Source of the DNA: Paenibacillus sp. FSL K6-1330
GTDB taxonomy: Bacteria > Bacillota > Bacilli > Paenibacillales > Paenibacillaceae
Direction of reading: 5' to 3'
Length of the DNA stretch: 64,000 nucleotides
Assembly (NCBI RefSeq): GCF_037976825.1
Contig: NZ_CP150269.1
Location: forward strand, 951,001-1,015,000
Translations under genes and position numbers: made by a program
Notes under the pieces: generated by a model
What the model was told of the DNA's origin: nothing
The model's database searches: none
What the model saw: only the letters and a program-made list of their open reading frames with translations
Part shown: in pieces, positions 1 to 64,000 of the stretch
Position numbering within the stretch: position 1 is the first letter of the stretch
Layout: each line of letters opens with the position of its first letter

Positions 1-585
1 GTGGACTCGGAGGATTTTAGCAGGGATTTGGCGGATCTGCTAAGTCATCTGGGCATCGAGAAAGCGATCCTTTGCGGGTTATCCCTGGGTGGGCATATTT
101 CGCTGCAGACTGCCGTTCGCTATCCTGACAAGGTTGCAGCCCTGGTACTGATCGGCACTCCGTTCACGAATGCGTTCAATTGGTATGAGCGAATGTTCGT
201 GCCGCTAAATCGCTGGTCAAGTTACTTGATGCCGATGTCCTTATCGGGAAAAATGCAAGGGAAAATGCTATCCAAGTACAATCAGAGCAATCAAGCTTAT
301 ATAGAGAAAGCCTTTCGTTCCATCCCGCATTCCAACTGGGTTCGGATATGGGATGCGGTGACCCGGATGGAGAGCACGCAGGATCTGCATAAGATCCATT
401 GTCCAACCTTGCTTCTTCAAGGAGAGAGCGACACGATGATCCGAAGGCAGCAGGAATACATGCAGGAGAGAATTGCGAATTCGCGATTAAGAATCATCCG
501 GAACGCTCACCATGCAACGAATTTGGATAACCCGGATGAAGTCAATGAAGCCATCGCTTCATTTCTGACAGAGAACGCGATGTAG
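1..585 (+). CDS. alpha/beta hydrolase, 5'-truncated by window edge
   Basis: This is the C-terminal three quarters of an alpha/beta-fold hydrolase. The nucleophile elbow GLSLGG is at residues 26-31 of the visible part, with Ser28 as the likely nucleophile. An acid-bearing segment (LLLQGESD) and a C-terminal NAHHATNLDNP segment with the probable catalytic His complete the triad. Family members are usually 255-280 residues, so about 65-80 N-terminal residues including the oxyanion strand lie before the window. The GTG at base 1 is therefore unlikely to be the true start. No signal peptide can be judged. The substrate cannot be inferred. A hairpin with a T-run follows at 607-638. Confidence 0.85.
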   Translation: MDSEDFSRDLADLLSHLGIEKAILCGLSLGGHISLQTAVRYPDKVAALVLIGTPFTNAFNWYERMFVPLNRWSSYLMPMSLSGKMQGKMLSKYNQSNQAYIEKAFRSIPHSNWVRIWDAVTRMESTQDLHKIHCPTLLLQGESDTMIRRQQEYMQERIANSRLRIIRNAHHATNLDNPDEVNEAIASFLTENAM

Positions 586-605
586 ACTATCCTATTTGCG
601 TCTTG

Positions 606-680
606 GATCCGCGTAGTTTCTGCAGCGCGGATTTTTTTGCGAGAAAAACTTCATCTAAACGCGGTCTGTCTTCTATGGAT
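606..680 (+). repeat. structured repeat element, copy 1 (degenerate)
   Basis: The stem ATCCGCG (607-613) pairs with CGCGGAT (626-632) and is followed by seven T residues, so it can act as the terminator of the hydrolase gene. Directly after it comes the core GCGAGAAAAACTTC (639-652), then TAAACGCGGTCTGTCTTCT (656-674). The same core follows a different hairpin at three other places in this window (56361, 60507, 60624). This copy lacks the final ACGTC-GATA-GACGT hairpin. Confidence 0.6.
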
Positions 681-743
681 TCGGAATTCATACACTGGAT
701 ATATCCGAACTAAAGGGGGGAGCGGCGATCGGTGAGCCCCTCA

Positions 744-772
744 TTGACACCCCAAAATAGGGTTGCTACAAT
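744..772 (+). promoter_or_regulatory. sigma-A promoter of the acyl-CoA dehydrogenase-like gene
   Basis: TTGACA (744-749) and TACAAT (767-772) are separated by exactly 17 bp. The spacer holds a small inverted repeat, ACCC-N7-GGGT, which could be an operator. Transcription would begin near 779, which excludes any start codon upstream of that point and supports TTG 823. Confidence 0.8.
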
Positions 773-822
773 TTTATGTATATATCTATCGGAATACAAG
801 GGTTAGCAAGGAGGGGACGAAC

Positions 823-2007
823 TTGAATCGATCCGGTTCCACAGATCCATTCATACGTAATGAACGCGAAGCCATGATCGCAACTCGGGCCGATAAGCTT
901 GGAGCGAAATTCGCGGAAAGAGCTCCACGGCACGACTTGGAGGGATCGTTTCCGTTCGAGAATTTTGATGACTTGAAGGAGTCGGGCTATCTGAAGCTGA
1001 CCGTCCCGGCATCCTTTGGAGGAGAAGAAGCCTCCGTATACGAGATGGTGCTTGCCCAGGAACGACTCGCCAGAGGTGACGGCTCTACGGCGCTGGCGGT
1101 CGGTTGGCATATCGGGCAAATACTCCAGCTGCGCCTATCCGAGGCTTGGCCGGAGCCTTTATTTGAGAGACTGTGCAAAGACGTTGTAGCTGAAGGCGTG
1201 GTTATTAATGAGCTGGCGAGCGAACCTGCGACAGGGAGTCCCAGCCGGGGCGGAAGGCCGGAGACCACGGCGCGGCGGGTGTCGGGCGGCTGGCGCATTA
1301 CCGGACGCAAAACCTTCAGCACGTTAAGCCCGATCTTGAAGCAATTTGTGGTTACGGCAGGTATCGAGCATAGCGAGAAGGTCGGTGCGTTCCTCGTGCG
1401 CAGCGGGCCCGGGGTTAAGGTCGAGGAAACCTGGAATACGATGGGCATGCGGGCAACGGGAAGCCATGACATGATTCTGGAGGACGTGTTCGTGCCGGAG
1501 ACGGAAGTGATTCGGGGACTCGATTATGAGAAACCTGAGTTTCCCGTATCGACGGAAGGCATTCTGCTTCACATCCCGGCATGTTATATGGGGATTGCTT
1601 ATGCCGCACGCAATTTTGCCATCGATTTTGCCCGTCATCATAAACCGAATTCCTTGACGGTCCCCATTGCCGAATTGCCGAATATCCAAAGACATATCGC
1701 CCAAATCGAAGTGGATCTGCTTACGGCCCGCAGCTATTTGTATCAAACCGCCGACCGCTGGGACAAGGAAGTGGAGAACCGCGCTGCGCTCAAACCTGAG
1801 CTGGGTCTTGCCAAATATGTCGTGACCAATGCAGCGGTCCGGATTGTCGATCACGCCATGCGGATCGTTGGAGGATTGAGTCTCTCCCGGAATCTCCCGT
1901 TGGAACGAATGTACAGGGATGTCCGGGCGGGTCTTCATAATCCGCCGATGGACGATGTCGTGCTGACGAATCTCGCCCGTCGAGCCATTTCGGAAGTGGA
2001 GGAGTAG
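823..2007 (+). CDS. acyl-CoA dehydrogenase-family flavoprotein
   Basis: The 394-residue product has the acyl-CoA dehydrogenase fold. It has a helical N-terminal domain, a beta-barrel middle (VVINELASEPATGSPSRG, then GGWRITGRKTFST) and a C-terminal helical bundle with MRIVGGLSLSRNLPLERMYRD. The start is TTG 823, preceded by AAGGAGGGG at 808-816; an earlier in-frame codon lies inside the promoter. I do not see the YEGTNEI-type segment carrying the usual catalytic Glu; that region reads NPPMDDVVLTNLARR. It may therefore belong to the DszC/SfnB-like monooxygenase branch rather than being a beta-oxidation enzyme. It is monocistronic, with a terminator at 2088-2121. Confidence 0.85.
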   Translation: MNRSGSTDPFIRNEREAMIATRADKLGAKFAERAPRHDLEGSFPFENFDDLKESGYLKLTVPASFGGEEASVYEMVLAQERLARGDGSTALAVGWHIGQILQLRLSEAWPEPLFERLCKDVVAEGVVINELASEPATGSPSRGGRPETTARRVSGGWRITGRKTFSTLSPILKQFVVTAGIEHSEKVGAFLVRSGPGVKVEETWNTMGMRATGSHDMILEDVFVPETEVIRGLDYEKPEFPVSTEGILLHIPACYMGIAYAARNFAIDFARHHKPNSLTVPIAELPNIQRHIAQIEVDLLTARSYLYQTADRWDKEVENRAALKPELGLAKYVVTNAAVRIVDHAMRIVGGLSLSRNLPLERMYRDVRAGLHNPPMDDVVLTNLARRAISEVEE

Positions 2008-2087
2008 GGGAACTAAAGCTCGATATGATGGGATGAGGCCATTTCGAGAATAGTTGCTTATTGAATCGTGAAGGAATAACAGACAGG

Positions 2088-2121
2088 AACCGCTGAAGAG
2101 GCTGCCTCCGGCGGTTTTTTT
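2088..2121 (+). terminator. intrinsic terminator after the acyl-CoA dehydrogenase-like gene
   Basis: AACCGC and GCGGTT arms enclose a short loop and are followed by seven T residues. The rest of the 2008-2314 interval holds no gene that I can see, only the leader of the secreted protein. Confidence 0.7.
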
Positions 2122-2314
2122 CGTTGTCTTTTTGATTGGGAATAGCTATAAACCGCGTCCGCGATCCTGGTGAACACGGTATGTTGTGTCTAGCATTCAG
2201 CAAACCTTCAGCTTAGCCTAAGCCTGGCATAACGTTCCCCTAAGTTTACTTTCAGATTCCCTCTCTATACTTCAAATTGTAAGACAAACCATAACCCTAA
2301 AAGGAGAGATGAAG

Positions 2315-3088
2315 ATGAATCCGATAAGTAAAAAAGTATTAGTAAGCAGCATGGCAGCAGCGATTGTGCTGGGGGGAGCCGGGTACCCTCAGAACAAGGC
2401 TTTTGCAGCGGCGAGCACGGACGCTTCCACCTCGGTATCCGAGGATGGACAGACGGGGACAGACTCATTGGCTGCGGATGCAGTGAAGAACCGAGCTGGA
2501 AAGTGGATGGATCGTAAAGCGGGTGGACCTCGCGGCGGTAACATCGTCAAAGAGACGGCCGAGGTCCTTGGGCTCACGGAGGCAGAGATCCGGACGGCGC
2601 TTAAAGCGGGCAGCACGTTTGCCGAAATTGCCGAAGACAAAGGAATGACCCAATCCGTGTTCGTGCAGAAGCTGACCGAGCTGGAAACCGCTAAGATCGA
2701 TGAACGCCTGAGTGAAGGCAGTATAACGGAAACCGAAGCAGTCGAGTGGAAAGAGGGGCTGAGTGCCCGCCTTACGCAAATGGTAGAGAGCAGCGGAGTC
2801 GGTTTTGGAAAAGGTCATGGCAAAGGCGGCCGAGGTTTCGGCCAATTCGGGAATCCGGAGGAAATCGCAGCTTTGCTCGGATTATCGGAGGACGAGCTGA
2901 AGGCGGAAATGAAGGAAGGGCAATCGCTAGCCGAGATAGCCGCCTCGAAGGGGATTGCAGAGGATCAATTGGTTCAGAAGCTGAAGGATCAAATGACCGA
3001 GCCCTTGAAGCAGTGGATTAACGAGAAGCATACAGATGCCGATAAATCCGCAGCCGCTGCAGCGGATACGGAAGAGGAAGCGAACTAA
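2315..3088 (+). CDS. secreted protein with two internal helical repeats
   Basis: I do not recognise the family by name. The 257-residue product starts at ATG 2315, seven bases after AAGGAGA; the ATG at 2309 is too close to that site. Residues 1-32 form a Sec signal peptide (KK, then a hydrophobic core, then AFAAAS). Two related modules follow: one begins LGLTEAEIRTALKAGSTFAE and ends VFVQKL, the other begins LGLSEDELKAEMKEGQSLAE and ends QLVQKL. A Gly/Lys-rich linker (GFGKGHGKGGRGFGQFG) joins them. The tail is acidic and Ala-rich (AAAAADTEEEAN). It is probably exported and stands alone, with a hairpin terminator downstream. Confidence 0.8.
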   Translation: MNPISKKVLVSSMAAAIVLGGAGYPQNKAFAAASTDASTSVSEDGQTGTDSLAADAVKNRAGKWMDRKAGGPRGGNIVKETAEVLGLTEAEIRTALKAGSTFAEIAEDKGMTQSVFVQKLTELETAKIDERLSEGSITETEAVEWKEGLSARLTQMVESSGVGFGKGHGKGGRGFGQFGNPEEIAALLGLSEDELKAEMKEGQSLAEIAASKGIAEDQLVQKLKDQMTEPLKQWINEKHTDADKSAAAAADTEEEAN

Positions 3089-3091
3089 CAT

Positions 3092-3160
3092 ACTGAATGG
3101 GATCGTTGGGGAGACTGGATGATATTCTGTTAAGAATACATTCAGTTTCTTTTTTATTTT
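3092..3160 (+). terminator. terminator after the secreted repeat protein
   Basis: ACTGAATG (3092-3099) pairs with CATTCAGT (3139-3146) and is followed by a T-rich tract. Confidence 0.6.
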
Positions 3161-3202
3161 GTATGCTTAGGATGGCGGGTATCATTTATTTCGAGAAAAG
3201 TG

Positions 3203-3233
3203 TTGACCTTAACGTTACGTGAAGGTGTACATT
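3203..3233 (+). promoter_or_regulatory. MerR-type promoter and operator with 19-bp spacer
   Basis: TTGACC (3203-3208) and TACATT (3228-3233) are 19 bp apart, the over-long spacing typical of MerR-family promoters. The spacer carries the dyad CCTTAACGTTACGTGAAGG (3207-3225), whose outer CCTT and AAGG arms and inner ACGT repeats are symmetric. It lies just upstream of the MerR/TipAS gene, so autoregulation is likely. Confidence 0.8.
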
Positions 3234-3255
3234 GATGTTGTCAGGAGGTGAAACC

Positions 3256-4023
3256 ATGGAATACACGGTGCAAAAGCTTGGAAAGTTGGCAGGAATAAGC
3301 ACACGGACGCTCCGTTATTACGATGAGATTGGCATTCTGAAGCCGGCCAGAATCAACTCGTCAGGATATCGGATCTATGGGCAGGAGGAGGTCAATCAAT
3401 TGCAGCAGATCTTGTTTTACCGGGAGCTCGGTCTTCACTTGGACGGGATCAAGGAGATTCTGACCTCGCCATCCTTCAACCGGACCAAGGCGCTCCAGGA
3501 ACACCATGCGCAGCTCCTAGACAAAAGAAGGCAATTGGATTTGCTGATTACCAATGTGGAGAACACGATCGCCTCCGCCGAAGGGAGAAAAACCATGAGT
3601 GACCAAGAGAAATTCGAAGGATTCAAGCAGAAGCTGATTGATGATAATGAGAAGAAGTACGGTAAGGAAATTCGCGAGAAATATGGCGAAGAGACTGTAA
3701 ATAAATCCAATGCCAAGCTGAAAAACATGACGCAAGCGCAGCATGAGGAAGTAACGCGTCTGACTGATGAACTGTACAAGACGCTGGCTGAAGCGTTTAA
3801 GCAAGGCGATCCTGCCAGTGAGCTGGCTCAGAAGGCGGCCGATCTTCACAAGCGCTGGCTCACTTATTATTGGAACGATTACAGTAAAGAGGCCCACGCA
3901 GGCCTCGCTCAGATGTACGTTGACGATGAGCGTTTTACCGCCCATTACGATGAGAAGCAGCCCGGAACCGCCAAGTTCCTCCGCGATGCGATTCTGATTT
4001 ACACAGGTATGAATCCCTCGTAA
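3256..4023 (+). CDS. MerR-family regulator with C-terminal TipAS domain
   Basis: The 255-residue regulator has an N-terminal MerR winged helix (YTVQKLGKLAGISTRTLRYY, about residues 2-22). A coiled-coil dimer helix follows around residues 70-110. The C-terminal domain (about 120-250) is of TipAS/AlbA type, with EVTRLTDELYKTLAEAF and a KRWLTYYW region. Such domains bind antibiotics or other amphipathic ligands and switch the promoter on by DNA distortion. The start is ATG 3256 after AGGAGGTG; the ORF's earlier codon at 3232 lies in the promoter -10. About 200 bp of the 3' end are duplicated at 7076-7286. The ligand is unknown, and no neighbouring pump belongs to the unit. Confidence 0.9.
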   Translation: MEYTVQKLGKLAGISTRTLRYYDEIGILKPARINSSGYRIYGQEEVNQLQQILFYRELGLHLDGIKEILTSPSFNRTKALQEHHAQLLDKRRQLDLLITNVENTIASAEGRKTMSDQEKFEGFKQKLIDDNEKKYGKEIREKYGEETVNKSNAKLKNMTQAQHEEVTRLTDELYKTLAEAFKQGDPASELAQKAADLHKRWLTYYWNDYSKEAHAGLAQMYVDDERFTAHYDEKQPGTAKFLRDAILIYTGMNPS

Positions 4024-4056
4024 CAGGGATGAATAGAGGATTATCATATTTTTTGT

Positions 4057-4099
4057 AAAGGCCCTTCCACTGCGGTTAATCCGCCTCGGAAGGGCTTTT
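4057..4099 (+). terminator. terminator after the MerR/TipAS gene
   Basis: AAAGGCCCTTCC (4057-4068) pairs with GGAAGGGCTTTT (4088-4099), and the stem is capped by CGGTTAATCCG. Confidence 0.75.
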
Positions 4100-4215
4100 C
4101 ATTTGGAATTTCTTGAGCATTTCATGCCAAGTTGTCTTTAGAGCAGAGGAAACTGATGTACGACCTCGTATTTCAGATAGATTTTATCGCGCATTTCACA
4201 GAGACTTATTATTTC

Positions 4216-5262
4216 TCAAGGTTGAGAGAGATAATAAGCATATTCCAATGGTCTACTATAAATTTTGCGTTTTATACTTTTAAGGTCTTTGTATATATTT
4301 TTTTGGGGTTTTCCGTTAAGTTCAATAATCCATAACTCTCTTTGCTCGTCTAACACAAAATCGACGCTCAATTCTCCCAATGAACCCATATGAATGTCTG
4401 CTTCATGTGCGGCCGTTACACTTACCTCATACAGAGATCGGAGGATTTTATTCATTTTCTCCGGCGAAAATAATCGCGGAAGAATTTCTGAAACTTCATA
4501 AATGCTTTCACACATACTCGTGTTAAAGTAATGTTCATAAGCCACTCTACATGTAATGATGGAAACCGTCCATTCTCCAAGAATATCTTTTTGAACAAGG
4601 ACCCGGATATCAAAATACTGATGATCAAATTGACTCATATGGATCCCTTGCTGAACCATGTATTTCGTTAGTCCGAGAAGTTTATCCAATTTTTCCTGAA
4701 TGCTTTCGTTTTTTCTGCAAATATATCTTGGAGCCAAGCTGTGCAAAGAGATGTGAATATCTCCATTATCCGTTAGTTCAACCCGATACACAGACTTCCC
4801 CTTAGATCCGTATAAAGGCTTAATGTATAGTAGTTTATATTTCTCTAATAGTTCTGATACATTCACTTCATTATATAAAAATGTGTCCGGCACATAAGCT
4901 TTAAGATCTGACTGTTGTAATAGGTTATAGAGATCCCATTTATTAAAAAAATTGATATTGTTGAAACATTTGTTTCTACCAATCGCCTTCTCTAGTCGTT
5001 GAATGGTTATTAATTTTTTGTTAAAACACCGGTTATAGACCACATGAGGAAATGGGAACGAACTTTGTTTCCATATGCCCTTTTTCAGGCTAAGTCCAAT
5101 AATACGTTGTTCATCCCAAAGAATATCTGCCGGTGTAAAGGCGTAAAGTTTCAGGTTTAGATTGTGATAACGTTCATAAAGCTCCAAAATTCTTTTTCTG
5201 CTGTTCCTTTTAGCTACCAGAATACCTATTAAAGGGCCATTCTCCAATCTCATCACTCCCAT
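4216..5262 (-). CDS. YheC/YheD-family endospore coat-associated protein (ATP-grasp)
   Basis: The product (348 residues from the longest start) matches the YheC/YheD family. GPLIGILVAKR opens the protein, VVYNRCFNKK lies near residue 75, and an ATP-grasp core follows (KLLYIKPLYGSKGKSVYRVE, then DIRVLVQKD and LGELSVDFVLDEQRELWIIELNGKP). Family members are associated with the spore coat; their reaction is not established. The start is uncertain: ATG 5262 and ATG 5253 have poor sites, while TTG 5247 lies 6-8 bases after GGAGTG. The gene is clearly more AT-rich than its neighbours, as is the collagen-like gene it diverges from. Recent acquisition of the pair is possible. Confidence 0.85.
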   Translation of the reverse strand: MGVMRLENGPLIGILVAKRNSRKRILELYERYHNLNLKLYAFTPADILWDEQRIIGLSLKKGIWKQSSFPFPHVVYNRCFNKKLITIQRLEKAIGRNKCFNNINFFNKWDLYNLLQQSDLKAYVPDTFLYNEVNVSELLEKYKLLYIKPLYGSKGKSVYRVELTDNGDIHISLHSLAPRYICRKNESIQEKLDKLLGLTKYMVQQGIHMSQFDHQYFDIRVLVQKDILGEWTVSIITCRVAYEHYFNTSMCESIYEVSEILPRLFSPEKMNKILRSLYEVSVTAAHEADIHMGSLGELSVDFVLDEQRELWIIELNGKPQKNIYKDLKSIKRKIYSRPLEYAYYLSQP

Positions 5263-5451
5263 GACTTCGATATCTCGTATTATCTAATGCCATCAGAGAC
5301 ATAATGCTATGGGACAAGAGCATAGGTGAACAGAAAATCAGCGATTGTAGTGCTCTATTTGCCTATATTTTCAGTTGATAGGTATTTGCCGTGTTTACCT
5401 TTTTAAGCTTTTAATATGATAAATTACTTTTGATAACAGGGAGATGAGACC

Positions 5452-6672
5452 ATGGGAAGGTGTAATTGTCCACCAGGACCTCCAGGACCTCCGGGACCTC
5501 CGGGACCTCCAGGACCCCAAGGACCGCAATTGCTTCAAGAACTTGGAGGAGCAATTGCAGCAGCTGGACCCGCAGGACTTGCAGGAGCACTTGGACCAGC
5601 TGGATTAGAAGGACTTGTAGGAGCAATTGGCGAAGCTGGACCTGAGGGACTTGCAGGGGCACTTGGACCCGCAGGACTTGCAGGAATCGCAGGAGCACTT
5701 GGACCCGCAGGACTTGCAGGGATTGCAGGAGCAATTGGACCCGCAGGACTTGAAGGGATTGCAGGAGCAATTGGACCCGCAGGACTTGCAGGAATTGCAG
5801 GAGCAATTGGACCCGCAGGACTTGCAGGAATTGCAGGAGCAATTGGACCCGAAGGACTTGCAGGGATTGCAGGAGCAATTGGACCCGAAGGACTTGCAGG
5901 GATTGCAGGAGCAATTGGACCCGCAGGACTTACAGGGCCAGCAGGACCAGCAGGGCCAGCAGGGCCAGTAGGACCAGCAGGGCCAGTAGGGCCAGTAGGA
6001 CCAGCAGGACCAGCAGGACCAGCAGGACCAGCAGGACCAGCAGGACCAGCAGGACCAGCAGGACCAGCAGGAGCTGCGGGTGCAACAGGAGCAGCAGGGC
6101 CAGCAGGGCCAGCAGGAGGTGGAGGATTAATTCCATTTTCAACGGGTATCATCCTCGTTGGAGCTGAAGTAGTATCGGCTGCTCCAATTTTAATGGGTTT
6201 TGGTAGTAGCACGGTTGAAGTTATTAACGCTTCTGGAGAATCAACTATGCCACCCGAAGCAGGTGGTTTTGCTTTCCCAATTCCCTTTGCGGGCACCGTT
6301 CAAGATTTACAAATAAGTGTAGATTTATTGGTTGCTTCTGAGGTTTCTATAAATACTCTCGGTCTTCAATATGATTTTACAGTATTCCGCGCACCTTCAG
6401 TTCCTAATAATGGCATTGATCATAGTTCTTCACCTTACGTGACGACTTCGCTGACTAGTTCGGTTAGATTCGGAGCTCCGAATACGGTCATTACACCTGG
6501 TAACCCAACCGGTTTCCGTACCGCAACGAATAGAAATGTTGGGGGATCATTGGTAGTCGCTGAGGGTGATCGTATTGGTATTCGTGTAAGGACGCTTGCT
6601 GAGACTGATCCCTCAGCAGCTGATATTACCCAACTTTCATTCAGCGCCAGTCTATCTTATACTCCTTTTTAA
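5452..6672 (+). CDS. collagen-like repeat protein with BclB-type C-terminal domain
   Basis: The 406-residue protein starts at ATG 5452 after GGGAGATGAG. A short head (MGRCNC) leads straight into Gly-X-Y repeats, about residues 8-225. These begin with PPG triplets, continue as 12-residue units of the form [12 protein letters not shown], and end in pure GPA/GPV triplets. The C-terminal domain (about 228-406) starts [15 protein letters not shown] and resembles the trimerising globular end of BclB-type exosporium glycoproteins. There is no signal peptide, as expected for a spore-surface protein made in the mother cell. The role is inferred: a hair-like surface filament. Pairing with the divergent YheC/YheD gene supports a sporulation setting. 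Confidence 0.85.
5662..5932 (+). repeat. 36-bp tandem repeats in the collagen-like gene
   Basis: Seven consecutive units of about 36 bp encode GP(A/E)GL(A/E)GIAGA(I/L), preceded by three diverged units. A second array of 9-bp GGACCAGCA units runs from about 5998 to 6070. Both are prone to slippage, so allele length should vary between strains. Confidence 0.85.
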
Positions 6673-6741
6673 TAAGAGCCTCCTGTATTGTACTCCTCTA
6701 TTTGTTACAGGGGAGGTAAATGATTCAGGAAGTGAACCGCC

Positions 6742-6779
6742 ACTGCCTTTGTATAATATTTACATCATACAAAGGCAGT
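6742..6779 (+). terminator. hairpin downstream of the collagen-like gene
   Basis: A perfect 13-bp stem, ACTGCCTTTGTAT with ATACAAAGGCAGT, surrounds a 12-base loop containing TTTACATC. There is no T-run, so it may be an RNA-stabilising or factor-assisted end. The sequence TTTACATCATACAA here recurs just after the anti-sigma-like gene at 10123. Confidence 0.5.
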
Positions 6780-6835
6780 AGTCCCCTATGTTACACAATC
6801 CATCCTCTGATGCGCATGATATATAATGAATGTGG

Positions 6836-6914
6836 AATCGTTACGGTTGCACGTGTTGCAGCTGCTGTAACGATTTTTTTGATTTTATCGTAACATTTGC
6901 GGGATCGCCCGTTG
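6836..6914 (+). promoter_or_regulatory. duplicated terminator hairpin plus ECF-like promoter (copy A)
   Basis: The hairpin AATCGTTAC...GTAACGATTTTTTT (6836-6878) is followed by CGTAAC (6889-6894), a 15-bp gap and CGTTGTCTA (6910-6918). The same arrangement occurs at 9015-9100 before the intact anti-sigma-like gene. The AAC/CGT pattern with about 16 bp resembles extracytoplasmic-function sigma promoters. The sigma assignment is tentative. Confidence 0.4.
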
Positions 6915-6949
6915 TCTAAATGAGAAGGGGGAGAGGAGATGGATGCAGA

Positions 6950-7078
6950 GTGATGAATAGGATGATCTGGCGGACGAGGGTGAGGCTGATTGTGTATGCT
7001 TTGTCGGCTGTGTTGATGGTTCTTTTTATTTATGCCGTGTATTACTCAGACGTCCAGATTTACTATGATAAATCCTGC
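6950..7078 (+). pseudogene. truncated start of a second anti-sigma-like gene
   Basis: GTG 6950, after GAGAGGAG, opens a 42-codon frame beginning VMNRMIWRTRVRLIVYALSA and ending at TAG 7076-7078. It matches the start of the intact gene at 9133 (VMNRMIWRTPLRLFAKILSA) through the membrane helix and the GMYYS/AVYYS segment, then breaks off. Everything after the membrane anchor is missing and is replaced by a piece of the TipAS gene. It is probably non-functional, although a membrane peptide could still be made. Confidence 0.75.
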
Positions 7079-7286
7079 TAGTGAGCTGGCCCAGAAGGCG
7101 GCCGATCTTCACAAGCGCTGGCTCACCTATTATTGGAACGATTACAGTAAAGAGGCCCACGTAGGCCTCGCCCAGATGTATGTTGACGAGCGTTTTACCG
7201 CTCATTACGATGAGAAGCAGCCCGGAACGGCAGCATTCCTCCGCGATGCGATTCTGATCTACACGGGCATGAACTCTTCATCATAG
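7076..7286 (+). pseudogene. duplicated 3' fragment of the MerR/TipAS gene
   Basis: About 200 bp match 3817-4016 closely, with roughly 14 substitutions by eye and one in-frame 3-bp deletion (MYVDDERF becomes MYVDERF). They encode only the last third of a TipAS domain (ASELAQKAADLHKRWLTYYW to the end). No helix-turn-helix is present. The junction with the upstream anti-sigma fragment falls at AAATCCTGCTAG, where the parental gene reads GGCGATCCTGCCAG, so short homology at ATCCTGC may have guided the join. The frame stayed open, so decay is recent or the piece is tolerated. Confidence 0.8.
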
Positions 7287-7573
7287 AAAGGCTGGTGGTA
7301 GGTAGGCAGCCTTAGCATTATGACAGGACCCTTTCCCTGCGTTTTAACACGCAGAGAAGAGGGTCTTTTCTTATATGAATGTCCAAAAACCCCACCTTGA
7401 GATCAACAAAGAATCGCCGCGAATAAGAAATGAGGTCACCGCCCAGTTAGAGTGCAGCATTTTCCACAATTAACCTCTTGTGTTTGAAGGGGAAGTAATG
7501 GTTAGATGAAACGTGGACTATTGTACACAAAAACCTACACCATGGGTGATGACTTCTATAGCGAGGGTAGATT
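7287..7573. other. intergenic region before the symporter gene
   Basis: It holds a terminator hairpin at 7327-7370 (GACCC...CTGCG/CGCAG...GGGTCTTTTC) and about 200 bp of leader before the symporter start. I see no gene and no recognised riboswitch in it. Confidence 0.6.
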
Positions 7574-8992
7574 ATGGATCAAATTGTACAGCATGTAGTG
7601 AATATCTTTAATGATTTTTTATGGTCTAAGCTGCTCATCGTATTGCTGATTGCCGTTGGCCTGTATTTCACGGTAGGGACCAAGTTTCTGCAGTTTCGCC
7701 TGATCGGTGAGATGTTCCGGGTAATCCGCGAACCCAAGAGTAAAGGCAGCATTTCGCCTTTTCAGGCATTTGCCATCAGTATGGCTGCCCGTGTCGGGAC
7801 AGGGAATATAACCGGGGTTGCTCTGGCCATCTCGCTTGGGGGACCTGGGGCCGTATTCTGGATGTGGATTATTGCGCTTATCGGTTCGGCATCCAGCTTT
7901 ATCGAGAGTACGCTGGCTCAGATCTATAAAGTAAAAGATGGGGCGGGCGGTTATCGCGGCGGTCCCGCTTATTACATGCAGCAAGGATTGAAGAAACGGT
8001 GGATGGGCGTATTGTTTGCGATCCTGATCACCTTGTCCTTCGGGCTTGTCTTTAATGCCGTCCAGTCCAACACGATTACAATTGCTTTCGAGAATTCATT
8101 CGGAACCGACCGTTTAACCCTCGGAATTATCATGGCGGTTATCTTCGCCGTTATTATCTTTGGCGGCGTGAAGCGGATTGCCAAGATGTCGGAGCTGATC
8201 GTTGTCGTATTGGCGGTGGTGTATGTCGGTGCCGCGCTGTTTATCGTATTAGCCAACATCACTAAGCTGCCGGAAGTTTTTGCTCTTATTGTCAAAAGCG
8301 CGTTCGGCTATGAGCAGGTCGTTGGCGGATCGATCGGTGCCGCTCTCATGAACGGAATCAAAAGAGGGCTGTTCTCCAACGAAGCCGGCATGGGGAGCGC
8401 ACCTAACGCAGCGGCTACCGCAACAACAAGCCATCCTGCCAAGCAAGGGCTGGTGCAGGCGCTGGGCGTAATGATTGATACGCTGGTCATATGTACAAGT
8501 ACCGCCTTCATTATTCTTTTTACCGGTGCCTACCAGCAGACCGGACTTGATGGAATTGCCCTGACTCAGGCTGCGCTGGGCATGGAGATGGGGGCATGGG
8601 CGTCCGACTTCCTGGCGATCATGGTCTTCCTGTTTGCGTTTAGCACGCTGATTGGCAATTATTATTACGGTGAAACCAATATTGAATTTTTGAAGTCGAA
8701 TCGGGCATGGATATGGGCCTATCGGGCTTGTGTGCTGGCCATGGTCATCTTCGGCTCCGTTACCAGCGTGAAGCTGGTGTGGGATTTGGCCGACCTGTTC
8801 ATGGGATTGATGGTGATTGTGAATCTTGTGGCCATCACGCTGCTTTCCCGAACGGCCTTTGCAGCGCTTCAAGATTACTTGAAGCAGAAGCGGGCTGGCG
8901 TGAACCCTGTCTTCACCAAGGACAGCATCAAAGGGCTGCAGGATGTGGAATGCTGGGATGGACACAACACCCCATCCACTGAAGCGAAATAA
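7574..8992 (+). CDS. alsT: alanine or glycine:cation symporter (AGCS family)
   Basis: The 472-residue integral membrane protein has the AGCS signature GTGNITGVALAISLGGPGAV near residues 75-95 and about ten to eleven hydrophobic segments. SNEAGMGSAPNAAATATTSH, near residue 270, is another family hallmark. It imports alanine, glycine or glutamine with Na+ across the plasma membrane. The length is normal for the family. ATG 7574 follows GCGAGGGTAG. The C-terminal hydrophilic tail, about 45 residues, is cytoplasmic. It is monocistronic, ending at the hairpin 9015-9059. Among B. subtilis paralogues it is closest in character to AlsT/GlnT; the exact substrate is uncertain. Confidence 0.9.
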   Translation: MDQIVQHVVNIFNDFLWSKLLIVLLIAVGLYFTVGTKFLQFRLIGEMFRVIREPKSKGSISPFQAFAISMAARVGTGNITGVALAISLGGPGAVFWMWIIALIGSASSFIESTLAQIYKVKDGAGGYRGGPAYYMQQGLKKRWMGVLFAILITLSFGLVFNAVQSNTITIAFENSFGTDRLTLGIIMAVIFAVIIFGGVKRIAKMSELIVVVLAVVYVGAALFIVLANITKLPEVFALIVKSAFGYEQVVGGSIGAALMNGIKRGLFSNEAGMGSAPNAAATATTSHPAKQGLVQALGVMIDTLVICTSTAFIILFTGAYQQTGLDGIALTQAALGMEMGAWASDFLAIMVFLFAFSTLIGNYYYGETNIEFLKSNRAWIWAYRACVLAMVIFGSVTSVKLVWDLADLFMGLMVIVNLVAITLLSRTAFAALQDYLKQKRAGVNPVFTKDSIKGLQDVECWDGHNTPSTEAK

Positions 8993-9014
8993 TATAGAAT
9001 TTTGTGTGATATGG

Positions 9015-9100
9015 AATCGTTACAGTAGCTGCGTGTTTTTAGCTGCTGTAGCGATTTTTCTTGTTCTACCGTAACATTTGCGCGATTAAACCGTTGTCTA
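9015..9100 (+). promoter_or_regulatory. terminator hairpin plus ECF-like promoter (copy B)
   Basis: AATCGTTACAGTAGCT pairs with AGCTGCTGTAGCGATT and runs into T5. CGTAAC (9070-9075), 16 bp and CGTTGTCTA (9092-9100) follow. The promoter-like words are unchanged between this copy and the one at 6889-6918 while the surrounding bases differ, which suggests function. Confidence 0.45.
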
Positions 9101-9132
9101 CATGAGAAGGTAAAGAGGAGATGGATACAAAA

Positions 9133-10101
9133 GTGATGAATCGGATGATCTGGCGAACGCCCTTGAGGCTGTTTGCGAAAATTTTATCAGCTGCGTTGAT
9201 GGTATTTTTGATTTATGGCATGTATTATTCAGCCGCCTACATATATCATGAACAATCCGGCCTGAACGATAAATTCTTAAGGTCTGTCATGACAACGGTT
9301 GAATTGCATGAGAGTGGACTTATAGTAGATAAACGAAGCTCGCCTTTGGGTGAAGTGACGCCCTTCCTCACTCAGAAGACAAATCTGAAAGTGTATAAGA
9401 ATGTGGGGGAATGGCAGGTAATTGTCGGAGAGCTTCACGCGAAGAAGCAATTAGGGGGAAAACTGACGTATTCTATTGAGGAACTGAATCCTTATTTGAA
9501 TCGTGAGGAAAGAAATCCTTATATCCTGAACTCTGCGCTGCTGGAGGGTAGGGAGATTAAAGACGATCCTCACCCTACTGGTGCAATGAACCAGTTAGGG
9601 AGACTTGAAGACGGAAACGTAGCGGAATTATTCTTCTCGCTTCGAACGCTTAGGTCACCGGAGGAGGTCTTGGAGCTCTTGTCGGACTATGACGTTAAAG
9701 CAACCAGTATGGCTGTTTTTGCAGGAGAACTGAAGGATTTCAAGCTGGGTACTTATAGCTCTAGCGGCGCAGATTACACGATCCCACATCTCACATTGAG
9801 GCCCAAGGTTCAGTTTAGCGATAATCATTTTCTTTCAAGTTGGCATACTTTCTTCTCACAGGATGACGGGATAACGGATCATGTGCAGCAACTGATCGCC
9901 GACGTTGAATGGATGACCAACAATATCAAATATAACGGTGTGGATGATGACAAACGCCGGCTGGCCTACTTGAAGAAAAATGGAGTTCAAGTTTACGGAG
10001 CGACCGTTACCGGACCTGTGCGGGAGTTGGAGAAGCTGAAGGAGGAGCAGGAATTTTGGGAGTTCCGTTTGGGCCGGATCGAGGTATGGAATTGGAGTTA
10101 A
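9133..10101 (+). CDS. anti-sigma-factor-like membrane protein (Sigma_reg N/C type)
   Basis: The 322-residue protein has a short cytosolic head, one membrane helix (about 14-36, ILSAALMVFLIYGMYYSAAY) and a large extracytoplasmic part. That part resembles the sigma-factor-regulator N and C domains of YhdL-type anti-sigma factors (YILNSALLEGREI, then AELFFSLRTLRSPEEVLELL). The start is probably GTG 9133 or ATG 9136: the truncated copy at 6950 has a 1-nt change between the upstream ATG and this GTG, so codons before GTG are not conserved. Unlike YhdL there is no zinc-binding motif in the head and no sigma-factor gene beside it. It is therefore an orphan, probably under an ECF-type promoter. Confidence 0.7.
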   Translation: MMNRMIWRTPLRLFAKILSAALMVFLIYGMYYSAAYIYHEQSGLNDKFLRSVMTTVELHESGLIVDKRSSPLGEVTPFLTQKTNLKVYKNVGEWQVIVGELHAKKQLGGKLTYSIEELNPYLNREERNPYILNSALLEGREIKDDPHPTGAMNQLGRLEDGNVAELFFSLRTLRSPEEVLELLSDYDVKATSMAVFAGELKDFKLGTYSSSGADYTIPHLTLRPKVQFSDNHFLSSWHTFFSQDDGITDHVQQLIADVEWMTNNIKYNGVDDDKRRLAYLKKNGVQVYGATVTGPVRELEKLKEEQEFWEFRLGRIEVWNWS

Positions 10102-10240
10102 GACAGCTTGCGCTGCCAACCTTTACATCATACAAGAATGAGTTGGTGGGTCGCACTTCCATTTTACCAAGAAACGGTCTCCTTTTGTATTTCTAGCGGA
10201 AAGGACGAAACGATTCGTACACGGAGCGTCTCCTAACAGA

Positions 10241-10289
10241 AAAAGGGGGATCCCGTCAGATCTAAGATCTTTATGGACACCCCCATTTT
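10241..10289. terminator. bidirectional terminator between converging genes
   Basis: GGGGG (10245-10249) pairs with CCCCC (10280-10284) around an inner AGATCTAAGATCT. ATTTTG follows on the + strand and TTTTT on the - strand. Confidence 0.65.
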
Positions 10290-10335
10290 GTTAAGAATAA
10301 GCAATATTAGACCCTTGCTAAGCAATCTTCATAAA

Positions 10336-10851
10336 CTACGTTAAATATTTATCCCGCAGAATATTCAGGTGATGAAGCTCATGCCCAGCTATGACATAGG
10401 CGGCTGCCCGGGCGGAGAGCGGGTAATTGTTGAATGTACCTTGACGCAGCAGAGCTTCCTCCGTCAAGCTTCCAACCAGTGTAATGGTAGACTGCCTGAC
10501 GGCAGCATAATCCTTAAGGGCTTCCCGTAACGGGAGATGGCTGAAAGGAGAATTCTGGACAAAAATCTCCCGGTCGTATCCCGAAAATTCACGGGCATCC
10601 CCACGCGCGATGTAGAGAATGCGGTAGTTCCATAAGCGCTCTACATCGGCGATGTGTCCGACCACCTGTTTTAGACTCCATTTCCCTTCCGCATAACGAA
10701 CATTCGCTTGTTCTTCCGTCAGATCGCTGAGCGATCTCAACGTTTCATCATGCTGCCGCTGCAATACCTCAGCAATATGGCCTTCGGGGACAAGAGAGAC
10801 GTATTTTTCGGCGAGGAGCAAATATTCATTAGAATCAGGCCTTGTATTCAT
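10336..10851 (-). CDS. DinB-family putative metal-dependent protein
   Basis: The 171-residue protein is a four-helix DinB_2-type bundle. The likely metal ligands are His in KQVVGHIADVERLWNYR (about residue 66) and the C-terminal GHELHHLNILRDKY. This triad is typical of YfiT/DinB thiol transferase-like proteins, some of which use bacillithiol. The actual reaction is not deducible. The gene is transcribed in the same direction as the malic enzyme and methyltransferase, 73 bp downstream, so a three-gene unit is possible. Confidence 0.85.
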   Translation of the reverse strand: MNTRPDSNEYLLLAEKYVSLVPEGHIAEVLQRQHDETLRSLSDLTEEQANVRYAEGKWSLKQVVGHIADVERLWNYRILYIARGDAREFSGYDREIFVQNSPFSHLPLREALKDYAAVRQSTITLVGSLTEEALLRQGTFNNYPLSARAAAYVIAGHELHHLNILRDKYLT

Positions 10852-10924
10852 AACAAGTTCCTCCAGATCAATTAATAAGAGCTTACATTAAAATTATGCA
10901 GACAGGTCAAAATCAATGAATGGA

Positions 10925-11530
10925 TCAAGTTGCTTGTGCCCAGATTAGATGGACGATGCCGTTCCAATAGCGCTCCGTCTTCATGATATTCAGTTCCGAG
11001 GCATTCGCGATCTGGATCATGTCCCTATTATAATGACAGCCGGATATCCGCCGTGCTGCGGGGTTGATCAGATGCTGCATGGCGCCAAGGAGCCGATTCG
11101 TGCTCATGCCATGCTCCAATAAATAAATGCGGCCGCCGGGTTTGGCCCAGCGGTTGATTTTATTCAAGGCTTTGACCGGATCCTCATAGCCGCATAGCGA
11201 CAGGGTGGATACAACGCAATCATAGGAACGTTCCGGCAGCTCCAGCGTCTCGATATCCCGTTCCAGGAAACTGGCCCGAATGCCAAGCTCGGAGGCCATC
11301 CGCCGCGCACGGCTTAGCATCTCGGGACTGAAATCGACAGCCGTTACGTTCACCTTATCGCGATGATAAAATGGGAAATTCGCGCCGGCACCAACAGCTA
11401 CCTCAAGCACGTCACCCTCTACATCCTGAAGCAGCCGCTGTCTCCATTCACCGAGCCTCCGTTGCCTGGTGTTCCTTTCATATATCGCTGCCTGTTTATT
11501 GAACTTCCGAATGAGGGATTTCTTATTCAC
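10925..11530 (-). CDS. class I SAM-dependent methyltransferase
   Basis: The 201-residue product carries motif I VLEVAVGAGANFPFY, an acidic loop VTAVDFSPEML and motif III-like YDCVVSTLSLCGYEDP, all of UbiE/Methyltransf_11 type. GTG 11530 is preferred over the upstream TTG because GGAG lies eight bases before it. It overlaps the malic enzyme stop by 8 bp, indicating translational coupling. The substrate is unknown; PhcB/PMT-like lipid methylation is one possibility, given the YLLEHG segment, but this is a guess. Confidence 0.85.
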   Translation of the reverse strand: MNKKSLIRKFNKQAAIYERNTRQRRLGEWRQRLLQDVEGDVLEVAVGAGANFPFYHRDKVNVTAVDFSPEMLSRARRMASELGIRASFLERDIETLELPERSYDCVVSTLSLCGYEDPVKALNKINRWAKPGGRIYLLEHGMSTNRLLGAMQHLINPAARRISGCHYNRDMIQIANASELNIMKTERYWNGIVHLIWAQAT

Positions 11531-12938
11531 GCGGAATTCTCCGGGCAACGCCGGTTTTGACAGCTGCTTTCACGACAAGCTCCCGAATGGCTTTCACGAC
11601 GTTCTGGTTGAACACGCTTGGAATAATATACGACGGGTTGCGTTCTTCGTCCGATACGGCGGATGCAATGGCTTCGGCTGCAGCCAGCTTCATCTCCTCA
11701 TTAATCGTGGTCGCTCTGCAGTCCAAGGCCGCACGGAAAATACCCGGGAAACAGAGGACGTTATTAATCTGGTTCGGATAATCCGAACGTCCGGTTGCGA
11801 TGACGCCTACAATATCCTCGACCTCTTCCGGTTTGATCTCGGGCGTAGGGTTTGCCATTGCGAATACGATCGGTTGATCGGCCATGGCTTGTACGTCCTC
11901 ACGGCGGAGCAGGCCGCCGGCAGAGAGGCCGATGAACACGTCGGCACCTTGGATCACTTCACGCAAGGAACCTTCGACTTTATTCGGGTTCGTATGCTCT
12001 GCGTACCATTGCCACATACTATTGCTATATGCATGTCCGCCAACCAGTGCACCCTCGCGGTCTACGCCAATGATGTCCTTGACACCGGCTGACAGGAGGA
12101 TTTTGCTGCATGCTACGCCCGCAGCACCGATTCCACATACCACGACCCTAATGTTATCGATCGATTTCCCGACAATTTTCAACGAATTGATCAGTGCCGC
12201 ATACAGAACCACCGCCGTGCCGTGCTGGTCATCGTGAAACACGGGAATGTCCAGCTCATCCCGCAGTCGTTGTTCAATCTCGAAGCAGCGCGGTGAGGAG
12301 ATATCCTCCAGGTTAATGCCGCCAAAAGCCGGAGCCATTGCTTTGATGCAGGCAATAATCTCTTCGGTATCCTGGGTATCCAGGCAGATCGGAAAGGAGT
12401 CTACTCCTGCAAACTGTTTGAAGAGCATCGACTTTCCTTCCATGACCGGCATGGCCGCATAAGGACCGATGTTGCCCAAACCGAGTACGGCGCTTCCGTC
12501 CGAGATGACGGCCACCGTATTTCTTTTAATTGTAAGCGTAAAGGCTTTTTTCGGGTCCTCTTGGATGGCTGCACATACGCGGGCAACATCTGGCGTATAG
12601 ACGCGCGACAGGTCATCACGGTTTTGGATTGGGATTTTGGGCTGGGTTTCGATCTTGCCGCCGAGATGCAGCAGGAAGGTACGGTCCGAAACGTTGACGA
12701 GCCGGACGCCCTTTAGATTTTTCACTGAATTAGTAATTTTACCGATATCCACGCTGTCCGTAACCGTAATAGTAATATCGCGTACGGTAATGTGGCCGCT
12801 CGCCTGAATGACGTCGATGGCGACCATGTCTCCCCCCGCCTCAAATATGGCGGATGCAACTTGACCGAATTTGATTTCTTGTGTATTCATTTCTAGTCTG
12901 AGGATAATGCTTTTTCCTCCGAGTCCGTTGTTTTCCAT
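11523..12938 (-). CDS. NAD-dependent malic enzyme with N-terminal ACT domain
   Basis: The 471-residue enzyme decarboxylates malate to pyruvate. Residues about 10-85 form an ACT domain (IILRLEMNTQEIKFGQVASA). The malic domain follows with YTPDVARVC, the substrate Lys in KRNTVAVISDGSAVLGLG, and the metal-binding ED and HDDQHGTAVV segments. The NAD-binding Rossmann motif is VVCGIGAAGVACSK. This layout is like B. subtilis MleA. ATG 12938 lies five bases after GGAGG; an earlier TTG (12950) overlaps that site. The ACT domain suggests allosteric control by a small ligand. The downstream methyltransferase overlaps it by 8 bp. Confidence 0.92.
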   Translation of the reverse strand: MENNGLGGKSIILRLEMNTQEIKFGQVASAIFEAGGDMVAIDVIQASGHITVRDITITVTDSVDIGKITNSVKNLKGVRLVNVSDRTFLLHLGGKIETQPKIPIQNRDDLSRVYTPDVARVCAAIQEDPKKAFTLTIKRNTVAVISDGSAVLGLGNIGPYAAMPVMEGKSMLFKQFAGVDSFPICLDTQDTEEIIACIKAMAPAFGGINLEDISSPRCFEIEQRLRDELDIPVFHDDQHGTAVVLYAALINSLKIVGKSIDNIRVVVCGIGAAGVACSKILLSAGVKDIIGVDREGALVGGHAYSNSMWQWYAEHTNPNKVEGSLREVIQGADVFIGLSAGGLLRREDVQAMADQPIVFAMANPTPEIKPEEVEDIVGVIATGRSDYPNQINNVLCFPGIFRAALDCRATTINEEMKLAAAEAIASAVSDEERNPSYIIPSVFNQNVVKAIRELVVKAAVKTGVARRIPRE

Positions 12939-13143
12939 TGCTACCTCCAAATGTTTGATCGATTTCGTCCTTCTGAGTGTATGTAGCTGTGCAAAATGTT
13001 AACGTTATCATAGTTCGCTGAGCAGTGGTCAATTTCCTGTTTCATTGGAAAGAAACCGTGATATATATAAGAAGAATTTATTGGAAATGCGAATGCCAGG
13101 GAAGTATAATCGAAAGCATCTTATTGTGAAGGAGAGAGCTGCC

Positions 13144-13443
13144 ATGAATGCCAGAATCGAGGAGCTTGAAAAGCGTTTGACGACCCAGCATCATAAGGAC
13201 CTGTTCCTTCAGATGAAACATACGTTGAAAGCCGTTGATGATTTGGCCGAACAGCACCGGGTCTACCAGGCTGTTCAGGCACTCAGTGGGACACGCATTG
13301 TGGGGACGGAGGAACATGTTTATTTCGACACCTTGAATCAGGTCAAGGAACAAATTGTGCATACCTTGGAGCTTACGATTGAGGATTTGGAGCACAAAGG
13401 GGATAAACATTATACGAAGCATTTTAAGGACGGCGTGGAATAG
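13144..13443 (+). CDS. small conserved-looking protein of unknown function
   Basis: I do not recognise this 99-residue protein. ATG 13144 follows AAGGAGAG by seven bases, whereas the longer in-frame extension upstream has no ribosome site. It is Lys/Glu/His-rich and predicted helical (ARIEELEKRLTTQHHKDLF, then DTLNQVKEQIVHTLELTIED). There are no membrane segments. A strong terminator follows at 13485-13516. It diverges from the malic enzyme gene across about 200 bp. Confidence 0.7.
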   Translation: MNARIEELEKRLTTQHHKDLFLQMKHTLKAVDDLAEQHRVYQAVQALSGTRIVGTEEHVYFDTLNQVKEQIVHTLELTIEDLEHKGDKHYTKHFKDGVE

Positions 13444-13484
13444 GAGTCGTTCTGCCGAACAGAACGGATAAAAAGTTTGGATGA

Positions 13485-13516
13485 AAGCAAGAATCCACAG
13501 GGATTCTTGCTTTTTT
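13485..13516 (+). terminator. strong terminator
   Basis: AAGCAAGAATCC (13485-13496) pairs perfectly with GGATTCTTGCTT (13501-13512) around ACAG, followed by TTTT. Confidence 0.9.
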
Positions 13517-13833
13517 ATATTTTGTTTTTTTGATTGTTTTCAGCAAATTCAGTGTACTTTCATAACATTTTGCGTTACATATTTATCCAATTTCGTTGAA
13601 ATGTGTAACAAATCGTTGATTAGTATTATGGGATAAGGCTTCCAGATGCTTTAAAATAATTATAGTACTGGTAAAGCTTGGACGATGATTGTGGAAGATT
13701 TCCAAGTTCAGTCAAGTTATCTAGTCAAGTTAAGAGGGTAACTACTGTATCGAAGAAAGGAGGTGGACTGAACAGCCGGAGGTTGTGTAAACGCTTTATT
13801 TATTATCTTTTATATTAAAGGAGGATTAATTGT
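13517..13833 (+). other. long leader of the chitin-oxidase gene
   Basis: The interval holds a cre-like site and a second Shine-Dalgarno-like AAAGGAGGTG at about 13757-13766. CTG 13769 would open a 16-codon leader frame ending in the TAA that overlaps the gene's own AAAGGAGG. Otherwise I see no gene. Confidence 0.4.
13786..13799 (+). promoter_or_regulatory. candidate CcpA cre site
   Basis: TGTAAACGCTTTAT agrees with the consensus TGWAANCGNTNWCA at 12 of 14 positions. It sits 35 bp before the start codon of the polysaccharide monooxygenase, where catabolite repression would be expected. Confidence 0.55.
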
Positions 13834-14871
13834 ATGACTTTAAGTTTGCCGAACAAAGCTTGGCTCAAGCATCTAATCATTGCCGGTTCCACGATGTTAG
13901 TGATGACCTTATTCATGGTTTTATTTGCGGATAAAGCTTTTGCCCACGGGTATGTCGATTCTCCAGGCAGCCGCGCCATTCTGTGTAAGCAGGGGCAAAA
14001 TACCGATTGCGGCGCAATCGTGTATGAGCCTCAAAGCTTGGAAGCCCCTAAAGGCTGGCCGAATGCAGGTCCTGCCGATGGCAAAATCGCCAGTGCAGGC
14101 GGCGCGTTCCCTAAACTTGACGAGCAATCCGCAACTCGCTGGAGCAAAGTAAGCATTTCCCCGGGAACCACAACGTTCCAATGGCATTTGACAGCCAATC
14201 ATGTGACGGCAAGCTGGAAATACTATATTACAAAAGACGGCTGGGATCAAAATGCTCCACTGAGCAGAGCTTCGTTTGATCTGACGCCTTTCTGCTCCAT
14301 TGACTACGGCGGTGTAAAACCTCCGACAAACTATGCATCTACTTGTAACGTTCCTGCTAAATCCGGTTACCATGTCATTCTGGCGGTATGGGAAGTAGCT
14401 GACACAGCTAACGCTTTCTATAACGTTATCGATGTGGACTTTGGCGGTGGCGGCGGAACTCCGAACCCAGGCGTACCGGCACCGACAGGACTTACTTCCC
14501 CATCCCAAACCAACAACAGTGTTTCCTTGGCATGGGCAGCTTCCACAGGTGCTTCCAGTTACGAAATCTACCGTGACGGATCCCTAGTGGGCACATCTAC
14601 TACAACCTCCTATACCAATACGGGGTTAGCCGAAGGAACGTCCTACACGTATACTGTGGTAGCCGTAAGCAGTACGGGCAGCAAATCATCAGCATCCGCT
14701 CCCCTTTCCGTATCAACATCCGGAAGCACAACGACCTATCCGGCATGGAATGCAACAGCCGTTTACTTAGGTGGCAGCAAAGTCAGCTACAACGGCGTGA
14801 ACTATGAGGCAAAATGGTGGACTCAAGGCGAAACTCCTGGATCTGCCGATGTTTGGAAAGTCATCCCTTAA
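13834..14871 (+). CDS. AA10 lytic polysaccharide monooxygenase with FnIII and CBM5/12 modules
   Basis: The 345-residue secreted enzyme oxidatively cleaves chitin (or possibly cellulose). A signal peptide of about 37 residues ends AFA, leaving His first (HGYVDSPGSR); this His and the one in HLTANHVTASWKYY form the copper brace. The axial Phe lies in TANAFYNVIDVDF. A GGGGGTPNPG linker leads to a fibronectin III module (about 214-300). A C-terminal chitin-binding CBM5/12 follows, with YPAWNATAVYLGG, VSYNGVNYEAKWW and ETPGSADVWKVI. ATG 13834 follows AAAGGAGG. It stands alone, and a cre-like site suggests carbon repression. Confidence 0.95.
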   Translation: MTLSLPNKAWLKHLIIAGSTMLVMTLFMVLFADKAFAHGYVDSPGSRAILCKQGQNTDCGAIVYEPQSLEAPKGWPNAGPADGKIASAGGAFPKLDEQSATRWSKVSISPGTTTFQWHLTANHVTASWKYYITKDGWDQNAPLSRASFDLTPFCSIDYGGVKPPTNYASTCNVPAKSGYHVILAVWEVADTANAFYNVIDVDFGGGGGTPNPGVPAPTGLTSPSQTNNSVSLAWAASTGASSYEIYRDGSLVGTSTTTSYTNTGLAEGTSYTYTVVAVSSTGSKSSASAPLSVSTSGSTTTYPAWNATAVYLGGSKVSYNGVNYEAKWWTQGETPGSADVWKVIP

Positions 14872-14887
14872 TCGAATAGTGTGCGAG

Positions 14888-14921
14888 GATCCGGCGTCAT
14901 ATGACTGCCGGATCTTTTTTT
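14888..14921 (+). terminator. terminator after the polysaccharide monooxygenase
   Basis: GATCCGGC (14888-14895) pairs with GCCGGATC (14907-14914), followed by T8. The central TCATATGA extends the stem. Confidence 0.9.
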
Positions 14922-15094
14922 AAGCCGCCGAGGAAGGAATGGGAGAGTGGGGTTCATTAATATGTGTAGAGGAAATAGCTCCCGTCGGCTACGCATTGAC
15001 CCTGGTGGCTCTTGGAAGTACCTATCGAAATGTTGTGGGTTCCCTGACTGTCGATGTTCTTCATTCGATGATTTCATGGCCTTCGTCAACTTTA

Positions 15095-15285
15095 ACGGAC
15101 CCTAGTTCCGTTATTTAAGATCATAACCCGATTTTTCACAATGTACCGGACTCCAGGTCCGCTATTATGAGAATTACGGGAGCAAACACCGATTAAAACA
15201 GCAAATAAGGTTTGCTGGGTCCGCTAAAATTACTAAAAGGGCTGTTTTCTATGAAATAAGGTATTCTGAGTCCGTAAGGAAGTCC
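15095..15285. repeat. degenerate GTCCG-type repeat units
   Basis: Four related stretches lie 45-65 bp apart: AACGGACCCTAGTTCCGTTA (15095-15114), CGGACTCCAGGTCCGCTA (15148-15165), AGGTTTGCTGGGTCCGCTAA (from about 15207) and AGGTATTCTGAGTCCGTAAG (from about 15259). The first two are self-complementary (AACGGA/TCCGTT; CGGAC/GTCCG). Confidence 0.5.
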
Positions 15286-15541
15286 TCACACCAAAGAACA
15301 AGTTGAGTTTTGAACATATTGAATGATATGACGATCGTATTTTTGGACGTACAGTGAATTTCTGCATATTGCCCTTTTGGTCTAAGCGGGGGGAATCGAA
15401 GTCAGCTCCCCAACTAGTCTTAATGGTAGTAGAAGAGTTATCCTTGAGAGTTAAAGGCAGCATGAGCTTGTTGTCACTTGGATGGTAAACATAGCAGTGG
15501 AATAGAAATAAATAAGCTGCCAGCAAGCCGCAGCGTTATCA

Positions 15542-15571
15542 GGGCACCCCTAGGGGTGCCCTTTGTGTTTT
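15542..15571 (+). terminator. perfect-palindrome hairpin GGGCACCCC/GGGGTGCCC
   Basis: The 20-bp palindrome at 15542-15561 is followed by TTTGTGTTTT on the + strand, so it would stop + transcription, although no + gene is visible upstream. It also lies downstream of the deoR-type gene on the - strand. Confidence 0.6.
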
Positions 15572-15589
15572 CTGTAAGAAGGATGTTTA

Positions 15590-15660
15590 GGTATGCCAAG
15601 GGTACGCAATGGTACGTAAGGTATGCAAAGGTATGCAATGGTATGCCAAGGTATACAAAG
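15590..15660. repeat. seven-copy tandem repeat of a 10-bp unit
   Basis: Units of the form GGTATGCAAN (individual copies 9-11 bp, for example GGTACGCAAT, GGTATGCAAA, GGTATGCCAA) are arranged head to tail. The array ends 10 bp after the stop codon of the - strand DeoR gene. Confidence 0.85.
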
Positions 15661-15670
15661 AGCGCAAGCC

Positions 15671-16432
15671 TCAAACCCTGTACACGGTAATGCCTCGTTC
15701 CTGAAACGGCTTGATATCCGAGTCGGAAGCCTCAGTGCCGGTGACGAGGGTATGTATGGCGCTGTTGGGAGCGACTGTGTGCAGAGACAGCTTGCCAATC
15801 TTGCTGTGGTCGGTGACCACGACAATTTCGCCGGCGGCTTGAATCATATTCTGTTTGGCCGGGACGAGCAGCGCCTCCGGGTGCATGAGGCCATGCTGAG
15901 GATGCAAGGCAGGGGTACCAATGAACGCTTTCTCGACATGCAGGGATTTCAGTACATGGTCGGTAAACATGCCGTTTAGCATATAGCTCGAGGGGTACAG
16001 CTCCCCGCCGGTCAGAATGACTTTGATACCCGGAGCATCGCGGAGCTCAACAGCAACGTTCATATCGTTCGTAATGACCGTAATGTCCGAGCGGTGCACA
16101 AGATGCGTCGCAATATGAAGGGTGGTTGTTCCCGAATCAATGATGATATTCTCCCCGTCTTCCACAAGCGAAGCCGCAAGCTGACCGATGCGTATTTTCT
16201 CGTCCCGGTGAAAGTTGGTTCGCTCATTAAAGGATGGCTCGTTATGCGTCCATTGCTCCATGATGACCCCGCCATGTGTGCGCTTCAAAGCGCCTTCCTG
16301 TTCAATCTCCGCCAAATCACGGCGAATGGTGGCCGTGTGAACACCGAATTCCGATGCCAGCGCAGCAACCGTTGCTGTTCGGTATTGCCTTACGTAATCA
16401 ATGATCCTTTTCTTTCGTTCATGTGCCAGCAA
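15671..16432 (-). CDS. DeoR/GlpR-family transcriptional repressor
   Basis: The 253-residue product has an N-terminal DeoR helix-turn-helix (ERKKRIIDYVRQYRTATVAA, then HTATIRRDLAEIEQEG, about residues 5-60). A sugar-phosphate-sensing domain follows (IIIDSGTTTLHIATHL, VITNDMNVAVEL, ILTGGELYPSSYMLNG). The start is TTG 16432, after GGGAG; in-frame codons further upstream would give an atypical 32-residue extension. It diverges from the glycerophosphodiester operon, and a 20-bp dyad lies between them. It therefore probably represses that operon and responds to a glycerol-phosphate-like effector. Confidence 0.9.
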   Translation of the reverse strand: MLAHERKKRIIDYVRQYRTATVAALASEFGVHTATIRRDLAEIEQEGALKRTHGGVIMEQWTHNEPSFNERTNFHRDEKIRIGQLAASLVEDGENIIIDSGTTTLHIATHLVHRSDITVITNDMNVAVELRDAPGIKVILTGGELYPSSYMLNGMFTDHVLKSLHVEKAFIGTPALHPQHGLMHPEALLVPAKQNMIQAAGEIVVVTDHSKIGKLSLHTVAPNSAIHTLVTGTEASDSDIKPFQERGITVYRV

Positions 16433-16655
16433 TCGATAATTTCTCCCTTCCTGAATGGACAATGAGCAGTTTAGGTGCGTTTGTACATACAATGCGCATT
16501 TTTGCTCTTTTATGCTTAAGGATTCCATGTCTTATTAGTGTACTCGCATTATGTTAATTCCATGTTAAATCCCTTGATACGAAGCGAATTTACAAAATCC
16601 GTACGAAGGTCTAACACTCTCCTAATATTGCACATCTACAATCGAATTAAATAAA

Positions 16656-16675
16656 AATGAACAAAAGTGATCATT
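16656..16675. promoter_or_regulatory. candidate DeoR operator dyad
   Basis: AATGAACA-AAAG-TGATCATT is an inverted repeat with one mismatch between its 8-bp arms. Its place between the regulator and the operon suggests a repressor site. Confidence 0.5.
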
Positions 16676-16750
16676 ACATGTGCATTTGATGCGTACTTAT
16701 TATCAGGTGTATGTAAGGGATTTCATTTTTATGGATTCATTGATTTTTGC

Positions 16751-16762
16751 TTGTCATGACAA
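16751..16762. promoter_or_regulatory. perfect 12-bp palindrome upstream of the ugp operon
   Basis: TTGTCATGACAA is exactly self-complementary and lies 32 bp before the first start codon of the operon. It could be a second operator. Confidence 0.4.
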
Positions 16763-16793
16763 CATCATTACACTTTCGTGAGGGGGATCGCTC

Positions 16794-17849
16794 TTGGCAT
16801 CCATTGAATTTGTGAAAGTAAGCAAGTCGTTTGATCGTCAAACCGTTATCCAGGACCTGGATCTTACCATCGAAGACGGAAAATTCACCGTGCTGGTCGG
16901 TCCGTCAGGATGTGGAAAAACAACGCTCTTAAGGATGATTGCAGGCATTGACCCTCAAACCTCCGGTTCCGTTCTTATCAATGGCAAGGATGTTACGCGA
17001 ATTGCACCGGGGAAGCGCGGCGTGGCCATGGTGTTTCAGAATTACGCAATCTACCCAACGATGTCGGTTCGCGAGAATATCGAGTTTGGTCTCGTGAACA
17101 ACAAGGTTCCCAAAGCAGAACGCACACGTCTGGTGGAGACCATAGGGGCAACCGTGGGACTGAACGATTACTTGGATCGTAAGCCTTCTACCTTGTCTGG
17201 CGGACAACGGCAGCGAGTGGCTTTGGCCCGGGCGATGGTTAAGGATCCGTCCGTATTCCTGATGGATGAGCCGCTGTCCAATTTGGATGCCAAGCTGAGG
17301 GTTCAGATGCGGATCGAGCTGATTGAACTGCACAAGAAGCTGGGAACGACCTTTGTCTATGTGACCCATGACCAAATCGAGGCGATGTCGATGGCAGATA
17401 CCATCGTGCTTATGAACAAAGGCGTCATTCAGCAGGAAGCGCAACCTGAGGTGGTGTACCGCGAGCCTAGCAATCTGTTTGCGGCCCAGTTTATCGGGGT
17501 TCCTCCCATGAACATTGCGCCGCTGGGCGACGACCGCACTACATTTGGATTCCGTCCGGAGAGCGTTGTGATCGGCACAGAACCGGAGTCGTTTCATTAT
17601 ACGACCAAGGGTGAGATCATCACGCGCGAAATGCTGGGCTCCGAGACAATTTATCAGGTAAGGACGATGGAGGGCCAGGCCTTCATGGTGAAGTGCCAGG
17701 ATGACAAATTTCATGTCGATCAGGAGGTATATCTCGGCGTGCCGGCGGATAAATTGTTTTTCTTCGGGGCGGATGAGAAGCGGGTCGCAGAGCAGGACAT
17801 CCGCTATAGGGAGTTTATGGAGCGGCTGAGAGGGCTGGCTCATGGATAA
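16794..17849 (+). CDS. ugpC: ABC transporter ATP-binding protein, UgpC/MsmX type
   Basis: The 351-residue ATPase energises uptake by the two permeases that follow. Walker [10 protein letters not shown] is at about 37-45, the signature [15 protein letters not shown] near 135, Walker [13 protein letters not shown] near 155 and the H-loop THDQIEAMS near 190. A C-terminal TOBE/OB region (about 240-350) is typical of carbohydrate importers. TTG 16794 follows AGGGGGAT. It overlaps the next gene by 8 bp. Operon order (C-A-E-B, phosphodiesterase, G1P dehydrogenase) points to glycerol phosphate or glycerophosphodiesters as the cargo. Confidence 0.9.
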
Positions 17850-18720
17850 GAAGCGGATTTGGGAAGGGATCAGGCCCTATGTGCTAATCGCGCCGGCCAT
17901 GGCGGGTATCATGCTGTTTGTGATGTATCCGGTAGGTTATCTGATTTACTTAAGCCTGTTCAAATACAACCTGATGAACAAGGATAAGAGCAAGTTTGTC
18001 GGACTGGACAATTTCACCCAGATTCTGGGTCGCGGGGATTTCTACAAAGCGTTATGGAACACTTCCATCTATACAGTCGGCGTCGTGATTCTAACCATGC
18101 TGCTGTCCCTGTTGATTGCGGTGTGGCTGAACAAGAAGGGCCGTTTCAATTCGGTCGTTCAGGCTGGGATTTTCACACCGCACGTCGTTTCCATTGTATC
18201 GATCTCGCTGGTCTGGCTGTGGCTGATGGAGCCGAATCAAGGACTTCTCAATTATCTGTTCAAGCTGGTGGGGCTCCCGCCGTCCGCATGGCTGCAAAGC
18301 TCCAAGACCGCATTGATATCCGTCATTATCGTATCGGTCTGGCAGGCCATCGGTTATTACACCCTGATTATCGTTGCGGCCCTGCAGAGCATATCGCCAA
18401 GCATTTATGAAGCGGCGGCGCTGGATAATGCCAGCAGGTTCAAGGTGTTTTATAAAATCACATTGCCGATGATTTCGCCGCAGCTGTTTTTTATCCTGAT
18501 CATCATGACGATCGGTTCCTTCAAAGTATTTGATACCGTTCAGGTGATGACAGGCGGAGGACCGAATAATGCAACGACCACGCTTGTGTATTACATATAC
18601 GGCTTCCGAACGACCAACATCGGTTATTCGGCTGCGACAGGCGTCGTGCTCATGGCCATTATCGGACTGCTTACGTTCATCTATTTCCGGCTACTGTCCA
18701 AGAAGGTCCATTATCAATAA
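17842..18720 (+). CDS. ugpA: ABC transporter permease, UgpA type
   Basis: The 292-residue inner-membrane subunit has six hydrophobic segments, starting VLIAPAMAGIMLFVMYPVGY. The EAA loop (YEAAALDNASRFKVFYKITL, about residues 190-210) docks on the ATPase. The family is MalF-type permeases of carbohydrate uptake transporter 1. ATG 17842 lies inside the end of the ATPase gene, so the two are translationally coupled. It pairs with the downstream UgpE-type permease. Confidence 0.9.
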   Translation: MDKKRIWEGIRPYVLIAPAMAGIMLFVMYPVGYLIYLSLFKYNLMNKDKSKFVGLDNFTQILGRGDFYKALWNTSIYTVGVVILTMLLSLLIAVWLNKKGRFNSVVQAGIFTPHVVSIVSISLVWLWLMEPNQGLLNYLFKLVGLPPSAWLQSSKTALISVIIVSVWQAIGYYTLIIVAALQSISPSIYEAAALDNASRFKVFYKITLPMISPQLFFILIIMTIGSFKVFDTVQVMTGGGPNNATTTLVYYIYGFRTTNIGYSAATGVVLMAIIGLLTFIYFRLLSKKVHYQ

Positions 18721-18750
18721 GGCTTTGGCCATGCAGAAAGGAGGCACAGT

Positions 18751-19584
18751 TTGAAGACCTTTGATTTAAAAATCGTATGGACGGCGCTTGGCTATTTACT
18801 GAAGGCCGCAGTGCTCATGATTTTCATCTTTCCGTTTCTGTGGATGATCTCCACATCACTCCAGACATTCCGGGAAACGATGACGTTTCCACCGACGTGG
18901 TTTCCGGCCTCGCCGAAATGGGGCAACTTCGCGGAGGCGATGAATGCAGGTCCTTTTCTTACCTATTTCAGGAACTCGGTTGTCGTTACCGGATCCATCA
19001 TCGTTCTGCAGTTTCTGATCATGATCCCGGCTGCCTATGCATTTGCGAAGTATAAGTTTCCGGGAAAAACGCTGCTGTTCGGCATGATCCTTCTGGCATT
19101 CATGATCCCGGGTCAGGTTACGTTCATACCGGTCTATCTGATGATGGCGGATTGGGGATTAGTCAAAACCCTGCTGCCGCAGATCATCCCGTTCATCTCG
19201 AATGCCTTCGGCATCTTCCTGCTGAGGCAGTACTTCATGCAGATTCCGGAGGAAATCATTGAAGCGGCCCGTCTTGATAATGCGAGCGAATTCAAAATCA
19301 TTCGGAAAATCATGGTTCCCATGTCGAAGCCGGCACTTGCGACCATCGCGCTGTTCAGCTTTGTCAGTCACTGGAATGACTATTTCTGGCCGCTCGTCAT
19401 GACCGATTCAGCTGCCGTCCGGCCGCTGACCCTGGGGATCGCCATGCTAAGGGAGACCGAGGGTATCAGCAACTGGCATATCATCATGGCCGGCAATGTG
19501 ATTCTTGTGGTGCCCATCCTGCTTGTGTATGTATTCTGCTCGAAGCACATCGTGAAGGCTTTTGTTTATTCAGGTATTAAATAA
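18751..19584 (+). CDS. ugpE: ABC transporter permease, UgpE type
   Basis: The 277-residue MalG-type permease has six membrane segments and an EAA loop IIEAARLDNASEFKIIRKIM (about 165-185). TTG 18751 follows GAAAGGAGG. Together with UgpA it forms the heterodimeric channel. Spacing to the upstream gene is 30 bp, so it lies in the same transcript. Confidence 0.9.
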   Translation: MKTFDLKIVWTALGYLLKAAVLMIFIFPFLWMISTSLQTFRETMTFPPTWFPASPKWGNFAEAMNAGPFLTYFRNSVVVTGSIIVLQFLIMIPAAYAFAKYKFPGKTLLFGMILLAFMIPGQVTFIPVYLMMADWGLVKTLLPQIIPFISNAFGIFLLRQYFMQIPEEIIEAARLDNASEFKIIRKIMVPMSKPALATIALFSFVSHWNDYFWPLVMTDSAAVRPLTLGIAMLRETEGISNWHIIMAGNVILVVPILLVYVFCSKHIVKAFVYSGIK

Positions 19585-19645
19585 TTCCAGGAAATAACAG
19601 GGTTCGGCAATTCATAATCGAATGATTAATGGAGGAATGAGTCAT

Positions 19646-20962
19646 ATGAAATCCAAATGGTATACACTGCTATCCGTCATTATGTTATTCAGTTTGCTTG
19701 CCGCGTGTGGTGGTGGGGGAACTTCCGGTGATACGGGCAAAGCGCCGGGAAGCGGGGGAGCCGAAGCCCCGTCCGGAGACAAAGGGGAAACTACAGTTCA
19801 GTTCTGGCACTCGTTGGGAGGCAAGAACGGGGAATACATGGATGCACTCATTCAGCGCTTTAATGCATCCCATGAGGATATCGAAGTGGTAGGCACCTTT
19901 CAGGGGAGTTATGACGAGACGGTAACCAAGCTGCAGCAGGCGATAGCCTCCGATACCGGTCCGGATGTCAGCATGCTGGAGCGAGCCTATGTTCAGATGT
20001 TCGCAGATTCGGAAGTGCTTGAGGATCTGACGCCTTATCTTGAAGGCTCTGGCATCAGCGCCGATGACTTTACGCCGGGACTGATGGGACACTCCGTCTT
20101 CAATGACCAATTGGTATCGCTGCCGCTGAACCGTTCCACCCCGATTCTGCATGTGAACAAAACATTGCTGGATGAGCAGGGGCTGCAAATTCCGACCACA
20201 TGGGAGGAGCTGAAGGAGGTCGCAAATGCGCTTGTAGTCAAGGAAGGCAGCGAGTATAAGCGATACGGCGTTACGATGCCCTATGACACTTGGTATCCGA
20301 TTGCCATGATCTCGCAGGCGGGCGGCACTTTCTTCAATGATGACAATACGTCGATCGGCTTCGGGGATAACGGTGTCGGCGCCAAGATGTTCGCTTACCT
20401 TAAAGACCTGCAGAGCACAGGCGCCTTGTATTATCCGCCGGCTCAGGATTCCGGCAACATTGTGAACAGCATGTTTGTGGAAGGCAAGGTCGGAATGATG
20501 TATCAATCTACGGGATCGATTGGCGGGTTGTCCAGCGCGGTGGATTTCGATTACGTCACAGCGTTCCTGCCTAAGGACGAAGTGTATGCGAATCCGACCG
20601 GAGGCGCGAATGTGACGATGCTGTCCTCTTCCAAGAACAAGGAAGCGGCATGGGAATTCATCCGGTGGATGGAGATGGAAGAGGAAGGCGGTCTTGAATT
20701 TATTTTGCAATCTGGCTACCTGCCATTCACGAAGAAGATGGTGGAGTCGGAGCAGATCCAAGAGCTGTGGGCCAAAGAACCGAACCGCAAAGTCGCTTAT
20801 GATCAGCTGGAATTTGCCGTCGATACCAATAAGGACGTGGCATGGCCGGAGATTATGCATGAGTTCTTCTCGGCTATGGAAGCGATCATGTACGACAGCA
20901 AGGATATTCCGGCTACGCTGGATACCTTCAAGAAAGAAACGGAACGGATTTTGGCCCAATAA
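19646..20962 (+). CDS. ugpB: extracellular solute-binding lipoprotein, UgpB type
   Basis: The 438-residue lipoprotein has a signal peptide with lipobox SLLAAC, so Cys21 is lipidated and anchored outside the membrane. A Gly/Ser-rich linker precedes the type 1 solute-binding fold (TVQFWHSLGGKNGEYMDALI). GPDVSMLERAYVQMF and GMMYQSTGSIGGL are family-like ligand-site regions. ATG 19646 lies ten bases after GGAGG; earlier in-frame ATGs overlap that site. The two enzyme genes downstream suggest glycerol-3-phosphate or glycerophosphodiesters as ligand, although other sugars cannot be excluded. Confidence 0.9.
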   Translation: MKSKWYTLLSVIMLFSLLAACGGGGTSGDTGKAPGSGGAEAPSGDKGETTVQFWHSLGGKNGEYMDALIQRFNASHEDIEVVGTFQGSYDETVTKLQQAIASDTGPDVSMLERAYVQMFADSEVLEDLTPYLEGSGISADDFTPGLMGHSVFNDQLVSLPLNRSTPILHVNKTLLDEQGLQIPTTWEELKEVANALVVKEGSEYKRYGVTMPYDTWYPIAMISQAGGTFFNDDNTSIGFGDNGVGAKMFAYLKDLQSTGALYYPPAQDSGNIVNSMFVEGKVGMMYQSTGSIGGLSSAVDFDYVTAFLPKDEVYANPTGGANVTMLSSSKNKEAAWEFIRWMEMEEEGGLEFILQSGYLPFTKKMVESEQIQELWAKEPNRKVAYDQLEFAVDTNKDVAWPEIMHEFFSAMEAIMYDSKDIPATLDTFKKETERILAQ

Positions 20963-20988
20963 CAACTGGTAAAGGAGTGGCAGGACAT

Positions 20989-21756
20989 ATGATCGAACGA
21001 CTACGGGAACCATCCTGTACGATGGTGGCTGCACACCGCGGGTATAAATCAGCTTATCCTGAAAATACACTGCTGGCCTTTCGCAAGGCGCTGGAGTTAG
21101 GCGTAGATATGCTGGAGTTTGATCTCCGGCTGACGCGTGATAATGAAGTGGTGGTTATCCATGATGCAACCGTTCAGCGTACGACCAATGGCGCCGGCGA
21201 GGTAAGGGATTACACGCTTGCGGAGTTGAAGGCTTTGGATGCGGGCGGCTGGTTCGCTCGGGAGTTTGAAGGATTGAAGATCCCGACGCTTGCGGAGCTA
21301 TGCATGCTGCTCCGGGAATATCCCGAAGTTCTGTGCAACGTGGAAATTAAGCCAAGCCCTGATGCCAAAGAAACCGCAGACCTGGCGGTTGATGTGCTGA
21401 ACCAATACGGGTACCTGCCGCGCTGTGTATTCACCTGTTTCGATGCAGAAGTTCTGACGCATATTCATGATACGCATGGTCTGAAGACACAGGGCTTCCC
21501 GGGTGAGAAAATGTCCCGATTTGTCTTCGAGGAGGATGGAACCTACTCCAAGATGTGGGCAATCGGCGTAGAGATGTCGCTGCTTACGCCAGAGCTCGTT
21601 GCCCGGTTCCAGGAACAGGGGCTGCTGGTCTGGAGCTATTGCCCGGACGATGAGGAGGGTGTCCGCTATTCGCTGGAATGCGGGGTTACCGGCATGACCT
21701 GCAATAACCCCCTTCCGGCGCTGGCGATGATCGGAAAGAAGGGCACGCGGATATGA
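20989..21756 (+). CDS. ugpQ: glycerophosphodiester phosphodiesterase
   Basis: The 255-residue enzyme hydrolyses deacylated phospholipid headgroup diesters to glycerol phosphate plus alcohol. The GDPD motifs are AHRGYKSAYPENTLLAF (catalytic His and the ENT motif), MLEFDLRLTRDNEVVVIHD (metal-binding E and D plus the second His) and CNVEIKP. There is no signal peptide, so it acts on imported substrate in the cytosol. ATG 20989 follows AAAGGAGTG. Its end overlaps the next start (ATGA, 21753-21756), so the two enzymes are coupled. Confidence 0.93.
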   Translation: MIERLREPSCTMVAAHRGYKSAYPENTLLAFRKALELGVDMLEFDLRLTRDNEVVVIHDATVQRTTNGAGEVRDYTLAELKALDAGGWFAREFEGLKIPTLAELCMLLREYPEVLCNVEIKPSPDAKETADLAVDVLNQYGYLPRCVFTCFDAEVLTHIHDTHGLKTQGFPGEKMSRFVFEEDGTYSKMWAIGVEMSLLTPELVARFQEQGLLVWSYCPDDEEGVRYSLECGVTGMTCNNPLPALAMIGKKGTRI

Positions 21757-22973
21757 CCTCCATTTTATCGAATATCCGAAGTTTTGCGGCGCATTTACCT
21801 GCTAGGCAGCTTTCGAATCTGGACGAAGTGGAGTCGATTCAGATTCAGTACGGAGCTCTACGCGAGGTCGCGGGTTACCTTGAGACAAAACAGTGGACCT
21901 CGGTGGTGATGGTCGTAGACGGCAATACTTATGACATAGCGGGCCAGCCGCTTGCGAACCTGCTTACGAAATCCTCGATTGAGGTCCAAGTTACCAAGCT
22001 TCTTCCTGACCGGAAGGGAGATGTTATCGCGGATGAGGTTTCCCTGATTCAGGTCATACTGGATATCCAGCAAAGCAGGGCGAAGGCGGTGCTTGCGGTA
22101 GGTGGGGGAACGATTCACGATATTAGCCGGTACGCTGCTTATACCGCGGGTATCCCATTCATCTCGGTACCCACGGCCGCTTCGGTGGATGGATTTAATT
22201 CCAAGGGAGCGCCCATCATTATACGGGGTGAGAAGAAGACGATTCCAGCTATTGGACCGAGCGCGATTTTTGCGGATGTCGATATTCTCATGTCGGCTCC
22301 CCCGCAGCTTACCGCGGCCGGGTTCGGGGATATGCTGGGCAAGTACACGTCCCTGTTCGACTGGAAATTCGGCAGCCTGGTGGCTGATGAACCCTATTTG
22401 CAAATTTCGGCGGATATTACGCGATCCGCGCTCAACCAATGCGTGAACGGGGTCGAGCAGATTGGGAAGCGAACCGAGGAGGGTGTACGCATCTTAATGG
22501 GTGCGCTCGTTGAATCGGGCTTAGCCATGCTGCTGTTCGGTCAATCCCATCCGGCTTCAGGCTCGGAGCATCATCTGTCCCACTATTGGGAGATGGAGTT
22601 TATCCGGCTAGGGGAGAAGCAGCTGCTGCACGGTGCCAAGGTGGGTGCCGCTTGCGTGGAAATCTCGAAGCTGTATCACCGTCTTGGGGAACAGGGGCTT
22701 GAGATGTACAGAAGCGCCTCTGTAGGTGCGAATGACACTGAACTTCGGATCACGCAGCATTGGAACGAAATCCGATCGCAAATAATGCAAATCCCGGAAC
22801 CGGTAGAGCTGGCCGATCTGATGCGCTCGGTTGGCGGACCAGCCGGGGTATCGGAGCTTCCGATCAAGAGCGAATTGCTGAAGCGGAGCCTGAGTGAAGC
22901 CCACAAGGTTCGAAACAGTCGGTACACGCTGCTCCATGCCTATAATGAACAGGGATCCCTATTCGTAAATTAA
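21753..22973 (+). CDS. araM: sn-glycerol-1-phosphate dehydrogenase (AraM/EgsA family)
   Basis: The 406-residue enzyme belongs to the iron-containing-alcohol-dehydrogenase-like AraM group. AraM interconverts dihydroxyacetone phosphate and sn-glycerol-1-phosphate with NAD(P)H. The nucleotide-binding stretch AVLAVGGGTIHDISRYAA and the SVPTAASVDGFNS motif lie near residues 110-150. The metal ligands include the Asp in AAGFGDMLGKY and the His in the SGSEHHLSHYW and LLHGAKVG segments. In B. subtilis the product feeds heptaprenylglyceryl phosphate synthesis. Here it is the last gene of a glycerophosphodiester uptake operon, so a catabolic direction, oxidising G1P released by the diesterase, is plausible. 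Confidence 0.9.
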   Translation: MTSILSNIRSFAAHLPARQLSNLDEVESIQIQYGALREVAGYLETKQWTSVVMVVDGNTYDIAGQPLANLLTKSSIEVQVTKLLPDRKGDVIADEVSLIQVILDIQQSRAKAVLAVGGGTIHDISRYAAYTAGIPFISVPTAASVDGFNSKGAPIIIRGEKKTIPAIGPSAIFADVDILMSAPPQLTAAGFGDMLGKYTSLFDWKFGSLVADEPYLQISADITRSALNQCVNGVEQIGKRTEEGVRILMGALVESGLAMLLFGQSHPASGSEHHLSHYWEMEFIRLGEKQLLHGAKVGAACVEISKLYHRLGEQGLEMYRSASVGANDTELRITQHWNEIRSQIMQIPEPVELADLMRSVGGPAGVSELPIKSELLKRSLSEAHKVRNSRYTLLHAYNEQGSLFVN

Positions 22974-22993
22974 GGATCGACATGCAATGAAAT

Positions 22994-23051
22994 AAGGCTG
23001 TCTCCTCAAGCAGACCATTCTGCATGATAGGGACAGCCTTACTTGGCTTTT
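22994..23051 (+). terminator. hairpin at the end of the ugp operon
   Basis: AAGGCTGTC (22994-23002) pairs with GACAGCCTT (23032-23040). The T-tract after it is interrupted. Confidence 0.5.
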
Positions 23052-23136
23052 ATCCAGCTTTGTTTCTATTTGGACGGGTCTTCTGGAGTTGGCCAGCCGC
23101 CCCAAAGACTGACGGTGTCGCCGTCACTTGTTCATT

Positions 23137-24600
23137 TTATAATTGCAGCATTTCCCGCTTCTCCGCATCCGGATCCTCGATGATCCTGCTGTCGTTGTTG
23201 AATATCATCGTTGAACGTGATGCCAGATCATAAGCAGGCCACGGCAGTGCCTCCGTATCCGGTGAGCCATTGCGCGCAAATGCAATCCAAGCATCCTGCA
23301 TTCGGTCGGAAAGGGCTTGTGTGGCGGCATCGACTTGCACACCGATGTTCTGAAACAGCCCCAGCGTGTTGAATACAAACGGTATTTCCAGTGCGTGCAT
23401 CGCTTTGCCGAGAACCGGATGATTCGGCAGCGTCCAATCGAATCGGTACATCCATACCGGCGTGTGCTTGCTCTGAGCGGAAGCGAACTGCAGGGCCGAG
23501 CGCCAGAAATACAGGTCGGTCATAATCTGGGCATGTCCGTCGATGCTGTACGGATATTCTTTGGTGATAGGCGCAGCATCCTGGATGCCGGTCATCATTT
23601 CAACGGTGCGGACAAGATCGTCCTCCTTCACAAGCGGCATGTCCGGCCGGAAGAACAAGGCGCCTTCATCGAGATTCGTTCCGATCAGGATTGGCACGTC
23701 CTTCGCCCAGCCCGATTGAATAGCCTGCAGCGGATCATGAGGCAGCGTGTGGGGTTCCAGCACTGGTTGGAAGATCATGCTGACGCCGGGACCGATTCGT
23801 TTCTTCAGCCGTTCCCCGGCTTCGAATATTTGCTCACCTGTGAGGGATTCAAGTTGATGGGCCTTATCAGGCGTTATGTCCAGCTCTTTAAGCAAACCAG
23901 CCGTTATCATCTGTGCCTGCTCCGGAGCCATCACCTGGGCAGCACCGCTTTCCATGATGGCTCGCTGAAACAACCCTTTGGCTGCCGGCATTGCAAGTAA
24001 AGCTGCAATGCTCATGCTGCCGGCCGACTCTCCGAATACCGTGACCCGTTTGGGGTCGCCGCCGAAGGCCGCGATATGATCCCGTACCCATTGCAGGGCC
24101 GCAATCTGGTCCAATAAACCGGTATTAGAGGCAAAGGATTCGCCGTATGGGGAGAGATGGAGAAAGCCTAGCGGACCCAGACGGTAATTGATGGTTACCA
24201 CAATCACATCGCCTCTGAGTACGAAAGATGTACCGTTATAGCTTGGCAAACTGCCGGAGCCCGTGATGAAAGTGCCCCCGTGAATCCATACCATGACGGG
24301 CAGCGGCTCCGCTGGCGTATTCAGGGGTGCCCACACATTGAGGTAGAGACAATCCTCGGACACCGTTTTGGCCACTCCTCCGCCAAGCATGCTTGACGTG
24401 GATTCTATTGGCTGAAGGCACATGGGGCTGAAGGCGGTGGTATCTTTTATCCCGTCCCATGAATCGGGGGGAACAGGAGCACGGAATCGAAGCGGGCCTA
24501 CCGGGGGGTTCGCATAAGGGATCCCCTTCCATACACGTACTCCGTTTTCCGAACTGCCTTGAATATGCCCGCCTTTCGTTTGAACGACAAGTTCTGACAT
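23137..24600 (-). CDS. type B carboxylesterase (para-nitrobenzyl esterase-like)
   Basis: The 487-residue enzyme hydrolyses carboxylic esters. The serine elbow is FGESAGSMSIAALLAMP, near residue 190. The N-terminal signature SEDCLYLNVWAP lies near residue 80, and WIHGGTFITGSGSLPSYNG provides the oxyanion hole. It lacks a signal peptide and is about the length of PnbA. ATG 24600 opens MSELVVQTKGGHIQG. It is monocistronic and shares a divergent intergenic region with the oxidoreductase pair. The substrate is unknown. Confidence 0.92.
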   Translation of the reverse strand: MSELVVQTKGGHIQGSSENGVRVWKGIPYANPPVGPLRFRAPVPPDSWDGIKDTTAFSPMCLQPIESTSSMLGGGVAKTVSEDCLYLNVWAPLNTPAEPLPVMVWIHGGTFITGSGSLPSYNGTSFVLRGDVIVVTINYRLGPLGFLHLSPYGESFASNTGLLDQIAALQWVRDHIAAFGGDPKRVTVFGESAGSMSIAALLAMPAAKGLFQRAIMESGAAQVMAPEQAQMITAGLLKELDITPDKAHQLESLTGEQIFEAGERLKKRIGPGVSMIFQPVLEPHTLPHDPLQAIQSGWAKDVPILIGTNLDEGALFFRPDMPLVKEDDLVRTVEMMTGIQDAAPITKEYPYSIDGHAQIMTDLYFWRSALQFASAQSKHTPVWMYRFDWTLPNHPVLGKAMHALEIPFVFNTLGLFQNIGVQVDAATQALSDRMQDAWIAFARNGSPDTEALPWPAYDLASRSTMIFNNDSRIIEDPDAEKREMLQL

Positions 24601-24804
24601 GTTCTCGCTACACCCTTTCTCTCTACTCTATATATACACTTTACCAAGTTAGCGGCATAAGTTCAAAAAAGCACGAATCATGCGAAATAGAGGCAGGAAT
24701 GTTGCGCTATATGAAGAATGTAACAGGGTGGGTAGTATTCGCGGACAACGGATACGGCATCACTTTTTGGTCCAAGTCATTATAGGTATACTGGAGGGAT
24801 AAGC

Positions 24805-25803
24805 ATGAACATTGCGATTTTGGGCTGCGGAACGATGGGGACAGCCTATGCGCATAATTTGGCGAAAATGCCGGGAGTAACAGTGACGGGTGTGGTCGAT
24901 ATTAACGCCGGGCGGGCGGAGCGGGCTGCAGCTTTGACCGGGGCGAAGGCATACACGGATGTAGAGTCGCTGTTTGAACAAAAAGATTTGGAAACGGTTG
25001 CGGTGTGTCTGCCCACCTATCTCCATAAACCGTTTGTATTGAAACTAGCTGAAAAAGGGCTGCACGTCATCTGCGAAAAACCGGCTGCATTGACCCTGGA
25101 GGATGCACAAGAGATGAAGGCGGCGTGCGAGAAAAACGGAGTCCGGTTGTTTATCGGACATGTCGTCCGATTCTTCCCGAACTATCATGATGCCTATCGG
25201 CAGGCCCACTCCGGGAACATCGGAACACCGAAGATGGCTCACTTCAAGCGGTACGGTTCGTATCCGCAGGGTATGGATGGATGGTATAACGACCCGAGTA
25301 AGAGCGGCGGTGTTATTATGGATCTCATGATTCACGATATCGATTTTGCCTGCTGGCTATTCGGAGAAGTGGAGTCGGTATATGCTTCCATCGTTAAGCG
25401 GGATGAGCCTGAGATGGAGTATGCTCAGCTTACGCTTCATTTTAAAAATAGTGCAATCGCCAGTTTAACCGGCTATTGGGGGTATCCCGGACCGTTTACG
25501 ACGCAGTTCGAGATTTCGGGTGACCAGGGAATCATAAGATTTGATAGCAATCAGGTGCAGTCTTTGGACATTAAATTGGTCAATGCGGAGGCAGGGGAGG
25601 GAGCAGCTGTACAGGTTCCTTCAAGCCCAAGTCTGCATGACCCTTATTATAACGAGGTGCAGCATTTTATCGAGTGCATCCGAAACGGCAGCGAGCCGCT
25701 CGTAAGTATTAAGGATGCTTGCTATGCCGTTGAAATCGCTCAGGCAGCGGAGCAATCGGCTCAGACTGGACAGCCCGTGATGATCGGAGGGACGGTTTCA
25801 TGA
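24805..25803 (+). CDS. Gfo/Idh/MocA-family oxidoreductase (first of pair)
   Basis: The 332-residue NAD(P)-dependent sugar dehydrogenase starts with a Rossmann fold (IAILGCGTMGTAYAHNL). It carries the family's CEKPAALTLEDAQEM motif near residue 92, with the Lys that contacts substrate. The C-terminal domain has GGVIMDLMIHDIDFACWLFG, whose Asp and His form the active site. ATG 24805 follows TGGAGGGAT. Its last four bases overlap the next gene (ATGA), so the two enzymes are made together. They may act in sequence or as a heteromer on an inositol-like or amino sugar; the substrate is not evident. Confidence 0.9.
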   Translation: MNIAILGCGTMGTAYAHNLAKMPGVTVTGVVDINAGRAERAAALTGAKAYTDVESLFEQKDLETVAVCLPTYLHKPFVLKLAEKGLHVICEKPAALTLEDAQEMKAACEKNGVRLFIGHVVRFFPNYHDAYRQAHSGNIGTPKMAHFKRYGSYPQGMDGWYNDPSKSGGVIMDLMIHDIDFACWLFGEVESVYASIVKRDEPEMEYAQLTLHFKNSAIASLTGYWGYPGPFTTQFEISGDQGIIRFDSNQVQSLDIKLVNAEAGEGAAVQVPSSPSLHDPYYNEVQHFIECIRNGSEPLVSIKDACYAVEIAQAAEQSAQTGQPVMIGGTVS

Positions 25804-26795
25804 AGAAAGTTAAAGTAGGCTTTATCAGCTTTGCCCATATGCATGCAGCGAGCTATCTCCTAGGCATGCTGAAGCGGGATGATGTCGAGGTGGTCGGAGT
25901 CGCGGATGAAAACGCGGAGCGCGTGCGTCCTTACTCTGTGGACCGGGGAATCCCGTATTATGCGGACTACAATGAATTGCTGGCACAGGAACTGGATGCT
26001 GTTGTCATCTGTTCGGAAAATGCACGTCATGCGGAACTTACCAAGCTTGCCGCTGCGGCGGGCAAGCATGTGCTGTGCGAGAAGCCGTTAGGTTTGTCCG
26101 AGTCCGAGATGCTGGAGATGATTCAAGTGTGCAAGGATCATGGCGTGCAGCTTATGACGGCTTTTCCTTGCCGTTATATTACGTCCGTTCGTCAGGCGAA
26201 GGAAGCGATTGACGCAGGGCAGATCGGCGAAATTTTGGCCATGAAGGGAACCAACCGGGGAAGCATGCCTGGCGGCTGGTTTATCGAACGGGAGAAATCG
26301 GGTGGCGGAGCTGTATTGGACCATACCGTCCATGTGATGGACCTGATGCACTGGTTTACCGGCAGCAAGGCAGAGGCAGTATACGCCCATGCGGAAACGC
26401 TCTTCAATGACACGGAGATTGACGATGCCGGTATGGTCCACGTCAAATTCGCGAATGGCGTCGTGGCTGTACTGGACCCAAGCTGGTCCCGTAATCGCAC
26501 CTTCCCGACCTGGGGGGATGTAACGCTTGAGATCATCGGCACCAAGGGTGTGCTGAACATTGATTCTTTTGCCCAGAAGAACGATGTCTACAGCGATGTA
26601 ACTGGGAAAGCTGCGTGGAGCTTCTGGGGCGATGATATGGATGAAGGTCTCGTCAACAGCTTTATCGACAGCATTCGCGACGGCAAGCCGGTCGAAATAA
26701 CAGGGGAAGACGGCTACTATTCTGCCCGTGTTGCCATTGCAGCGTATGAATCCGCAAGCACCAAGCGTACCGTTCAGCTGAAGCCGCTGGGATAA
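25800..26795 (+). CDS. Gfo/Idh/MocA-family oxidoreductase (second of pair)
   Basis: The 331-residue product has an N-terminal Rossmann fold whose first loop is atypical (VGFISFAHMHAASYLLGML, with no GxGxxG). The motif CEKPLGLSESEMLEM is near residue 95, and GGAVLDHTVHVMDLMHWFTG supplies the active-site Asp/His. The altered dinucleotide loop resembles the YtkA/ThuB-like branch in which FISFAHMH replaces the glycine-rich loop. It is translationally coupled to the previous enzyme. Confidence 0.88.
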   Translation: MKKVKVGFISFAHMHAASYLLGMLKRDDVEVVGVADENAERVRPYSVDRGIPYYADYNELLAQELDAVVICSENARHAELTKLAAAAGKHVLCEKPLGLSESEMLEMIQVCKDHGVQLMTAFPCRYITSVRQAKEAIDAGQIGEILAMKGTNRGSMPGGWFIEREKSGGGAVLDHTVHVMDLMHWFTGSKAEAVYAHAETLFNDTEIDDAGMVHVKFANGVVAVLDPSWSRNRTFPTWGDVTLEIIGTKGVLNIDSFAQKNDVYSDVTGKAAWSFWGDDMDEGLVNSFIDSIRDGKPVEITGEDGYYSARVAIAAYESASTKRTVQLKPLG

Positions 26796-27157
26796 TGCGG
26801 TTTTTGCGGCATTAGCCGTACAGCAGGATTACGCGCTCGGTCATGTGCTTGCCGTCGAGGACACGTATCCTCAAGACGTGAGGTCATGTCGAAACGTCCG
26901 ACACTCATCCGGCAATATTTTATGCTCACTCACAAAGAGCATGTAATGCGGGAGTGCAACGGGATTCATCGGTGTGACTTCAAGTTATCTGGGTACTGGT
27001 AATCGATGATTTGCGGGATAACCGGCTAGAGCTCTTCTTCTTTCTCGTTGCGAGAAGGTATCGCCGCTAACGATGGATGAAGTAAAAAGCGCGGTTATAC
27101 CTTCTTCATGGCAGGGAGCCTTTCCTGTGATCCATAACGAGAATCGTATCATTGTTT
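26796..27157 (+). other. gene-free stretch, possibly a decayed gene
   Basis: No intact gene with a ribosome site is visible. Two short frames look protein-like: about 26885-27000 reads MSKRPTLIRQYFMLTHKEHV and stops at a TAA, and about 27072-27160 ends VIPSSWQGAFPVIHNENRIIV. They may be remnants of one or two frameshifted genes; I do not recognise either. Confidence 0.3.
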
Positions 27158-27193
27158 AAGCCTCTTCGATCTTTGTAATCGAAGGGGCTTTTT
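27158..27193 (+). terminator. terminator before the AraC-type gene
   Basis: AAGCCTCTTCGAT (27158-27170) pairs with ATCGAAGGGGCTT (27178-27190), followed by T residues. Confidence 0.75.
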
Positions 27194-27264
27194 GATGTTG
27201 GCAAAAAAGATCAAAAACGTCCCTCTCCCATTTGGTATCCTTTATAACAAAGGAGGGCCTAACC

Positions 27265-28164
27265 TTGAGTACCCAGCGTATCATCCAAAAAAGTATAGCG
27301 TACATGGAGCAGCATCTGGAGGAGCAGCTGACCCTCGCGGATATTGCATCCTATGCCGGTTTTTCGCCATATCACTTCCACCGCTTGTTTCGGAAGGAGG
27401 TCGGTATGAACATCGCGGATTACCTTAGAAAACGAAGACTCTGTTATGCGGCACAGCTACTGCTGCACTCCGAGGCTGCGATTATCGACATTTCCCTGCA
27501 CTGTCACTTCGAAAGTCAGGAGTCGTTTACGAGAGCATTCAAAAAATTATACGGCATGCCGCCGGGGCGTTACCGGAGAATCTTTGCGGTTCACGCTCAA
27601 CACGCAAGCTACTTTAAAGGAGAGGATCACATGGAGCAGCAATCTCAATCCGCATTAAAAGGCTGGTTTCTGAGCGGAAGCCACCCGCATGATTATGAAA
27701 TCGGTGTCGATCGGTCCACCGTCCACCAAGGAAGCACTTCCGGTTACCTAAAAGCCCTAACCCCAATGGAGGCTGGCGCTTTTGCGACCATGATGCAGCA
27801 GTTCAAAGCCGATAAGTATGCGGGCAAACGGATGCGGTTTTCCGGATTTGTCAAAACCGAGAACGTCAAAGAATACTGCGGGCTGTGGATGCGTGTTGAC
27901 AACAGAGCGGAAGACGTACTCCAGTTCGACAATATGAACGATCGGCGCATTGTGGGCAGCATGCACTGGAATCACTATGCCATCGTGCTCGACGTACCCG
28001 AGGACAGCGCCACGATTTCGATCGGTGTTCTGCTGATGGGGGCAGGCAAGGTGTGGCTGGACAGCCTCCGCTTTGAAGAGGTGGATCTTAGCGTACCGAC
28101 GACGAACTTTGATTTTCACTATGAGCTCCTGGAGGAGCCTACCAATTTATCGTTTGAAGAGTGA
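27265..28164 (+). CDS. AraC-family transcriptional regulator with C-terminal ligand-type domain
   Basis: The 299-residue regulator has the DNA-binding part at the N terminus. Two helix-turn-helix units (LTLADIASYAGFSPYHFHRLF and IIDISLHCHFESQESFTRAF) occupy residues about 20-105, and the usual PGRYRR end follows. After a linker (about 115-145) comes a beta-rich domain with RMRFSGFVKTENVKEYCGLW and an SIGVLLMGAGKVWLDSLRFE end. It resembles a carbohydrate-binding jelly-roll and is probably a sensor. TTG 27265 follows AAAGGAGGG; the longer upstream frame lacks a site. The target genes are unknown. Confidence 0.88.
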   Translation: MSTQRIIQKSIAYMEQHLEEQLTLADIASYAGFSPYHFHRLFRKEVGMNIADYLRKRRLCYAAQLLLHSEAAIIDISLHCHFESQESFTRAFKKLYGMPPGRYRRIFAVHAQHASYFKGEDHMEQQSQSALKGWFLSGSHPHDYEIGVDRSTVHQGSTSGYLKALTPMEAGAFATMMQQFKADKYAGKRMRFSGFVKTENVKEYCGLWMRVDNRAEDVLQFDNMNDRRIVGSMHWNHYAIVLDVPEDSATISIGVLLMGAGKVWLDSLRFEEVDLSVPTTNFDFHYELLEEPTNLSFEE

Positions 28165-28259
28165 GGCGCAGGGCTCCTGGCTTTCACACATCATTACAGA
28201 AATGAAATGATCCTAGCGCGCTGATGGATAGGGGAAGCTCCCATTCAACTATAACCTGG

Positions 28260-28296
28260 AAGTCTCTCCAAAAACGGAGGGCTTCTTCTTTTTTTC
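28260..28296 (+). terminator. terminator after the AraC-type gene
   Basis: AAGTCTCTCC and GGAGGGCTT form an imperfect stem and are followed by a long T-rich tract. Confidence 0.6.
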
Positions 28297-28379
28297 TTCA
28301 TGGATGGATGGTGGTTGCGTTGCATCATGTTTACTCCTACGATGGGTCCTGAGCAATGCTCCCTACTATAGTAATAATA

Positions 28380-28408
28380 TTGAATCCTTATGCTTTTTTT
28401 GTTATAAT
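28380..28408 (+). promoter_or_regulatory. sigma-A promoter of the RpiR-type regulator
   Basis: TTGAAT (28380-28385) and TATAAT (28403-28408) are separated by 17 bp. The predicted transcription start near 28415 rules out upstream in-frame codons of the regulator. Confidence 0.8.
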
Positions 28409-28432
28409 TCCCAAATGGCGGTGGTGGATTCG

Positions 28433-29251
28433 ATGGATATTTATATGGTTATTCAGCAGTTATATCCGAGTTTCTCGAAGAAAGAACAGTTGGTAGCGAA
28501 TTATATTCTTCAAGAAGGTCAATCGATTAATAACATGAATATATCTGTGCTCGCGAACCATGTTGGTGTCTCGAATGGGACAATCACGCATTTCTGCAAG
28601 AAGATTGGTTGCAATAATTTTGCCGAATTAAAGGTTCAGTTGGGCAGGCTACGAACTGCGACGGCTCCTTCGGTGGAGGACAATATTCTCATTCAAGTAT
28701 CTAAATTCTATCAGACAGTTATTGAGCGTTCGAATCAATTACTGGACATTACATATTTGCATCAGCTTGCTGAAACGATTAAGGGCGCAGCACGGATTTT
28801 CATATACGGGATCGGAAGCTCGGGACTTTCAGCGAAGGAAATGATGCTTCGTTTGCTCCGTATGGGCTTCAATGTGCAGAGTATAACGGATTCGCATTTA
28901 ATGCTGATCAATAGTTCGATAGTGAATGAGAATGATTTCGTTATTGCGATTTCCAGTTCAGGGGAAACGTCTGTCATTGTCGACGCAACCAGAATTGCAA
29001 AGAATAATCGGTGCAAAGTCATCTGTCTGACCAGCTTCTCCGAGAGTACGCTGGCGCAGCAAGTGGACTCTTTTATTCTGGTCCCGAATACATTGTTTGT
29101 TGATAAAGAAAGGTTTGTAAATAGTCAATTTTCCGTCATGTATGCGATCGATATTTTATGTATGATCTTACTCGCGGATGCGGATTTGAATAGACGGATG
29201 CAAATTACAGTTAATACGATTCTTGAACATAATCGAATGGATTACCAATAA
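28433..29251 (+). CDS. RpiR/MurR-family transcriptional regulator, probable NanR-like
   Basis: The 272-residue regulator has an N-terminal RpiR helix-turn-helix (SVLANHVGVSNGTITHFCKK, about residues 35-55). A SIS phosphosugar-binding domain follows (about 120-250), with IFIYGIGSSGLSAKEMMLRL and AISSSGETSVIVDA. ATG 28433 lies after the G-rich GGCGGTGGTGG; the promoter position excludes longer forms. The next two genes encode a PTS permease and NanE, so N-acetylmannosamine-6-phosphate is the likely effector. Its own terminator (29264-29322) separates it from them. Confidence 0.88.
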   Translation: MDIYMVIQQLYPSFSKKEQLVANYILQEGQSINNMNISVLANHVGVSNGTITHFCKKIGCNNFAELKVQLGRLRTATAPSVEDNILIQVSKFYQTVIERSNQLLDITYLHQLAETIKGAARIFIYGIGSSGLSAKEMMLRLLRMGFNVQSITDSHLMLINSSIVNENDFVIAISSSGETSVIVDATRIAKNNRCKVICLTSFSESTLAQQVDSFILVPNTLFVDKERFVNSQFSVMYAIDILCMILLADADLNRRMQITVNTILEHNRMDYQ

Positions 29252-29263
29252 AGCATTCATCGT

Positions 29264-29322
29264 ACCTGTGAACCTCAGAAGTAGACGTATTTATCGTCTA
29301 CTGGAGGGGCACAGGTTTTTTT
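29264..29322 (+). terminator. nested hairpin terminator
   Basis: Outer arms ACCTGTG/CACAGGT and inner arms AGTAGACG/CGTCTACT form a long hairpin followed by T7. Confidence 0.85.
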
Positions 29323-29362
29323 ATTGGTGAGTTGTTCATACTAAGGGTTGTCATGGATTTAA

Positions 29363-29416
29363 TTGTCAGGTAATAATAAAATTATTTTAATAAAATTATA
29401 TTTACTAAAATAATTT
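29363..29416 (+). promoter_or_regulatory. promoter and inverted-repeat operator of the PTS-nanE operon
   Basis: TTGTCA (29363-29368) and TTTAAT (29386-29391) are 17 bp apart. AAATTATTTTA (29379-29389) overlaps the -10 and is repeated inverted as TAAAATAATTT (29406-29416), with 16 bp between arms. A dimeric RpiR repressor bound here would block the promoter. Confidence 0.55.
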
Positions 29417-29479
29417 CATGATGTAGAATCGACATATCGCGATGGAAGTACAATGCTTGATCTAATAGGAGGAAAATCC

Positions 29480-30970
29480 ATGTTTAAACAGTTGCAAAAG
29501 CTTGGTAAGTCATTTATGTTACCGATTGCAATCCTACCTGCTGCGGGTTTGCTGCTTGGGATTGGCGGATCCTTATCGAATGCAAATACGATTGCGGCAT
29601 ATCCGATTCTGAATACGCCGTTTTTACAAGCTATTTTTCAAATTATGTCAGCAGCCGGCAACGTTGTGTTTACCAACTTAGCGCTAATCATGTGTATTGG
29701 TCTTGCCGTGGGATTAGCGAAAAAAGATAAAGGTACTGCCGCACTGGCAGCAGCCGTCTCGTTCCTAGTTATGAATGCATCGATTGGTGCAATGATCACG
29801 GTATTCAATCCAAGCGTTGAATCCATTGACACCGGGGTTGTAGGGGCTATTGTCATTGGTATCCTGGTTACTTATTTGAATAATCGATACCGGGGGATTC
29901 AATTACCTTCCTTTCTAGGATTTTTTGGGGGCTCGCGGTTTATTCCGATCGTCTCATCGTTTAGTGCTATTTTTGTAGGCGGGATCTTCTTCTTAATCTG
30001 GCCTACGTTTCAAGGATGGCTGGTAGCGGCAGGAACTGCTATTGCCGGCATGGGATATTTCGGAACCTATTTATACGGATTCTTGCTTCGTCTTACAGGT
30101 GCTGTCGGTCTACACCATATGATTTATCCGATGTTCTGGTTCACAGAGCTGGGCGGTGTCGCCACGGTTGCAGGTCAGCAAGTTGTGGGTGCGCAGAAAA
30201 TCTTTTTTGCCGAACTGGCTGATCCGAATCATGTTGGAATGTTCTCCGAAGGAACCCGTTTTTTTGCAGGGCGTTTTGCTACGATGATGTTTGGTCTTCC
30301 TGCGGCATGCCTTGCGATGTATCATTGCGTACCGAAGAACCGTCGCAAACTTGTGTTTGGTTTGTTCTTTAGTGCTGCGCTGACATCGTTCCTGACAGGG
30401 ATTACGGAGCCGATTGAGTTTATGTTCTTATTCGTCGCTCCATGGTTATATGTGATTCATGCGGCTCTGGACGGTCTATCCTTTATGATCGCGGATATGT
30501 TATCCGTTCGTATCGGGAATACCTTCTCTGGCGGGGCCATCGACTTCTTGCTCTTCGGGGTTCTGCAGGGGAATGCCAGAACTAATTGGATCTATGTCAT
30601 CATTATCGGGCTCTTCTGGGCGATCATCTATTACCTTGTGTTCCGCTTCTTAATTACGAAATTCAATGTGGCGACACCTGGACGTGAAAGTGATGGGGAG
30701 AGCGTATCGGTTGAATCCAAGGACAGTATTGGAGATACCGCGATGAAAGTGCTGAGTGCGCTTGGCGGCAAGGAGAACCTGGAAGACGTCGATGCATGTA
30801 TTACAAGACTTCGTGTTGCCGTCAAAGATGTATCGAAGGTAGATAAGGATACAATTAAAGAACTGGGTGCTACCGCAGTATTGGAAGTAAAAGGCGGGAT
30901 TCAGGCTGTATTTGGCGCCAAAGCCGACTTAATTAAACAAAAGATAAATGAGACTATTGGTGAAGAATAA
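29480..30970 (+). CDS. PTS EIIBC transporter, probable N-acetylmannosamine-specific
   Basis: The 496-residue permease imports and phosphorylates a hexosamine-type sugar. The EIIC domain (about 1-400) begins FMLPIAILPAAGLLLGIGGS and has ten or so membrane helices, with the conserved FLTGITEPIEFMFLF segment. A cytosolic EIIB domain follows (about 420-496), with the phosphorylated Cys in EDVDACITRLRVAV. There is no fused EIIA, so a shared EIIA (Crr-like) must serve it. ATG 29480 follows AGGAGGAAA. NanE lies 29 bp downstream, so the sugar is most likely ManNAc. Confidence 0.88.
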   Translation: MFKQLQKLGKSFMLPIAILPAAGLLLGIGGSLSNANTIAAYPILNTPFLQAIFQIMSAAGNVVFTNLALIMCIGLAVGLAKKDKGTAALAAAVSFLVMNASIGAMITVFNPSVESIDTGVVGAIVIGILVTYLNNRYRGIQLPSFLGFFGGSRFIPIVSSFSAIFVGGIFFLIWPTFQGWLVAAGTAIAGMGYFGTYLYGFLLRLTGAVGLHHMIYPMFWFTELGGVATVAGQQVVGAQKIFFAELADPNHVGMFSEGTRFFAGRFATMMFGLPAACLAMYHCVPKNRRKLVFGLFFSAALTSFLTGITEPIEFMFLFVAPWLYVIHAALDGLSFMIADMLSVRIGNTFSGGAIDFLLFGVLQGNARTNWIYVIIIGLFWAIIYYLVFRFLITKFNVATPGRESDGESVSVESKDSIGDTAMKVLSALGGKENLEDVDACITRLRVAVKDVSKVDKDTIKELGATAVLEVKGGIQAVFGAKADLIKQKINETIGEE

Positions 30971-30999
30971 AACAGGATAGGGCATGGAGGGAACATATT

Positions 31000-31644
31000 G
31001 TGAATCGAGGATTAATTGTATCATGTCAGGCTTTGCCAGGCGAACCGTTGCATAGTTCATTTATTATGGGGCGTATGGCCATTGCGGCTGCCGAATCCGG
31101 TGCGGTGGGGATTCGTGCTAATAGCGTTGAAGACATCGAAGAGATTAAGAAGCAAGTTGAGTTGCCCATTATTGGCATTATCAAAAAAGAATACCCGGGT
31201 ATGCAATCGTTCATTACAGCGACCATGACCGAAGTGGATGCGCTTGTTGGCACGGGGGTTGAAATTATTGCTGTGCAAGCAACGATGGATCAGGATGAGG
31301 CATTCCTGCAATCGATCTTTACAAAATACCCTTCGCAGAAGTTCATGGCGGATATCTCCACCACGGAAGAGGGGTTGCGAGCAGATCGATTGGGGTTCCA
31401 CTACATTGGAACGACACTTATTGGTTATACACCGCAGTCTCAGCATGTGGAGAAGTTCACCGTGCTGGAAGAACTGATTAAGCAGTGTAAGAAACCAGTC
31501 ATTGCAGAAGGCAACTTCAACACACCGGAGCAGGCTGCAAAAGCGATCAAAATGGGGGCTCATTGTGTGGTTGTAGGCAGCGCCATAACAAGGCCGCAAA
31601 TCATCGCGAAATGGTTCTCTGATGAGGTAAACGAAGTTCTATAA
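31000..31644 (+). CDS. nanE: N-acetylmannosamine-6-phosphate 2-epimerase
   Basis: The 214-residue TIM-barrel enzyme converts ManNAc-6-P to GlcNAc-6-P. Family features include VSCQALPGEPLHS, GIRANSVEDIEEI, PIIGIIKKEYPG, DISTTEEGLRADRLGFHYIGTT and PVIAEGNFNTPEQA, followed by VVVGSAITRP. GTG 31000 follows GGAGGG. Its partner permease delivers ManNAc-6-P. No sialate lyase gene is nearby, so the operon handles free ManNAc rather than intact sialic acid. Confidence 0.95.
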   Translation: MNRGLIVSCQALPGEPLHSSFIMGRMAIAAAESGAVGIRANSVEDIEEIKKQVELPIIGIIKKEYPGMQSFITATMTEVDALVGTGVEIIAVQATMDQDEAFLQSIFTKYPSQKFMADISTTEEGLRADRLGFHYIGTTLIGYTPQSQHVEKFTVLEELIKQCKKPVIAEGNFNTPEQAAKAIKMGAHCVVVGSAITRPQIIAKWFSDEVNEVL

Positions 31645-31720
31645 CAAAAGAAGCATAGAGGAAAGATTGTTATGATATAGTCTGTTAATACCATAGCCAT
31701 CCGCGCACTTTTAATAAAAC

Positions 31721-31768
31721 GGGGCTGTCCCAGAAGTCATGAAAGATGACTTTGGGACAGCCCCTTTA
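31721..31768. terminator. terminator between nanE and uppP
   Basis: GGGGCTGTCCC (31721-31731) pairs with GGGACAGCCCC (31754-31764), with an inner AAGTCAT/ATGACTT stem. TTTA follows on the + strand and a TTTT tract on the - strand, so it can serve both converging genes. Confidence 0.85.
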
Positions 31769-31817
31769 TACGTGCCCGAGCACCTCTAGGATTGTAAACG
31801 GTACTTGTAGAACGGTT

Positions 31818-32660
31818 TTACAGATAAAGCACCAACGCAATAATAGCAGCGAGCACGATCCGATAGATCGCAAACGGCACCAGCTTGATCCGGTTAATCA
31901 GCTTCAGGAAGAAGCGGATGGAGATCAAGGCGAAGACGAAGGCTGCCACGAATCCGGCGATGAAGAATGGAAGAGCCTCCAGCGTGAAGTATTCCCAATT
32001 CTTTAGCAGCGACAGTAAGCTGGCTCCGAACATGATCGGCACCGCCATAATGAAGGTGAAGTCCGCCGCCGCGCGGTGACTCATACCGAGCATGACGCCT
32101 CCGGAGATGGTGGAGCCGGAGCGGGAGAAGCCTGGCCAGAGCGACAAACACTGAATCAATCCGACGCTGAATGCCTGTTTGTACGTTATTTGGTCGACAG
32201 TGACCACGTTCGGCTCTCTTTTCGAGCTGACTTTATCGGCAACGATCATGAAGATGGCCCCGATTACAAGTCCGATCAGCACCGTTTCGGTAGAAAATAA
32301 ATGCTCGTCAATTAGGTCTTCGAACAAGACGCCCAGAACACCAGCCGGAATCAAACCGACGATAACCTGGCTGAGCTTCAGTCTGCCCGTAACCGCCGGT
32401 ACGCCGGCTTCAGGCTTTTTGCGCTTGAGGCCCAAGAGATCCAGGAAGCGGTCCTTAAACACAACGAGGACGGCTAGAATGGAACCAAGCTGAATGACAA
32501 CCTTAAAAGTGTTGGCTACGTATTTCGTCAGAAACTCCTCGGATTTCAGCCACATATCATCAACGATGATCATATGACCGGTAGAGGATACAGGAGCGAA
32601 CTCGGTCAGTCCCTCGACGATTCCCAGAATAATTGCTTTGAGGATGGTTAAAAAATCCAT
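31818..32660 (-). CDS. uppP: undecaprenyl-diphosphatase
   Basis: The 280-residue membrane enzyme dephosphorylates undecaprenyl diphosphate after peptidoglycan transfer; more of it confers bacitracin resistance. The two signature loops are GIVEGLTEFAPVSSTGH (residues 14-30) and LWPGFSRSGSTISGG (about 170-185). Seven to eight membrane helices are visible. ATG 32660 follows AAGGGAGAGAC. It lies 74 bp after the DedA gene on the same strand, and the two are probably cotranscribed. Confidence 0.95.
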   Translation of the reverse strand: MDFLTILKAIILGIVEGLTEFAPVSSTGHMIIVDDMWLKSEEFLTKYVANTFKVVIQLGSILAVLVVFKDRFLDLLGLKRKKPEAGVPAVTGRLKLSQVIVGLIPAGVLGVLFEDLIDEHLFSTETVLIGLVIGAIFMIVADKVSSKREPNVVTVDQITYKQAFSVGLIQCLSLWPGFSRSGSTISGGVMLGMSHRAAADFTFIMAVPIMFGASLLSLLKNWEYFTLEALPFFIAGFVAAFVFALISIRFFLKLINRIKLVPFAIYRIVLAAIIALVLYL

Positions 32661-32734
32661 GACCTATAGTCTCTCCCTTACTAAAATGTTAAATGTAATG
32701 ATATGAATGATCAATGGCATGAATATGCGTAACT

Positions 32735-33346
32735 TTAAGCTGACTTTCTCCGCTTGCGGAAGAAAAAGAACAGGAACGCAATTACGGCCACAGCTATTAC
32801 AGCATAAGCGATATTGGAATAGACGTCCATGAAGGCTACGATTTTTTCCCATGAATCGCCGACAGCGGCTCCCACGCATACCAGAATAATGTTCCAGATC
32901 AGGGTGCCGATGGTTGTGAAGAGGAGGAACATGCCGAACTTCATGTTGGACATCCCTGCCGGGATGGAGATCAAGCTTCGGATCAGCGGAATCATGCGGC
33001 AGAACAGCACGGTCCAGTAGCCGTATTTATCAAACCATGCATCCGCCTTGCGGATGTCTTCTTTTTTGACACGGAGGATATGCCCCCAGCGATCTACGAT
33101 TTTTTCAAGCCGCTCGACATCGAGCAGGCGACCAATCCCGTACAGAATAACAGCACCGACGACAGATCCGATCGTAGCGGCAATGATAACGCCAGGCACC
33201 GTCAGTTTCGTGTAGGTGGTCATGAATCCGCCGAAGGTAAGAATGACTTCGGAGGGGATCGGAGGAAACACGTTTTCCAGGGCAATCATCAGCAGGATGC
33301 CGATATAGCCGAACTGCTCCATCATATCCGTAATCCAGTTTTCCAA
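32735..33346 (-). CDS. DedA-family membrane protein
   Basis: The 203-residue DedA (SNARE-associated/VTT) protein contains ENVFPPIPSEVILTFGGF near residue 25, and a PLIRSLISIPAGMSNMKFGMF motif containing the essential Arg residues. It has four to five hydrophobic helices and a basic tail. Some DedA proteins (UptA) flip undecaprenyl phosphate back across the membrane. Its place between uppP and bceAB makes that role attractive here, but the family also acts on other lipids. TTG 33346 follows AGAGGTG. Confidence 0.9.
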   Translation of the reverse strand: MENWITDMMEQFGYIGILLMIALENVFPPIPSEVILTFGGFMTTYTKLTVPGVIIAATIGSVVGAVILYGIGRLLDVERLEKIVDRWGHILRVKKEDIRKADAWFDKYGYWTVLFCRMIPLIRSLISIPAGMSNMKFGMFLLFTTIGTLIWNIILVCVGAAVGDSWEKIVAFMDVYSNIAYAVIAVAVIAFLFFFFRKRRKSA

Positions 33347-33361
33347 GGGTTACACCTCTTT

Positions 33362-33387
33362 CAAAATAAGGATGCTGCTGCATCCTT
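33362..33387 (-). terminator. hairpin between bceB and dedA
   Basis: On the - strand AAGGATGC-AGCA-GCATCCTT is a perfect 8-bp stem followed by ATTTTG. It directly abuts the bceB stop codon and probably reduces read-through into the DedA gene. Confidence 0.65.
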
Positions 33388-35336
33388 TATATAAGGGTCT
33401 GCTTCAGCTTGCGCAGATATTGACTGCGGATAAAGAAGAAATACAGGACCTGCATCATCAGGAAGCTGATCAACACGATGCCCATTTCAGCCGCAATGGA
33501 TAAATAGAAGTAGCTCTGCAGCGCGATAAAAGCAAAGATGCTGTGCACAATCGCAAGGCTGATCGGTACAAAAAACAGCAGCGCCAGCTGTCCGGTGACG
33601 ATCCGCCGGAACTCCTTATCGGTCATTCCAAGCCGGGATATCGTGGCATAATGCCTGCGGTCATAATCCAGATCGGCATAGAGGCGGAAGTACAGGAAAC
33701 TTCCTGCCGCGATAAAAAACACCGTGCCCACAAGCAGCGCCGCAAAGAGCAGCATATTGTACAGGCTGTCTCGAAGGGCAAAGAGCGTGCCGCTGACCGC
33801 CAACGCATAAGGCTGGCCCATCTCATAACGCACCGCTCCGCGCGGGGCCAGATGGGGGACGATGCCCTCCGTCTCTGTGAAATCATCCACATAGAAGCCG
33901 GTGTACCGCTCTAGCCGGACCGGATTCGTGATGGCGGCGAAGGCTTCGTCACTGACCACAAGCCCGCCGAAGCGAGAATCGTCGTCCATTTCCGGCAGCA
34001 AATATTCCGGTACGCCGACATGATCGGAATAACCGATTTCATGCAGGAGAAGTTCGGAATCATGGATTCGGTACGAAGCGTGCTCCCGGTCGCGGATATA
34101 AGCCCTGTCATTTTGCGAAGCAATGAGGACAAGCGCATCCTCACCGCTTAGCGGCTGTTCATCAAATGGCAGTCCCGCCATTAGCACCGCCGCCTTATAG
34201 TCGGAGAAGGAGATCAGTGCCAACGGATTTTGCAACTGCCCGACCTGTGCGGAAGCTGGCTCAACTTCCGTATATTTCACGCGAAACGATAGCGTTTCAA
34301 ACGGTATTTTTTTCGACTCAAGCTCCTGCCGGATTTCATGTAAATGCTGCTTCTCGGAGGTGTCCCCCGCTTTGGCGAGATAACCGATGGCAGCAGGGAA
34401 ATCCTCGTTGAATTGCTTCGTGAGCACCGGGATGGAGGCAAATACGCCTACCGAGCAAAAGGAAACAGCCAGCACGATTGTCACCATCGAGAACATCTGT
34501 GCATGATCCCTAAGCCGGTAATGCAGGCTGGATAGCGAGACCAACTTGGTCCTTCTCCAGGCTAACCGGCGGCTCTGCTTCAACCTTCGCACGAGAGCAA
34601 CTCCTAGCTGCGTATACAACAGATAAGTGCCGATCATCGTCATTAAGGTAACCGGGAACATGCGCAGCGCCAGGGTCGATGCGTTTGTCGTGGCGGCCAA
34701 GCTGTAGCTGACCACCAGCAGCACGGCTGCCAATATCGATAACCAGGGCGATGTCCTGGGCGCGGTTTTCGGCCGCTGTCCGGACTGAAACAGATCGATC
34801 AACGCTTTAGGACGCAGCAGCCTAGAGGTGCACAGCGAGATAATGATAAACAGCAGCACATAACTTGCAACCGTCAGTCCAAGCGCACGCAGGGGCAATC
34901 GAAACGGCAAGGGCGGGATTCCAAGAAAGGCCGAGCCTGCCATCAGAAACAGCTTGCCTGTAATGATGCCGAACAGGATGCCTGTAGCAATGGCGCTTAC
35001 GCCGATGATCATATTTTCGAGAAACACCATCTTGTTAAATTGGCGATCCGTCATGCCATGCATGAACAGAATGCCGAACTCGCGCTTGCGCGTCTTTAGA
35101 AAAGCCCCCACGGAATACAGCACGAAGAAAAACGAGAATACGTACATGATCAGCTCGGCCCCGAGCATCGCCTGGATAACAACCGGATAGAACATCTCGT
35201 CCGCTATCGAAGGATGGAACAGGAACAGCGCACACACGAAGAAAATCATGACGGAGAATGCGCTGCTTAAGAAATAGGCAGCATAGGTCCGCTTATTCCT
35301 CAGGACATTCCTAAAAGCGAATTGTCGAAAGGTCAT
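33387..35336 (-). CDS. bceB: BceB-type ABC transporter permease
   Basis: The 649-residue FtsX-like permease belongs to peptide-antibiotic detoxification modules. It has an N-terminal RNVLRNKRTYAAYFLSSAF, about ten membrane helices, and a large extracellular domain between helices 7 and 8 (about residues 300-520). ATG 35336 follows GGGAGGAGG; a longer in-frame extension upstream overlaps the ATPase gene and is unlikely. It overlaps the bceA end by 26 bp. Such permeases both free lipid II-cycle intermediates from bacitracin-like drugs and signal through their BceS kinase. Confidence 0.9.
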   Translation of the reverse strand: MTFRQFAFRNVLRNKRTYAAYFLSSAFSVMIFFVCALFLFHPSIADEMFYPVVIQAMLGAELIMYVFSFFFVLYSVGAFLKTRKREFGILFMHGMTDRQFNKMVFLENMIIGVSAIATGILFGIITGKLFLMAGSAFLGIPPLPFRLPLRALGLTVASYVLLFIIISLCTSRLLRPKALIDLFQSGQRPKTAPRTSPWLSILAAVLLVVSYSLAATTNASTLALRMFPVTLMTMIGTYLLYTQLGVALVRRLKQSRRLAWRRTKLVSLSSLHYRLRDHAQMFSMVTIVLAVSFCSVGVFASIPVLTKQFNEDFPAAIGYLAKAGDTSEKQHLHEIRQELESKKIPFETLSFRVKYTEVEPASAQVGQLQNPLALISFSDYKAAVLMAGLPFDEQPLSGEDALVLIASQNDRAYIRDREHASYRIHDSELLLHEIGYSDHVGVPEYLLPEMDDDSRFGGLVVSDEAFAAITNPVRLERYTGFYVDDFTETEGIVPHLAPRGAVRYEMGQPYALAVSGTLFALRDSLYNMLLFAALLVGTVFFIAAGSFLYFRLYADLDYDRRHYATISRLGMTDKEFRRIVTGQLALLFFVPISLAIVHSIFAFIALQSYFYLSIAAEMGIVLISFLMMQVLYFFFIRSQYLRKLKQTLI

Positions 35337-36081
35337 GACTGCCTCCTCCCAGTAAAGCCAGCATGTCAATGATTTTCTGGAAAAAGGCTTGGCGGTTGTC
35401 ACCGCAATACATCTCATTATATAGTTGTCCGTCTTTGATGAACAAGACGCGGTCACAGTAGCTGGCTGCCACCGGATCATGAGTGACCATGAGAATCGTT
35501 GCGGAAGCCTCTTTACTCGAAGCAGAAAGCGTCTGCATCACCTCTTTGGAGGCTTTGGAGTCTAGGTTGCCGGTGGGCTCGTCAGCGAGAATTAGAGAGG
35601 GCTCCTGAATGAGCGCTCTGGCAATGGCGGTACGCTGCATCTGCCCGCCGGATATCTCATAGGTATGCTTATGCAGAATGGACCCGATGCCGAGTCGATC
35701 TGCGATCCGGCTCAGCCGGATGCCCATTTCGTCAAGCGGCATGCCCTCCAGCGTCAACGGGAGAACGATATTTTCCTCAACGGTCAGTGTATCCAGCAGA
35801 TTGAAGTGCTGGAAGACGAAGCCCAGCTCCCGGCGCCGGAACAGAGCGGTGTCGCTTCTGCTGAGAAGATGAGGATTGCGCCCGCCTATGATCACTTCTC
35901 CGGCTGTGGGCTGATCAATGGTTGCAATCAGATTGAGGAGCGTGGTTTTTCCGCTGCCGGAAGGACCCATAATGCCGACGAATTCCCCTTTGGTGACGTT
36001 GAAGTGAATATTGTTCAGCGCTTGGAACGCCACTTTGCCCTCATAGATTTTAGATAGATGCTTGACGCTCAAGATGGGCAT
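35311..36081 (-). CDS. bceA: BceA-type ABC transporter ATP-binding protein
   Basis: The 256-residue ATPase has Walker A GPSGSGKTTLLN (about 39-50), signature ISGGQMQRTAIARAL (about 144), Walker B LILADEPTGNLD and H-loop MVTHDP. The family is the MacB/BceA group. A ribosome site GAGGAGTGAAG precedes ATG 36081. Together with BceB it forms the transporter; a BceR box lies 80 bp upstream. Confidence 0.93.
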   Translation of the reverse strand: MPILSVKHLSKIYEGKVAFQALNNIHFNVTKGEFVGIMGPSGSGKTTLLNLIATIDQPTAGEVIIGGRNPHLLSRSDTALFRRRELGFVFQHFNLLDTLTVEENIVLPLTLEGMPLDEMGIRLSRIADRLGIGSILHKHTYEISGGQMQRTAIARALIQEPSLILADEPTGNLDSKASKEVMQTLSASSKEASATILMVTHDPVAASYCDRVLFIKDGQLYNEMYCGDNRQAFFQKIIDMLALLGGGSHDLSTIRF

Positions 36082-36160
36082 ATCTTCACTCCTCTATAAC
36101 GATGATATCATTGTAAAAGATTCCTTCGCGTTCATGCCATATTCGTAACTTACAGTTACC

Positions 36161-36174
36161 TTACAACCTTGTAA
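36161..36174. promoter_or_regulatory. BceR binding box upstream of bceAB
   Basis: TTACA-ACCT-TGTAA matches the known TNACA-N4-TGTAA target of BceR-type regulators, and CC/GG flanks extend the dyad to 36159-36176. An additional half site TTACAG lies at 36150-36155. Its position, 80 bp from the bceA start codon, suits activation of a promoter with a weak -35. Confidence 0.85.
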
Positions 36175-36265
36175 GGTTTCTTTAACTGCCGTAAGTTAGA
36201 TCAGGAACTGCCACTGCTATCGTTTCCGAATGGGCAAAAAGCGCTGCCCTGCCTGCCGTTGAACT

Positions 36266-37273
36266 TTATTGTGCAATGTGGCCTGAGGAATCCGCAAAAA
36301 TGATGCGAACCGTCGTTCCTTCATCCACTTTGGATTCGATTTCGAAGGCATGTCCTAGCTTATCGCATATTTGTTTGACAAGAAACAGCCCCATGCCTGT
36401 CGATTCCTGGAACCTGCGCCCGTTCTCTCCGGTGAAATAGGGGTCGAACACTCGCGGCAGGTCGCTTTGGGGAATGCCGATGCCTTCGTCCCGGATTTCA
36501 AGTACAACTTGATTCTCCCGGGTGTAGCCGTTAAAAAAGAGGGTGCCTTGTTCCTTCAGCGTATACCGAACCGCATTGGTCAGCAGCTGTGTCAGCACAA
36601 AAGAGAGCCATTTCTCGTCCGTGGCCACCGTTAGTCCGGAATCGATCTGGATGGACGGATAAATTCTCCGCCGGATGAACAGACGCTTTTGCTCGGAAGT
36701 GACATTCCGGACGATTCGCTGAAGCGGCAGGTTCTCCACGTGAAAGTCATGCTCGAACGTATCAAGCCTGGCGGTGTACAGCACCAGATCAAGCCCTTTT
36801 TTGAGTCGATCCAGCTCGTCGCCGATCGCGGCAAAACGGGGATCATCATCATCCTGAAGAATCAGGTGAATGACCGAAATCGGCGTTTTCATCTGGTGGG
36901 CCCATTGATTGATGAACTGAAGATGGCCCTCAATCTTATGCTTATAGTTATGCAGATCCGTGGTGTAATGCCGGAACTGGGTTTTCAGCAGTTGATGAAG
37001 CGCTTCGGCGAGCGGGGTATGGGAGGATTCTGCCGAGGATTCGCCGGTGAGGGATTCTCCCGGGAGCCGCTGTTCTAATCGTTTATAGAATGAACGGTTG
37101 GCTGTAAATCGGAAGACCAGATAGCCGAGAAGCAGCAGCAAGCTGATGATGCCTGCGTACAGACTAACCATCAAATTGCGATAGCCATCCAGTCTGTAAA
37201 TGAGTGTTATCACGAGAAGCTGGGCTATGTAGACAATCATTAAGGGACGTTGTTCTTGCAGAAATAGCCTCAT
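36266..37273 (-). CDS. bceS: BceS-type intramembrane-sensing histidine kinase
   Basis: The 335-residue kinase has two N-terminal membrane helices (about 12-30 and 35-55) with almost no loop between them, the hallmark of kinases that sense through their transporter. The phosphorylated His is in NQWAHQMKTPISVIHLIL (about residue 121). The ATP-binding G boxes are RDEGIGIPQSDLPRVFDPYF and STGMGLFLVKQI. Its start overlaps the regulator stop by 4 bp (ATGA). Confidence 0.93.
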   Translation of the reverse strand: MRLFLQEQRPLMIVYIAQLLVITLIYRLDGYRNLMVSLYAGIISLLLLLGYLVFRFTANRSFYKRLEQRLPGESLTGESSAESSHTPLAEALHQLLKTQFRHYTTDLHNYKHKIEGHLQFINQWAHQMKTPISVIHLILQDDDDPRFAAIGDELDRLKKGLDLVLYTARLDTFEHDFHVENLPLQRIVRNVTSEQKRLFIRRRIYPSIQIDSGLTVATDEKWLSFVLTQLLTNAVRYTLKEQGTLFFNGYTRENQVVLEIRDEGIGIPQSDLPRVFDPYFTGENGRRFQESTGMGLFLVKQICDKLGHAFEIESKVDEGTTVRIIFADSSGHIAQ

Positions 37274-37980
37274 GCTTCGTCCCCCCAGTTCGGTACCAGT
37301 CGATAGCCGCGACCGCGCACGGTTTGAAGGCCATCCTCGATCCCAAGGGCAGCAAGTTTCTTGCGGACGCGGGTGATGTATACGTTCAGCGTATTATCGT
37401 CCACGAAGGCCTGATCATCCCATATTTTCTCCAGAAGCCGGTCCCTGCTGATGATCTGCTCGGGCTTCTTCATTAACTCGTCCAAAATTTTGGCTTCAGT
37501 ATGGCTGAGCTCCGTTTGGTTCTGCCCAAGCGACAGGGAGAGACGTTCAACGTCGAGCGTGAGTCCGGCAACGCTGAGCACGCGCTCATTCTGAGCGACA
37601 GCATAAGAGCCGTAGGCACGCCGGAGCTGGCTCTTGATTTTGGCCATGGCAATCTCGTAGTCAAAGGGTTTGGTTATATAATCATCGGCACCGTTCTCCA
37701 GCGCCATCACCTGATCCATTTTCCCGTCGCGGGCGGAGATGAAGATGATCGGGCAGGTGGAGAGGCTTCGGAACTGGCGGCACCAGTAATATCCGTCGTA
37801 TTTTGGCAGATTGATATCCAGAAGCACAAGGTGGGGGTCATACGATTCAAATTGATCGCGTACCGTCTCGAAATCATGAACGGACTGCGTCATGTAACCG
37901 AATTTATGAAGATACTCTTTCAGCAGGTTGACCAGCCCGGTATCGTCTTCGACAATAAAGATTTTGAACATATCGATCAT
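37270..37980 (-). CDS. bceR: BceR-type response regulator
   Basis: The 236-residue OmpR-family regulator has an acidic pocket FIVEDD, the phospho-acceptor Asp in LVLLDINLPKYDGYYWCRQF (about residue 55), and a C-terminal winged helix (LSHTEAKILDELMKKPEQII to RGRGYRLV). The start is ATG 37980 or ATG 37971; AAGGGAC precedes both. It presumably activates bceAB through the box at 36161. Confidence 0.93.
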   Translation of the reverse strand: MIDMFKIFIVEDDTGLVNLLKEYLHKFGYMTQSVHDFETVRDQFESYDPHLVLLDINLPKYDGYYWCRQFRSLSTCPIIFISARDGKMDQVMALENGADDYITKPFDYEIAMAKIKSQLRRAYGSYAVAQNERVLSVAGLTLDVERLSLSLGQNQTELSHTEAKILDELMKKPEQIISRDRLLEKIWDDQAFVDDNTLNVYITRVRKKLAALGIEDGLQTVRGRGYRLVPNWGDEA

Positions 37981-38128
37981 AGTCCCTTCATTTTACATTC
38001 TTCTAGTACCGAGTGTATTGTACCAAATTGTCAGGATATAAGGAAAAATACGTTAGCACACATCTGCTGATAATATAGTTGGTAATTCCAATCGAATAAC
38101 TATGATAATTTCAATCGACCAGTCTACT

Positions 38129-38165
38129 GGAGATCATGAGCATCCTTCATGATCTCCTTTTTTTT
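38129..38165 (+). terminator. terminator or attenuator before a truncated gene
   Basis: GGAGATCATGA (38129-38139) pairs with TCATGATCTCC (38147-38157), followed by T8. A smaller hairpin CCAGT-CT-ACTGG (38119-38130) overlaps its left arm. No gene precedes it on the + strand, so it probably sits in the leader of the frame at 38215. Confidence 0.7.
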
Positions 38166-38214
38166 GTTGTTATGATCTCATATTATTTAGCAATCAAGGA
38201 GGGGGGATCATCGA

Positions 38215-38313
38215 TTGCGTGCAAATGAGGAACTCAAACTGACGGCCGATGTTCTTGTCATTGGTGGTGGTCCCGCCGGAGCTTGTGAAGGGGGATTTCA
38301 GGCTAAGGACTGA
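38215..38313 (+). pseudogene. truncated N-terminus of an FAD-dependent oxidoreductase
   Basis: TTG 38215, after AAGGAGGGGGG, opens a 32-codon frame: LRANEELKLTADVLVIGGGP followed by AGA, the start of a Rossmann FAD-binding fold. After the dinucleotide loop the sequence switches to unrelated residues and stops at TGA 38311, inside the 3' end of the opposing kinase gene. More than 90% of a normal oxidoreductase is missing. A deletion that fused the gene's beginning to the kinase region explains this. The leader, ribosome site and start remain intact, so the loss may be recent. Confidence 0.8.
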
Positions 38314-39800
38314 ATGATACCCGGCCACTCGGCACGAAAAACCGTTCCTTGGTTGACCGTGCTGTCCACACTCATCTGACCGCCATGTGCGGCAATGATG
38401 GATTGGGTAATGGATAATCCAAGACCCGCACCACCGTGCTGTCTGGTCCGGGATTCATCGATGCGGTAGAACCGCTCGAACAGATGGGGCAGATGCTCCT
38501 CCGGAATCCCGGCTCCATTATCGCTAACCAGCAGTACGGCCTGGTCCTTGGTTTTATTAACCGTAAGGGTAATCCGCCCTATGGCAGAATCGGTATGCTG
38601 TACCGCATTATGAAACAGGTTATAGATGACCTGTTTGATCTTATCGGGGTCACACCGGCACAGCACCGGTACCGCTTGAATCGTTACAATCCTGCCTTGG
38701 GCAAGCATCCTCAGATGGGGCTCCATCTCAAGCAGCAGCTGATCCAGCCGGGTTGCCTGCAGATGGAGCTCCGGCTTGCGGTCAAGCTTGGCTAACAGAA
38801 GCAAATCCTCGATCAATTTCTTCATGCGCTTGGATTCCCCGTGCATGCTGGATAGTGCAGCATGCAGCTGCTCCGGGTTGTCGGCAGCGCCGCGGCCAAG
38901 CACCTCCAGAAAGCCGTGAATGGAAGTGAGCGGCGTTCGCAGCTCATGGGAAGCATCGGCAATAAACCTCCGCATCTGCTCTTTGGCTTCACGTTCCGTT
39001 TCAAACGCATCCTCGAGCCTTTCCAGCATGCCGTTAAACGATTCGGCCAAGCGGTCAATCTCCCGTTGACCCTGCACGGCAGGAAAACGCTCCGCCAAGT
39101 TCCCGGCGTCTGTGCGTTTTACCGCTTCGACCATTCGGTTCAGGGGGTGGAGCGTTCGGCGCAGCAAAGGCAGGTACAATGCAACCCCTGCAGCCATGGC
39201 CAGTAAAGCCAGTACGGCAAAAATCAGCAGCTGCCGCAGCAGAACGGCATGCAGGGGCTGCGTATCCAATCCAAGCTGCAGTACACCCGAGGGGCTGCTC
39301 GGATTGCCGTAAGGGCGAAAGACAATGATCTGCTCTGTGCCCTCGGCATTGTCGATTACTTCATACGGAATAGGCATGCGCTTCTGGAATTTCTCCAGGA
39401 TCGCTGAATAAACCTCTGCTGTCAGCTTTGGCGCGGACAGACCGTTATCAGCGGCCAGATCGGTGTAGCCTCCGTCGGTTTCGATCTTGGAAAGCGACAT
39501 ATTCGGCAGAAAGAACATAGGTCTGTCCCCCTTACGCGGATTTTCCGGAAGGGCTTCGTTATTTCGCCCTGAAGGCCGGTTATGCGGCTCCTGATCAGCC
39601 TCCCATAGCTCCATGGGGATCGACCGAGCCTGAAGGGAAAGCGCCTCGGCTTGATTGCGGAACAGGGCATTTTTCATTAATACATATTGCAATGCGCCGA
39701 TCAGCACAAGCAGAAGCGCCAAGATGATGAGGGATCGTGACAAGAGCTGCGTACGTAGAGACGTAGGCCCGGATGAACGTGTACGGTTTCGCAAACTCAT
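38298..39800 (-). CDS. sensor histidine kinase with HAMP domain
   Basis: The 500-residue kinase has a membrane helix at about 24-45, an extracytoplasmic sensor (about 50-185) rich in Pro/Arg at first, and a second helix near 190-212. A HAMP domain follows (about 213-265). The HisKA box is FIADASHELRTPLTSIHGFL and the HATPase motifs are LVSDNGAGIPEEHLPHLFER and GGAGLGLSI. It resembles the MprB/YkoH group. Its start overlaps the regulator's stop (ATGA, 39797-39800). The stimulus is unknown. Confidence 0.92.
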   Translation of the reverse strand: MSLRNRTRSSGPTSLRTQLLSRSLIILALLLVLIGALQYVLMKNALFRNQAEALSLQARSIPMELWEADQEPHNRPSGRNNEALPENPRKGDRPMFFLPNMSLSKIETDGGYTDLAADNGLSAPKLTAEVYSAILEKFQKRMPIPYEVIDNAEGTEQIIVFRPYGNPSSPSGVLQLGLDTQPLHAVLLRQLLIFAVLALLAMAAGVALYLPLLRRTLHPLNRMVEAVKRTDAGNLAERFPAVQGQREIDRLAESFNGMLERLEDAFETEREAKEQMRRFIADASHELRTPLTSIHGFLEVLGRGAADNPEQLHAALSSMHGESKRMKKLIEDLLLLAKLDRKPELHLQATRLDQLLLEMEPHLRMLAQGRIVTIQAVPVLCRCDPDKIKQVIYNLFHNAVQHTDSAIGRITLTVNKTKDQAVLLVSDNGAGIPEEHLPHLFERFYRIDESRTRQHGGAGLGLSITQSIIAAHGGQMSVDSTVNQGTVFRAEWPGIIQSLA

Positions 39801-40483
39801 GGCAAATCGACCCGGTAGCCGGCTCCGCGAAGCGTGCGAATGACCCGGTGTTCCTTATCGCCGAGCTTCTCGCGCAGGGATCGGATATAAACCTCAACGA
39901 TGTTATCCTCTCCGCCAAAGTCGTAATCCCACACAATATTCAAAATATTCGGTTTACTCAAAACGCTGCCGTGTTTGGTCACAAGCAGATTAAGCAGCTT
40001 ATACTCCGTGGGCGACAGCTCAAGGGCCTCCCCCTGGTATGCAATTTCCTTCTTCCGGTCATCGATGGTGAATGGGCCAAGCCGAATTTCACCCAGCAGG
40101 CTCGGGAACTGATTGCGCAGCCTTGCTTGAATTCGGGCAAGCAGCTCTTCGAAACTGAAAGGCTTGGCCATGTAATCATCCGCTCCGATCATGAGGCCCT
40201 TCACACGGTCATCAATCTCGTCCTTCGCGGTAAGCATAATGATCGCGATATCCCGACCCTCCTCTTTCAACCGTCTGCATACCGAAAGTCCGTCCATTCC
40301 CGGCATCATCACATCCAGAACGATGATATGCGGCTCGAAGCGGCTTGCTTCCATTATCGCACGTTCCCCATCCGGGGCCGTTCGCACCTCAAACCCTTCA
40401 TTTTGGAGACCAAGCTCCAGAAACTGCAGGATATGCGGCTCGTCGTCCACTAGCAAAACACGAATACGATGCGTTGATTCCAT
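39797..40483 (-). CDS. OmpR-family response regulator
   Basis: The 228-residue regulator has a receiver domain (RVLLVDDEPHI, phospho-acceptor in IIVLDVMMPGMDGLSV about residue 55, then MLTAKDEIDD and the KPFSFEEL Lys). A winged-helix effector follows (LSPTEYKLLNLLVTKHGSVL to RTLRGAGYRVDLP). It is cotranscribed and coupled with the kinase gene that follows it. The DNA target is not evident. Confidence 0.93.
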   Translation of the reverse strand: MESTHRIRVLLVDDEPHILQFLELGLQNEGFEVRTAPDGERAIMEASRFEPHIIVLDVMMPGMDGLSVCRRLKEEGRDIAIIMLTAKDEIDDRVKGLMIGADDYMAKPFSFEELLARIQARLRNQFPSLLGEIRLGPFTIDDRKKEIAYQGEALELSPTEYKLLNLLVTKHGSVLSKPNILNIVWDYDFGGEDNIVEVYIRSLREKLGDKEHRVIRTLRGAGYRVDLP

Positions 40484-40618
40484 AGCACAAAACTCCCCTT
40501 ATCTCATTCCTTCAACTTTATCATACGTGCTCTAGCTGAATGAAGACTGAACGTGAACTGAAAATAAACTGAAAAGTGATTCGCAAATATGCATCCGCAA
40601 GAAGGGAATTTAAGGATG

Positions 40619-40647
40619 TTGATATATATTCTGTTATCGTTGATACT
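40619..40647 (+). promoter_or_regulatory. candidate promoter of the pirin gene
   Basis: TTGATA (40619-40624) and GATACT (40642-40647) are separated by 17 bp, 75 bp before the start codon. Confidence 0.45.
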
Positions 40648-40721
40648 ATCTTAAAGCCGAGATAATCAATGGAGCACCTGTTCAAGGTCCATCATGGATG
40701 GGTGAAAGGAGGAGACTGGAC

Positions 40722-41486
40722 ATGATAGGAAATGTATATCCACCCGAGAATCAGAGCACGGGCTCTCTCGATGGAGGAAGGATAACGGAGCAGAAGCCGA
40801 TTGGTTTCTCCGGAGAAGGGTCTGCCGTGACCCGGGTGGGGCCACTATTCTATTGGTCCTGGTTCCGTTCGCCCGTCGAAGGTTATATTGCGCCTCATCC
40901 CCATCAGGGTTTTGAAATCGTGACTTATATGATTCAGGGAAAGGGCGTTCATAAGGATTCGCATGGCACGCACAGTGAGTTGGGGCCTGGAGGCCTGCAA
41001 TTGATGAGGGCCGGTTCCGGGCTAACACACGAGGAACGTTTGACTGGACCGGATGCAGAAGGATTTCAGATTTGGTTCGAGCCGTATCTTCGCGATTCAT
41101 TGAAACAGAATCCTGCCTGTCGTCAGTATCGACCGGATTCCTTCCCGGTAACCCGCATACAGGGTGGACTGGTCAAAACGATGATTGGCGGTTCTGCACC
41201 AACCGATTTATCCGTAGATGTGAGGATGCTGGATATTCAGATTCTGGCTGGTAATGAAGCTCAGTATGAACTGAAGTCCGGCAGGAGAGCGGCTGTGCTT
41301 GCCGTAAGGGGAGCTGGCAGCTTTTGTGCCGAAGAGGAAAGCCTTCAATTTCGTCAGCGGGACTTTATGGTAATGGATACAAAGCTGGGCGAGACGCTAA
41401 GCCTTAAGGCGCAAGACAATGTCAGGGTTATCCTGATTGACGTACCGGAAAACCCTGGGTATCCGCTCTATTCCAAGAGGCCATAA
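40722..41486 (+). CDS. pirin-family cupin protein
   Basis: The 254-residue double cupin has the pirin metal site HPHQGFEIVTYMIQGKGVHKD (His-Pro-His) and GLTHEE (His and Glu) in the N-terminal barrel. The second barrel (about 150-245) lacks obvious ligands. Bacterial pirins include quercetinases and redox or metabolic regulators, and the role here is open. ATG 40722 lies after AAAGGAGGAG; an in-frame ATG at 40698 would include that site. A terminator follows at 41541-41582. Confidence 0.9.
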   Translation: MIGNVYPPENQSTGSLDGGRITEQKPIGFSGEGSAVTRVGPLFYWSWFRSPVEGYIAPHPHQGFEIVTYMIQGKGVHKDSHGTHSELGPGGLQLMRAGSGLTHEERLTGPDAEGFQIWFEPYLRDSLKQNPACRQYRPDSFPVTRIQGGLVKTMIGGSAPTDLSVDVRMLDIQILAGNEAQYELKSGRRAAVLAVRGAGSFCAEEESLQFRQRDFMVMDTKLGETLSLKAQDNVRVILIDVPENPGYPLYSKRP

Positions 41487-41900
41487 GGTCAAATGTTTAC
41501 AAAATTGTAGTGGAATGAAATTTAGGATGTACGATAAACTAAAGTCTGTCAGATGGGGATACCCGTCTGGACAGGCTTTTTTAGCTGTAGGAAGGATCGC
41601 AATATATACTCTCCTGCAACAATAGTAAGAAAAAATACGTATATATGGTAAGTAGAAAGACCCAACAGAGAATTCCGGCGTTTGTTATACCGGGCTGGTT
41701 GGGTTATTTTGGCATGTATTATTTCTATAATAATCTATTTATACTAAATTTAAGCATAAAAAGAGACTATAGTCCCCCTCTTTACCAATAGTTGGCATGC
41801 GTTTTTGTGAGGATGGTAGCATGCGTCCCGAGACATGGCTTGTCTATAATGATTGCGGGATCACGAAAATGACAATTTCGTCATTCCACAATCTAACGAG
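41487..41900 (+). other. intergenic region with two terminator-like hairpins
   Basis: The hairpin AAAGTCTGTCAGATGGG/CCCGTCTGGACAGGCTTT (41541-41582) ends the pirin transcript. A second hairpin ACCCAAC/GTTGGGT (41660-41712) has an inner CCGG pair. A TATAAT at 41845-41850 may be the -10 of the cell-wall hydrolase gene. I looked for a c-di-AMP riboswitch, as often precedes such genes, and saw none. Confidence 0.5.
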
Positions 41901-42707
41901 ATGGGGGAGATCATTATTTTCTCGAAAAAAAGCTTTAAACAATTGATGGCCGGAGCGCTTCTATCAGCAGCGGTTCTTGGTTCTTACGGATATGGTTCTG
42001 TGAATGAAGTGGCTGCTGCCAGCGTGCAGTCTGCAACAAACGGCGTGGCAAGCTCGAATGTGTATATGCGCAATAAGGCTTCGACTTCGGGTAAAGTCGT
42101 TGACCGCGTGCATAAGGGTGACCGCGTTCAAATTCTGGGTAAGAGCTCAGGCTGGTATAAGATCAAAACTTCGAGCGGCAAGCAAGGATATGCTTCGTCT
42201 AAATATATTAACCAAAGCAGCGGCTCTTCTAACAATTCCGGCAATTCGGGAAGTACTGCGCCTTCTGCCAGCGCCAGCGTTGAAAAAGTAATCAGTGCAG
42301 GCATGAAGTATCTTGGCACGCCGTACGAATTCAGTTCTAACCGGAATTCAACGAAGACCTTTGACTGCTCCGCTTTTGTTCGCCGCGCATTCATGGACGG
42401 CGCTAACATTACGCTGCCAAGCGATTCCCGCAAACAAGGGCAATACGTCAAGGATAAAGGAACGGCTGTTTACAACGTCAATCAATTAAAACGCGGGGAT
42501 CTAGTATTCTTTATGAGTTACAGAGGTTCATCGGCATCCGCTTATGCCGGATTGGACAAGTCCAAACAGCGGATCACCCATGTAGCTATTTATTTGGGAG
42601 ACAATAAGCTGCTGCATACGTACTCAAAACAATCCGGTGGTGTCCTTGTAGGTACCTTCGGTGATTCCTGGAAAAATCGCTTCATGCATGGCGGAAGCGT
42701 CCTGTAG
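41901..42707 (+). CDS. secreted NlpC/P60 cell-wall hydrolase with SH3b domain
   Basis: The product (268 residues from ATG 41901) has a signal peptide beginning KKSFKQLMAGALLSAAVLG. A bacterial SH3 domain follows (VYMRNKASTSGKVVDRVHKG), then a Ser/Asn/Gly linker and an NlpC/P60 peptidase domain. Its catalytic Cys is in TFDCSAFVRRAF, its His in ITHVAIYLGD, and a third polar residue is the His of LLHTYS. It cuts peptide stems of peptidoglycan. The start is unclear: GGGGGAG at 41903-41909 would serve ATT 41913 or 41916 best, while ATG 41901 has only AACGAG before it. Confidence 0.85.
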   Translation: MGEIIIFSKKSFKQLMAGALLSAAVLGSYGYGSVNEVAAASVQSATNGVASSNVYMRNKASTSGKVVDRVHKGDRVQILGKSSGWYKIKTSSGKQGYASSKYINQSSGSSNNSGNSGSTAPSASASVEKVISAGMKYLGTPYEFSSNRNSTKTFDCSAFVRRAFMDGANITLPSDSRKQGQYVKDKGTAVYNVNQLKRGDLVFFMSYRGSSASAYAGLDKSKQRITHVAIYLGDNKLLHTYSKQSGGVLVGTFGDSWKNRFMHGGSVL

Positions 42708-42756
42708 CGCATCATAATTTTTCATTGGGTATGTACCCGTACTTAGAATGAGATAG

Positions 42757-42814
42757 AAGGACTGTCCGATTCGAAGATCTGAATGATCTTTAAACGGGCA
42801 GTCCTTTGTTGTTT
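42757..42814 (+). terminator. terminator after the NlpC/P60 gene
   Basis: AAGGACTGTCC (42757-42767) pairs with GGGCAGTCCTT (42796-42806), with an inner AAGATC/GATCTT stem. Confidence 0.75.
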
Positions 42815-42895
42815 GGAATTTGCTTTTCAACCTTGATTTCAGTAAGGTGGACAAAGAGAATGGACAGCATCAAGAAATGGACAGGAGGGACGACG

Positions 42896-43093
42896 ATGAA
42901 CGGTGGGCAGCGTTCCAATATCAAACCGGGACTTGAGGTTGATATCGTATTGAAGCAGGATCAGCGAACGGGCAAATTAACCCGCGGCGTGGTCAAGGAT
43001 ATTCTGACCAATTCCCCGAACCATCCGCATGGCATAAAAGTACGCCTTCAAGATGGCCAGGTGGGACGGGTAAAGAACATTTACGAGTCTTGA
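42896..43093 (+). CDS. ywbE: YwbE-family small protein
   Basis: The 65-residue protein matches YwbE (DUF2196): RSNIKPGLEVDIVLKQDQRT, then GVVKDILTNSPNHPHGIKVR and the end QVGRVKNIYES. It resembles a small OB/SH3-like beta barrel, and its function is unknown. ATG 42896 follows AGGAGGGAC; the longer upstream frame has no site. A hairpin with a T-tract closes the unit at 43164-43208. Confidence 0.88.
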   Translation: MNGGQRSNIKPGLEVDIVLKQDQRTGKLTRGVVKDILTNSPNHPHGIKVRLQDGQVGRVKNIYES

Positions 43094-43163
43094 AATTCGA
43101 AGCAGTCCTGTGGCCGTCAAAAAACTCAGGCTGCCATGAATGGAACAGTTTGACTATAAGTCG

Positions 43164-43208
43164 ATCCAAAACTTCGCAATTCTGAGGAGTTTTGGATGCG
43201 GCTTTTTT
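43164..43208 (+). terminator. terminator after ywbE
   Basis: ATCCAAAACT (43164-43173) pairs with AGTTTTGGAT (43188-43197), followed by GCGG and T6. Confidence 0.7.
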
Positions 43209-43261
43209 GCAGTTCTATGCAACATTGCCCTCTGACCATCCGTCTGGAAGTTGAGGTGAAA

Positions 43262-43873
43262 ATGAAGATGAAAAGATACCTTTATATGGGGTTTATCTTG
43301 ATGTTGATGCTAACAGGTTGTGTGAAGCAGGAGACGCTAGGGGCGGCTCCATCTGATCCTCCATTGAATATAGCTGCCAGGGGACATTATGCGGAAGTTC
43401 CTGACGGGGACTTCGTGTATCGCCTCGTTAGCGAGAAGGAGCAGTACGAGCATGGAGATCAGGTTCGAGTATACGCGGAACTAGAGTATGTCGGCGAGTT
43501 GGATGAGGTTACGATCGGCCATGCGGCTTCCGCCTTTTATTTCCCGATGAAAGAGCTCACAAGGGACTACAACATCAGTTATGCCATGAATGAGCCCTAT
43601 ATTACAACCACGCTGAAAAAGGGCGAGCCCCTTCGCGAATATTATAAAATCGGCGGTGGTTACGACAGCAGTGACGACAAGAGGTTCAAAGATTTCATCC
43701 GTTCCCTGAAGGATGGCTTTCCGGATGGGGACTACGTCGTCTATGGATCTGCGGATTTTGTGATTGATTCACAATCGCACGGCGCGGACCAGGGCGATTC
43801 GAACGGGGAAGAGCCAAAGAGGTATAAGATACAAGCCGAGATCGAATTCAGAGTAAGTGAAGAGAAAAAGTAG
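43262..43873 (+). CDS. lipoprotein of unknown function
   Basis: The 203-residue product has a lipoprotein signal (KMKRYLYMGFILMLMLTGC) with lipobox LTGC, so it is anchored outside the membrane. The mature part is beta-rich (YRLVSEKEQYEHGDQVRVYA, then ELEYVGELDEVTIGHA). It resembles the immunoglobulin-like BsuPI/intracellular-proteinase-inhibitor fold, but I cannot assign it firmly. ATG 43262 and ATG 43268 are both possible after GAGGTG. Confidence 0.75.
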   Translation: MKMKRYLYMGFILMLMLTGCVKQETLGAAPSDPPLNIAARGHYAEVPDGDFVYRLVSEKEQYEHGDQVRVYAELEYVGELDEVTIGHAASAFYFPMKELTRDYNISYAMNEPYITTTLKKGEPLREYYKIGGGYDSSDDKRFKDFIRSLKDGFPDGDYVVYGSADFVIDSQSHGADQGDSNGEEPKRYKIQAEIEFRVSEEKK

Positions 43874-43903
43874 ATAACAAAGAGAAGAAGTAGATAACGA
43901 TAG

Positions 43904-43949
43904 AAGGGGTATCTCGCAGGTCTTATCGACCTGTGAGATACCCCTTTTA
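43904..43949. terminator. long bidirectional terminator
   Basis: AAGGGGTATCTCGCAGGTC pairs with GACCTGTGAGATACCCCTT (one G-T pair) around TTATC. T-rich bases flank it for both converging genes. Confidence 0.85.
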
Positions 43950-43955
43950 ACATTT

Positions 43956-44318
43956 TTATTGGAAGCCTTGGCCTTGGTGTGTGTTAGGAAAACCCTGTTG
44001 GCCAAATGAAGGCTGAATGTGTTGTGTTTGGTTGTGAGCTTGCACGGAATTCTCGACTTGTCTAACGATTTGGGAGATTTGCTGATACTGCTGCATCGCC
44101 TGTTGATGTCCTTGAAGGGCAGACTGGATCATCTGTGCCGCTTGACGCTCACGTTGAGCGAGCTCTTCCAGGCGGGCTGCATTTTGCTGCTCTTGCTGCA
44201 TCAGTTGCTGGTACATAGCCGAACCCTGCTGTGTTTGCTGGGTCAACTGCTGAAGAATTTGCTCGCACTGACGAATTTGCTGCGAAATTTGCGAGTTGTT
44301 GTTATTCATTTGATACAT
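43956..44318 (-). CDS. Gln-rich coiled-coil protein of unknown function
   Basis: The 120-residue protein is one-quarter Gln and forms an extended helix (QISQQIRQCEQILQQLTQQT through QYQQISQIVRQVENSVQ) with heptad-like spacing. The tail is Gly/Phe/Gln-rich (SFGQQGFPNTHQGQGFQ). There is no signal peptide. Small Gln-rich proteins of this look occur in spore formers, so a spore-associated role is possible but unproven. ATG 44318 follows AGGAGG by ten bases; ATG 44309 is an alternative. Confidence 0.75.
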   Translation of the reverse strand: MYQMNNNNSQISQQIRQCEQILQQLTQQTQQGSAMYQQLMQQEQQNAARLEELAQRERQAAQMIQSALQGHQQAMQQYQQISQIVRQVENSVQAHNQTQHIQPSFGQQGFPNTHQGQGFQ

Positions 44319-44393
44319 AGCTTGTATTCCTCCTAAGAATTGTGGTTTCAAATCCTTGATTAGTGTACGGAAGAATACGTAAAAACATCCTGA

Positions 44394-44879
44394 TTATAAA
44401 GTGAGCTGACCTTCCAATATATGGACAAACTCCTCCAGAAAAGCTTGATCCTCCTGATCGAAACGGTTCTTTAGCGGACTATCGATATCGAGAACGCCAT
44501 ACAGTGCGCCATCCACCATGATCGGAACAACAATCTCGCTGTTCGAAGCTGCATCACAGGCAATGTGCCCGGGGAATTCATGTACGTCGGCAACTAGCAG
44601 TGTCGTCTGTTCAGCCGCAGCCGTGCCGCAAACGCCACGATTCATTGGAATCCGAATGCAAGCGGGCAGTCCTTGGAACGGCCCGAGCACCAGTTCTTTA
44701 CCATCATAGAGATAGAAGCCGACCCAATTTGTATCGGACAGAAACTGCTTGAGCAGCGCCGAGGCATTGGACAAATTGGCAATGGCATTGGGCTCATCGT
44801 GTATAAGTGCTTTTAACTGGTTCAGGACCTGGGCATATTGCTCGCTTCGGGTGCCTTCGTAAGGTGTGTTTTGAAACAT
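44394..44879 (-). CDS. msrC: free methionine-R-sulfoxide reductase (GAF-domain)
   Basis: The 161-residue GAF-domain enzyme reduces free methionine-(R)-sulfoxide. The three cysteines expected in the family are present: LPACIRIPM, NRGVCGTAAAEQ (the family GVCGTAA) and IACDAASNSEIVVPI. NWVGFYLYDGKELVLGPFQG and GVLDIDSP are further hallmarks (YtsP type). ATG 44879 opens the gene. It is monocistronic. Confidence 0.93.
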   Translation of the reverse strand: MFQNTPYEGTRSEQYAQVLNQLKALIHDEPNAIANLSNASALLKQFLSDTNWVGFYLYDGKELVLGPFQGLPACIRIPMNRGVCGTAAAEQTTLLVADVHEFPGHIACDAASNSEIVVPIMVDGALYGVLDIDSPLKNRFDQEDQAFLEEFVHILEGQLTL

Positions 44880-45068
44880 GTGATTATCCGCCCTTCCTTT
44901 ATTTTCGCGTTGGTTCCATCACCTTAGTATAAGTATATGATATTCGTCAAGAGACAAGCTAAGAGGAAGAAAGCTCCAAGTGAATCCAACTGATTCCTCT
45001 TCTAGGCGCAAGGGTAATGTATGACATGACCAGGTATCAATTTAATCAGGTGGAGGGAGAGAACCTTA

Positions 45069-45374
45069 ATGCGGGCAGACGTACAGAATTTGTTTATCGG
45101 TATTCATATGCTCTATCACGCCCATGAGCGGGACCTTACGATCAGCGAAATGCAGCCCGAGTTGGAGCGCCATGGATATAAGGTTGGCGATAGGGAGGTT
45201 AAGCATGAGCTCGAACGTTTGACCGAGGAGAACTTCCTGACGGCGCACGGTGAAGGATACAGCCTCACGGGAGCCGGAATCGAGGAATTCAAGGAAATTC
45301 AGAGCAGGCTTAAGGAGCTTTGCGATGAAGTGCTTAAACCGGTGAATCCCAAGAAGGCAGACTCCATGGCGTAA
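45069..45374 (+). CDS. small winged-helix-like protein of unknown function
   Basis: The 101-residue product looks like a stand-alone winged helix. LFIGIHMLYHAHERDLTISE is followed by REVKHELERLTEENFLTAHG and a wing (EGYSLTGAGIEEF), a pattern like PadR or restriction-associated wHTH domains. The C-terminal helix could dimerise. ATG 45069 follows GGAGGGAGAG. It is probably a transcription regulator, but its targets are unknown. A strong terminator follows at 45400-45448. Confidence 0.75.
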   Translation: MRADVQNLFIGIHMLYHAHERDLTISEMQPELERHGYKVGDREVKHELERLTEENFLTAHGEGYSLTGAGIEEFKEIQSRLKELCDEVLKPVNPKKADSMA

Positions 45375-45399
45375 GTAGATAACGGCATAAAAATTGAAG

Positions 45400-45448
45400 A
45401 AGCCCCCGACTCACGCTGGTTTTTATGCGTGCAGGCGGGGGCTTTTTT
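45400..45448 (+). terminator. terminator after the winged-helix gene
   Basis: AAGCCCCC (45400-45407) pairs with GGGGGCTT (45437-45443 plus flank), followed by T6; ACGC/GCGT pair inside. Confidence 0.8.
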
Positions 45449-45491
45449 GAAGGGATAAGAAAGGGTTAGAGCCAGCGGATTATATCGTGGA

Positions 45492-46514
45492 TTATATCGT
45501 TTCAAGCGAGCCGTCCAACTCCAGTTGGAAAGGATGGGGTGCAGGTGCAGCTTCCTTTTCCGGCTGTGATACGCGTTCAGCTTCCGCCTGCGGTACTTTA
45601 ACGGGTTGATCAATATGTTCGCGAAGGAAAGAGTGCACGCTTTCCCGATATAACTTGGGATCAACATGATAAGCGTTCGCATGGATAGCGCCTTCGATAA
45701 GAAGAAGTTTTTTCGGGTCCGGTTTAGCCTCGAACATGTCGATACTCATTCGGGTAGGCACGTAATTATCCTTGGTGCCATGGATAAACATAACCGGCAG
45801 CGTGCTGTTCCGAACAGCACGGATCGGACTGACTTGATCGAGGCTGAACCCGGCTTTGCGTCGAATTCTGGCGTTAACCCAAGACAGGAACGGCACCGAA
45901 GGGATTTTGTTAATGCGCGTAAGCTGATGCCGCATTAAATCCGTCAAATCGGAATACGGGCAATCGGCGATGACAAGTTTAACCTGCGGCTCGGCAATGG
46001 ACAAGTATTCAAGCACGGTTCCGCCTCCCAGCGATTGACCATGCAGCCCGATGGCCACATCCTGGCCATACTGCCGAATAAGCCAGCGTACCCACGCTTG
46101 CACATCGTGTTTCTCATAATAGCCGTAGGTGGTATAACGTCCTTCGCTTCGTCCATGCCGGCGTTGATCGATGAGGAGTACATTATAGCCCTCTTCTGTG
46201 AACAAATCGATAAATTGAGTGGATACGGCTCGGGATCCGGTATAACCGTGAGCGAGAAGCATCCAATGCTTGGAGCCGGGATTGTTCTCAATGGCTGCGC
46301 CGCACAGCTTCAATCCGTCAAAACTCGTGATAACCACTTCGTTCTTCTGAAGCGACTCATATTGCTTTCTGCTGTATAGTCCGGCTTTTTCGAGAACATT
46401 GAACAGCTTGAGATCGTTCTTTACTCTCATCCTTGTAATTTGCAGATATCCGATTTGTGTAATGGCAGCGGCAATGACAACGACGGTGAACAGCAAGACA
46501 ATCGCGATATACAT
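45492..46514 (-). CDS. membrane-anchored alpha/beta hydrolase (YqkD-like)
   Basis: The 340-residue protein has one N-terminal membrane helix (YIAIVLLFTVVVIAAAITQI) and a serine hydrolase domain. WMLLAHGYTGSRAVSTQF supplies the oxyanion strand, GLHGQSLGGGTVLEY the nucleophile, IHGTKDNYVPTRMS the Asp, and GAIHANAY the His. ATG 46514 is 14 bases after GGAGG, a long spacing; a CTG two codons earlier is better placed. The active site would face outside or inside depending on orientation. The substrate is unknown. Confidence 0.88.
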   Translation of the reverse strand: MYIAIVLLFTVVVIAAAITQIGYLQITRMRVKNDLKLFNVLEKAGLYSRKQYESLQKNEVVITSFDGLKLCGAAIENNPGSKHWMLLAHGYTGSRAVSTQFIDLFTEEGYNVLLIDQRRHGRSEGRYTTYGYYEKHDVQAWVRWLIRQYGQDVAIGLHGQSLGGGTVLEYLSIAEPQVKLVIADCPYSDLTDLMRHQLTRINKIPSVPFLSWVNARIRRKAGFSLDQVSPIRAVRNSTLPVMFIHGTKDNYVPTRMSIDMFEAKPDPKKLLLIEGAIHANAYHVDPKLYRESVHSFLREHIDQPVKVPQAEAERVSQPEKEAAPAPHPFQLELDGSLETI

Positions 46515-46739
46515 ACTCAGATGATTTTCCTCCTTCTTCCGTACTGTACAAGGGGGGCCGTAACATGCATATTGACGGAAGCCTCCCGAATCCATCAATA
46601 TAGATACATCTAGGTTCTAAGATGCAGATGGATGACCAGGACACGGATTAAATGTTCGCTATACTCTTTTATACACGCACATAGTATCACCGGAAACAGC
46701 CCATACAAGTCAGTTTTTTTGCAAGGAGGTGCGAAAGCC

Positions 46740-47297
46740 ATGTATGTTTGCGAGGGAATCATTCCGGAAATAAATGGCGGGCGAATACGGCTGCGAAGGA
46801 TGGAGGCGGATGATGCGGAAGCGATGCTGCGCTGTTGGTCCGATCCGAAGACGAGCGCTTTTCTGGATTTGCCTGCCATGCATTCGGCTGAGGATGCAAA
46901 GGCATTGATTCATTGGCTGCATCTGCTTGCGGAGCAGGACGAAGCCATCCGCTGGGGCATCGAAGTCATCGACACCGGCCAATTGATCGGCAGCTGCGGG
47001 TTTAATATTTGGCAGCTGGAGGGCGCATTCAAGGGCGAGTTCGGCTGTGAGCTCACAAGCGCTTATTGGGGGCAGGGCTTCATGTCGGAGGCGGCCGAAA
47101 TGGTTGCGGCATTTGGGTACACATCCATGGGACTAAACCGGATTGAAGCTTTTGTTGATCCGAGAAATGAACGGGCATGTCGATGGTTTACGGGGATCGG
47201 CTATACGCGCGAAGGACTATTGCGGGATTATCGCCATACGCCAAGCGGTTATGTGGATGCCGTCGTTTTTTCGCGATTAAGAAAAGATTGCCGATAG
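46740..47297 (+). CDS. GNAT acetyltransferase, RimJ/RimL type
   Basis: The 185-residue acetyltransferase has GGRIRLRRMEADDAEAMLRC at the start and the CoA-binding region ELTSAYWGQGFMSEAAEMV (about 110-130), followed by the ARFVDPRNERACRWFTGIGY-like segment (here EAFVDPRNERACRWFTGIGY). It probably acetylates the N-terminus of a protein or a small amine. ATG 46740 follows AAGGAGGTG. It lies 18 bp before the ECF transporter T gene and may share its transcript. Confidence 0.9.
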   Translation: MYVCEGIIPEINGGRIRLRRMEADDAEAMLRCWSDPKTSAFLDLPAMHSAEDAKALIHWLHLLAEQDEAIRWGIEVIDTGQLIGSCGFNIWQLEGAFKGEFGCELTSAYWGQGFMSEAAEMVAAFGYTSMGLNRIEAFVDPRNERACRWFTGIGYTREGLLRDYRHTPSGYVDAVVFSRLRKDCR

Positions 47298-47315
47298 AGA
47301 GGCAGGAGTTGTAAT

Positions 47316-48074
47316 ATGCTGATTCAATATGAGAAGGGGAACGCGCTTCTTCATCGATATGATCCATTAAGCAAGCTGGTGATATTATTTTGTACCGCTG
47401 TGATAGCCATGCTGCTTGACCAGGCCTGGCAGCAGGCAGTATTCCTCCTGCTATGCATCGGACAAGCCCGACTTGCTGGCCGGGTATCAGGCAAACGGCT
47501 GCTGGGTGGGATCCGGCTGATTGCGATGGTTGCGGTGCCCTATTTCATTCTGACCAGCCTGACGGTCAAAGGAGAGACGGTATGGCTGCAGTGGGGACCC
47601 ATCTCCCTGACGGTGGAGGCGTTAAACGCTGCGGGCGCCATGACGCTCCGGATGTTTACCTTGTTTCTAACCTCGATGGCTTATATCTTGACGACAGATC
47701 CGAGAGAACTGGTAGCTGAATTAACCCGACGTCTTCGAATCCCTTATCGGTTTGCGTTTGGCATATCTGCTGCGCTAACCTTCATCCCGCTGTTGGAGGA
47801 AGAGGGAACTCATATTCTGGCTGCCCAGCAAGTAAGGGGCCATCGACCTCCCAGGGGCCTCGGTAACCGAGTGCGCTACGGCTTGAAGTTTGTATCGGCT
47901 GTACTGCTCAATGCACTGCGGCGTGTGCAACAAACGGCGGGTGCCATGGAATCCAAGGGCTTTGGCGCGTATCCGGACCGAACGTACCGCACGGAGGTTA
48001 ACATTCCATCTTGGGCGGTCATATCGGCTGTCATGTATATACTGGCAACGGTTTTCGTGTGGTGGATTGTCTAA
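47316..48074 (+). CDS. ECF transporter T component (YkoC-like)
   Basis: The 252-residue EcfT protein is the scaffold between the ATPases and the substrate-binding S protein. It has five to six membrane helices, and two coupling helices with the family's Ala-Arg-Gly-type motifs: AAQQVRGHRPPRG (about 168-180) and MESKGFGAYPDR (about 208-220). ATG 47316 follows GCAGGAG. The S and A genes follow on the same strand after a 122-bp gap. Confidence 0.88.
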   Translation: MLIQYEKGNALLHRYDPLSKLVILFCTAVIAMLLDQAWQQAVFLLLCIGQARLAGRVSGKRLLGGIRLIAMVAVPYFILTSLTVKGETVWLQWGPISLTVEALNAAGAMTLRMFTLFLTSMAYILTTDPRELVAELTRRLRIPYRFAFGISAALTFIPLLEEEGTHILAAQQVRGHRPPRGLGNRVRYGLKFVSAVLLNALRRVQQTAGAMESKGFGAYPDRTYRTEVNIPSWAVISAVMYILATVFVWWIV

Positions 48075-48196
48075 ATTGTTAACCAATAACAATAAAAATT
48101 AGGTTGACGTTAAGGGCTGAAGCATGCAAAATATGAAATGAAGCATTCGAAAGCGCTAGTACAGCCGCCCATGGCTGGAAATAAGGAGGACTACAT

Positions 48197-48787
48197 TTGA
48201 ATTCATCATCATCCCCAAAAAAATGGTTTGCTTTTACGACGCAGGAAATTATTCTGATGGCGATGCTCGCTGCCGTCAATGCTGTTCTAACTGTATACAT
48301 AGGGCCGGTTAACAAGCTGCTGAACAGTCTTGGCGGACCCATCGCAACCTCGACGACGACGGGCATCTACATGGTATATGGGCTCTTGGCCTATTACATC
48401 ATTCGTAAACCGGGAACGGCGGTTGTTACGTTTGCGATCGGCGGCACAATACAGGCTCTGACAGGCACGGTATACGGCATCGCTTCGTGTTTTGTGGCCG
48501 CAGGCTGCTATATGATCGTGGCAGAGACGATTTTTGCCATCTACCGCCACAAAAAGTGGAGTGCCGGCGTGCTCATGCTGGTTGGCGGCGCGATGGTACC
48601 GTTATGGTTCCTATTCGCGGCCAATATGTTCGGATATACGTCCTGGCCGCTTGAAGTGCTTGGCATCGCGCTGGTTGTGCGCATTCTGAGCGGCGTGCTT
48701 CTCTGCGGTCTGTTAACCAAAGTGTTAGGAGAGGCGTTAGTGAAGACAGGCCTGCTTCGCCGGTTTGCCGTCGCCGTGAAGGGATAG
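48197..48787 (+). CDS. ykoE: ECF transporter S component (YkoE-like)
   Basis: The 196-residue membrane protein matches the YkoE family, predicted to bind hydroxymethylpyrimidine or thiamine-related molecules. It has about six helices (EIILMAMLAAVNAVLTVYIG, then FAIGGTIQALTGTVYGIASC). TTG 48197 follows AAGGAGG. Its stop is 4 bp before the ATPase start. I found no TPP riboswitch upstream of this gene or of the T gene, so thiamine control is not supported by sequence. Confidence 0.85.
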   Translation: MNSSSSPKKWFAFTTQEIILMAMLAAVNAVLTVYIGPVNKLLNSLGGPIATSTTTGIYMVYGLLAYYIIRKPGTAVVTFAIGGTIQALTGTVYGIASCFVAAGCYMIVAETIFAIYRHKKWSAGVLMLVGGAMVPLWFLFAANMFGYTSWPLEVLGIALVVRILSGVLLCGLLTKVLGEALVKTGLLRRFAVAVKG

Positions 48788-48791
48788 TTCC

Positions 48792-50357
48792 ATGTCGGGA
48801 ACAACGGTAACATGCCGGGAACTCGGGTTTATCTATGATGGAGAAGAGCGCCCGGTTATACAGGATCTCCATCTAGAGATCGAGCAGAACGGGTGGGTCG
48901 CTATCCTTGGGGCAAGCGGCAGCGGGAAGTCGACGCTTTGCCAGCTGCTGTGCGGCCTTCTTCCACGGAGCGGCGGAGGTACAAGAACAGGGGAAGTGCT
49001 GCTGGATGGCATTGATCCTGCAGCGGCGCCGATTGCCGACGTGGCTGAGGCGGTAGGGGTATTGTTTCAGGATCCGGATGCGCAGCTCGTTCAAGGCATC
49101 GTAGAGGACGAGGCGGCCTTCGGTCCTGAAAATATGCGGGTTTCACCCGCGGAGATCGAGGAGCGGGTGGTGCGCTCCCTTACGGCGGTCGAGTTGCTGG
49201 AGCGCCGGATGGATCCGGTGCGCAGCCTGTCCGGCGGACAGCGGCAGCGGACGGCCATTGCCGCGGTGCTGGCGCTGCGCCCGCGGCTCTTCGTCTTCGA
49301 CGACGCCTGCGCCAGCCTGGATGCCGCGGCGCAGGCGAACTTCCTGCAGCTGTGCCATAAGCTGCAGGCGGAGGGCCGGACGCTTGTCACCGCGTCCGGC
49401 CGCTTTGACGATGTCGCGCGCGCCGCGCAGCGCGTCATCGTCCTGGATGGCGGGACCGTCGTGCTTGACGGTCCGCCGGAGGAGCTGCTGCACCGCTGCG
49501 GGGAGCAGCTGGTGCAGCTGGGCTTGCTGCCTCGGCCCGCAGGCGAGGCAGCGGGTGCGTCCGCCGGAGACAAGCCTGTCCCGGCGGCGACTCCCCCGCA
49601 ATTGGCTGCGCGCCATGCGGGCAAGCCGATCGCCGCAGGTGCCATGCCTGCGGCGGTGCCCCATGCAGAAGGCGGTAGGGAGTCTGCCGCCTCCCCGCTG
49701 CTTGAGGTCGATTCGCTAACATTTGCCTATCCCGGGGGCCGGGAGGCGCTGTGTGATATCCATGCGAACATTTACCCCGGCGACTGGGTGCTGTTAACGG
49801 GGGAGAACGGCTCCGGCAAAACAACCCTCAGCCGTCTGATCATGGGGCTGCTGCCCGCTCCGGCAGGCAGTATACGCTGGCAAGGGGAAGATACGAAGGG
49901 AATGGCCGTCTACCGCAGAGCCGAGATGATCGGTTATGTGTTCCAGCAGCCGGAATATATGTTTACCGCCCCGAATGTATGGGAGGAGCTGATCTACAGT
50001 CTTCATGGAGGGCTGCCCATGAAGAAGCGTCCGGAGCTGTCTGCCAGCCAACAGCAACGAGCGAGGTTCCTGTTGGAGAAGGCGGGACTTGCGGATCGGC
50101 TTCAGATGTCACCCTACCTGCTCAGTCAGGGTGAGAAGCGCCTCTTAAGCATCATCAGCCAATTGATGCTGGAGAGGTCGCTGTACATCCTGGACGAGCC
50201 GACCTCCGGGATGGACTATGCCGCCATCGATAAGGTGATCGAGCTGTGTCATTTTGTCATTGGGGAAGGCTCGGCCATATTGATGATCACTCACGATCCA
50301 GAACTCATGAAGAAACATGCTACATCGTTCATTCATCTGAAGAGCGGGAAAAAGTGA
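48792..50357 (+). CDS. ykoD: ECF transporter double ATPase (YkoD-like) with a degenerate first site
   Basis: The 521-residue protein carries two ABC domains. In domain 1, Walker A is GASGSGKST (40-48) and the signature LSGGQ (146-150), but Walker B reads LFVFDDAC, with Asp171 in place of the catalytic Glu. Its H-loop region reads TASGRFDD with no His. Domain 2 is canonical: GENGSGKTT (337-345), LSQGE (444-448), YILDEPT with Glu469, and MITHDP with His501. An Ala/Pro/Gly-rich, very GC-rich linker (about 245-300) joins them. The pair probably works with one hydrolytic and one degenerate site. It powers the YkoE/YkoC-type complex. Confidence 0.88.
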   Translation: MSGTTVTCRELGFIYDGEERPVIQDLHLEIEQNGWVAILGASGSGKSTLCQLLCGLLPRSGGGTRTGEVLLDGIDPAAAPIADVAEAVGVLFQDPDAQLVQGIVEDEAAFGPENMRVSPAEIEERVVRSLTAVELLERRMDPVRSLSGGQRQRTAIAAVLALRPRLFVFDDACASLDAAAQANFLQLCHKLQAEGRTLVTASGRFDDVARAAQRVIVLDGGTVVLDGPPEELLHRCGEQLVQLGLLPRPAGEAAGASAGDKPVPAATPPQLAARHAGKPIAAGAMPAAVPHAEGGRESAASPLLEVDSLTFAYPGGREALCDIHANIYPGDWVLLTGENGSGKTTLSRLIMGLLPAPAGSIRWQGEDTKGMAVYRRAEMIGYVFQQPEYMFTAPNVWEELIYSLHGGLPMKKRPELSASQQQRARFLLEKAGLADRLQMSPYLLSQGEKRLLSIISQLMLERSLYILDEPTSGMDYAAIDKVIELCHFVIGEGSAILMITHDPELMKKHATSFIHLKSGKK

Positions 50358-50406
50358 CTGTGCAACCTTCAAGGTAACCTTTATAATAGAAATATTACAT
50401 GATATG

Positions 50407-50437
50407 AAAGCGCTCCTGGTATCGGGAGGCGCTTTTT
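50407..50437 (+). terminator. terminator after the ECF transporter genes
   Basis: AAAGCGCTCC pairs with GGAGGCGCTTT with one bulge, followed by T residues. Confidence 0.75.
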
Positions 50438-50553
50438 ATGCTGTTGGCCCCGGTTGCACCTTATTTTTCTCTATTAAGGATACATGCCAGAAACCTGTTG
50501 CAGCAGGTCTGGGATTATGCCGGGGCTGTCTAGAGTAAAGGGGACGAAGGAAC

Positions 50554-52074
50554 GTGGGTGTATTAAAACAAGACAAACGCGGTTATATCTTGGTTGGTAT
50601 TCTGTTATCCACCTTTATGGCTGCAATCGAGGGAACGGTTGTCGGTCCGGCAGGTCCGGCGATTATCAGCAGCTTCGGCAGCGTGAGTCTGATGAGCTGG
50701 ATCTTTACGGCCTATCTGCTGACGATGGCTGTGACGACGCCGATCTTCGGTAAAATAAGCGATTTATATGGACGCAAGCCCGTATTTTTATACGGCTCGC
50801 TGATCTTTCTCGTAGGCTCATTACTGTGCGGCCTGTCGCAGAACATGACGCAGCTGATCATATTCAGGGCGATTCAAGGGATCGGGGCGGGCGCCGTCAT
50901 TCCGGTGACCTTCACGATTGTAGGAGATATTTACAATCTGGAGGAGCGCGGTAAAATTCAGGGGATGATCAGCTCCGTATGGGGAATCTCCTCTCTGATC
51001 GGCCCGCTGCTTGGCGGTTATTTTGTCGATTACCTGTCCTGGCACTGGATCTTTGTCTTTAATGTACCGTTTGCGCTGTTATCGATATGGCTGATTTTCC
51101 GTTATTTCAAAGAGGAACGCACCACCCGCGAGGTGTCGATCGATTACGGGGGAGCGGCTCTGTTTACCGTTGGGATGACAGCGCTGCTATTTGCGCTCGC
51201 GGTAGGAGGCGGAGAGACCTATTCCTGGACTTCTCCATTCATGCTCAGTCTGATCATCGGTTCCGTGGTGCTGCTGCTTGCGTTCCTGGTAGTGGAGAGC
51301 AAGGTGAAGGAGCCGATGCTGCCGCTGCATCTGTTCAAGATCAGGGATATTACGGTATCGACGGTGGCCAACATTCTGGTCAGCGCGCTTATCATCGGGT
51401 TGACCACGTATTTGCCGCTGTGGATTCAAGGCGTTCGAGGCGGCAACGCGACCTTGTCGGGACTGACATTGGCCCCGATGTCGATCGGATGGCTCATCGG
51501 TTCGATTATCAGCGGCCGTTTGATCGTTAAATCCGGCTCCCGGAAAACGGCGATTATCGGCGTCGTATTCCTAATGATCGGAGCGGTGGGGTTGGCTTAT
51601 ATGCATAAGGATACAGCGCTGGGCGTGCTGCTGGTCTTTACTTTCATTTATGGCGTCGGCTTCGGTTATATCTCCACCTTGTTTCAGATCATCGCGCAAT
51701 CCTCGGTGGGTTATCAGGTTCGGGGAGCGTCCACGGCGCTGAACTCCTTCATTCGGACGTTCGGTCAGACCGTGGGCGTAGCGGTGTTCGGATTATGGGT
51801 CAACGCGGGAATTGCGGGCAGACTTGCGGCGGAGCCGGATGCTGCAGGCATTACCAGCGACGACATTAACAAATTGCTCTCTCCGCATGGAATGGCTGAA
51901 CTGCCTGAAGGGTCAGGTGGTCTGCTGAGCGGAATTCTGGAGGGCAGTCTGAATTCGCTGTTTGTGGTGATGGCCGTAATGGCCGTGATCTGTTTGTTTA
52001 TCGTGGCCGCCTTCCGCAATGCCCCTCCTGAACCGGAGGCGGAAACGGAAGAGGCGCAGACTTCAATGAAATGA
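50554..52074 (+). CDS. DHA2-family multidrug efflux MFS transporter
   Basis: The 506-residue proton antiporter is of the EmrB/QacA type with about 14 membrane helices. Motif A is GKISDLYGRKPVFLYG (about 68-83), and motif C-like GISSLIGPLLGGYFVD lies near residue 145. The C-terminal tail is acidic. GTG 50554 lies after AAAGGGGACGAAGG. The convergent MarR-type gene shares its terminator (52094-52142) and may control one of the two adjacent pumps. Confidence 0.9.
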   Translation: MGVLKQDKRGYILVGILLSTFMAAIEGTVVGPAGPAIISSFGSVSLMSWIFTAYLLTMAVTTPIFGKISDLYGRKPVFLYGSLIFLVGSLLCGLSQNMTQLIIFRAIQGIGAGAVIPVTFTIVGDIYNLEERGKIQGMISSVWGISSLIGPLLGGYFVDYLSWHWIFVFNVPFALLSIWLIFRYFKEERTTREVSIDYGGAALFTVGMTALLFALAVGGGETYSWTSPFMLSLIIGSVVLLLAFLVVESKVKEPMLPLHLFKIRDITVSTVANILVSALIIGLTTYLPLWIQGVRGGNATLSGLTLAPMSIGWLIGSIISGRLIVKSGSRKTAIIGVVFLMIGAVGLAYMHKDTALGVLLVFTFIYGVGFGYISTLFQIIAQSSVGYQVRGASTALNSFIRTFGQTVGVAVFGLWVNAGIAGRLAAEPDAAGITSDDINKLLSPHGMAELPEGSGGLLSGILEGSLNSLFVVMAVMAVICLFIVAAFRNAPPEPEAETEEAQTSMK

Positions 52075-52093
52075 TAGATAGACTCTTATTAAT

Positions 52094-52142
52094 AAGAAGA
52101 ACCCTGATTCCGAGAAGGAGGAAGGGTTCTTCTCTTTGTTTT
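52094..52142. terminator. terminator between converging MFS and marR genes
   Basis: AGAAGAACCCT pairs with AGGGTTCTTCT around a 19-base loop, followed by a T-rich stretch. Confidence 0.75.
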
Positions 52143-52143
52143 T

Positions 52144-52614
52144 TCAGCCTTGCTGGCGTACGATTTGCACCTGTTCCGCATGTTTGCCCATTTTACTCAG
52201 AAGCCCAATCAGTTGATACTTCTCTTCCTCATCCAATCCACCCAGGGCATGCTGGATGTGACGTTCATGCAGGGGGTAAAGCTTCTGCATCAATTGTTCT
52301 CCGGGCGGAGTCAGCTCTGCGTAAATCACTCTTCTGTCCTCGGGACAGGGCTTGCGGCGTACATATCCTTTTTCGACGAGCTTATCAACCACATAGGTTA
52401 CGTTTCCGCTCTGCAGGAGCAGCTGTGCCCCGATCTGCTGGATGGGCTGGCGGCCTTTATAGAACAGTACTTCCATTACGGCAAATGAAGTTGGATTAAA
52501 GCCTTCGATTTTACTGCCATTCACGACATGTTCGTTGACGCTCTTGAATGACTTGGCAAACACCCGATACAGGTGCATAGCAAGCTGTGTATCGCGTTCA
52601 TGTGACACCTTCAT
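52144..52614 (-). CDS. MarR-family transcriptional regulator
   Basis: The 156-residue regulator has the MarR winged helix: FAVMEVLFYKGRQPIQQIGA, recognition helix LQSGNVTYVVDKLVEKGYV, and wing RKPCPEDRRVIYAELTPPGE. Flanking helices form the dimer. The proline-aspartate-arginine wing is typical of YusO/MhqR-like members. It diverges from a second MFS pump, and a small dyad TGAATAAATTCA (52680-52691) lies between them. Repression of that pump and of itself is likely. Confidence 0.9.
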   Translation of the reverse strand: MKVSHERDTQLAMHLYRVFAKSFKSVNEHVVNGSKIEGFNPTSFAVMEVLFYKGRQPIQQIGAQLLLQSGNVTYVVDKLVEKGYVRRKPCPEDRRVIYAELTPPGEQLMQKLYPLHERHIQHALGGLDEEEKYQLIGLLSKMGKHAEQVQIVRQQG

Positions 52615-52679
52615 ACATTCTCCCGCCTTTGATATGGACTCATGTCCTGAATTACTTCAAATCTAAGATTACGCTGAAA

Positions 52680-52691
52680 TGAATAAATTCA
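52680..52691. promoter_or_regulatory. candidate MarR operator
   Basis: TGAAT-AA-ATTCA is a 5-bp inverted repeat in the divergent region between the marR-type gene and the MFS gene. Confidence 0.35.
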
Positions 52692-52827
52692 ACATGTGAT
52701 TTGTCACAATGCAGCCGAAACATTTTCATTCTCCGGCTCCGTATCAACTACACCTCCAGCCCGATACGCCTTCTGAACGCCGATTTTATAATGAAATTAT
52801 TCAGATAGGATGAAAAGGGTGGGGAAC

Positions 52828-54168
52828 ATGAATCAAGCACAAACCGTGGAATCAGAGGGATTAAAACCGCTGCTGCGCAATCGGAACTATATGTTATTGA
52901 TGGGATCTCAGCTGGTGTCCAACATGGGAGAGTGGCTGTATATCATTGCGCTCTTGACGCTTGTCGGATTGAAATGGCAGGCCGCGCCCTGGGAAATAAC
53001 GGCGATGACATTATGCATGGCCATTCCCGTTTTGATTGGCGGCCCTGTGGCAGGATGGATCGGTGACCGGTATGACCGCAAAAAAATCATGGTGATATCG
53101 GACGGGGTCAGAGTTTTTATCTTGATTGGGGTTTTGTTTGCAGGCAATCTAATACAAATTTATATACTGCTGATCGTTAAAGGCCTGATGGATGTCCTGT
53201 TCTCTCCTGCCAAGAGCGGCAAGATTAAAGAGATCGTAGACCCGAAGCACATCGATCAGGCGGTGACGATCAGTTCATCGATTGAGCAGTTGTCCAAGAT
53301 CATCGGGCCGTCCTTGGGCGGTTTATTACTGGCGTTGTTCGGCATTCAGTTATGCTTCATTATCGATGCCGGCGCTTTTGTCGTATCGGCACTGTTTCTG
53401 CTTGGCGTGCCGGGTCGGAAGCAGCTTAAGCAGAAAGGATTGACCGGTGAGTCCCCAAATGAAGGGCATAGTGGACATGACGGACGAAAAAAATCCTTCT
53501 TCAAGGAAATCGGGGAAGGGGTTCAGCTGATCTATGGCATACCGCTGCTGCTGGGAGGCGTTGTTACGATATGCGCAGTAGTACTGGTGCTGCAGATGGC
53601 TGATTCTCAGATTGTAACCTTGTTCCGGTTGATTCCGAATATATCAGAAGATCTGCTTGGTTACTGTATTTCCGCCAGCGGCCTGGGCACGTTGATCGCA
53701 GCCATGTTTGTCCGCAAGTTGAGCTGGAGCACGCTTGCCAAGATGGGAATAGGCGCTGCCGCAGCGGGTTTGGTGTTTGCCGTATGTGCCGTAGTCGTCG
53801 TGACCGAAATGCCGCATCTGCTGCAGAGCGTGGTGCTGTTCGGATCCTTCTTTCTGGCGGGTGCAGGTGGAGGCTTCGTGCTTGTACCGTTCCAGATGCT
53901 GCTGATGAAGAGGACCCCGGAGCATATGACGAGCCGCGTATTCGGAACAGTCAATAGTCTTACCAGCGGTGCGGCGATCATCGGACCTACGCTCGGCGGC
54001 GCTCTCGTTACAGGCCTGGGACCTGTGCCGACTTATATCGTTGCAGGGCTTGGAACTGCTGCAGTGGGTGCCGTGCTGCTGCTGTTCAAAGGCAGAATCG
54101 AACGGAAGGATGAAGCCTCTGCCACAGGGAATGGAGTCCATAGGGGCCCTGAAACTTCTACGATGTAA
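52828..54168 (+). CDS. MFS transporter (MefA/antibiotic-efflux-like)
   Basis: The 446-residue transporter has 12 helices, with motif A GGPVAGWIGDRYDRKKIMVI near residue 75 and GPSLGGLLLALFG near 165. It resembles MFS_3/enterobactin-exporter or MefA-like pumps. A cytosolic loop (about 200-225) is charged and Gly-rich. ATG 52828 follows AGGGTGGGG. It probably exports a drug or small metabolite and is likely governed by the divergent MarR regulator. Confidence 0.88.
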   Translation: MNQAQTVESEGLKPLLRNRNYMLLMGSQLVSNMGEWLYIIALLTLVGLKWQAAPWEITAMTLCMAIPVLIGGPVAGWIGDRYDRKKIMVISDGVRVFILIGVLFAGNLIQIYILLIVKGLMDVLFSPAKSGKIKEIVDPKHIDQAVTISSSIEQLSKIIGPSLGGLLLALFGIQLCFIIDAGAFVVSALFLLGVPGRKQLKQKGLTGESPNEGHSGHDGRKKSFFKEIGEGVQLIYGIPLLLGGVVTICAVVLVLQMADSQIVTLFRLIPNISEDLLGYCISASGLGTLIAAMFVRKLSWSTLAKMGIGAAAAGLVFAVCAVVVVTEMPHLLQSVVLFGSFFLAGAGGGFVLVPFQMLLMKRTPEHMTSRVFGTVNSLTSGAAIIGPTLGGALVTGLGPVPTYIVAGLGTAAVGAVLLLFKGRIERKDEASATGNGVHRGPETSTM

Positions 54169-54250
54169 TGTAAGAGTATTTCACTAAATGCAACGAATCC
54201 CCGTCCATCTGCGTAATACTGAGAATAGGATTAATGGATGGGGTGTTAAG

Positions 54251-54982
54251 ATGCATAAGATTCAAGAGAATGGACTTGAGCCCGAGCCGGTGCTGAAGGT
54301 GGATATTCAGCAGGCGGGTTACGAACCAGGTCGCCCGCGCATACGGGATATATCGTTTCAAGTGGTACCCGGCGAACTGCTGGGGTTGATCGGACCGAAT
54401 GGAGCCGGAAAAAGCACGACCATTAAAACGGTGCTGGGGCTGCTTAAAGATAGTAAGGCCGACGTCTTTATTGCAGGCCATCCTCCCCGATATGCTTACG
54501 TTCCCGAGCAGCCGGTGTTTTACGAGGAATTGACGCTATGGGAGCATCTGGATTTGGCAGCTGCCGCATTTGGAATGGATGATGAACATTTCGAAGCACA
54601 GGCTGATCAGCTTCTCCGTCAGTTTGGAATGGAGTCGGTGCGCAATGAACTGCCAGGAGGCTTCTCCAAAGGAATGAAGCAGAAGATGATGCTGATGATC
54701 GGCTTTCTCTCCAAGCCAGACGTCTATATTGTAGATGAACCGTTTATCGGATTGGATCCCCGGGCCACCCGAGATTTTTTGAATCTGCTGCTTGAGGAGA
54801 GACGCCGGGGAGCCGGTGTATTGATGTCTACCCATGTGCTGGATACCGCAGAGAAAATTTGCGATCGCTTTGTGCTCATATCCGGCGGCCGGATTGCTTC
54901 GGAGGGCACGTTGGATCAAATCCGCCAGGCCGCTGATCTTCCCGGCGCATCGTTGTTTGATTGCTTCGATGCGCTGACATGA
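54251..54982 (+). CDS. ecsA: ABC transporter ATP-binding protein EcsA
   Basis: The 243-residue ATPase has Walker A GPNGAGKSTT, a signature region GGFSKGMKQKMMLMIGFL, Walker B VYIVDEPFIGLD and H-loop MSTHVLD. YVPEQPVFYEELTLWEHL is characteristic of EcsA. ATG 54251 follows GGGGTG; the frame extends upstream without a ribosome site. EcsAB influences protein secretion, intramembrane proteolysis by RasP and competence in Bacillus, though its cargo is not settled. ecsB follows after 14 bp. Confidence 0.9.
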   Translation: MHKIQENGLEPEPVLKVDIQQAGYEPGRPRIRDISFQVVPGELLGLIGPNGAGKSTTIKTVLGLLKDSKADVFIAGHPPRYAYVPEQPVFYEELTLWEHLDLAAAAFGMDDEHFEAQADQLLRQFGMESVRNELPGGFSKGMKQKMMLMIGFLSKPDVYIVDEPFIGLDPRATRDFLNLLLEERRRGAGVLMSTHVLDTAEKICDRFVLISGGRIASEGTLDQIRQAADLPGASLFDCFDALT

Positions 54983-54996
54983 GGGAGGTGATGGAT

Positions 54997-56259
54997 ATGG
55001 ATCGATCCTATCATTTTAGCCATCCGGGCGCTCTCTTTTGGCGAAGGGTAACCGCTCATTGGAAGAATCAACGCGATAATCTGGCAACCGTGGTCGACTG
55101 GATCGTGATGCTGTACATCATTGTTCCGGGTCTGCTGCTGGGAGGCGGGCTCTACCGCGAGTTATGGACGAGCCCGCTTCCCGGATGGGCACAGTTCTTC
55201 CCGCTGCAGGCGGTGGTAGGCATCCTGCTCTTTATGTTCTCCGGTAGAGTGCTGCTGTTCCTGGAAGAGGCTGACGTGTTGTTTCTTCGGCAGCAGGGGG
55301 GATGGATGAAGGGCTTAATGATCAGAGGCATGGTATACAGCCATACGGTCTCAGCAATCAAGGGATTGGTCGTTACAGTGCTTGTGCTGCCAATCCTGGT
55401 CAGGGAACATGGGATAACCGGTATTGTTCTGGTGACCTTGCTGATGATTACAGTTGTATGCGCCTGGTGCGCGAATCTATTAACCGCTATGATTCGTTCC
55501 AGCTATAAAGGCTGGCGGAAACATGTGCTGACTTATATCGTACGCTGGCTCTCATTCGGACTGCTGGCACTGCTTGTTACATTTTGGCTTGAGTCCTACG
55601 TTGTACTGTGGGCAGCTTCCTTGATTCTGCTCTTGGTGCTGTTTCTTCTTAGCCGCAAGCGTCTTGCCATGCAAGGGACCTTCATCGCAGATGCGCGTGA
55701 GGATGCGAAGACAAGGATCCAGTTGACGGAGAAGCTGCTCATTCAAGCTGTCGGTAAACCTCCCAGCGTACGAAGTAAAACCTGGTTTATGCGCAAGTCC
55801 GGCCGGTTGTTCAAAGGTACGGCGGAGAAGAGGCTTGCCGATGCGGGGTTAAAGGCGATTTTGCGCCACTCTGAGAGCTTATTATTATATATTCAGATTA
55901 CGCTGGTCGGCATCCTGGCCGTCTGGCTGCCGCCGACGATCATCAAAATCATCGTATATCTTGCTCTGGTATTGATGATGTCATATTGGCTGAATACAAG
56001 GTGGGCATTGTTCGCCAAAGCCGAATTTATGCAGGTGCTCCCGTTTACGAATCAGCAGCATCGTTCGGCTGGTGTTCTCGCGGTCCGAACCTTACTCGCT
56101 CTTCCCGCCTTTCTTTATTCGCTCATGACAGGGCTAACGCTTTTACAAGGGGGAATGGGATGGCTCGCCGCGCTTGTATTGACTGTGCTGGCTGTCATGG
56201 TCGCGCCCTCGCTCATGTCCTGGCCGGTCTACAAGGAGGAGAGACACCCGCAAGAATAA
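54997..56259 (+). CDS. ecsB: ABC transporter permease EcsB
   Basis: The 420-residue permease has an N-terminal SHPGALFWRRVTAHWKNQRD typical of EcsB, and about ten hydrophobic helices. A cytosolic loop (about 215-275) contains AREDAKTRIQLTEKLLIQAV. ATG 54997 follows GGGAGGTGATG; an in-frame ATG two codons earlier is too close. It forms the membrane part of the EcsAB transporter and is ended by a terminator at 56263-56314. Confidence 0.9.
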   Translation: MDRSYHFSHPGALFWRRVTAHWKNQRDNLATVVDWIVMLYIIVPGLLLGGGLYRELWTSPLPGWAQFFPLQAVVGILLFMFSGRVLLFLEEADVLFLRQQGGWMKGLMIRGMVYSHTVSAIKGLVVTVLVLPILVREHGITGIVLVTLLMITVVCAWCANLLTAMIRSSYKGWRKHVLTYIVRWLSFGLLALLVTFWLESYVVLWAASLILLLVLFLLSRKRLAMQGTFIADAREDAKTRIQLTEKLLIQAVGKPPSVRSKTWFMRKSGRLFKGTAEKRLADAGLKAILRHSESLLLYIQITLVGILAVWLPPTIIKIIVYLALVLMMSYWLNTRWALFAKAEFMQVLPFTNQQHRSAGVLAVRTLLALPAFLYSLMTGLTLLQGGMGWLAALVLTVLAVMVAPSLMSWPVYKEERHPQE

Positions 56260-56262
56260 TAA

Positions 56263-56314
56263 AAAGCGCGCTGGAATGCTCCAATGGATGGGGCATACAG
56301 CGCGCTTTATTTTA
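56263..56314 (+). terminator. terminator after ecsB
   Basis: AAAGCGCGCTG (56263-56273) pairs with CAGCGCGCTTT (56298-56308), followed by ATTTT. Confidence 0.85.
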
Positions 56315-56315
56315 A

Positions 56316-56423
56316 GATATCAGAAAGTATAAACTTCGAAGCTTGTGACTTCCTGATATCGCAAGAAAAACTTCCTCTAACTGCGGTCTGTCATCTGTGA
56401 GAGTACGTCGATAGACGTTTTTC
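56316..56423 (+). repeat. structured repeat element, copy 2
   Basis: GATATCAGAAAGT (56316-56328) pairs with ACTTCCTGATATC (56348-56360) at 12 of 13 positions. The core GCAAGAAAAACTTCC begins immediately after, continues CTGCGGTCTGTC and ends ACGTC-GATA-GACGT-TTTT (56404-56421). It lies between the ecsB terminator and the converging flavoprotein gene. The stem sequence differs entirely from copies 3 and 4 apart from its GATAT end, yet stays paired. Confidence 0.7.
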
Positions 56424-56426
56424 TTA

Positions 56427-57701
56427 TTATTTGTTTATCACTGCGACTTCGGCTGCATGCTTGCCTGCCGTATAACCGGTTGCAAAAGCGGCCGTAATAT
56501 TGTAACCGCCGGTGTATCCGTGAATATCCAGAATTTCACCACAGAAGAAGAGCCCGGGCATCAGCTTGGATTCCATGCTTTTGGGTTGGACTTCCTTGAG
56601 GCTGACGCCGCCGCCTGTCACGAAGGCCTCCTTCAGCGAACGGGTGCCCGAAGCGCGGAACGTGAACTTTTTTAGAATGGAGGCAAAGGTTGTCAGCGCC
56701 GTTTTGGAGATACCGCTGCAGATCATGTCGCTGTCGATGGACGACTTGGATAGCAGCAGGGGGATCATTCGTTCCGGCAGCATGCCCTTGAGCACGTTTT
56801 TGATGCTCTTTCTTGGCTCATCCTCCAGTCGCCATTTGAGCTCGGCCTCAAGCTCCGCTTGGGAGCGGTCGGGGAACATATCGATGCCCATGTCCACATT
56901 CACGATATCAAACTTCCGCTGCACCTGGCGGATGAACTGACTGCAGCGCAGCGCGATCGGACCGGACACTCCGAAATGGGTGAACAGCATATCTCCCCGG
57001 TGGGCAATCACTTTTTTTCCTTTCGGATTCCAGACGGACAGCTCAACATCCCGCAGTGACAAGCCCTGCAGCTCTTTAGAGGCAATAAAAGGCTCGGTGG
57101 AGACGATAGGCACTTCAGTTGGATACAGCTCCGTGATGGTATGTCCTGCCGCCTCAGCCCATGGATAGCCGTCCCCCGTGGAACCGGTTTGAGGCACGGA
57201 TTGTCCACCCGTTGCAATAATCACACAGGAAGACTTGATTACTTCCCCGGATTTCAGTTCGACCCCGGCCGTCCGGCCGTTCGCATAGAGAACGCTCTTC
57301 ACCGGACTGTTTGTCCGGATACCGGTACCAAGCTCCTTCACTTTGCCAATCAAGGCATTCACAACGCTCGAGGCTTTATCCGTCACAGGAAACATGCGCC
57401 CGTTGTCCTCTTCTTTGAGGCGAATGCCAAGCCCCTCAAAAAAAGACATGATATCCTTGTTGTTCCAATGCTGAAAAGCACTATATAAGAAACGGCCGTT
57501 TCCCGGGATGTTGGCAATCAATTCATCCTGTTCTTTGGCGTTCGTCACATTGCATCTTCCGCCGCCCGATATGCCAAGTTTACGGCCCAGTTTATCTCCT
57601 TTGTCGATTAGCAGAACGGAAGCTCCTCTTTCCCCTGCAGCAACGCAGGACATCAATCCGGAAGGTCCGCCGCCGACGACAATAATATCATAATCAAGCA
57701 T
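56427..57701 (-). CDS. HI0933/BaiN-family NAD(P)/FAD-dependent flavoprotein
   Basis: The 424-residue flavoprotein starts with the FAD dinucleotide fold [20 protein letters not shown]. It has the family motif [18 protein letters not shown] (about 38-56), a second motif [20 protein letters not shown] near 165, and the C-terminal [20 protein letters not shown]. Members reduce unsaturated substrates such as bile-acid intermediates or modify RNA; the native reaction here is unknown. ATG 57701 opens the gene. Confidence 0.9.
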
Positions 57702-57830
57702 GTTTGCTCATAGCTCCTTTGGGGGTATATCAATTAATAGATGAATCTTATTATATAGGATATTTGCGAATTATCCCAAACCTCATGAAAAGGACACAGG
57801 ATGGAGTTTCCCCAGGCTTCGAATGAGAAA

Positions 57831-57869
57831 TTACAATATATTGTAATATGATGTCGCCTATGCTTTAAT
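57831..57869 (+). promoter_or_regulatory. palindrome overlapping a promoter upstream of the kinase gene
   Basis: TTACAATATATTGTAA (57831-57846) is a perfect 16-bp palindrome. Its right half supplies a -35, TTGTAA (57841-57846). TTTAAT follows after 17 bp (57864-57869) as -10. A repressor bound to the palindrome would cover the -35. Confidence 0.5.
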
Positions 57870-57912
57870 CAGAAATATTAGATGCGTTGTCCAATTGAGG
57901 TGATCGATCGCT

Positions 57913-59637
57913 GTGCTGAGCCTATGGAAAGATATTTTGCTGCAAGTTTTGCTGTCTGGTACACTCATCTTTCATCTGCCGCTTCTCCTCGACAGACATC
58001 TAAAGTGCCTGAACAAGAAGAATCCGGATGATCTGCTTCGCTTTCGCCAACATATTGTCATTGCATGCGGAATCAGTACTGTATTATGCGTCTTGATCTC
58101 GGCTATGAACGATTATTACGTTCCGATCCATCTTGGCGTAATCCCGTTATTTTTAGGCATATTATATGGAAGTCGGCGTTCAGGTCTATGTCTTGCAGCT
58201 ATATATATCACAAGCTATGGGCTGATGAACGGCTGGTCCACGATCGGCCTCATTCTGTATATGCTGGTTCTAGGGTACTCGCTATTACCCTGGATTACCT
58301 CCAATTTCAAGAAAGGCTCCATGACCGAAAAGATTTGTTGGCTGTGGAGCGCGCTTATTCCGGCTATGCTGATTATTGTAGCCTCCCACGCGATTGAAGG
58401 AAAGGTTAACCAGTATGCTCTGAATCCGGATACGATTCTGATAACCATTCTGTATATGCTGATCGGTATTTTTTATTCTGGAATGATTGTGTACTGGATC
58501 GAATTAACATGTGAGCGCCTAGGCGCAGGTCAATACGATGTGAAGGTCAAAGAGTGGTCATCTTTAACAAAAATGATGGAGATGATTCCTTTAGGAATGG
58601 TTGCGGTGGATCGAAGCGGCAATATCATTGCCTTTAATCAACCGCTTATCCGCAGCTTTCGAAACGTCTTTCCTAATCTGACGACCAAGGATGTCATCGG
58701 CAGACCATTATTTGACTTATTGGACGGCATGATTCAAAAGGAGCATCTGCGCAGCCGGTTTCAGAGAGCTATGGATGGAATCGAAAGCACCGGCGAGATT
58801 ATGCGAAGCGCTACCCGGGTGTATTCCACCGGCATCTATCCACTTATACATAATGGGAACGGAGACATCTTGGGTGCGGTAGGAGTTATGGAAGACATTA
58901 CGGAGCTGGAGAGGCTTCGCACGGAATTTATGAATGTAGAGCGTTTAAGCTTGGTTGGCCAAATGGCGGCAAGTATTACCCATGAGATTCGCAATCCGAT
59001 GGCTGTCGTGCGCGGATTTTTGCAGCTGATGCAGGAGAAGAGTCCTGATACGCTGGACCATTATTACCGGATCGTCATGGAGGAGCTTGATCGGGCCAAC
59101 GGTATCATCAGCGATTTTTTATCCCTCGCCCAAAACCGGGTGGCAGAAAAAGAAGAGTGTCACCTTCATGACATTATCCATGAGCTCAATCCGCTCTTGT
59201 GGGCCGACGCGAATTTGCGCGGACAGAGCATTGAGCTGAAACTCGGAACCGAAATTCCCCATCTGTACCTGAATACCAAGGAAATGAAACAGCTGATTCT
59301 GAATTTATGCCGAAACGGGATGGAGGCTATGGACGATAAGGGAACGTTGACAATTGAAACTCGGATGGAAGGAGATCGGGCGCAGCTGTACGTTGCGGAT
59401 ACCGGAATCGGCATCTCGGAGAATGAGCTGGAGCGCTTGTTTGAACCATTCTTTACGACGAAGAGCAAGGGAACGGGGCTTGGACTCGCCCTGTGCATGA
59501 GCATTGTACAGCGTCATCATGGAACCATTGATGTGAAGTCGAAGCTTGGCGAGGGAACGGTTTTCATTATTTCTTTTCCTCTTCACTCGTACCCGCAAGG
59601 TTTGCCGGAATCCCAGAGCGCTGCCGCTTTCGAATAA
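57913..59637 (+). CDS. membrane sensor histidine kinase with PAS domain (KinB-like)
   Basis: The 574-residue kinase has six membrane helices in residues 1-200 of the LytS/KinB 5TM type (VIPLFLGILYGSRRSGLCLA). A PAS domain follows (about 218-335, MEMIPLGMVAVDRSGNIIAF), then HisKA (ASITHEIRNPMAVVRGFLQL, His about 362) and HATPase (VADTGIGISENELERLFEPF, GTGLGLALCMSI). No response regulator is adjacent, which suits a phosphorelay kinase that feeds Spo0F at the onset of sporulation. GTG 57913 follows GAGGTGATC. Confidence 0.88.
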   Translation: MLSLWKDILLQVLLSGTLIFHLPLLLDRHLKCLNKKNPDDLLRFRQHIVIACGISTVLCVLISAMNDYYVPIHLGVIPLFLGILYGSRRSGLCLAAIYITSYGLMNGWSTIGLILYMLVLGYSLLPWITSNFKKGSMTEKICWLWSALIPAMLIIVASHAIEGKVNQYALNPDTILITILYMLIGIFYSGMIVYWIELTCERLGAGQYDVKVKEWSSLTKMMEMIPLGMVAVDRSGNIIAFNQPLIRSFRNVFPNLTTKDVIGRPLFDLLDGMIQKEHLRSRFQRAMDGIESTGEIMRSATRVYSTGIYPLIHNGNGDILGAVGVMEDITELERLRTEFMNVERLSLVGQMAASITHEIRNPMAVVRGFLQLMQEKSPDTLDHYYRIVMEELDRANGIISDFLSLAQNRVAEKEECHLHDIIHELNPLLWADANLRGQSIELKLGTEIPHLYLNTKEMKQLILNLCRNGMEAMDDKGTLTIETRMEGDRAQLYVADTGIGISENELERLFEPFFTTKSKGTGLGLALCMSIVQRHHGTIDVKSKLGEGTVFIISFPLHSYPQGLPESQSAAAFE

Positions 59638-59692
59638 ACAGATTGGTAATTAGGCATCATAAGGCAGAGCTTAGGGTAAAGGAGGGATTCGG

Positions 59693-59806
59693 ATGAGTAA
59701 AAATGATTCCAAGCAACAAGAGCAGCAGGAGCGTGAAAACAAAGATCGCCGTGGTGAGCCCATCGTTGACAAGAAAAAAGATGGGGTAAACTATCCTGCT
59801 ACCTAG
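59693..59806 (+). CDS. 37-residue hydrophilic peptide gene
   Basis: ATG 59693 lies seven bases after AAAGGAGGG and opens 37 codons (MSKNDSKQQEQQERENKDRR, ending DGVNYPAT). The product is charged, Gln/Glu/Lys-rich and probably disordered, like small spore or stress peptides; I do not know its family. A 15-bp hairpin terminator follows directly (59826-59871), which supports a separate short transcript. Confidence 0.65.
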   Translation: MSKNDSKQQEQQERENKDRRGEPIVDKKKDGVNYPAT

Positions 59807-59825
59807 TTCAACCAATGGAACATGA

Positions 59826-59871
59826 AAAACGGGCGGTATCCTATTTTGTGATGCTGCTCGTTTTGTATTTT
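59826..59871 (+). terminator. 15-bp terminator after the peptide gene
   Basis: AAAACGGGCGGTATC (59826-59840) pairs with GATGCTGCTCGTTTT (59850-59864) through Watson-Crick and G-T pairs, followed by GTATTTT. Confidence 0.75.
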
Positions 59872-59960
59872 CTTGCTTTCACTCTTTAGGATTGTATAAT
59901 ATAGATATCGATGAGCTGTTATAATTCGAACAATCTTGTTTATATAAGGAGTGAAGAGTT

Positions 59961-60395
59961 ATGGGTATGTCTTTTGACCGATATATGCGCGATATGGTTC
60001 AACCGATGCGGGATGAGCTGACCAGCTTGGGAATCAAGGAACTGACAACACCTGAAGAGGTAGAGGAAGTTCTTCCTACAGCGAAAGGTACAACGCTGGT
60101 CGTTGTAAACTCCGTATGCGGCTGCGCAGCAGGGCAAGCGCGTCCTGGTGTAGCCATAGCGCTTGAGAACCAGGTGAAGCCGGATCAATTGTTTACCGTG
60201 TTCGCCGGACAGGATAAGGAAGCAACGGCTAAAGCACGTGAGTATTTTGCTCCGTATCCTCCATCCTCCCCATCGATTGCTCTGTTGAAGGACGGGGAAT
60301 TGGTGCACTTTATTGAGCGTCATCAAGTGGAGAATCGTTCTGCAGAAGAAATCGCGGCGGATTTGACCGACGCATTCAATCGCTACTGCCAGTAA
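59961..60395 (+). CDS. bacilliredoxin, BrxA/BrxB family
   Basis: The 144-residue thioredoxin-fold protein carries the family's Cys-Gly-Cys active site in VVVNSVCGCAAGQARPG (about residues 48-64). It removes bacillithiol from S-bacillithiolated proteins in the cytosol. YFAPYPPSSPSIALLKDGEL and HFIERHQVENRSAEEI are conserved in YphP/YqiW. ATG 59961 follows GGAGTGAAG. It is monocistronic, with a terminator at 60411-60452. Confidence 0.95.
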   Translation: MGMSFDRYMRDMVQPMRDELTSLGIKELTTPEEVEEVLPTAKGTTLVVVNSVCGCAAGQARPGVAIALENQVKPDQLFTVFAGQDKEATAKAREYFAPYPPSSPSIALLKDGELVHFIERHQVENRSAEEIAADLTDAFNRYCQ

Positions 60396-60410
60396 TCCGG
60401 CAGTTACATA

Positions 60411-60452
60411 GGCCCCGAAGCATTCGGCATATTCCGAAGCCGCGGGGCTTTT
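60411..60452 (+). terminator. terminator after the bacilliredoxin gene
   Basis: GGCCCCG pairs with CGGGGC(T) around a CGAAGCATTCGG-containing loop, followed by TTTT. Confidence 0.8.
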
Positions 60453-60458
60453 GTTATA

Positions 60459-60570
60459 GATATAGAATTTATAAGTTATCTAGCTAAGCTGATGAAATTC
60501 TATATCGCAAGAAAAACTTCCCGCTAAATGCGGTCTGTCTTCTGAGGAAGTACGTCGATAGACGTTTTTA
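60459..60570 (+). repeat. structured repeat element, copy 3
   Basis: GATATAGAATTT (60459-60470) pairs perfectly with AAATTCTATATC (60495-60506). The core starts at 60507 (GCAAGAAAAACTTCC). Within it CCGC pairs with GCGG, ACTTC with GAAGT, and the end is ACGTC-GATA-GACGT-TTTT (60552-60569). It is the first of two head-to-tail copies with a 117-bp period. Confidence 0.75.
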
Positions 60571-60575
60571 TTATA

Positions 60576-60687
60576 GATATAGAATTTATAAGTTATCTAG
60601 CTACGCTGATGAAATTCTATATCGCAAGAAAAACTTCCCGCTAAACGCGGTCTGTCTTCTGAGGAAGTACGTCGATAGACGTTTTTC
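60576..60687 (+). repeat. structured repeat element, copy 4
   Basis: It repeats copy 3 with two visible substitutions (loop CTAAGCTG to CTACGCTG, and TAAATGCGG to TAAACGCGG). Neither disturbs the stems. It ends 55 bp before nadE, so its terminal hairpin could affect nadE transcription. Confidence 0.75.
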
Positions 60688-60742
60688 TTTTATCAATGAA
60701 GTACTTCAGAAAGAGAGAACATACTGAAAGGAGTCATATATC

Positions 60743-61552
60743 ATGAGCCTACAAGAACAAATTATCGCAGAGCTGGGTGTCAAACCTACCATTAATGTGG
60801 AGGAAGAGGTACGCAAGCGCGTTGACTTTCTGAAAACCTATGTAAAGAACTCGGGCACTTCCGGACTGCTGATCGCCATTAGCGGCGGGATTGATTCGGC
60901 CGTGGCTGCCGGTCTGTGCAAGCGGGCCACCGATGAACTCACGGAGGAGATTGGCAAGGAATACAAGACACTCGGGGTGTTCCAGCCATACGGCGAGCAG
61001 GCTGATATTTCAGACAGCTATGCGACAGCGAAGGCCTTCGATTTGAAACATACCGTCGAGACGAATATCGAGGAAACGGTGAACGAAATAGCTTTGGAGG
61101 TTGAGCATGGCCTGAAAAATATCGGGGTCCATAAGCATATGAGTATTCCGGGTAAAGGCAATGTGAAGGCCAGAGTGCGTATGGTGGTACAATATGCGCT
61201 GGCATTCGAGCAGAATTTGATCGTGGTCGGTACGGATCATGCTTCCGAGGCGATTACCGGCTTCTATACCAAGTGGGGTGATGGAGCAGTGGACATTACG
61301 CCGCTGAGTTCCTTGAACAAGCGTCAGGTTCGTATGCTTGCATCCTATTTAGGAGTTCCGAAATCGATTCTGGATAAAGCCCCTTCTGCCGGCCTTTGGG
61401 AAGGTCAAACAGACGAGAAAGAGCTCGGAATCAGCTACGAGGATAACAGCGATTACCTGGAAGGTAAGACAATTGATCCTGATGTTCAGCAGAAACTCGA
61501 GAGTTATTACGTCAAAACCGCACACAAGCGCAATACGATTCCAGGCATCTAA
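60743..61552 (+). CDS. nadE: ammonia-dependent NAD+ synthetase
   Basis: The 269-residue enzyme amidates deamido-NAD+ with ammonia and ATP. The ATP-pyrophosphatase loop is LLIAISGGIDSAVAAGLC (about 41-58). Further family segments are IPGKGNVKARVRMVVQYALA, VVGTDHASEAITGFYTKWGD and TPLSSLNKRQVRMLA. The C-terminal region has GLWEGQTDEKELGISYEDND-like residues. The length equals the short, glutaminase-less form. ATG 60743 follows GAAAGGAG. The repeat elements lie just upstream. Confidence 0.96.
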   Translation: MSLQEQIIAELGVKPTINVEEEVRKRVDFLKTYVKNSGTSGLLIAISGGIDSAVAAGLCKRATDELTEEIGKEYKTLGVFQPYGEQADISDSYATAKAFDLKHTVETNIEETVNEIALEVEHGLKNIGVHKHMSIPGKGNVKARVRMVVQYALAFEQNLIVVGTDHASEAITGFYTKWGDGAVDITPLSSLNKRQVRMLASYLGVPKSILDKAPSAGLWEGQTDEKELGISYEDNSDYLEGKTIDPDVQQKLESYYVKTAHKRNTIPGI

Positions 61553-61573
61553 CATACGAATATCCAGGCAACC

Positions 61574-61612
61574 AGCCTTCCGGTGGAATAACCTCCGGAA
61601 GGCTAGTTTATT
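61574..61612. terminator. terminator between nadE and the reductase gene
   Basis: AGCCTTCCGG (61574-61583) pairs with CCGGAAGGCT (61595-61604). Short A/T-rich flanks lie on both sides of converging genes. Confidence 0.7.
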
Positions 61613-61622
61613 TAGCGCGGCA

Positions 61623-62174
61623 CTAGGTATATATGATATTGTAGGTCGGTTTGAGAACGCCGTTGGCATATTGCTTCATATCGACCAGTTCGAGTTTTAG
61701 CCGCGGTTTGACACTGCCGAACAACGGAACCCCGTCACCAACCATTACCGGGTTTACCTTTAATACAAGCTGATCGATCAGTTGATGCTGAAGCAGGCTT
61801 CCTGCCAATTCCCCGCCGCCGCACAGCCACAGCTTGCCGTCTGTCTGTTGTTTAAGATTATGGATGTACGGGATGGCGTCCTCCTTGACTAATTCAACTT
61901 CTTCATTGGATTCGAATTCTAATGAGCGTGAGAATATATAATGCTTGAGTCCTTTGTAACCAGGCTCTCCTGGCTTAGCCCCCATCTTAAATCCAAACTC
62001 ATACGTTTTACCGCCCATCAGCACAGCCTCAAACTCCTGGATTTCTGCCAAGAAGTCCGGAACATGCTCTCCATCGAATAAAAAGAGAGTTCGGTCGATC
62101 CTTCCATCCATCATGGCTTGATCGGCGATAAAATAGTCAAGCGAAACAGCCACGTGATAAATCAATGAGCCCAT
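61623..62174 (-). CDS. dihydrofolate reductase-like protein (RibD C-terminal family)
   Basis: The 183-residue protein has the RibD C-terminal/DHFR fold. It starts IYHVAVSLDYFIADQAMMDG, has AVLMGGKTYEFG (about 50-61), a KLWLCGGGELAGSLLQHQLI cofactor loop (about 113-133) and VNPVMVGDGVPLF. It is like YyaP/YwjB. It probably uses NADPH, but the substrate is unknown. ATG 62174 is the start. Confidence 0.88.
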   Translation of the reverse strand: MGSLIYHVAVSLDYFIADQAMMDGRIDRTLFLFDGEHVPDFLAEIQEFEAVLMGGKTYEFGFKMGAKPGEPGYKGLKHYIFSRSLEFESNEEVELVKEDAIPYIHNLKQQTDGKLWLCGGGELAGSLLQHQLIDQLVLKVNPVMVGDGVPLFGSVKPRLKLELVDMKQYANGVLKPTYNIIYT

Positions 62175-62363
62175 AATATGGTTCCCCTTTCACCATGCTA
62201 TTTTGTACAGTCTATATAGATGAAATTTGAAATACAACAAATTTATTTAATTCATGTTGTTGTAACACCGTTGGTCTCGCGTTGACGTACATCGACTGAT
62301 ACAATAAGTAAGAGTATATTTTTTGGACAGGAAGACTGGATCCATGAAGGAGAGCGGACGATT

Positions 62364-62759
62364 GTGATCTACGGAATCGGACATGATGTGCTGGACATGA
62401 AGCGAATGGAGATGTTGATGACAGGCCCGCATGGAGAAAGATTCATGAAGCGCGTGCTTACGCAGGGTGAGCAGGTCATTGCCGCCGGTAAGGGGGCGAA
62501 ACGGACGGAGTTTGTTGCCGGGCGCTTTGCTGCCAAAGAGGCGATATCCAAAGCCTTTGGCTCCGGAATTGGAGGTATAATCGGGTTCCGTGACATAGAA
62601 GTGCTGCCGGGTGTTCTTGGCAGGCCTGAGACTCGACTATCCCAGGAAGCCTGGGAACGCCTCGGAATGGAGGAGTCCGCACATTATGCGATTCATTTGA
62701 CGATTTCGCATCAGACCACGCTGGCTTCCGCTTTCGCCGTGGTTGAGAAGATAAAGTAA
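62364..62759 (+). CDS. acpS: holo-[acyl-carrier-protein] synthase
   Basis: The 131-residue enzyme transfers 4'-phosphopantetheine from CoA to ACP. YGIGHDVLDMKRMEML contains the metal-binding Asp, and FVAGRFAAKEAISKAFGSGI is the second motif with its catalytic Glu. AIHLTISHQTTLASAFAVVE closes the fold. GTG 62364 follows GAAGGAGAG. mutY follows after 25 bp and is likely cotranscribed. Confidence 0.95.
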   Translation: MIYGIGHDVLDMKRMEMLMTGPHGERFMKRVLTQGEQVIAAGKGAKRTEFVAGRFAAKEAISKAFGSGIGGIIGFRDIEVLPGVLGRPETRLSQEAWERLGMEESAHYAIHLTISHQTTLASAFAVVEKIK

Positions 62760-62784
62760 GGTTGACGAAGGAGATTACTTATAG

Positions 62785-63933
62785 ATGCATAATACGGAAC
62801 ACAAACAATACTTCAGCCAAGAGCTGCTGGATTGGTATGAGATCAACAAAAGGGATTTGCCATGGCGCCGGCATCGTGATCCCTACTATATATGGGTATC
62901 TGAAATTATGCTGCAGCAGACCCGGGTGGACACGGTAATCCCATATTTCCACCGGTTTATCGAGCGGTTTCCAACGATTCAGTCGCTTGCGGATGCGCCG
63001 GAGGACGATGTGTTGAAGTGCTGGGAGGGCCTTGGCTATTATTCCCGGGCACGCAACCTACAGGCTGCCGCAAGGCAGGTGACAGAGCAGTATGGGGGCG
63101 TTATGCCGAGCGGCAAAGATGAAGTGTCGGGACTTAAAGGCATTGGTCCATATACCTCGGGTGCCATTCGCAGCATTGCATTCAATATTCCTGCCGCAGC
63201 AGTGGACGGTAACGTCATGCGTGTGCTGTCCCGCTATTTTTTGATTGAAGAAGATATTATGAAAGTGAAGACCCGCACCAAGATGGAGGAGCTGGTGCTG
63301 ACGCTGGTTCCGGATGGGCGAGCATCGGATTTCACCCAGGCGTTAATGGAACTGGGGGCGTTGATCTGTACGCCGAAGTCCCCCAAATGTCTGGTATGCC
63401 CTGTGATGGAGCATTGTACAGCACGGTTTGAGGGCAAAGAGGAGTCCCTTCCTATTAAGACGAAGGCCAAGCCGCCACGTCCTGAATACCGCCTCACGGC
63501 CATTGTAGAAGGCACTGGCGTGCACGAAGGGAAGATTCTGATCCGCAAGCGTCCATCCACCGGTTTATTGGCAGGGATGTGGGAGCTGCCGCATGTGATC
63601 GTGTCGACCGAGGGGAGCGGCGTGCCGGTCGTGATGTCCGAGGAGACGGCGATGAGCCGCTTGCGTCATGCCTTGCTGGAGGAAGGAGTTCCGATCCTGC
63701 CGATGGGCCATGTGATGGACGCCGAGCATACCTTTAGCCATATTCAATGGCATATGGGCGTGTACCGCTGTAAATGGCAGGATGTGCCGCCGGAAGCCCT
63801 GGAAGTAGCAGAGAGTGCAGCGGCATATGAGACAGGCGAAGAGAGCTTTCGCTGGATTCACGTTCATGACATGGAACGCTACGCATTTCCGAATGTGTTC
63901 ATTCGGATTCTGAACTCGTATTTCTCATCTTAA
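62785..63933 (+). CDS. mutY: A/G-specific adenine DNA glycosylase
   Basis: The 382-residue enzyme removes adenine mispaired with 8-oxoguanine. The catalytic Glu lies in WVSEIMLQQTRVDTV. The helix-hairpin-helix is LKGIGPYTSGAI (about 114-125), and the catalytic Asp is in AVDGNVMRVLSRYF. A 4Fe-4S cluster motif C-X6-C-X2-C-X5-C occupies CTPKSPKCLVCPVMEHC (about 194-210). A C-terminal NUDIX-like domain (about 230-380) recognises 8-oxoG. ATG 62785 follows GAAGGAGAT. Confidence 0.96.
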   Translation: MHNTEHKQYFSQELLDWYEINKRDLPWRRHRDPYYIWVSEIMLQQTRVDTVIPYFHRFIERFPTIQSLADAPEDDVLKCWEGLGYYSRARNLQAAARQVTEQYGGVMPSGKDEVSGLKGIGPYTSGAIRSIAFNIPAAAVDGNVMRVLSRYFLIEEDIMKVKTRTKMEELVLTLVPDGRASDFTQALMELGALICTPKSPKCLVCPVMEHCTARFEGKEESLPIKTKAKPPRPEYRLTAIVEGTGVHEGKILIRKRPSTGLLAGMWELPHVIVSTEGSGVPVVMSEETAMSRLRHALLEEGVPILPMGHVMDAEHTFSHIQWHMGVYRCKWQDVPPEALEVAESAAAYETGEESFRWIHVHDMERYAFPNVFIRILNSYFSS

Positions 63934-64000
63934 AGCCTTATTTCCCTTGCAATGGGAGATATAATGTTGAAACGGCTTGTAAGGAGTAGTGGAGATTTTG
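63934..64000 (+). other. leader of the next gene, beyond the window
   Basis: A TATAAT-like -10 at about 63959-63964 and AAGGAG at about 63980 suggest that a + strand gene begins just outside the window. No coding sequence can be assigned. Confidence 0.35.

Follow-up and report, generated by a model that had tools for sequence, protein, structure and literature searches.

To our knowledge, few mobile elements use transcription terminators, the group IIC introns among them; group II introns typically start with GTGCG. IS200/IS605 and REP/RAYT elements insert with no target duplication, and in IS200/IS605 a left guide lies between the cleavage site and the hairpin. Most MITEs have a target-site duplication, as does bcr1 of the Bacillus cereus group (TTTAT), for which we know of neither a mobiliser nor any targeting of terminators. 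Group IIC introns insert behind intrinsic terminator hairpins (PMC4424553), REP families are 20-40 bp palindromes with an unpaired GTAG or CGTC tag (PMC3733652), and bcr1 is a small structured Firmicutes repeat of 147-167 bp with mobile-element traits (PMC2267715). We describe here a repeat of Paenibacillus and relatives that is very probably a non-autonomous mobile element whose folding is under selection and which targets terminators or T-runs; our search of the open-access literature, without preprints, found no description of it. Terminators are a safe site for a mobile element because the site lies behind a finished gene, and this family uses them with ≈110 non-coding bases while carrying its own target.

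The stretch of DNA analysed (the window; 64,000 nucleotides of Paenibacillus sp. FSL K6-1330) holds three full copies of one ≈110 bp element on the + strand, at 56316, 60459 and 60576. In each, a first hairpin (hairpin 1) is joined by a GC linker to a second helix around a small terminator hairpin, the A-rich arm AAGAAAAAC of this helix pairing with the right end GTTTTTCTT. The first copy lies behind its insertion target, the intrinsic terminator of an upstream EcsB-like gene (56263..56313, +; stem 56263-56273/56298-56308, T-rich tail to 56313), which is free of the insertion in the same-species genome G091 (locus L154). The inserted unit, AA + 56316-56425 + A (56314..56426, +; the end A's ambiguous by one base), contains hairpin 1 with arms GATATCAG/CTGATATC (56316..56360), the linker GC and, immediately 3' of it, the conserved A-rich arm AAGAAAAACTTC (56363..56374), which complements the right end, the terminal terminator-like hairpin ACGTC-GATA-GACGT (56405..56418), and the right end (56417..56425), which is at once the terminator T-run and the pairing partner of the A-rich arm. 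The other two copies lie behind the intrinsic terminator of a disulphide-isomerase-family gene (60412..60455, +), copy 1 at 60459..60572 (+; hairpin arms GATATAGAATTT/AAATTCTATATC) and copy 2 at 60576..60689 (+), 3' of the T-run of copy 1. Identity is 97.4% between the two and 93-95% with the copies in same-species G091; as one tandem pair, they are not independent evidence.

The first-pass annotation had placed one layout at four sites, with a hairpin immediately 5' of the core and an ACGTC-GATA-GACGT-T5 end in three of them. A pattern search of the window finds the exact core GCRAGAAAAACTTC at 639, 56361, 60507 and 60624, and both the hairpin and the end are present as described at 56316, 60459 and 60576, but the fourth site, at 606, is a decayed relic. 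Its stem, ATCCGCG/CGCGGAT, had been taken for the element's own hairpin, an assignment that we reject by comparison with G087: it belongs to the terminator of the upstream host gene (607..638, +; stem 607-613/626-632, followed by a T-run). In G087 (L193) a complete element (about 9146-9257), a hairpin 1 of its own included, stands behind the corresponding terminator; hairpin 1 and the 3' half have therefore been deleted from the window copy, of which only a relic of the core persists (639..679, +).

Comparison of relatives reveals that the copies are insertions and that the target site is not duplicated, one ambiguous base aside. The 56316 site is empty in G091, G061, G004 and G056, and holds two copies in G060 and three in G087; the 60459 pair is absent from G087, G061, G056, G004 and more relatives, and a third site is empty in G000 and G091 and filled in G087. 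Wherever such an empty counterpart exists the duplication is 0-1 bp, the one base being an ambiguous shared A, so that target-site duplications, which had been proposed for inspection at the element edges, do not appear there beyond that base. The earlier suggestion of a transcription-terminating mobile repeat or MITE-like element thus holds as regards mobility and the element's own terminator hairpin, and departs from most MITEs in the missing duplication.

The description of the element as dispersed is likewise borne out. The genome of the window has 82 element matches at E<=1e-4 and 33 exact core matches; at <=2 mismatches the core is found 91 times forward and 108 times in reverse, barely above the 85 and 106 of a reversed-pattern control, so that exact or near-exact core matches alone are informative. 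Within the order, 168 of 296 sampled genomes carry the element, as do 15 more outside it, and pattern counts within the genus range widely (G014, 58; G000, 23; G005, 14; G001, 0). In a plasmid collection, matches occur only in Paenibacillus records of 0.5-2.7 Mb. We reject carriage by phages or viruses, since a phage collection gave no element match and viral contigs no match to three exact patterns. In G180, 11 fetched loci carry near-identical copies with differing flanks, an apparently recent burst judging from these sequences, which makes mobility directly testable. In Paenibacillus and relatives, many 3' regions gain terminator-like and tandem hairpins from the element, which affects annotation, the reading of RNA-seq and the prediction of small RNAs.

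The copies sit 3' of T-runs, mostly those of intrinsic terminators, and usually run the same way as the upstream gene. A run of >=4 T falls within the last 14 bases before the element in 60 of 72 insertions (10 of 11 in G180), and the best upstream hairpin reaches <=-12 kcal/mol in 45 of 71 (9 of 11 in G180); for control T-runs the figure is 29 of 156, and for random positions in the window 19 of 150. This scoring supersedes a first one limited to a few fixed window lengths, in which hairpins of <=-10 kcal/mol preceded 43% of 72 insertions, 15% of T-runs and 12% of random positions. At the laxer threshold of -8 kcal/mol, 56 of 156 control T-runs score; even there, no upstream hairpin qualifies in 21 of 71 insertions, and a T-run alone may therefore suffice. 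Copies nested in another repeat go against the preference for T-runs, with a junction (CTTCGTG|ATC) at which there is none. The upstream gene points its 3' end toward the element, on the same strand, at 55 of 68 loci; at the other 13 the upstream neighbour is a gene 5' end, and two loci overlap an ORF. In gaps between co-directional genes, 36 copies run along the gene direction and seven are opposed. Insertion is probably nearly neutral for the host, as the element follows a gene that is already complete and supplies it with a second terminator.

Collected copies retain pairing while their stems vary, as the first-pass annotation had predicted for a conserved structure. At least 8 of 9 stem positions are paired in 22 of 29 diverse copies picked; with swapped arms this holds for 2 of 682, and with shuffled ones for 9 of 1450. 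The swap test, with fixed arms, took in 29 of the 33 copies of a wider set (L324, L334, L043 and L067 left out). The covariation score of 45 diverse copies, computed without tree-based correction for relatedness, is 0.137, versus 0.078 when shuffled (0 of 500 as high) and <=0.037 for slid pairings of the same copies. One of the three changed-but-paired stems first offered is the host terminator at 606, yet covariation is real in the wider family. The A-rich arm and the right end also change together (AAGAAAACC/GGTTTTCTT, ATGAAAAGCTTC/GAAGCTTTTCTT, AAAAAGGCTTC/GAAGCCTTTTTT). Covariation of the outer stem is supported mainly by the wider set, where its own pairing of 0.837 narrowly exceeds the maximum of 0.806 among 2000 shuffles, in a comparison that is biased upwards; in Paenibacillus this stem varies little, with 0 pairs changed on both sides. 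The bias arises because in these shuffle tests the arm was picked for best pairing within the element itself, and it affects the figure for the terminal hairpin most. RNAalifold, applied to the whole alignment, recovers hairpin 1 and the terminal hairpin alone (9 pairs), and not the outer stem. Selection specifically on RNA is not decided by the one-sided changes, as these comprise 43 G-U and 34 A-C cells, little preference for G-U, excluding one mostly A-C column pair that is no real pair (43 versus 66 with it). Given this weak preference, the host terminators directly 5' of the element and the decay of old orthologous copies, selection may target the folded DNA as well as RNA.

The element resembles IS200/IS605-derived palindromic elements and REP/RAYT, which are likewise small, with hairpin ends, strand-oriented insertion at a short site, and arrays; our element, too, has no target duplication and inserts beside a short motif. 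A movement step that uses a single strand and guide pairing is a tenable but tentative proposal. The element would move as a folded single strand, IS200/IS605 style, with the A-rich arm AAGAAAAAC as a putative guide that pairs both with its own right end GTTTTTCTT and with the target T-run, and the cut 3' of the T-run would be made by an enzyme provided in trans. The right end is the terminator T-run itself, so an inserted copy would re-create the target; tandem pairs can arise in this manner and would then multiply by recombination. Placement of the guide differs, lying behind hairpin 1 rather than 5' of the hairpin, and two unlike hairpins are packed into ≈110 bp. Relative to the REP families of PMC3733652, the element is longer and has neither a GTAG nor an unpaired CGTC tag, its CGTC being paired inside the terminal stem; from bcr1 it differs in length and sequence.

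Ends in common with a Y1-transposase element were not found among 30 Y1 loci (L221-L250, ≈1.5 kb per side, one partly masked, six later loci left out): L226 alone contains element copies, which adjoin the IS and do not form its ends. Nor does the Y1 family track the presence of the element, and our searches brought no mobilising gene to light. Y1 transposase is present in 13 of 32 and 7 of 16 tested genomes, reverse transcriptase in 21 of 32 and 10 of 16, and IS110 in 24 of 30, and none of the three was detected in the copy-rich genomes G061 and G005, which leaves each unsupported as an obligatory partner. No cargo-bearing parent stood out among 36 partial matches; the eight that were read are explained by deletion or by array fusion, whether or not a contig end is involved, in a screen that covered the later-fetched loci only in part. 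It is a speculative idea, and a rather doubtful one, that we are dealing with a class-wide mobile family of Bacilli whose internal A-rich guide pairs with T-runs, whose carried terminator re-creates the target, and which is moved by an enzyme type not yet linked to such elements.

Copying via RNA is an unlikely alternative, in which a trans-acting reverse transcriptase of group IIC intron type would copy a self-terminated transcript into the gap behind another terminator. Its appeal lies in the insertion of group IIC introns at terminator motifs (PMC4424553), a habit shared by most element copies; a group II intron of the same genome does sit behind a terminator (...GGCTGGTTTGTTTTCATT|GTGCG, L254), and a terminator-like hairpin end would suit the need for a defined RNA 3' end. 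Group IIC introns, however, are ribozymes several hundred bases long that come with a reverse transcriptase, whereas the element is far shorter, has no gene and has other ends. The group II catalytic core (domain V and others) is not found in it by the same Rfam tool that recognises the introns of L254, L301, L303 and L304, and the window gives 0 Rfam matches at gathering thresholds, in line with the earlier remark that no named RNA family is known to have this core. RVT_1 was not found in the present-day genomes of the carriers G087, G061, G005, G064, G056, G037 and G030, past presence being possible, while the RVT_1-rich G012 (18 matches) and G306 (16) have one element match each. The weak G-U preference also speaks against this route.

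A MITE of an ordinary DDE transposon, moved by cut and paste with terminal inverted repeats and target duplication, is very improbable. The element is, like MITEs, small, non-coding, dispersed and non-autonomous, with an AT-rich target and AAGA/TCTT ends, but it has neither long terminal inverted repeats nor a target-site duplication beyond the shared A, it prefers one orientation to the target, and no autonomous relative was seen in the fetched loci. We give similarly little credence to a spread that needs no transposase and proceeds through recombination and through slippage of replication between T-runs and hairpins. Tandem arrays do occur and seem to grow by recombination, L020 having the copy-type order A-A-B-A-B-A, but the near-identical copies at 11 differently flanked sites of G180 require copying to new places.

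Least probable is a structured RNA useful to the host (small RNA, 3'UTR element or attenuator) and selected at each site, for although a functional RNA would be expected to have a conserved core, stems that covary and an end resembling a terminator, one site differs between two same-species genomes, orthologous old copies at compared sites decay by loss of one hairpin or half of the element, the flanking genes inspected (five in the window, two plasmid stretches) have no common theme, and pattern counts vary widely in the genus. The small RNA first suggested is disfavoured by this decay, by the host terminators directly 5' and by a sigma-70 scan of 56200-60760, which reveals no promoter-like site on the element strand in or next to the copies. 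The scan gives five promoter-like sites in total, no excess over the shuffle mean of 6.3, and one of them lies within the tandem pair on the opposite strand (60599-60570).

The sites at 56316, 60459 and 60576 of the window (G000:C1:951001-1015000, within a single-contig genome of 7.43 Mb), which the first-pass annotation had grouped by a shared layout, are all complete copies of one element. Read 5' to 3', the element starts with one to three A/T bases and a hairpin of ~45 bases (hairpin 1), and continues with the linker GC, an A-rich arm AAGAAAAACTTC, a small CCGC/GCGG hairpin kept in many copies, and a terminal hairpin ACGTC-GATA-GACGT that leads into the right end TTTTTCTT. The right end is complementary to the A-rich arm, which gives the 3' half two possible folds, a single enclosing helix and a free terminator; folded as single sequences, some copies take the first form and others the second. 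An array of a diverged subtype lies at L019:~835-1200 (G000:C1 near 2509400), and on the opposite strand beside it AAGAAAAACTTC and GAAGTTTTTCTT form a perfect inverted repeat whose interior differs.

The absence of a named RNA family noted at first pass is borne out in that no Rfam family matches the window, and open-access literature searches on the core sequence, on repeats of Paenibacillus, on MITEs, and on terminator-targeting repeats and bcr1-like elements yielded no account of the element. Unlike the element, the palindromes of a REP survey are smaller and tagged, and "Paenibacillus" is absent from its main text (PMC3733652). We rate the element as a kind of small non-autonomous mobile repeat with an unusual target.

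The exact longer core pattern occurs in 64 stretches of the named genome collection (the window's own record possibly not counted), all from Paenibacillus and including P. lautus, P. rhizosphaerae, P. mangrovi and P. cellulositrophicus. With 150 of 1570 candidates scored, the window's own genome has at least 82 matches at E ≤ 1e-4; at E ≤ 0.1 the number rises to at least 114, with reverse-strand echoes within arrays among the weaker ones. At least 168 of 296 genomes and 23 of 48 genera of the order have a match at E ≤ 1e-4, scoring having been limited to 13 candidates per genome; across the class, 32 of 299 genomes match, 15 of them outside the order and from four families. The E-values are rough owing to a short calibration, and sequences were therefore read directly: 19 higher-scoring loci from eight of those 15 genomes have their parts in the same order as the element, and 17 of the 19, judged by eye, have at least four T in a row immediately before it, one of these runs being part of a preceding copy. 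An 897 kb Paenibacillus plasmid carries the element at 15 places; the phage collection gave no match to it, and viral contigs none to three exact element patterns.

Comparison with relatives shows that the copies reflect insertion rather than conservation. The 56316 site is empty in same-species G091, where GCGCGCTTTTATTC is joined directly to ATTATTTG; in G087 three tandem copies separate the flanks (GCGCGCTTTTATTC, then AAGATATTAG...TTTTTCTT, then ATGATTTAC), and other relatives have two copies (G060) or none (G061, G004, G056). In the 60459/60576 gap, between disulphide-isomerase-family and NAD-synthase genes, G091 has two copies as the window does; G087, G061, G056, G004, G002, G019, G006 and the further relatives L131-L139 have none, and G060 could not be compared because of a contig end in the gap. 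A third site carries the element in G087 and is empty in both G000 and G091. No target duplication is seen at the compared filled and empty sites, a single A being assignable to either side. Decay is seen among orthologous copies: the copy at one site is complete in G091, lacks its right end in G000 and is down to 42 bases in G087. A fourth site counted at first pass, 606, does not stand as described, as the stem quoted there as the element's hairpin belongs to the upstream gene's terminator; behind the corresponding terminator in G087 the element is complete and has a hairpin 1 of its own (GATTATTGAATTT...), and ~45 bases of core are left in G000 and G091.

Tandem units are spaced at 110-117 bp, and the six copies of the L020 array run A-A-B-A-B-A by type. 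The 60459/60576 pair is 97.4% identical within G000 and 95.5% within G091, compared with 93.0-94.7% between orthologous copies of the two genomes. Copy order and within-genome similarity suggest that arrays grow and homogenise via recombination after a first insertion.

Insertions favour the 3' side of terminator-like hairpins. From 125 unique full copies at Paenibacillus loci, 71 left flanks were scored, leaving out later array copies (by motif), flanks shorter than 58 bases and orthologous duplicates. A hairpin of -12 kcal/mol or stronger ends just 5' of the element in 45 of the 71, against 29/156 runs of five or more T and 19/150 random places in the window; at -8 kcal/mol the corresponding counts are 50/71, 56/156 and 58/150. 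Of the 11 loci fetched from G180, which has near-identical copies, 9 reach the -12 kcal/mol threshold. Four or more consecutive T occur within the last 14 bases before 60 of 72 insertions (10/11 in G180), and since the remaining insertions have mostly a T-rich flank and no clear hairpin, the T-run seems to be the minimum requirement. By automatic ORF calls (≥100 codons), 68 loci have a callable gene on each side; upstream of the element lies the 3' end of a gene on the same strand in 55 and a gene's 5' end in 13, and 2 overlap an ORF. Where the gap is co-directional, 36 copies are oriented with the genes and 7 against them. Genes adjoining the window copies are of ordinary types (EcsB-like, HI0933-like, histidine kinase, disulphide isomerase family, NAD synthase). 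Over the whole G000 chromosome, 39 of 48 loci (E ≤ 1e-9, arrays merged, counted by hand) are directed away from coordinate 1 on either half, which, assuming an origin nearby, gene orientation bias alone may explain.

Some copies are nested within another small repeat, where the site is not a T-run. This second repeat, ~180 bp without insert and with ends GTGCGTGTTCAAAAAG...CTTTTTGAACAACCTCT, shows A/T-rich 4 bp target duplications, judged by eye, at the majority of its copies (L042:~772-1092, L043:~795-1096, L044:~683-1096, L075:~4911-5291), several of which carry the terminator element inside; empty forms lie at L165:~979-1165 and L189:~17764-17950.

The proposed covariation is upheld, even with one of its three original stems falling away as host terminator at 606. 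Among 45 diverse Paenibacillus copies the 25 proposed pairs score 0.137 versus 0.078 when shuffled (0/500 as high), slid pairings reach at most 0.037, and five of the six outer pairs of hairpin 1 show both-sided changes. Two stem positions vary independently in all four combinations (GAGATAAG, GATATCAG, GATATAAG, GAGATCAG), each with its complement. Outside the window's genus, as labelled, stems are very different yet paired (AACATCAGA/TCTGATGTT, AGTATCGG/CCGATACT, GTTTAAGAA/TTCTTAAAC, GATGAAAGG/CCTTTCATC), with coordinated changes also in the terminal hairpin and the arm/right-end pair; hairpin 1 pairs more poorly in L333-L335. When the 9-base arm is fixed and its partner re-optimised, eight or more positions pair with the copy's own arm in 22 of 29 hand-picked copies, against 2/682 with other copies' arms (only those differing at three or more places) and 9/1450 shuffled. 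One-sided changes give G-U in 43 cells and A-C in 34 (one mostly A-C column pair left out), a split that does not point to RNA specifically as the molecule under selection; a folded DNA strand fits equally well.

IS200/IS605 elements insert as single strands, and their anatomy served for comparison. Several traits together (no duplication, a preferred strand, a T-run as target, two hairpins and a guide-like arm) indicate that the element may be inserted as a single strand in the same manner, with the A-rich arm potentially pairing both with the right end and, via its A-richness, with T-runs. The main rival is movement by an RNA route, since terminators are also where group IIC introns insert (PMC4424553); a group II intron (Rfam group-II-D1D4-3; L254:~800-1150, G000:C1 near 2694261) does sit behind a terminator in G000. 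We sought Y1 transposase, RVT_1 reverse transcriptase and IS110 transposase in element-rich and element-poor genomes of our choosing: none tracks the element in these genomes' present gene content, as distinct from that at the time of movement, and G061 and G005, with many copies, have no detected match to any of the three. G180, with near-identical copies at 11 fetched loci (L281-L291), has 17 IS110 transposase matches, many equal-scoring, and one of its Y1 transposase loci carries an Rfam STnc490 match (L307:1876-1993, minus strand; 59.5 bits, cut-off 56).
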